The notes under the pieces: model-generated
What the model was told of the DNA's origin: nothing
Seen by the model: only the letters and a program-made list of their open reading frames with translations
Database searches by the model: none
Source of the DNA: Sedimenticola sp.
Lineage (GTDB): Bacteria > Pseudomonadota > Gammaproteobacteria > Chromatiales > Chromatiaceae
Assembly (NCBI GenBank): GCA_027041035.1
Contig: JALULB010000132.1
Coordinates: 1 to 11,931 of the forward strand
DNA: 11,931 nucleotides
Direction: 5' to 3'
In this document: piece after piece, positions 1 to 11,931 of the stretch
Numbering within the stretch: the first letter of the stretch is position 1
Layout of the letters: each line of letters begins with the position of its first letter
Translations under genes and position numbers: made by a program

Positions 1-10
1 ATAAAACAGA

Positions 11-38
11 ATAACCACCCATATATTGAATGGGTTAT
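11..38. promoter_or_regulatory. imperfect inverted repeat upstream of the first GTPase gene
   Basis: ATAACC at 11-16 pairs with GGTTAT at 33-38, and CAT at 20-22 pairs with ATG at 30-32, leaving a 3-nt bulge and a 7-nt loop. The surrounding sequence is AT-rich. No T-run follows, so it is a poor intrinsic terminator. It could be an operator or the end of an upstream transcript. I see no convincing -35/-10 pair between it and the first gene. Confidence 0.2.
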
Positions 39-235
39 ATGCGCTTCCCGCTAGCGATAGACAATAAACACTCGCCGGATCCGAATCAAGGATGCTCACG
101 CTAATGGACTCTCGCGTTGCCGAGCTCCTGATACGGACGGTCGTCTTAAATTGCGCCGGAAACCAATATGTTTACGAAAGAATGGGAACAATCCGCCGAT
201 ACCCGGACAACACGGCCCCAGGACCAATCATTACG

Positions 236-808
236 ATGAAGCAGAGCACGCCGACAACATATCCGGCAAACGATCAGGTGATAACGGAAATCAAGATCCT
301 TATCTCCGGTCCGGTCTCCGCGGGCAAGACTACCGCCGTTTCGAGGGTATGCGACTCGGAGATCGTCAAGACCGAGGCCGCCTATACCGGGAGATGCCTT
401 GACGACGACAAGGACACCACGACGGTTGCGATGGATTATGGCCTGTGCAGTCGCTTTCCGGGCCACCGCATTCACCTGTACGGCACGCCCGGCCAGCAGC
501 GCTTCGATTTCATGTGGGATATTCTGGGCAAGGGCATGGACGGTATCATTATTCTTATCAATAATGACCAGCCGGCACCACACGAAACACTCAAGCAATT
601 TCTCGCGACGTTTTCCTCCCTGCCCACCGTGATTGGCGTCACCAAGATGGACCGGGACCCCGAGCCGTCCATCGGCGACTACCGGAAAATGCTGAAAAAA
701 CTCGATGCGTCCCACATCCCGGTATTCAATATCGATTCGAGGAGCCGTCGTGATGTTACCCTGTTGATCGACAACCTCCTGCCTTCCGTGGACGAGCAAC
801 GCCAATGA
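236..808 (+). CDS. Ras-like/MglA-type small GTPase (COG2229 family), first copy
   Basis: A cytoplasmic GTP-binding switch protein of 190 aa from the chosen start. Visible motifs are the P-loop GPVSAGKT (residues 25-32), a switch-I threonine region TTTVAMDYG (61-69), the G3 motif YGTPGQQRF (82-90, with glutamine at the usual catalytic position) and the G4 guanine-specificity motif TKMD (136-139). The LYGTPGQ and DFMWDIL signature is typical of the COG2229 proteins that include the Streptomyces conservon GTPases; MglA is a more distant relative. The frame is open back to an ATG at 92, but that stretch carries no family features and the paralogue at 3108 starts only 9 residues before its P-loop. 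ATG 236, with AGGA at 220-223, is therefore preferred. The stop overlaps the next start by ATGA, so the two proteins are probably co-translated partners. The family assignment is firm; the pathway is unknown. Confidence 0.88.
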   Translation: MKQSTPTTYPANDQVITEIKILISGPVSAGKTTAVSRVCDSEIVKTEAAYTGRCLDDDKDTTTVAMDYGLCSRFPGHRIHLYGTPGQQRFDFMWDILGKGMDGIIILINNDQPAPHETLKQFLATFSSLPTVIGVTKMDRDPEPSIGDYRKMLKKLDASHIPVFNIDSRSRRDVTLLIDNLLPSVDEQRQ

Positions 809-1431
809 GTACCTTCCAGCTTCGTGACAGCCTGTACATCGCATTGACGCCGGCTGGCGCCTACTACGCCGTTTCTGGAGAGGAACGCAACGAGCACCGT
901 ATCTTTCTGAACAAACTGCTGCGGCAACAGGCCACGATCGCCCTGACAGCGGAAAACCTGGCACATCTTACCGGCAGGGACGATTATCAGGAGCTACTCT
1001 ACCGCTGTCAGCAACTCGGCTGGCTGCAAGGCCTGACGGAACCGCTGAGCGTGCCGGAAGGCCAGTTGGAGACCATTCTGCAAGAGCTGCTCCCGAAACT
1101 CTCGGCAAATGGCCGGGTACTCCTGGCCGACGCCCACGGCTTCACCATCGTCTCATCGGGCTTCGATCAAAGCGTCGTTGACGAACTCGCCGCCCTGAGC
1201 GCCGATATTGCCATCGTCCACCAGAAATACCATCGCACCCTCGACGAAACCCTGAAGCTGGGTTCGAACGCCTGGGCGCTCGTGGACGCCGGAGGCAACA
1301 GCCAGGTCGGCTTCTGGCCGCTGTATATCGGCGAGCACCGCTTCGTCCTGGTTCTCGACGGCTCTACCCGCCTGAATCAACCTACGTTAACGACACTCAT
1401 TTGGGTGCTGGCCAACCGCTACGGCGTGTAA
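805..1431 (+). CDS. two-part protein with C-terminal roadblock/LC7-like domain, likely partner of the first GTPase
   Basis: A 208-aa protein with no signal peptide or membrane segment. Residues 1 to about 80 look helical and winged-helix-like, with no recognisable catalytic motif. Residues from about 92 to 208 read like a roadblock/LC7 fold: a helix (ETILQELLPKL), a strand pair around VLLADAHGFTIVSSGF, then a helix rich in alanine (DELAALSADIAIV), and later strands FWPLYIGEHRFVLVLD. Roadblock proteins such as MglB bind Ras-like GTPases as activators or scaffolds. The ATGA overlap with the upstream GTPase gene implies translational coupling and a physical partnership. It is longer than the usual single-domain roadblock protein of about 120 aa, and different from the classical one at 3765. 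The roadblock call rests on pattern recognition, not on a profile search. Confidence 0.68.
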   Translation: MSTFQLRDSLYIALTPAGAYYAVSGEERNEHRIFLNKLLRQQATIALTAENLAHLTGRDDYQELLYRCQQLGWLQGLTEPLSVPEGQLETILQELLPKLSANGRVLLADAHGFTIVSSGFDQSVVDELAALSADIAIVHQKYHRTLDETLKLGSNAWALVDAGGNSQVGFWPLYIGEHRFVLVLDGSTRLNQPTLTTLIWVLANRYGV

Positions 1432-1809
1432 TACCCGCCATTTGTAAATTTATGTAAAACCGATCGATAGCGGGAGTTACGCCCTTCCATTCAGGAGCGC
1501 AACCCGCGTATAGTATTGCGCAGTATGGGATAAGCATTCCCCCAAGCGACTTTGGGTCCCGCGTTCGCGCAAGAATCCTCGCGGCATCGGTAGCCAAACG
1601 CTGGCAGCCCGTACTTTGGCTTCAACTCAAGTAGCACGAAATCGCGTTGTCGATAGCCGCTCATTACAAGGACTCCGGTTTCGGTTCGGCTGGCCACGTC
1701 CTTGGCCCGCCCTCCCCGACAATGTGTTTTTCCCATGAATTTGGTAACGCCTCGGTGAGTAATTCGACGGTAGTAATCGAGAATCGATCCAAACAACAGG
1801 GACATACAG
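1432..1809. other. 378-bp intergenic region with the ribosome binding site of the next gene
   Basis: No convincing gene is present. A 67-codon frame from a TTG at 1647 runs into the next gene and has no Shine-Dalgarno sequence or family resemblance. No strong hairpin plus T-run follows the roadblock-like gene; a 5-bp CCCGC/GCGGG pairing (1434-1438 with 1470-1474) is too weak and too widely spaced. The only clear signal is AGGGA at 1798-1802, seven bases before the ATG at 1810. The gap suggests that the gene at 1810 has its own promoter, but I cannot locate one. Confidence 0.5.
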
Positions 1810-3030
1810 ATGTCAAGCAGTACACTCCGCGTCGCCACCGTGGGGCTTAGCGACAAGACCGAATCCACATTGAAGATGTTCCTCGAAAGGAAACACGATT
1901 CCTACAGCCTGGTCAGCTTCAACGACGCGCCCGACTGCGTCATTTTCGACCTGGATCGGCCAACCGGGCGCGCCCAGTGGCACCACTATCTCAATTCGGC
2001 GCAACGCAGCCCGCGTGCCAGCATATTGCTGTCGCTGAGCGGCTACGGCGACGCGGACTGCAAGCGCCTGCACCGGATTTGCACGCTGCTCAGGAAACCC
2101 ATCCGCCTGCACCAGATCCACGATGCGCTGGCAAGAGTACTCGAGCGAAAGCATGCCTCTCCGAGAGCGGATAGCTCACTGTATTCACCGCGTGGAACGA
2201 AAAACGGCGCGCGCACCGAAGCTACCGTGGACACCTCCACCCTTGATAACAATGGTGATTCATCGCTTTATCAGGCGGCGGCGAATCTGCCGGGCAAGGA
2301 CATCCCGGTCAGCTACAGCAACGCCGTGCAACTCTCGCGTAACGACACCCAGGGGATCAAGAAAGCACAATACAATCCCGACCAATATCTGCAAGGCTTT
2401 CTGGAAAAGGTGCTCGACGAGAATCAGGCCTCGGAAAACACAAGGGAAGTCCTCCATATAGCCACCAATGACGGTCCGATAACCCTGCATCTCGGCACGG
2501 GAAAGGCTTCCATCCATCTGAGCAAGTACCGCTTCCGCACCCTTTGTTCCCTGCCGCATGATGGCATTTCTCCACCGCCCTGGCGTCTCGTCGACGAACC
2601 AATCACCCCTCCCGGGAACCCGCACAAAAAACAGACATCCATCGAAAGCTTGATGTGGGTCGCGGCCATCTGGGCAGCTCGCGGGCGTTTCCCCCGCGAT
2701 TTGGACCTCGACAAATCGATACACCTGAGACATTGGCCAAACCTGACACGACTGACCAATACGCCACATGCCACCCGCATCACCGCGCTTTGGAGCCAGA
2801 ATGACTATTCCCTGCTGGACACCGCCGCGCTGCTCGGCATCGACCAGCGCCATGTCTTCACCTACGCAAGCGCCTGCCACGCACTGAAACTGCTCGAGTA
2901 CAATCGGCATGCTGTTTCTGTCGATCAACCCCGGTCGCGGGGTAAGCGTCAGGCACCACACAAGCACCGATCCCTGCTCGGGCGACTGCTCGCACGCATG
3001 TCGATCTTTTCCCGGGATCCCGACGAATAA
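1810..3030 (+). CDS. degenerate receiver-domain protein with an unrecognised C-terminal domain
   Basis: 406 aa, starting at an ATG with AGGGA seven bases upstream. Residues 5 to about 112 read like a response-regulator receiver fold: LRVATVGLS as the first strand, DCVIFDLDR (42-50) at the usual phosphoacceptor position, ILLSLSGY (72-79), and LRKPIR (94-99) with the conserved lysine. The acidic pocket expected at the end of the first strand is absent, so phosphorylation is doubtful. Residues about 113-175 are low-complexity linker. Residues about 260-350 form a compact helical region containing SIESLMWVAAIWAARGR, an arginine-rich stretch and SLLDTAALLGIDQRHVFTY, possibly winged-helix-like and for protein contact. 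The tail from about 365 is strongly basic. It lies between the two GTPase genes and may be an adaptor for them. It ends with tandem TAA TAA stops. The specific function is not recognised. Confidence 0.72.
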   Translation: MSSSTLRVATVGLSDKTESTLKMFLERKHDSYSLVSFNDAPDCVIFDLDRPTGRAQWHHYLNSAQRSPRASILLSLSGYGDADCKRLHRICTLLRKPIRLHQIHDALARVLERKHASPRADSSLYSPRGTKNGARTEATVDTSTLDNNGDSSLYQAAANLPGKDIPVSYSNAVQLSRNDTQGIKKAQYNPDQYLQGFLEKVLDENQASENTREVLHIATNDGPITLHLGTGKASIHLSKYRFRTLCSLPHDGISPPPWRLVDEPITPPGNPHKKQTSIESLMWVAAIWAARGRFPRDLDLDKSIHLRHWPNLTRLTNTPHATRITALWSQNDYSLLDTAALLGIDQRHVFTYASACHALKLLEYNRHAVSVDQPRSRGKRQAPHKHRSLLGRLLARMSIFSRDPDE

Positions 3031-3041
3031 TAAGCCATCAA

Positions 3042-3057
3042 GTCCTGCACTCAGGAC
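3042..3057. promoter_or_regulatory. perfect 6-bp hairpin/inverted repeat between the receiver gene and the second GTPase gene
   Basis: GTCCTG (3042-3047) and CAGGAC (3052-3057) are perfectly complementary around a 4-base CACT loop. It begins 11 bases after the stop of the upstream gene. No T-run follows, so it is more likely an RNA-stabilising or attenuating hairpin, or an operator, than a terminator. The same CCT...AGG core recurs in two palindromes upstream of the PAS gene. Confidence 0.3.
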
Positions 3058-3107
3058 GACATCACGAATCACGACTAAAATGGACGCGACAACAGGCAGC
3101 CACCCGC

Positions 3108-3704
3108 ATGTATCACCACAAAATCATCTTTACCGGCCCGGTCGGATCTGGCAAAACGACCGCGATAGAGACCTTGAGCGACGTGCCCGTGGTTTGTACC
3201 GATCAGCGCGCCACCGACAGCGATGAGATCGGCAAAGCCAAAACGACCGTCGCGATGGACTATGGAAAGATCCTGCTGAAGAGTGGTGAAACCATCCATC
3301 TATATGGCACCCCCGGTCAGGACCGTTTCGATTTCATGTGGGACATTCTGACCGAGGGGGGGATCGGGCTGATTATCCTGGTGGACAACTCCAACACCGA
3401 CCCGATCGATGATCTCGCACATTTTCTGACGGCGTTTTCGGACTTCATCGAACAGACCGCCACGGCAATTGGCGTGACACATACCGATGTCACAGTCCTG
3501 CGCAATCTTCAGCGTTATCATCAGCTATTGGAACGATTCGAACTGCGTTGCCCCCTTTTCGAGGTGGATGCCCGGGATCCGCGCGACATGAGCCGATTGA
3601 TGGAAGCACTACTGCTCTCGCTGGACCCTGGCATCCGCGCATCCGCCTTGGAAGCCGGCGACGAAAGCGCGTCTTCCCGGAATACCAAACCCGATCGCCA
3701 CTGA
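3108..3704 (+). CDS. Ras-like/MglA-type small GTPase (COG2229 family), second copy with divergent G4 motif
   Basis: A 198-aa paralogue of the GTPase at 236. It has P-loop GPVGSGKT (residues 10-17), the switch region TTVAMDYG (46-53), G3 YGTPGQDRF (66-74) followed by DFMWDIL, and a clear beta strand LIILVDN. The expected guanine-specificity motif (N/T)KxD is THTD at 124-127, so the lysine is replaced by histidine; nucleotide affinity or specificity may differ from the first copy. The C-terminal 25 residues or so are polar and look disordered. The ATG at 3108 places the P-loop close to the N-terminus, as in the family; only a weak AGG (3094-3096) precedes it. It lies 77 bp after the receiver gene and 60 bp before the roadblock gene, so a shared transcript is likely. 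The GTPase family is certain; the signalling output is unknown. Confidence 0.9.
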   Translation: MYHHKIIFTGPVGSGKTTAIETLSDVPVVCTDQRATDSDEIGKAKTTVAMDYGKILLKSGETIHLYGTPGQDRFDFMWDILTEGGIGLIILVDNSNTDPIDDLAHFLTAFSDFIEQTATAIGVTHTDVTVLRNLQRYHQLLERFELRCPLFEVDARDPRDMSRLMEALLLSLDPGIRASALEAGDESASSRNTKPDRH

Positions 3705-3730
3705 CGGCGGATGTGCTAACATCCTCCTGA

Positions 3731-3738
3731 CCCGATAA
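3731..3738 (+). promoter_or_regulatory. possible sigma-28-like -10 element before the roadblock gene
   Basis: CCCGATAA differs from the FliA -10 consensus GCCGATAA only at the first base, and lies 26 bases before the ATG at 3765. The -35 position at the expected 11-base spacing (3712-3719) does not resemble TAAAGTTT. On its own this would be dismissed; it is listed because the PAS gene downstream has a better match at a similar distance from its start. Confidence 0.2.
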
Positions 3739-3751
3739 CTATCTCATCTAT

Positions 3752-3757
3752 GAAGGA
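3752..3757 (+). promoter_or_regulatory. ribosome binding site that decides the roadblock gene start
   Basis: GAAGGA at 3752-3757 ends seven bases before the ATG at 3765. An in-frame ATG at 3750 overlaps this motif and has no Shine-Dalgarno sequence of its own. The start at 3765 is therefore preferred, which removes five residues (MKEKE) from the longer frame. Confidence 0.7.
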
Positions 3758-3764
3758 AAAAGAA

Positions 3765-4127
3765 ATGCGCATAGACATGATCGACAGCGTTCTCAGCGAC
3801 CTCAACGGCAGCTCCGCGGACATCGAGGCATCCAGCGTTGTCTCCACCGACGGCCTGATTATCGCGGCCCAACTGCCTTCCACCATGGATGAAGACCGTG
3901 TCGGCGCGATGAGCGCCGCGATGCTGTCTCTTGGTGACCGCACGGCCCAGGAACTGGGGCGCGGCACGCTCGATCAAGTATTGGTAAAAGGCGACGAGGG
4001 TTATGTCTTGATGATTCACGCAGGTCCCGATGCGGTGCTCACCGTACTGGCCAAGGCCAGTGCCCGGCTCGGACTGGTGTTTCTGGATGTGAAGCGTGCC
4101 GCGGAAAGCATCGCAAAGCTTGTATAG
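3765..4127 (+). CDS. roadblock/LC7 domain protein (MglB-like), partner of the second GTPase
   Basis: A classical single-domain roadblock/LC7 protein of 120 aa. The N-terminal helix (MIDSVLSDL) is followed by SSVVSTDGLIIAAQLP (residues 23-38), the strand-turn-strand hallmark of the family. Next come an alanine- and methionine-rich helix (RVGAMSAAMLSLGDRTAQEL, 45-64), strands QVLVKGDEGYVLMIHAG (71-87) and AVLTVLA, then the closing helix VKRAAESIAKLV. Such proteins dimerise and bind Ras-like GTPases; MglB is the GTPase-activating protein of MglA, and CvnB fills the equivalent place in Streptomyces conservons. Its position 60 bp behind the second GTPase gene makes that protein the obvious partner. 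The start is chosen from the strong GAAGGA site. Whether it stimulates GTP hydrolysis or acts as a scaffold is inference. Confidence 0.9.
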   Translation: MRIDMIDSVLSDLNGSSADIEASSVVSTDGLIIAAQLPSTMDEDRVGAMSAAMLSLGDRTAQELGRGTLDQVLVKGDEGYVLMIHAGPDAVLTVLAKASARLGLVFLDVKRAAESIAKLV

Positions 4128-4211
4128 AATTCCTTGATTCAACATCACAAAAAAACGATAACCAACTGAATCCATTGGGACTAAAAAAGAAAACACCAGA
4201 CACCATGCCGG

Positions 4212-4222
4212 TACCTCAGGTA
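4212..4222. promoter_or_regulatory. palindrome overlapping the -35 side of the PAS-gene promoter
   Basis: TACCTCAGGTA is a perfect 5+5 palindrome with one central base. It ends inside the candidate sigma-28 -35 element. A second palindrome with the same CCT...AGG core lies at 4248-4258. It may be an operator half of a pair; no regulator is identified. Confidence 0.25.
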
Positions 4223-4247
4223 TAGAAAGCGGCCCCTCGGCCGATAC
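4221..4247 (+). promoter_or_regulatory. candidate sigma-28 (FliA) promoter of the PAS gene
   Basis: TATAGAAA (4221-4228), an exact 11-base spacer, then GCCGATAC (4240-4247). The FliA consensus is TAAAGTTT-N11-GCCGATAA. The -10 matches 7 of 8 bases with the correct spacing; the -35 matches only 4 of 8. It lies 30 bases before the PAS start codon in otherwise non-coding sequence, a plausible place for a promoter. This would tie the PAS protein and the overlapping PhnD-like gene to flagellar or chemotaxis expression. Confidence 0.42.
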
Positions 4248-4258
4248 GCCTGTCAGGC
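4248..4258. promoter_or_regulatory. palindrome just downstream of the candidate -10 of the PAS gene
   Basis: GCCTGTCAGGC is a perfect 5+5 palindrome with one central base, starting directly after the candidate -10, about where transcription would begin. Its centre is 36 bases from that of the palindrome at 4212-4222. This is a reasonable site for a repressor, but the evidence is symmetry alone. Confidence 0.25.
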
Positions 4259-4277
4259 CAATATCTAGGGACACAAT

Positions 4278-4763
4278 ATGCAGGACATGTGCCCAGGGGA
4301 CATCGCTGGAAACTATACCGAGCACCGTCTGCGCTACTTCGACGGCAGCCAGAGAACCGTGCTGGTCAGCGAGACGGAAACACCCTACCCCGAGGGTCGC
4401 TTGATCGTATCGCGAACGGACCTCGAGGGCGTGCTGACCCACGTCAACCAGTCCTTTGTCGACATGGCCGGCTATACCGAACAGGAACTGATCGGCGCGC
4501 CCCACAGCATCCTGCGACATCCCGACATGCCAAAGGCCGCTTTCGCCGACCTGTGGCAAACCGTTACCGCCGGCAAACCCTGGCAGGGCTACGTCAAGAA
4601 CCTGCGCAAGGACGGCGGCTATTATTGGGTTCTCGCCACGGTAATCCCCAATGTCCGCGAGGGGCGGGTGGTGAGCTACACCTCGGTGCGCAGAAAACCG
4701 TCGCGCGGCAAGGTGGAAGAACACGCCGCGCTCTATCGCAAGCTCCGCCGGGAAGAAAGCTGA
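4278..4763 (+). CDS. stand-alone PAS protein of the Aer (aerotaxis receptor) type
   Basis: 161 aa, ATG preceded by TAGGGA (4266-4271) at six bases. Residues about 38-140 form one PAS domain very like that of the aerotaxis receptor Aer: LIVSRTDLEGVLTHVNQSF, then DMAGYTEQELIGAPHSILRH, PDMP, AFADLWQTVTAGKPWQGYVKN, RKDGGYYWVLATVIPN and a closing strand SYTSVR. In Aer this domain holds FAD and senses redox state or electron-transport flow. Here there is no transmembrane segment, HAMP or methyl-accepting domain; the remaining C-terminal 20 residues are a charged helix that could be a contact site. It is therefore likely a soluble redox sensor delivering its signal to a neighbour. The next gene starts within its stop (TGATG), suggesting coupled production. 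FAD binding is inferred from family similarity, not seen directly. Confidence 0.85.
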   Translation: MQDMCPGDIAGNYTEHRLRYFDGSQRTVLVSETETPYPEGRLIVSRTDLEGVLTHVNQSFVDMAGYTEQELIGAPHSILRHPDMPKAAFADLWQTVTAGKPWQGYVKNLRKDGGYYWVLATVIPNVREGRVVSYTSVRRKPSRGKVEEHAALYRKLRREES

Positions 4764-5512
4764 TGACCCTACAGTTCGCAATCAGCCCCGATTTCCCGCC
4801 CGAGCATATTCCCGGCTGGTATATCTTCAATACCTGGCTGCAACGGGAACTGGATTGCGCCATCCATCTGCAACTGTACGACAACTTCGGCGACCTGCGC
4901 GAGGCAATCCATGCCGACCGCCTGGACCTGGTCTACGCCAACCCGTTCGACGCCTCGTTACTCGTCAGGGAGAAACATTTCATGCCGTTGGCGCGCGCGG
5001 ACAACCTTCAGGACGAAGCCGTCGTGCTGACCGCGGATCATCACCGCGCCCGACACATCGAGGATCTGCGTCCGGGCACGGTAATCGCCGCGACCGACGT
5101 TCCCGATATCGAGATGATGGGGATGATCATGATCGAACCAGCGGATCTGAACCGGAACAACACCCAGCGCATTACCTGCGACAACTACGTCATGGTGGCA
5201 AAACAGCTACTCAACGACGAGGCCGATATCGGTTTTTTCCTTGCCGAGGCATTCGACAACCTCTCCGATCTGGTCAAGAACCAGCTGCGCCCACTGGTGC
5301 GCAGCCAGATCCAGGTGATACACCACAGCCTGATGGCCGGCCCCGCCCTTCAGGAGCGGCACGCGACCTTGCAGCAGCTGCTGACCACGATGGACACATC
5401 CGAAAAAGGACAGGGTGTACTGGATGCCCTGAAGATACACCGATGGAGCCCGCTCGCCCAAGAAGACAGCGAGTTCATGATCGATCTGATGGATACTCTG
5501 ATGATCAGTTGA
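4763..5512 (+). CDS. PhnD-like substrate-binding-fold protein without signal peptide (SBP-1)
   Basis: 249 aa. The ATG shares its A with the stop of the PAS gene, and GGAAG at 4751-4755 sits seven bases upstream. The sequence follows the phosphate/phosphonate-type periplasmic binding fold: FAISPDFPPE at the N-terminus, LREAIHADRLDLVYANPFDA (45-64), PLARADNLQDEAVVLTADHH (75-94), then a loop with DLRPGTVIAATD, and DEADIGFFLAEAFDNL (152-167) as the second-lobe ligand region. Members used for ABC uptake carry a Sec signal or lipoprotein box, and neither is present: the chain begins directly with the first strand. No permease or ATPase gene is nearby. It is probably a cytoplasmic ligand sensor working with the PAS and GTPase proteins. 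The ligand cannot be predicted. An 8-bp target duplication of the mobile element includes its stop codon, but the coding sequence is unchanged. Confidence 0.8.
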   Translation: MTLQFAISPDFPPEHIPGWYIFNTWLQRELDCAIHLQLYDNFGDLREAIHADRLDLVYANPFDASLLVREKHFMPLARADNLQDEAVVLTADHHRARHIEDLRPGTVIAATDVPDIEMMGMIMIEPADLNRNNTQRITCDNYVMVAKQLLNDEADIGFFLAEAFDNLSDLVKNQLRPLVRSQIQVIHHSLMAGPALQERHATLQQLLTTMDTSEKGQGVLDALKIHRWSPLAQEDSEFMIDLMDTLMIS

Positions 5513-5513
5513 T
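5506..5513. repeat. left target-site duplication of the mobile element
   Basis: CAGTTGAT directly abuts the left end of the element and is repeated exactly at 5783-5790 on the other side. An 8-bp duplication is the size made by IS66-family transposases. The copy contains the TGA stop of SBP-1. Confidence 0.85.
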
Positions 5514-5545
5514 GTAACTACTCAGCTAACCGCTGAAATGCGCCA
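5514..5545. repeat. left arm of a 32-bp imperfect inverted repeat inside the element
   Basis: This arm matches the complement of 5720-5751 at 27 of 32 positions without gaps, including a 13-base identical block (CCGCTGAAATGCG at 5531-5543). It begins with the left terminal repeat itself. Confidence 0.85.
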
Positions 5546-5610
5546 GCTCTACGTTCAAAAATGGTCATTTACACTTGTAACCCGGCAATTGCTCCTGCAT
5601 TGCCCTAACT

Positions 5611-5646
5611 TTCATGACGCGGGGTGGCGCCACCCCAGATCATGAA
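5611..5646. repeat. long central hairpin of the element
   Basis: The core GGGGTGGCGCCACCCC (5621-5636) is a perfect 16-bp palindrome. It is flanked by TTCATGA (5611-5617) and TCATGAA (5640-5646), complementary to each other across 3-base internal mismatches. Neither strand has a T-run after the stem, so it is unlikely to be an intrinsic terminator by itself, though it could slow polymerase or protect RNA ends between the convergent genes. Confidence 0.75.
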
Positions 5647-5719
5647 AAATCTATGACTTAGGTGTATTTTCACATTAATAAGTTACATCCCTGTAACGAT
5701 CACATTTTTTGCCTTGATC

Positions 5720-5751
5720 TGACGCATTTCAGCGGCGATCTGAGCAGTTAC
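5720..5751. repeat. right arm of the 32-bp imperfect inverted repeat; internal copy of the element tip
   Basis: It is complementary to 5514-5545 at 27 of 32 positions. Its outer part, CTGAGCAGTTAC (5740-5751), repeats the true right tip CTGAGTAGTTAC (5771-5782) with one mismatch in 12, 31 bases away. The right side therefore carries two tip-like sequences in tandem. Confidence 0.8.
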
Positions 5752-5782
5752 CCATGTTTTAAACAACTCGCTGAGTAGTTAC

Positions 5783-5790
5783 CAGTTGAT
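5783..5790. repeat. right target-site duplication of the mobile element
   Basis: CAGTTGAT is identical to 5506-5513 and directly abuts the right terminal inverted repeat. Confidence 0.85.
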
Positions 5791-5819
5791 CAGGATACCT
5801 GCCCCGTGACGGCAGCGAG

Positions 5820-6587
5820 TCACTGGAGCGCAACCTGATCGAGCAGGCCACGCAGTTCCGTGACCCGTCCGAGTATAGCCTCGTCCGAAGCGATCAGGCG
5901 TTCCATCCCGAGCTCGGACAAGACCGCCTTGCCCTGGGGTGTCTCGTGCATGCCCAGCAATACCCGGGTGACTGGCCCCCGCTGACTCTCGCGACGGGGA
6001 TTCAACAGAAAGGAATGGTAGACCGAACCCTCGTTGGTCTCATCCAGCACACGCACCATCTTTCGGCTCAGTCGGCCCAAGCCGTCGAAATAATCTTTAT
6101 AGATGAAACCGAACGGCACCTCCTTGCGCGCCACGGCATTCATTACCGCCAACCAGCTATCCTTGCCCACCAGCCTCGCGGGGGCCACTCCGTCCATCCG
6201 TAGCCTGGCAAGCGCCAGACAGGTTGGCAGCATGCTGGGCACCGAAGCCACCTCGCGACCGGCAACCGAGCGCAAGGACAGATTGGGCGTCAGCTCCGAC
6301 ATACGGCTATTCGCGATAATGACCACCTCGTCGAACAGATTCGACGCCCGAGCCACGACATGGAAGCCGTGCCCGGTACAGAGATTGAAGGTATCTTGCG
6401 GGTTCGCATAGACAATGTCCGCCGACTCGATCTGCCGGTGATAATCGGCAAAGCCCGCCGACGGCGAAAAACGAATGCGCGTGGCCTCCAATTGTTGACC
6501 GAGGTACTGAGCAAACGTAAACCAGCGATCCGGATTCTTGGCGGTATCGTGCGGGCACACCGACAACCCCAGGCTCTCGGAGGTCAT
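5820..6587 (-). CDS. PhnD-like substrate-binding-fold protein without signal peptide (SBP-2)
   Basis: 255 aa on the minus strand, facing SBP-1. The two share the fold landmarks: ADIVYANPQDTFNL (56-69) against LDLVYANPFDASLL, VARASNLFDEVVI (78-90) against LARADNLQDEAVV, and PFGFIYKDYFDGL (158-170) against DIGFFLAEAFDNL, so they are paralogues. The N-terminus (LGLSVCPHDTAKNP) starts at the first beta strand with no signal peptide, lipobox or membrane helix, again suggesting a cytoplasmic binding protein. The only nearby Shine-Dalgarno-like sequence is a weak GGTGG just upstream. A 15-bp palindrome lies 13 bases upstream of the start codon and may control it. Its ligand is unknown; the divergence of the pocket residues around positions 61-66 suggests a different ligand from SBP-1. 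Confidence 0.8.
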   Translation of the reverse strand: MTSESLGLSVCPHDTAKNPDRWFTFAQYLGQQLEATRIRFSPSAGFADYHRQIESADIVYANPQDTFNLCTGHGFHVVARASNLFDEVVIIANSRMSELTPNLSLRSVAGREVASVPSMLPTCLALARLRMDGVAPARLVGKDSWLAVMNAVARKEVPFGFIYKDYFDGLGRLSRKMVRVLDETNEGSVYHSFLLNPRRESQRGPVTRVLLGMHETPQGKAVLSELGMERLIASDEAILGRVTELRGLLDQVALQ

Positions 6588-6600
6588 GCCACCGTGAACC

Positions 6601-6615
6601 TTATGTAATACATAA
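6601..6615. promoter_or_regulatory. 15-bp palindrome upstream of SBP-2, possible operator
   Basis: TTATGTAATACATAA is a perfect 7+7 palindrome with one central base, ending 13 bases from the SBP-2 start codon. Position and symmetry suit a repressor site. The nine bases GTAATACAT recur at 6878-6886 on the folE2 side, where the palindrome is not preserved. Confidence 0.35.
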
Positions 6616-6979
6616 CGTTACAGGTTTTTTGCATATGAGTTTCTCTATTCTCCCGCCTAAGGCAGAGCCATAGGATTCCAAAACAGCGGAGTTTTAAGAC
6701 CGTGAAGCCACTCCCACAACGACGAGCAACGCAGCATTGGGCGAAAGCATGCGTGCGAGCGTGCCGGGGTTTGAGGGAGAAGGCTATACCTACTGTCTGG
6801 CGGCATCCGGGTTCATTCCATGAATTATTTTAGCCGCACGATCGGAAACAAGCGGAGATACTTGCTAAAATATACCGGTAATACATGTATATACAATACA
6901 ATATGAAAGTACTTTATCGATACTCTTCCTTGCGCCGCGTTACGCGGCACTGCATAATAGCCGGCCCACTATCATCAAG

Positions 6980-6992
6980 CGCTAATTTAGCG
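6980..6992. promoter_or_regulatory. 13-bp palindrome upstream of folE2
   Basis: CGCTAATTTAGCG is a perfect 6+6 palindrome with one central base, 46 bases before the folE2 ATG. It does not resemble the usual gammaproteobacterial Zur box. It may be an operator; the evidence is symmetry and position only. Confidence 0.25.
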
Positions 6993-7038
6993 TAATATCT
7001 TAGCAATTCACTCGGTTATTTCGGTTATCCATTCTGCT

Positions 7039-7866
7039 ATGAAACCCATGAATTCCGACACCTCCGTCCCCAGCGCCATGGCCGATGTCCAGGGAAGCCG
7101 GGACACCCGCGAGATCGCGATCGACAAGGTAGGCATCAAGGACATCCGGCACCCGGTGCGGGTAAAGGATCGCAGCGAGGGAGAGCAGCACACGATCGCG
7201 ACCTTCAATATGTTCGTGTATCTTCCGCACAGCTTCAAGGGCACGCACATGTCCCGTTTCGTGGACATATTGAACCGACACGAACGCGAGATATCCGTCG
7301 ATTCGTTCAAGCAGATGCTGATCGAGATGAGCGAGCGCCTGGAGTCGGAAGCCGGCCATATCGAGATGAGTTTCCCCTACTTCATCAACAAGAAGGCACC
7401 GGTCACCGGCGTCGAGAGTCTGATGGATTACGATGTCACCCTGACCGGCGAGATTCGCGATGGCAAGCCGGAGATGTTCATCAAGGTCGTCGTGCCGGTC
7501 ACCAGCCTGTGTCCATGCTCGAAGAAGATCTCCGCGTACGGCGCGCACAATCAGCGCTCGCACGTCACCCTGAACGTGCGCACCAACGGCTTCATCTGGA
7601 TAGAGGAACTGATCGAGATGGTCGAACAGGAAGCCTCGTGCGAACTGTACGGCCTGTTGAAACGTCCGGACGAGAAGCATGTCACCGAGCGCGCCTACGA
7701 CAACCCCAAGTTCGTCGAGGACATGATCCGCGACGTGGCGGTACGCCTGAATGCCGACGAGCGCATCAACTACTACATCGTCGAGACCGAGAACTTCGAG
7801 TCGATACACAACCATTCCGCCTACGCGTTGATCGAGAAAGACAAGAGCGCCGACGAAGCAACCTGA
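7039..7866 (+). CDS. folE2: GTP cyclohydrolase FolE2 (type IB)
   Basis: This enzyme converts GTP to 7,8-dihydroneopterin triphosphate, the first step of folate synthesis (and of queuosine-type deazapurines in some bacteria), in the cytoplasm. The 275-aa protein matches the Neisseria gonorrhoeae enzyme as I recall it over its whole length, including KGTHMSRF (67-74), SLCPCSK (156-162, with Cys158 at the place of the catalytic Cys147), QRSHVT, a long run around [13 protein letters not shown], and [12 protein letters not shown] (251-262). FolE2 enzymes work with several metals and often stand in for zinc-dependent FolE when zinc is scarce; no Zur box is evident here. No start has a good ribosome site. 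ATG 7039 gives an N-terminus about 11 residues longer than the Neisseria protein; ATG 7048 or 7078 (before ADVQGSRD) is possible. It converges on the GGDEF-EAL gene. Confidence 0.95.
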
Positions 7867-7873
7867 AACTTCC

Positions 7874-7896
7874 GGCCGGGAGACGCGCTCGCGGCC
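7874..7896. terminator. hairpin between convergent folE2 and GGDEF-EAL genes
   Basis: GGCCG (7874-7878) pairs with CGGCC (7892-7896) and GAG (7880-7882) with CTC (7888-7890), with one G-G mismatch and a 5-base loop. It occupies nearly all of the 30-bp gap, where a bidirectional terminator would be expected. No proper T-run follows on either strand, so termination strength is uncertain. Confidence 0.35.
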
Positions 7897-10638
7897 TCAG
7901 CACACACCCACTGGCGAGGCATCGTCCCGCATCTTCAGCCAGCAGGATTCGAATCGGCTCGCCGGCATCGGATGGGCGAAATAGAAGCCCTGAAACTCCC
8001 GCACATCCCGCAACGTCAGATAATCGAGCTGCTCCTGGGTTTCCACGCCCTCCGCGACCAGCTTCAAATCCAAGTAATTGGCCATGCTGATGATCGTATC
8101 GACGATCACCGCGTCGTCTTCGTCGTCCGGCAGATCACGGATGAAACCCTGGTCGATCTTGAGGATATCCAACGGCATCTTCTTCAGATACATCAAGGAC
8201 GAATAGCCGGTGCCGAAGTCGTCGATCGCCAGCCGGAAACCCTGCTCCTTCAGATCATCCATGATGCTTGCCGCGGTATCCGCGTCGTCGATGAACAACT
8301 GCTCGGTCAACTCCAGCTCGATGGAATCCGCCGCGACACCCGCCTGTTCGATCAGCGAGGCGGCGCGCCGGGTGAAACGGCGAGAACGAAACTGTCCCGA
8401 GCTGATGTTGATGGACAATCGCCCGCCATCGATCCAGCAACCGGCGGCGAGCCAGCGGCGCAGGTCGGCGCAGACCTTCTCCATCACGGTGAATTCGACA
8501 TCCCGGATCAGTCCCAGCCTATGCAGCACCGGCAGGAAGTCGTCCGGCGCGACAATCCCGCGCGCCGGATCACGCCAGCGCAATAACGCCTCGGCGCCAA
8601 GCAGCCTGCCATGGCCGTCGACCTTGGGTTGATAATAGACCTGGAACTCGTCCCGCTCTATCGCCTGGATGATGCTCGCCTCGGTCGCGAGGCGGGCGTC
8701 CAGTTCATCGACCATCGACGGGTGGAAGAAATGGTAGCGGTTCCGCCCTTCGGTCTTCGCCACGTACATCGCGGTATCCGCGTGCTGCAACGCCTGCTCC
8801 GCCGTCTCCGCATCCACCGGAAAGAGGATGATGCCAATGCTCGTACTCAGCGACACGGCGCTACCTTCGAGCCGATAGGGTTCGGCGAGCGCGCTACGAA
8901 TCTTCTCCGCGACCCGGCTCAGATAGCCTTCGGCGACCTCGCGACTGTCTCCCAACTCGTCCAGCAGCACGACGAACTCGTCTCCGCCGAGGCGCGCCAC
9001 GGTATCCGAGGAGCGCAGGCAGGCTTTCATGCGCCCGGCCACTGTCACCAGAAGCTGGTCTCCGGCGGTATGCCCCTTGGAATCGTTGACGTTCTTGAAG
9101 TGATCCAGATCGATGAACAACAGCCCGCCGATCACCGCATGGCGTCGCGCGCGCGCCAGGGCCAGCTCCAGGCGGTCCTTCAACAGCGTGCGATTCGGCA
9201 GGGAGGTGAGCGCATCCCGCGTCGCCATGTGCTGGATGCGCTCATTGTCCTGGGCGCGACGGATCGCGATCCCGGCAAGCCGCGCGCCGGTTTCGAGCGC
9301 ATAGCGTTGAAAACCGTCCGGCAAGCCCGGCTCGGCGCGCATCAAGGCAAAGGAACCGGTGTCATCGGAGGAGATATACACCGGATGCGACCAGCAACCG
9401 CGAACGTCGAAACGCGCGGCGAGTTCCCGCACCCTGCCCCAATGCTCGTCCCGCAGCACATCCGCGACGAAGACCACGTCCTCGCCAAGGATGGTCGCCG
9501 CGCACGAACCCTGCCCGGGCGCCAGGGTAAGATCCTCGAAGCACGCCCGGGTTGTCGCATCGATACTTGGCGCGGCGAGGAAACGCAGCTGTTCGTCCGG
9601 GGCATGCACCACGCTACAGGTCGATCCGGGCACGAGTTTCTCGAACGCCTCGCACAGGCTGTTCAGCGTAGCTTGCAGGTCGCTGGCGGAAGCGACCTGT
9701 TCCAGCGTATCGCGCTGGATCTCCAACAGAGACTCCATCTGCCGGCGTTCGCCGATCTGCTGGGCAAGCGACAGATTGCTGTGGCGCAGATGCTTCGCCG
9801 TGGAACGCATGCGCAACCAAATATAAGCGATCGTCAGGGCAAGCAGCAGTAACAGCGCATACAGGCCACGGGTCACGCGAGCGGACAGCCATTGCCTTTC
9901 GGATATGGCGACGCGCAGCGCATCGCGCATGGATTGAATCGTCCGCGCGGGTCGACGCGCCTTCAGCTCGGCGAGCACCTGGCGAATCTGCTCGGAATAG
10001 GCCACGACCAGCGAACCGTGCTGAAGCAAGACCTTGAGCAAGGCCGCTTGATCGCCTTCGGTGAACGGCAGTTCCTCGCGAAGATCGTCCGCGAGACGCG
10101 CGATCGTGCGCGAAGCGCTGGCATCCTGGTTGCGCGTGACCGCCTGCGACAGCAGGCTGGAATGATAGCGATAGGCCAGAAACAGCAGGCGAGAATCACC
10201 ATCGAGCGCATGACTTTCCAGGGATTCCAGCAGCAACGGGATATAGTGCAGCGAGCTGCGGCGCGACGCAATGTAGCGTACCGCGTCGCCGACGAGCACC
10301 CGCGTCGCCTCCAGATCCTCGCGCAAGCGCCGGACGCCATCGGTAATCGTCGCCGAGCCGACCTCGCCGGCGCGTGCCGCCTGTTCGAGCTGTTCGACAT
10401 AGGCACGCAACTGGCGTTCGTCCGCGGCTATGTCGTCATACTGGGTCAACTCACCCAGTTGCGCGCTGAAGATGCCCGCGTGCAGATCGCTCAACTGCCC
10501 CTCGATACGATCCAGCAGCGCCAGCATGCGAGCGTAGTTGTCGATGCTGGAGCGCTGCTCGGTCAGATAGGCGATCGTGGCGATGCTGGCCGCGACCAGC
10601 ACGAAAAGCAACAGCCGGCCAAGACTCCGGATGTTCAA
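7897..10638 (-). CDS. membrane-bound GGDEF-EAL cyclic-di-GMP enzyme with periplasmic and GAF sensor domains
   Basis: 913 aa. Membrane helices lie at about residues 7-25 and 258-276 and enclose a roughly 230-residue all-helical periplasmic region resembling DAHL-type sensors. A GAF domain follows (about 305-462, with GSCAATILGEDVVFVAD). The GGDEF domain (about 470-640) has an intact RLGGDEFVVLL (GGDEF at 551-555) and an RxxD product-inhibition site (RSSD) five residues before it. The EAL domain (about 655-905) keeps EALLRW (Glu683), NISSGQF, ELTEQLF, IDDFGTGYSS (Asp806-Asp807), LKIDQGFI, AEGVET and QGFYFAHPM. Both c-di-GMP synthesis and breakdown therefore look possible. The start is TTG at 10638: an in-frame TAG lies a few codons upstream, and the next Met, at residue 38, would remove the first membrane helix. 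It lies 56 bp behind argG and may be cotranscribed. The signal sensed is unknown. Confidence 0.93.
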   Translation of the reverse strand: MNIRSLGRLLLFVLVAASIATIAYLTEQRSSIDNYARMLALLDRIEGQLSDLHAGIFSAQLGELTQYDDIAADERQLRAYVEQLEQAARAGEVGSATITDGVRRLREDLEATRVLVGDAVRYIASRRSSLHYIPLLLESLESHALDGDSRLLFLAYRYHSSLLSQAVTRNQDASASRTIARLADDLREELPFTEGDQAALLKVLLQHGSLVVAYSEQIRQVLAELKARRPARTIQSMRDALRVAISERQWLSARVTRGLYALLLLLALTIAYIWLRMRSTAKHLRHSNLSLAQQIGERRQMESLLEIQRDTLEQVASASDLQATLNSLCEAFEKLVPGSTCSVVHAPDEQLRFLAAPSIDATTRACFEDLTLAPGQGSCAATILGEDVVFVADVLRDEHWGRVRELAARFDVRGCWSHPVYISSDDTGSFALMRAEPGLPDGFQRYALETGARLAGIAIRRAQDNERIQHMATRDALTSLPNRTLLKDRLELALARARRHAVIGGLLFIDLDHFKNVNDSKGHTAGDQLLVTVAGRMKACLRSSDTVARLGGDEFVVLLDELGDSREVAEGYLSRVAEKIRSALAEPYRLEGSAVSLSTSIGIILFPVDAETAEQALQHADTAMYVAKTEGRNRYHFFHPSMVDELDARLATEASIIQAIERDEFQVYYQPKVDGHGRLLGAEALLRWRDPARGIVAPDDFLPVLHRLGLIRDVEFTVMEKVCADLRRWLAAGCWIDGGRLSINISSGQFRSRRFTRRAASLIEQAGVAADSIELELTEQLFIDDADTAASIMDDLKEQGFRLAIDDFGTGYSSLMYLKKMPLDILKIDQGFIRDLPDDEDDAVIVDTIISMANYLDLKLVAEGVETQEQLDYLTLRDVREFQGFYFAHPMPASRFESCWLKMRDDASPVGVC

Positions 10639-10694
10639 CCTGGCTGCCTACCCCGCATACGCGTCGCCTCGCGGAACGCCAAGCAATTCGCCGG

Positions 10695-11918
10695 CTACTT
10701 GCCGCGCCGCTTCGCGGCAACCCGCAGGCGCAACGAGTTCAGGCGGATGAAACCCTCAGCGTCCTTCTGATCGTAGGCGCCGGCATCGTCCTCGAAGGTT
10801 GCGATGGACTCATCGAACAAGCTGTCGCTCTCGGACTTGCGACCGACGACGATCACATTGCCCTTGTAGAGCTTCAGCCGCACCACGCCGTTGACGACCT
10901 GCTGGGTCTGATCGATCGCCGCTTGCAGCATCTCGCGCTCCGGACTCCACCAGTAACCGTTATAGATCAGCGTCGCATAGCGCGGCATCAGCTCGTCCTT
11001 CAGATGCGCCGCCTCGCGATCCAGCGTCAGCGACTCCATCGCCCGATGGGCCTTCAGCATGATCGTGCCGGCCGGGGTTTCGTAGCAGCCACGCGACTTC
11101 ATGCCGACATAGCGGTTCTCGACGATATCGTCGCGACCGATGCCGTTCTCGCCGCCGATGGTGTTCAGGGTTTCCATCACGCTCGCCGGCGTCATCGCCT
11201 CGCCGTCCAGCGCGACGATATCGCCATGCGCGAACGTCAACTCGATATAACGCGGGCTGTCCGGCGCCTTCTCCGGTGAGACGCTCCAGCGCCACATCGC
11301 CTCGTTCGGCTCCGCCCAGGGATCCTCCAGGATGTCGCCCTCGTAGGAGATATGCAGCAGGTTGGCGTCCATCGAATACGGCGATTTCTTACCCTGCTGG
11401 GCGAAATCGACCGGAATGCCGTGCCGTTCGGCGTAGTCCATCAGCTTCTTGCGCGACAGCAGATCCCACTCGCGCCACGGCGCGATGATCTTGACCTCCG
11501 GCATCAGCGCATAGGCGCCGAGTTCGAAACGCACCTGATCGTTGCCCTTGCCAGTGGCGCCGTGCGAGATCGCATCGGCGCCGGTCTCGCGCGCGATCTC
11601 CACCAGTCGCTTGGCGATCAACGGGCGCGCGATCGACGTGCCGAGCAGATACTCGCCCTCGTAGATCGCGTTGGCGCGAAACATCGGGAAAACGTAGTCA
11701 CGCGCAAACTCCTCGCGCAAATCCTCGATATAGATCTCCTTGATACCCATCGCCTCGGCCTTCGCCCGGGCCGGCTCGACCTCCTCGCCCTGCCCCACAT
11801 CGGCGGTGAAGGTCACCACTTCGCAGGCGTAGGTATCCTCCAGCCACTTCAAGATGACCGAGGTATCCAGCCCCCCGGAATACGCCAGAACCACCTTGTC
11901 GATGCCCGTTTTCGCCAT
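10695..11918 (-). CDS. argG: argininosuccinate synthase
   Basis: Joins citrulline and aspartate with ATP to give argininosuccinate, AMP and pyrophosphate, the penultimate step of arginine synthesis, in the cytoplasm. The 407-aa length is normal for the family. The N-terminus has the ATP pyrophosphatase loop [11 protein letters not shown] (residues 10-20), followed later by [16 protein letters not shown], a strongly conserved citrulline/aspartate-site segment, and [16 protein letters not shown]. The start ATG is preceded by a good ribosome site, GGAGAGGG on the minus strand (about 11922-11929). The frame is intact to a TAG stop at 10695-10697. The GGDEF-EAL gene follows after 56 bp on the same strand. 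Any promoter lies beyond the right edge of the window. This is a housekeeping gene and the identification is secure. Confidence 0.98.
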
Positions 11919-11931
11919 GAACCCTCTCCCC

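Follow-up and report, generated by a model that had tools for sequence, protein, structure and literature searches.

A Group 3 MglA-type GTPase locus of Sedimenticola with a putative two-protein PAS and PhnD-fold sensor

In 2014 Wuichet and Sogaard-Andersen published a description of Group 3 MglA systems in beta- and gammaproteobacteria (PMC4316618). In the part of that description available to us, such a system comprises a receiver protein with a C-terminal winged helix, an MglA-type GTPase with a GTPGQ motif, and one or two MglB proteins. The same text names no input to the switch, and no PAS, PhnD-fold, CZB, FIST or globin partner, nor an equivalent of the gene that we call Z below. We found no experimental study of a Group 3 MglA system in the open-licence literature. 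Actinobacterial conservons (CvnA-D) likewise unite a small GTPase, a roadblock protein and a dedicated sensor in one operon, but in the accessible sections of the sources their sensor is a membrane histidine kinase (PMC4316618, PMC13343842, PMC8510531). The Myxococcus MglA/MglB/RomR system also has a GTPase, a roadblock GAP and a receiver protein, but its GTPase belongs to Group 1 (TVPGQ motif, Arg finger) and its output is polarity. HGbRL of Methylacidiphilum joins a cytosolic sensor domain, a globin, to a roadblock domain; as far as the available excerpt goes, however, it is a single fused protein whose operon contains a methyltransferase rather than a GTPase, receiver, PAS or PhnD fold (PMC4476040).

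The window, by which we mean the whole 11,931 nt stretch that was analyzed, contains genes A to H within positions 236-6587, and all of the genes originally predicted are present at close to the predicted positions. The locus has in common with Group 3 MglA systems, so far as these are described in the text available to us, a protein with a receiver-like N-terminus and a conserved C-terminal region (C), the GTPGQ GTPase (D) and the MglB-type roadblock protein (E). Because this core matches the published architecture, and D and E match the published motif criteria, we read the locus as a Group 3 MglA G-protein signaling operon carrying a two-protein plug-in sensor (F and G) whose inputs would tune the roadblock/GTPase/C output, a reading to which we assign a probability of about 60%. 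The core is thus not the new pathway that the original prediction took it for. Rather, the GTPase switch was already known and the paired sensors look new, no description of PAS and PhnD-fold partners as its input side having been found in the open-licence literature. Neither a CvnA histidine kinase nor a CvnC protein is encoded in the window, and soluble sensors and a receiver protein with a predicted winged helix distinguish this locus from the conservons.

The GTPases D (3108-3704, plus strand) and A (236-808, plus strand, with an uncertain start codon in a frame open from 92) both match ATP_bind_1 (48.8 and 31.2 bits, respectively, against a cut-off of 27), and both match the small_GTP domain below its cut-off. 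As a single-sequence query D matched none of the solved structures. In both proteins the G3 motif reads LYGTPGQ and the G2 region TTVAMDYG. A has GTPGQQ, TT in G2, TKMD in G4 and DSR in G5; D has GTPGQD, TT in G2, THTD (without the Lys) in G4 and DAR in G5. Measured against the available Group 3 text, both therefore show GTPGQ in G3 and Thr replacing Arg in G2, and D, but not A, also shows the G4 that often lacks Lys and the DAR of G5. The TVPGQ motif and Arg finger given there for the Myxococcus-type Group 1 are replaced in both by GTPGQ and Thr. In a tree of 157 sequences (four without a G3 motif call and with a few false motif calls; loci numbered under 20, 117-137 and 156-185 left out) D clusters with the single GTPases of complete relative loci. 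A forms a deep branch with one companion, from locus L111 of the same-genus genome G001.

The extra, Group 3-like GTPase A sets this locus apart from Group 3 systems as the accessible text presents them, and in this genus it stands with B ahead of the C-D-E-F-G block. Two GTPase/roadblock pairs had been proposed as the plan of the system. We reject this as a general plan, since the 11 complete relative loci that were read carry a single GTPase, and regard the second pair as particular to this genus. Two GTPase genes occur in 5 of 40 loci, close together in L201, L207, L212 and L213 and several kb apart in L225. One LAMTOR5 match (0.055) among 21 members of the B family prompted the idea, which is speculation, that A and D could form a Rag/Ragulator-like GTPase heterodimer.

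E (3750-4127, plus strand; start probably at 3765, as relatives begin MRxDM) is a clear roadblock/LC7 protein (Robl_LC7, PF03259, 8.6e-18) with an Asp-Gly pair, D34 G35, that is invariant in an alignment of 12 sequences. The one or two coupled MglB proteins with an Asp-Gly pair that the available Group 3 text gives thus have a good counterpart in E and a weak one in B. B (805-1431, plus strand, 208 residues) matches PF03259 weakly and under the cut-off (0.0088), 14 of 21 scanned family members including B itself match a roadblock domain at 0.1 (best 3.9e-4), and an hhalign comparison of the B and E profiles gave no support, so that a roadblock-like nature for B is plausible but not proven. With 223 relatives, B is the usual second partner in the wider operon. 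The prediction that each GTPase is followed by a roadblock-like partner hence stands firmly for E, whereas B is divergent.

C (1810-3030, plus strand) matches nothing in Pfam. In its AlphaFold model an N-terminal receiver fold (residues about 5-116; best Foldseek match KdpE, 3.5e-4) is followed by a low-confidence linker at 120-170, and on reading the sequence the canonical acid pair is absent, in agreement with the predicted degenerate receiver between the pairs. Asp49, Lys96, Pro97, W309 and P310 are invariant in 46 sequences, and the C-terminal region is conserved. For that region a winged helix, and for the family a role as transcription regulator, are predicted in the available part of the Group 3 description (PMC4316618); Foldseek on the AlphaFold model did not recover the winged helix.

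The putative plug-in begins with F (4278-4763, plus strand; PAS_3 3.3e-18), a free-standing PAS protein whose predicted Aer type is borne out by a match to the Aer PAS structure 8dik (1.1e-39 over residues 33-155, with the RHPDMPKA block in common). F closely resembles the PAS domain of the Aer aerotaxis receptor but has an N-terminal extension of about 40 residues and is without HAMP or signaling domain. It would be expected to bind FAD and to act in redox sensing. G (4763-5512, plus strand; PF12974 6e-36) has a PhnD/PtxB/ArrX fold (AlphaFold mean pLDDT 91; best Foldseek match PtxB, 1.7e-17), although as a single-sequence query it, too, matched none of the solved structures. As predicted, the two genes overlap, the start of G sharing one base with the stop of F, and the model of G begins with a strand at residues 3-7, so that a signal peptide would not fit. 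Among the 120 relatives listed, most have a length of 248 residues. The claim that the PhnD-like proteins lack signal peptides is accordingly well founded for G, while for H (see below) it comes from reading the N-terminus.

Linkage of F and G to the core was assessed in a class draw of 369 genomes and a phylum draw of 398. Close G homologues occupy 16 places in 16 class genomes, this one included, and PAS and roadblock genes (F and E) lie directly upstream in 16/16, the F and E matches being weak at L131, where the locus holds a run of N. The original prediction was to fall if no other genome kept these genes together, and the co-occurrence runs counter to that outcome. What it upholds is a GTPase switch of gammaproteobacteria that has PAS and PhnD-fold proteins as partners, without the novelty of the core or the two-pair plan. 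The phylum draw added two further genomes (G684 and G651) with the same arrangement. The full order Z-C-GTPase-B-E-PAS-PhnD is seen in 11 loci. In 14 of the 15 loci measured, with starts set by pattern, F and G overlap or are no more than 28 bases apart, and an F search in nine genomes gave five places above 200 bits, all with G alongside. A D-type GTPase match at 1e-10 is found in 17/19 PhnD-positive genomes against 65/369 overall (Fisher 2.9e-12, an optimistic value since the genomes are related and 14 of the 17 matches come from the linked cassettes). In a typing of 58 loci, Z is present in 27 of 33 type I loci and PAS plus PhnD in 15 of 33, a proportion that is biased upward and is no rate because 14 of the 58 were fetched for having PhnD. 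L186, counted as type I on the strength of weak matches to B and F, has the gene order of the ABC/ferredoxin subtype. Some locus rows are one contig fetched twice (L020/L114, L021/L115).

The PAS+PhnD pair behaves as one unit, being jointly present or absent at a syntenic spot in two pairs of related genomes and found alone once. L150 and L195, from the same genus, have E identical over 120 residues and 16 proteins in matching order, and F-G is the difference; L151 and L190, from the same family, likewise differ by F-G, with G in L151 split over two frames. The core has no need of the pair: a D-type GTPase is matched in 65 class genomes, and 14 of these have PAS+PhnD beside a roadblock gene. 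In a few other cores CZB, FIST, protoglobin or MCP genes lie behind E in the F-G slot, and many have none, no sensor being evident after E in type I loci such as L187, L188, L195, L196, L198, L199 and L203. In G600 E is followed by a distant PhnD and no PAS gene, and the distant PhnD genes of G059, G204 and G312 show no linkage to the core.

Such separability raises the alternative that F and G are a small redox/ligand sensor of their own, merely co-transcribed with the core and signaling to another target such as a chemotaxis or transport system. The Aer-type PAS of F belongs to a chemotaxis family, G022 has an isolated F-G pair next to genes that read as molybdate transport, and G178, a 98% complete genome, has Z, C, B, E, F and G but no GTPase at E 0.001. 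(G397 also has no GTPase; there the contig begins inside the cassette.) Yet the core is present in G022 too, on a different contig (L110), D-type GTPases are far commoner in PhnD-positive genomes, and close G adjoins F and E at 18/18 places over the two draws. We consider this explanation unlikely.

Slightly less probable still is a role in the control of surface motility or type IV pili, like that of Myxococcus MglA, with F and G as taxis inputs. Group 1 MglA has this role according to the available text, which however predicts C to be a transcription regulator (PMC4316618). Some of the inputs (PAS, CZB, MCP) resemble chemoreceptor parts, and L192 has pilB beside the cassette (PilB match G211:C82 14773-16449) and a gene that reads as pilC-like. 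PilB is nevertheless matched in 342/369 class genomes (252 over the cut-off) and so does not discriminate cassette genomes. Among the latter, the best E-values reach only 3e-191 in G009 and 1e-178 in G178, and G349 is absent from the genomes matched; on these grounds we rejected the type IV pilus link.

The ligand of G can be considered in the light of its exported relatives. PtxB/PhnD and ArrX/AioX, the latter acting in sensing, share the fold of G, but they are exported, and PtxB/PhnD keep an STS-H motif, whereas G is cytosolic and without it. No ABC permease or ATPase neighbors occur in the window. In a weak profile alignment of G with PtxB (24.9 bits; PtxB site numbering from PMC5700983) Ser124 falls on Asp115, Thr125 on residue 116, Ser126 in an insertion, His155 on Tyr142 and Tyr94 on Asp84. 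As G does not retain this phosphite-binding motif, a phosphonate is probably not its ligand, and the phosphonate sensing hinted at by the name PhnD was dropped. That G is a phosphonate/phosphite sensor coupling phosphorus supply to the GTPase is very improbable, for although its fold and best solved relatives are those of PtxB, ArrX and PhnD, the STS-H residues are replaced in this weak alignment and Asp84, Glu85, Thr111, Pro114 and Asp115 are instead invariant in 26 relatives (at least 90% conserved in 36).

Returning to the reading as a Group 3 MglA operon with a plug-in sensor, we infer the following scheme, including its protein contacts, direction of control, DNA binding and output. The core would consist of GTPase D, the MglB-type roadblock E, the roadblock-like B and the receiver/winged-helix protein C, with Z in most type I loci, and the plug-in of F as redox sensor and G as a periplasmic-binding-protein fold used as cytosolic ligand sensor. 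Redox state and a cytosolic ligand, probably no phosphonate, would change the shapes of F and G, which would bind the roadblock pair (E, perhaps E/B) and, by controlling it, set the rate at which the GTPase returns to GDP. The GTP-bound GTPase would engage C, whose C-terminal domain may then alter transcription.

With a conserved, separable PAS and binding-protein pair, these bacterial Ras-like switches would gain a concrete input that can be tested. The other sensor genes found in this slot are likewise candidate inputs, and the genome pairs with and without F-G offer natural material for comparison. More tentatively, Group 3 cores might serve bacteria as a general G-protein hub to which various soluble sensors can be fitted, input being joined to transcription by a Ras-like switch and no kinase, and a cytosolic binding-protein fold gating a small GTPase; we regard this broader idea as possible but somewhat doubtful. 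If true, it would be a counterpart of two-component and chemotaxis systems. The sensors concerned would be Aer-PAS with the cytosolic binding-protein fold, CZB, V4R-like, FIST, protoglobin and MCP proteins, and sometimes a protein kinase in fusion with the GTPase.

The cassette is also carried by L025, a contig assigned to Actinomycetota, through either misbinning or transfer. The second PhnD-fold protein, H (5820-6587, minus strand; PF12974 6e-19), was predicted to be part of the system, but it is convergent to the other genes, and thus outside their operon, and is not a conserved component. H is also present in G002, a genome of the same genus (L114, which seems to be one contig with L020).

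The genes that the original prediction noted at this locus were confirmed, but the core they form (GTPase, roadblock and degenerate receiver genes) is not the new system that had been proposed. A published classification of MglA GTPases, in the accessible part of its text, divides them into five groups. In Group 3, nearly restricted to beta- and gammaproteobacteria, an MglA is typically combined with one or two MglB proteins and with a protein whose N-terminus resembles a receiver and whose C-terminus resembles a winged helix (PMC4316618). By the criteria in that text, a Group 3 MglA has a GTPGQ motif, a Thr in place of Arg in G2, a G4 often without Lys and DAR in G5, and the cognate MglB has an Asp-Gly sign. 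The small GTPase D and the MglB-type roadblock E fit these signs, whereas the second GTPase, A, retains the Lys in G4 (TKMD) and has DSR. The arrangement of receiver protein C, GTPase and roadblock(s) is thus already in print as the Group 3 MglA system.

Relatives of D are present in 10 of the 55 genomes searched, its own included, and at 97 places in 65 of 369 genomes of the class. We scored 58 gene neighborhoods (loci, prefixed L) with profiles made from the window and its relatives; 40 surround the better-scoring GTPase places (roughly at least 140 bits) and 18 had been fetched earlier, 14 of them chosen for having a PhnD gene, and most weaker GTPase places were left out. Sorted by script, 33 loci are type I (Z-C-GTPase-B-E, where B is the roadblock-like protein; L186 is doubtful among them), 11 are type II (C-GTPase-roadblock-second roadblock) and two are type III (C-GTPase-ABC ATPase-roadblock-ferredoxin), leaving 12 outside these types, several of which are cut at contig ends. 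In a type III layout, seen in L023, L055, L058, L061, L186, L194 and L206, the Group 3 GTPase precedes an ABC-type ATPase, after which come one or two roadblocks and often a 2Fe-2S ferredoxin-like protein. In L024, from a Verrucomicrobiaceae MAG, an apparent globin-like gene lies between the roadblock gene and the GTPase. Of the 33 type I loci, 27 (L100, L103, L105 and L138, for example) have Z upstream of C; it was not found in the window. Z is an undescribed protein of ~240 residues, possibly an effector, whose single TPR match is weak (1.8e-4, 22.3 bits against a cut-off of 23.5).

The association of this core with the Aer-type PAS protein F and the PhnD-fold protein G is well beyond chance. 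Searching the 369 class genomes with protein G gave 20 places in 19 genomes at 1e-20, and the expectation that roadblock, PAS and PhnD genes are kept together elsewhere was borne out at the best 16 (at least 174 bits, the window's own included), all of which have F and E directly upstream; in one of them, L131, F and E match only weakly and there is a run of N. F is found at none of the four weaker places (97-122 bits), one of which (L137/L153) adjoins a weaker roadblock match (1.6e-7). L153 (genome G204) encodes a STAS domain and a PhnD-fold domain in one open frame. In a draw of 398 genomes from the phylum, which overlaps the class draw, two genomes beyond the source (G684 and G651) have B-E-F-G, and the distant genome G600 has GTPase-B-E-PhnD without F. 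The full Z-C-GTPase-B-E-F-G order is found in 11 loci (L105, L138, L140, L141, L142, L143, L144, L146, L147, L150 and L151, the last with protein G split over two frames). The cassette of L149 is fragmentary, and in L145 and L148 the start of the contig truncates it, while L139 has Z, C, B, E, PAS and two PhnD genes without a GTPase, none being found at E 0.001 in its 98% complete genome, G178. Among 15 measured loci, F and G share four bases in six, and in 14 they either overlap or are no more than 28 bases apart; in the window the overlap is one base. A D-type GTPase occurs in 17 of the 19 PhnD-positive genomes against 65 of 369 overall (Fisher 2.9e-12, an optimistic value since 14 of the 17 are the linked cassettes themselves and the genomes are related).

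The F-G pair may be present or absent beside closely similar cores. L150 and L195 (genomes G108 and G235 of one genus) have the same E sequence across 120 residues and, around the cassette, 16 matching proteins in the same order, yet F-G is confined to L150. The same difference separates L151 (G107) from L190 (G337), which belong to one family; L190 lacks F-G, and the two share the gene family next downstream (33% identity). All five places scoring above 200 bits in a search of nine genomes with F have G adjoining; one of the five, on contig 112 of genome G022, lies away from the core, which that genome has on another contig. In a few type I loci the position after E holds other genes: CZB in L100, L102 and L103 (PF13682 1.3e-12 in L103, the one tested), a V4R-like protein in L100 and L102 (a very weak match, 0.1), FIST in L101 (8.7e-36) and L202 (by profile), protoglobin in L192 (8.6e-26) and an MCP signaling protein in L189 (2.6e-42); many type I loci have no evident sensor there. 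Neither the sensor pair nor sensor swapping was found in print in the open-licence literature searched. L101, L146 and L202, from three genomes, encode a protein kinase domain and a Group 3 GTPase in one open frame, followed by FIST genes in two of the three.

F aligns with the Aer PAS domain of known structure (1.1e-39 across 123 residues) and would therefore be expected to bind FAD. In its AlphaFold model (26 aligned sequences, mean pLDDT 91), G folds like the binding proteins PtxB, ArrX and PhnD (Foldseek, PtxB 1.7e-17). According to the accessible text on PtxB, an STS-H motif and a hinge Tyr hold the oxyanion (PMC5700983). In a weak profile alignment (24.9 bits), PtxB Ser124 corresponds to Asp115 of G, Thr125 to residue 116, His155 to Tyr142 and Tyr94 to Asp84, with Ser126 in a two-residue insertion. 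Asp84, Glu85, Thr111, Pro114 and Asp115 are invariant in 26 relatives and at least 90% kept in 36. A predicted site that is conserved yet acidic argues, as far as this alignment can be trusted, for a real ligand other than a phosphonate. In the AlphaFold model of C (46 sequences, mean pLDDT 79), residues ~5-116 form a receiver fold, the linker is of low confidence and the C-terminal half is ordered; Foldseek backs the receiver only. Asp49, Lys96 and Pro97 are invariant in the 46-sequence alignment; phosphorylation of C appears doubtful because the phospho-acceptor position, 47, reads as Asn in L140, L141, L143, L144, L147 and L150. The mechanism joining sensors to GTPase is a proposal.

The window appears to carry an operon to which a further GTPase module has been joined, since the same-genus genome G001 has Z-C'-A-B and C-D-E-F-G on different contigs. 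A tree built from 157 GTPases puts D with those of its own genus (0.98) and next with type I GTPases (0.80-0.89), and A only with that of L111, on the Z-C'-A-B contig of G001 (0.97). The nearest named records to D come from MAGs labelled Sedimenticola sp. (83% identity for L020 and 69% for L021). The source genome is 62.7% complete in 404 contigs, and the window begins at base 1 of its contig, C132, 235 bases before A, so anything further upstream is hidden. Ordinary genes follow the cassette: folE2, a GGDEF/EAL protein and, as read from its sequence, a probable argininosuccinate synthase. The second PhnD-fold gene, H, is convergent to G and present too in same-genus genome G002 (L114); since G651 (in tandem) and G178 (between B and E) likewise have a second PhnD gene, such genes were apparently gained on more than one occasion. 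Between G and H, at 5514-5782, lies an inverted-repeat element with 47-base arms that are 77% complementary, the outermost 13 bases perfectly so. It is matched by 70 stretches of the source genome and looks like an abundant MITE-like repeat. Its middle ~67 bases, with the GGGTGGCGCCACCC palindrome, are missing from most genomic copies and kept in three full ones, the window copy included; a further one, on contig C365, is cut.
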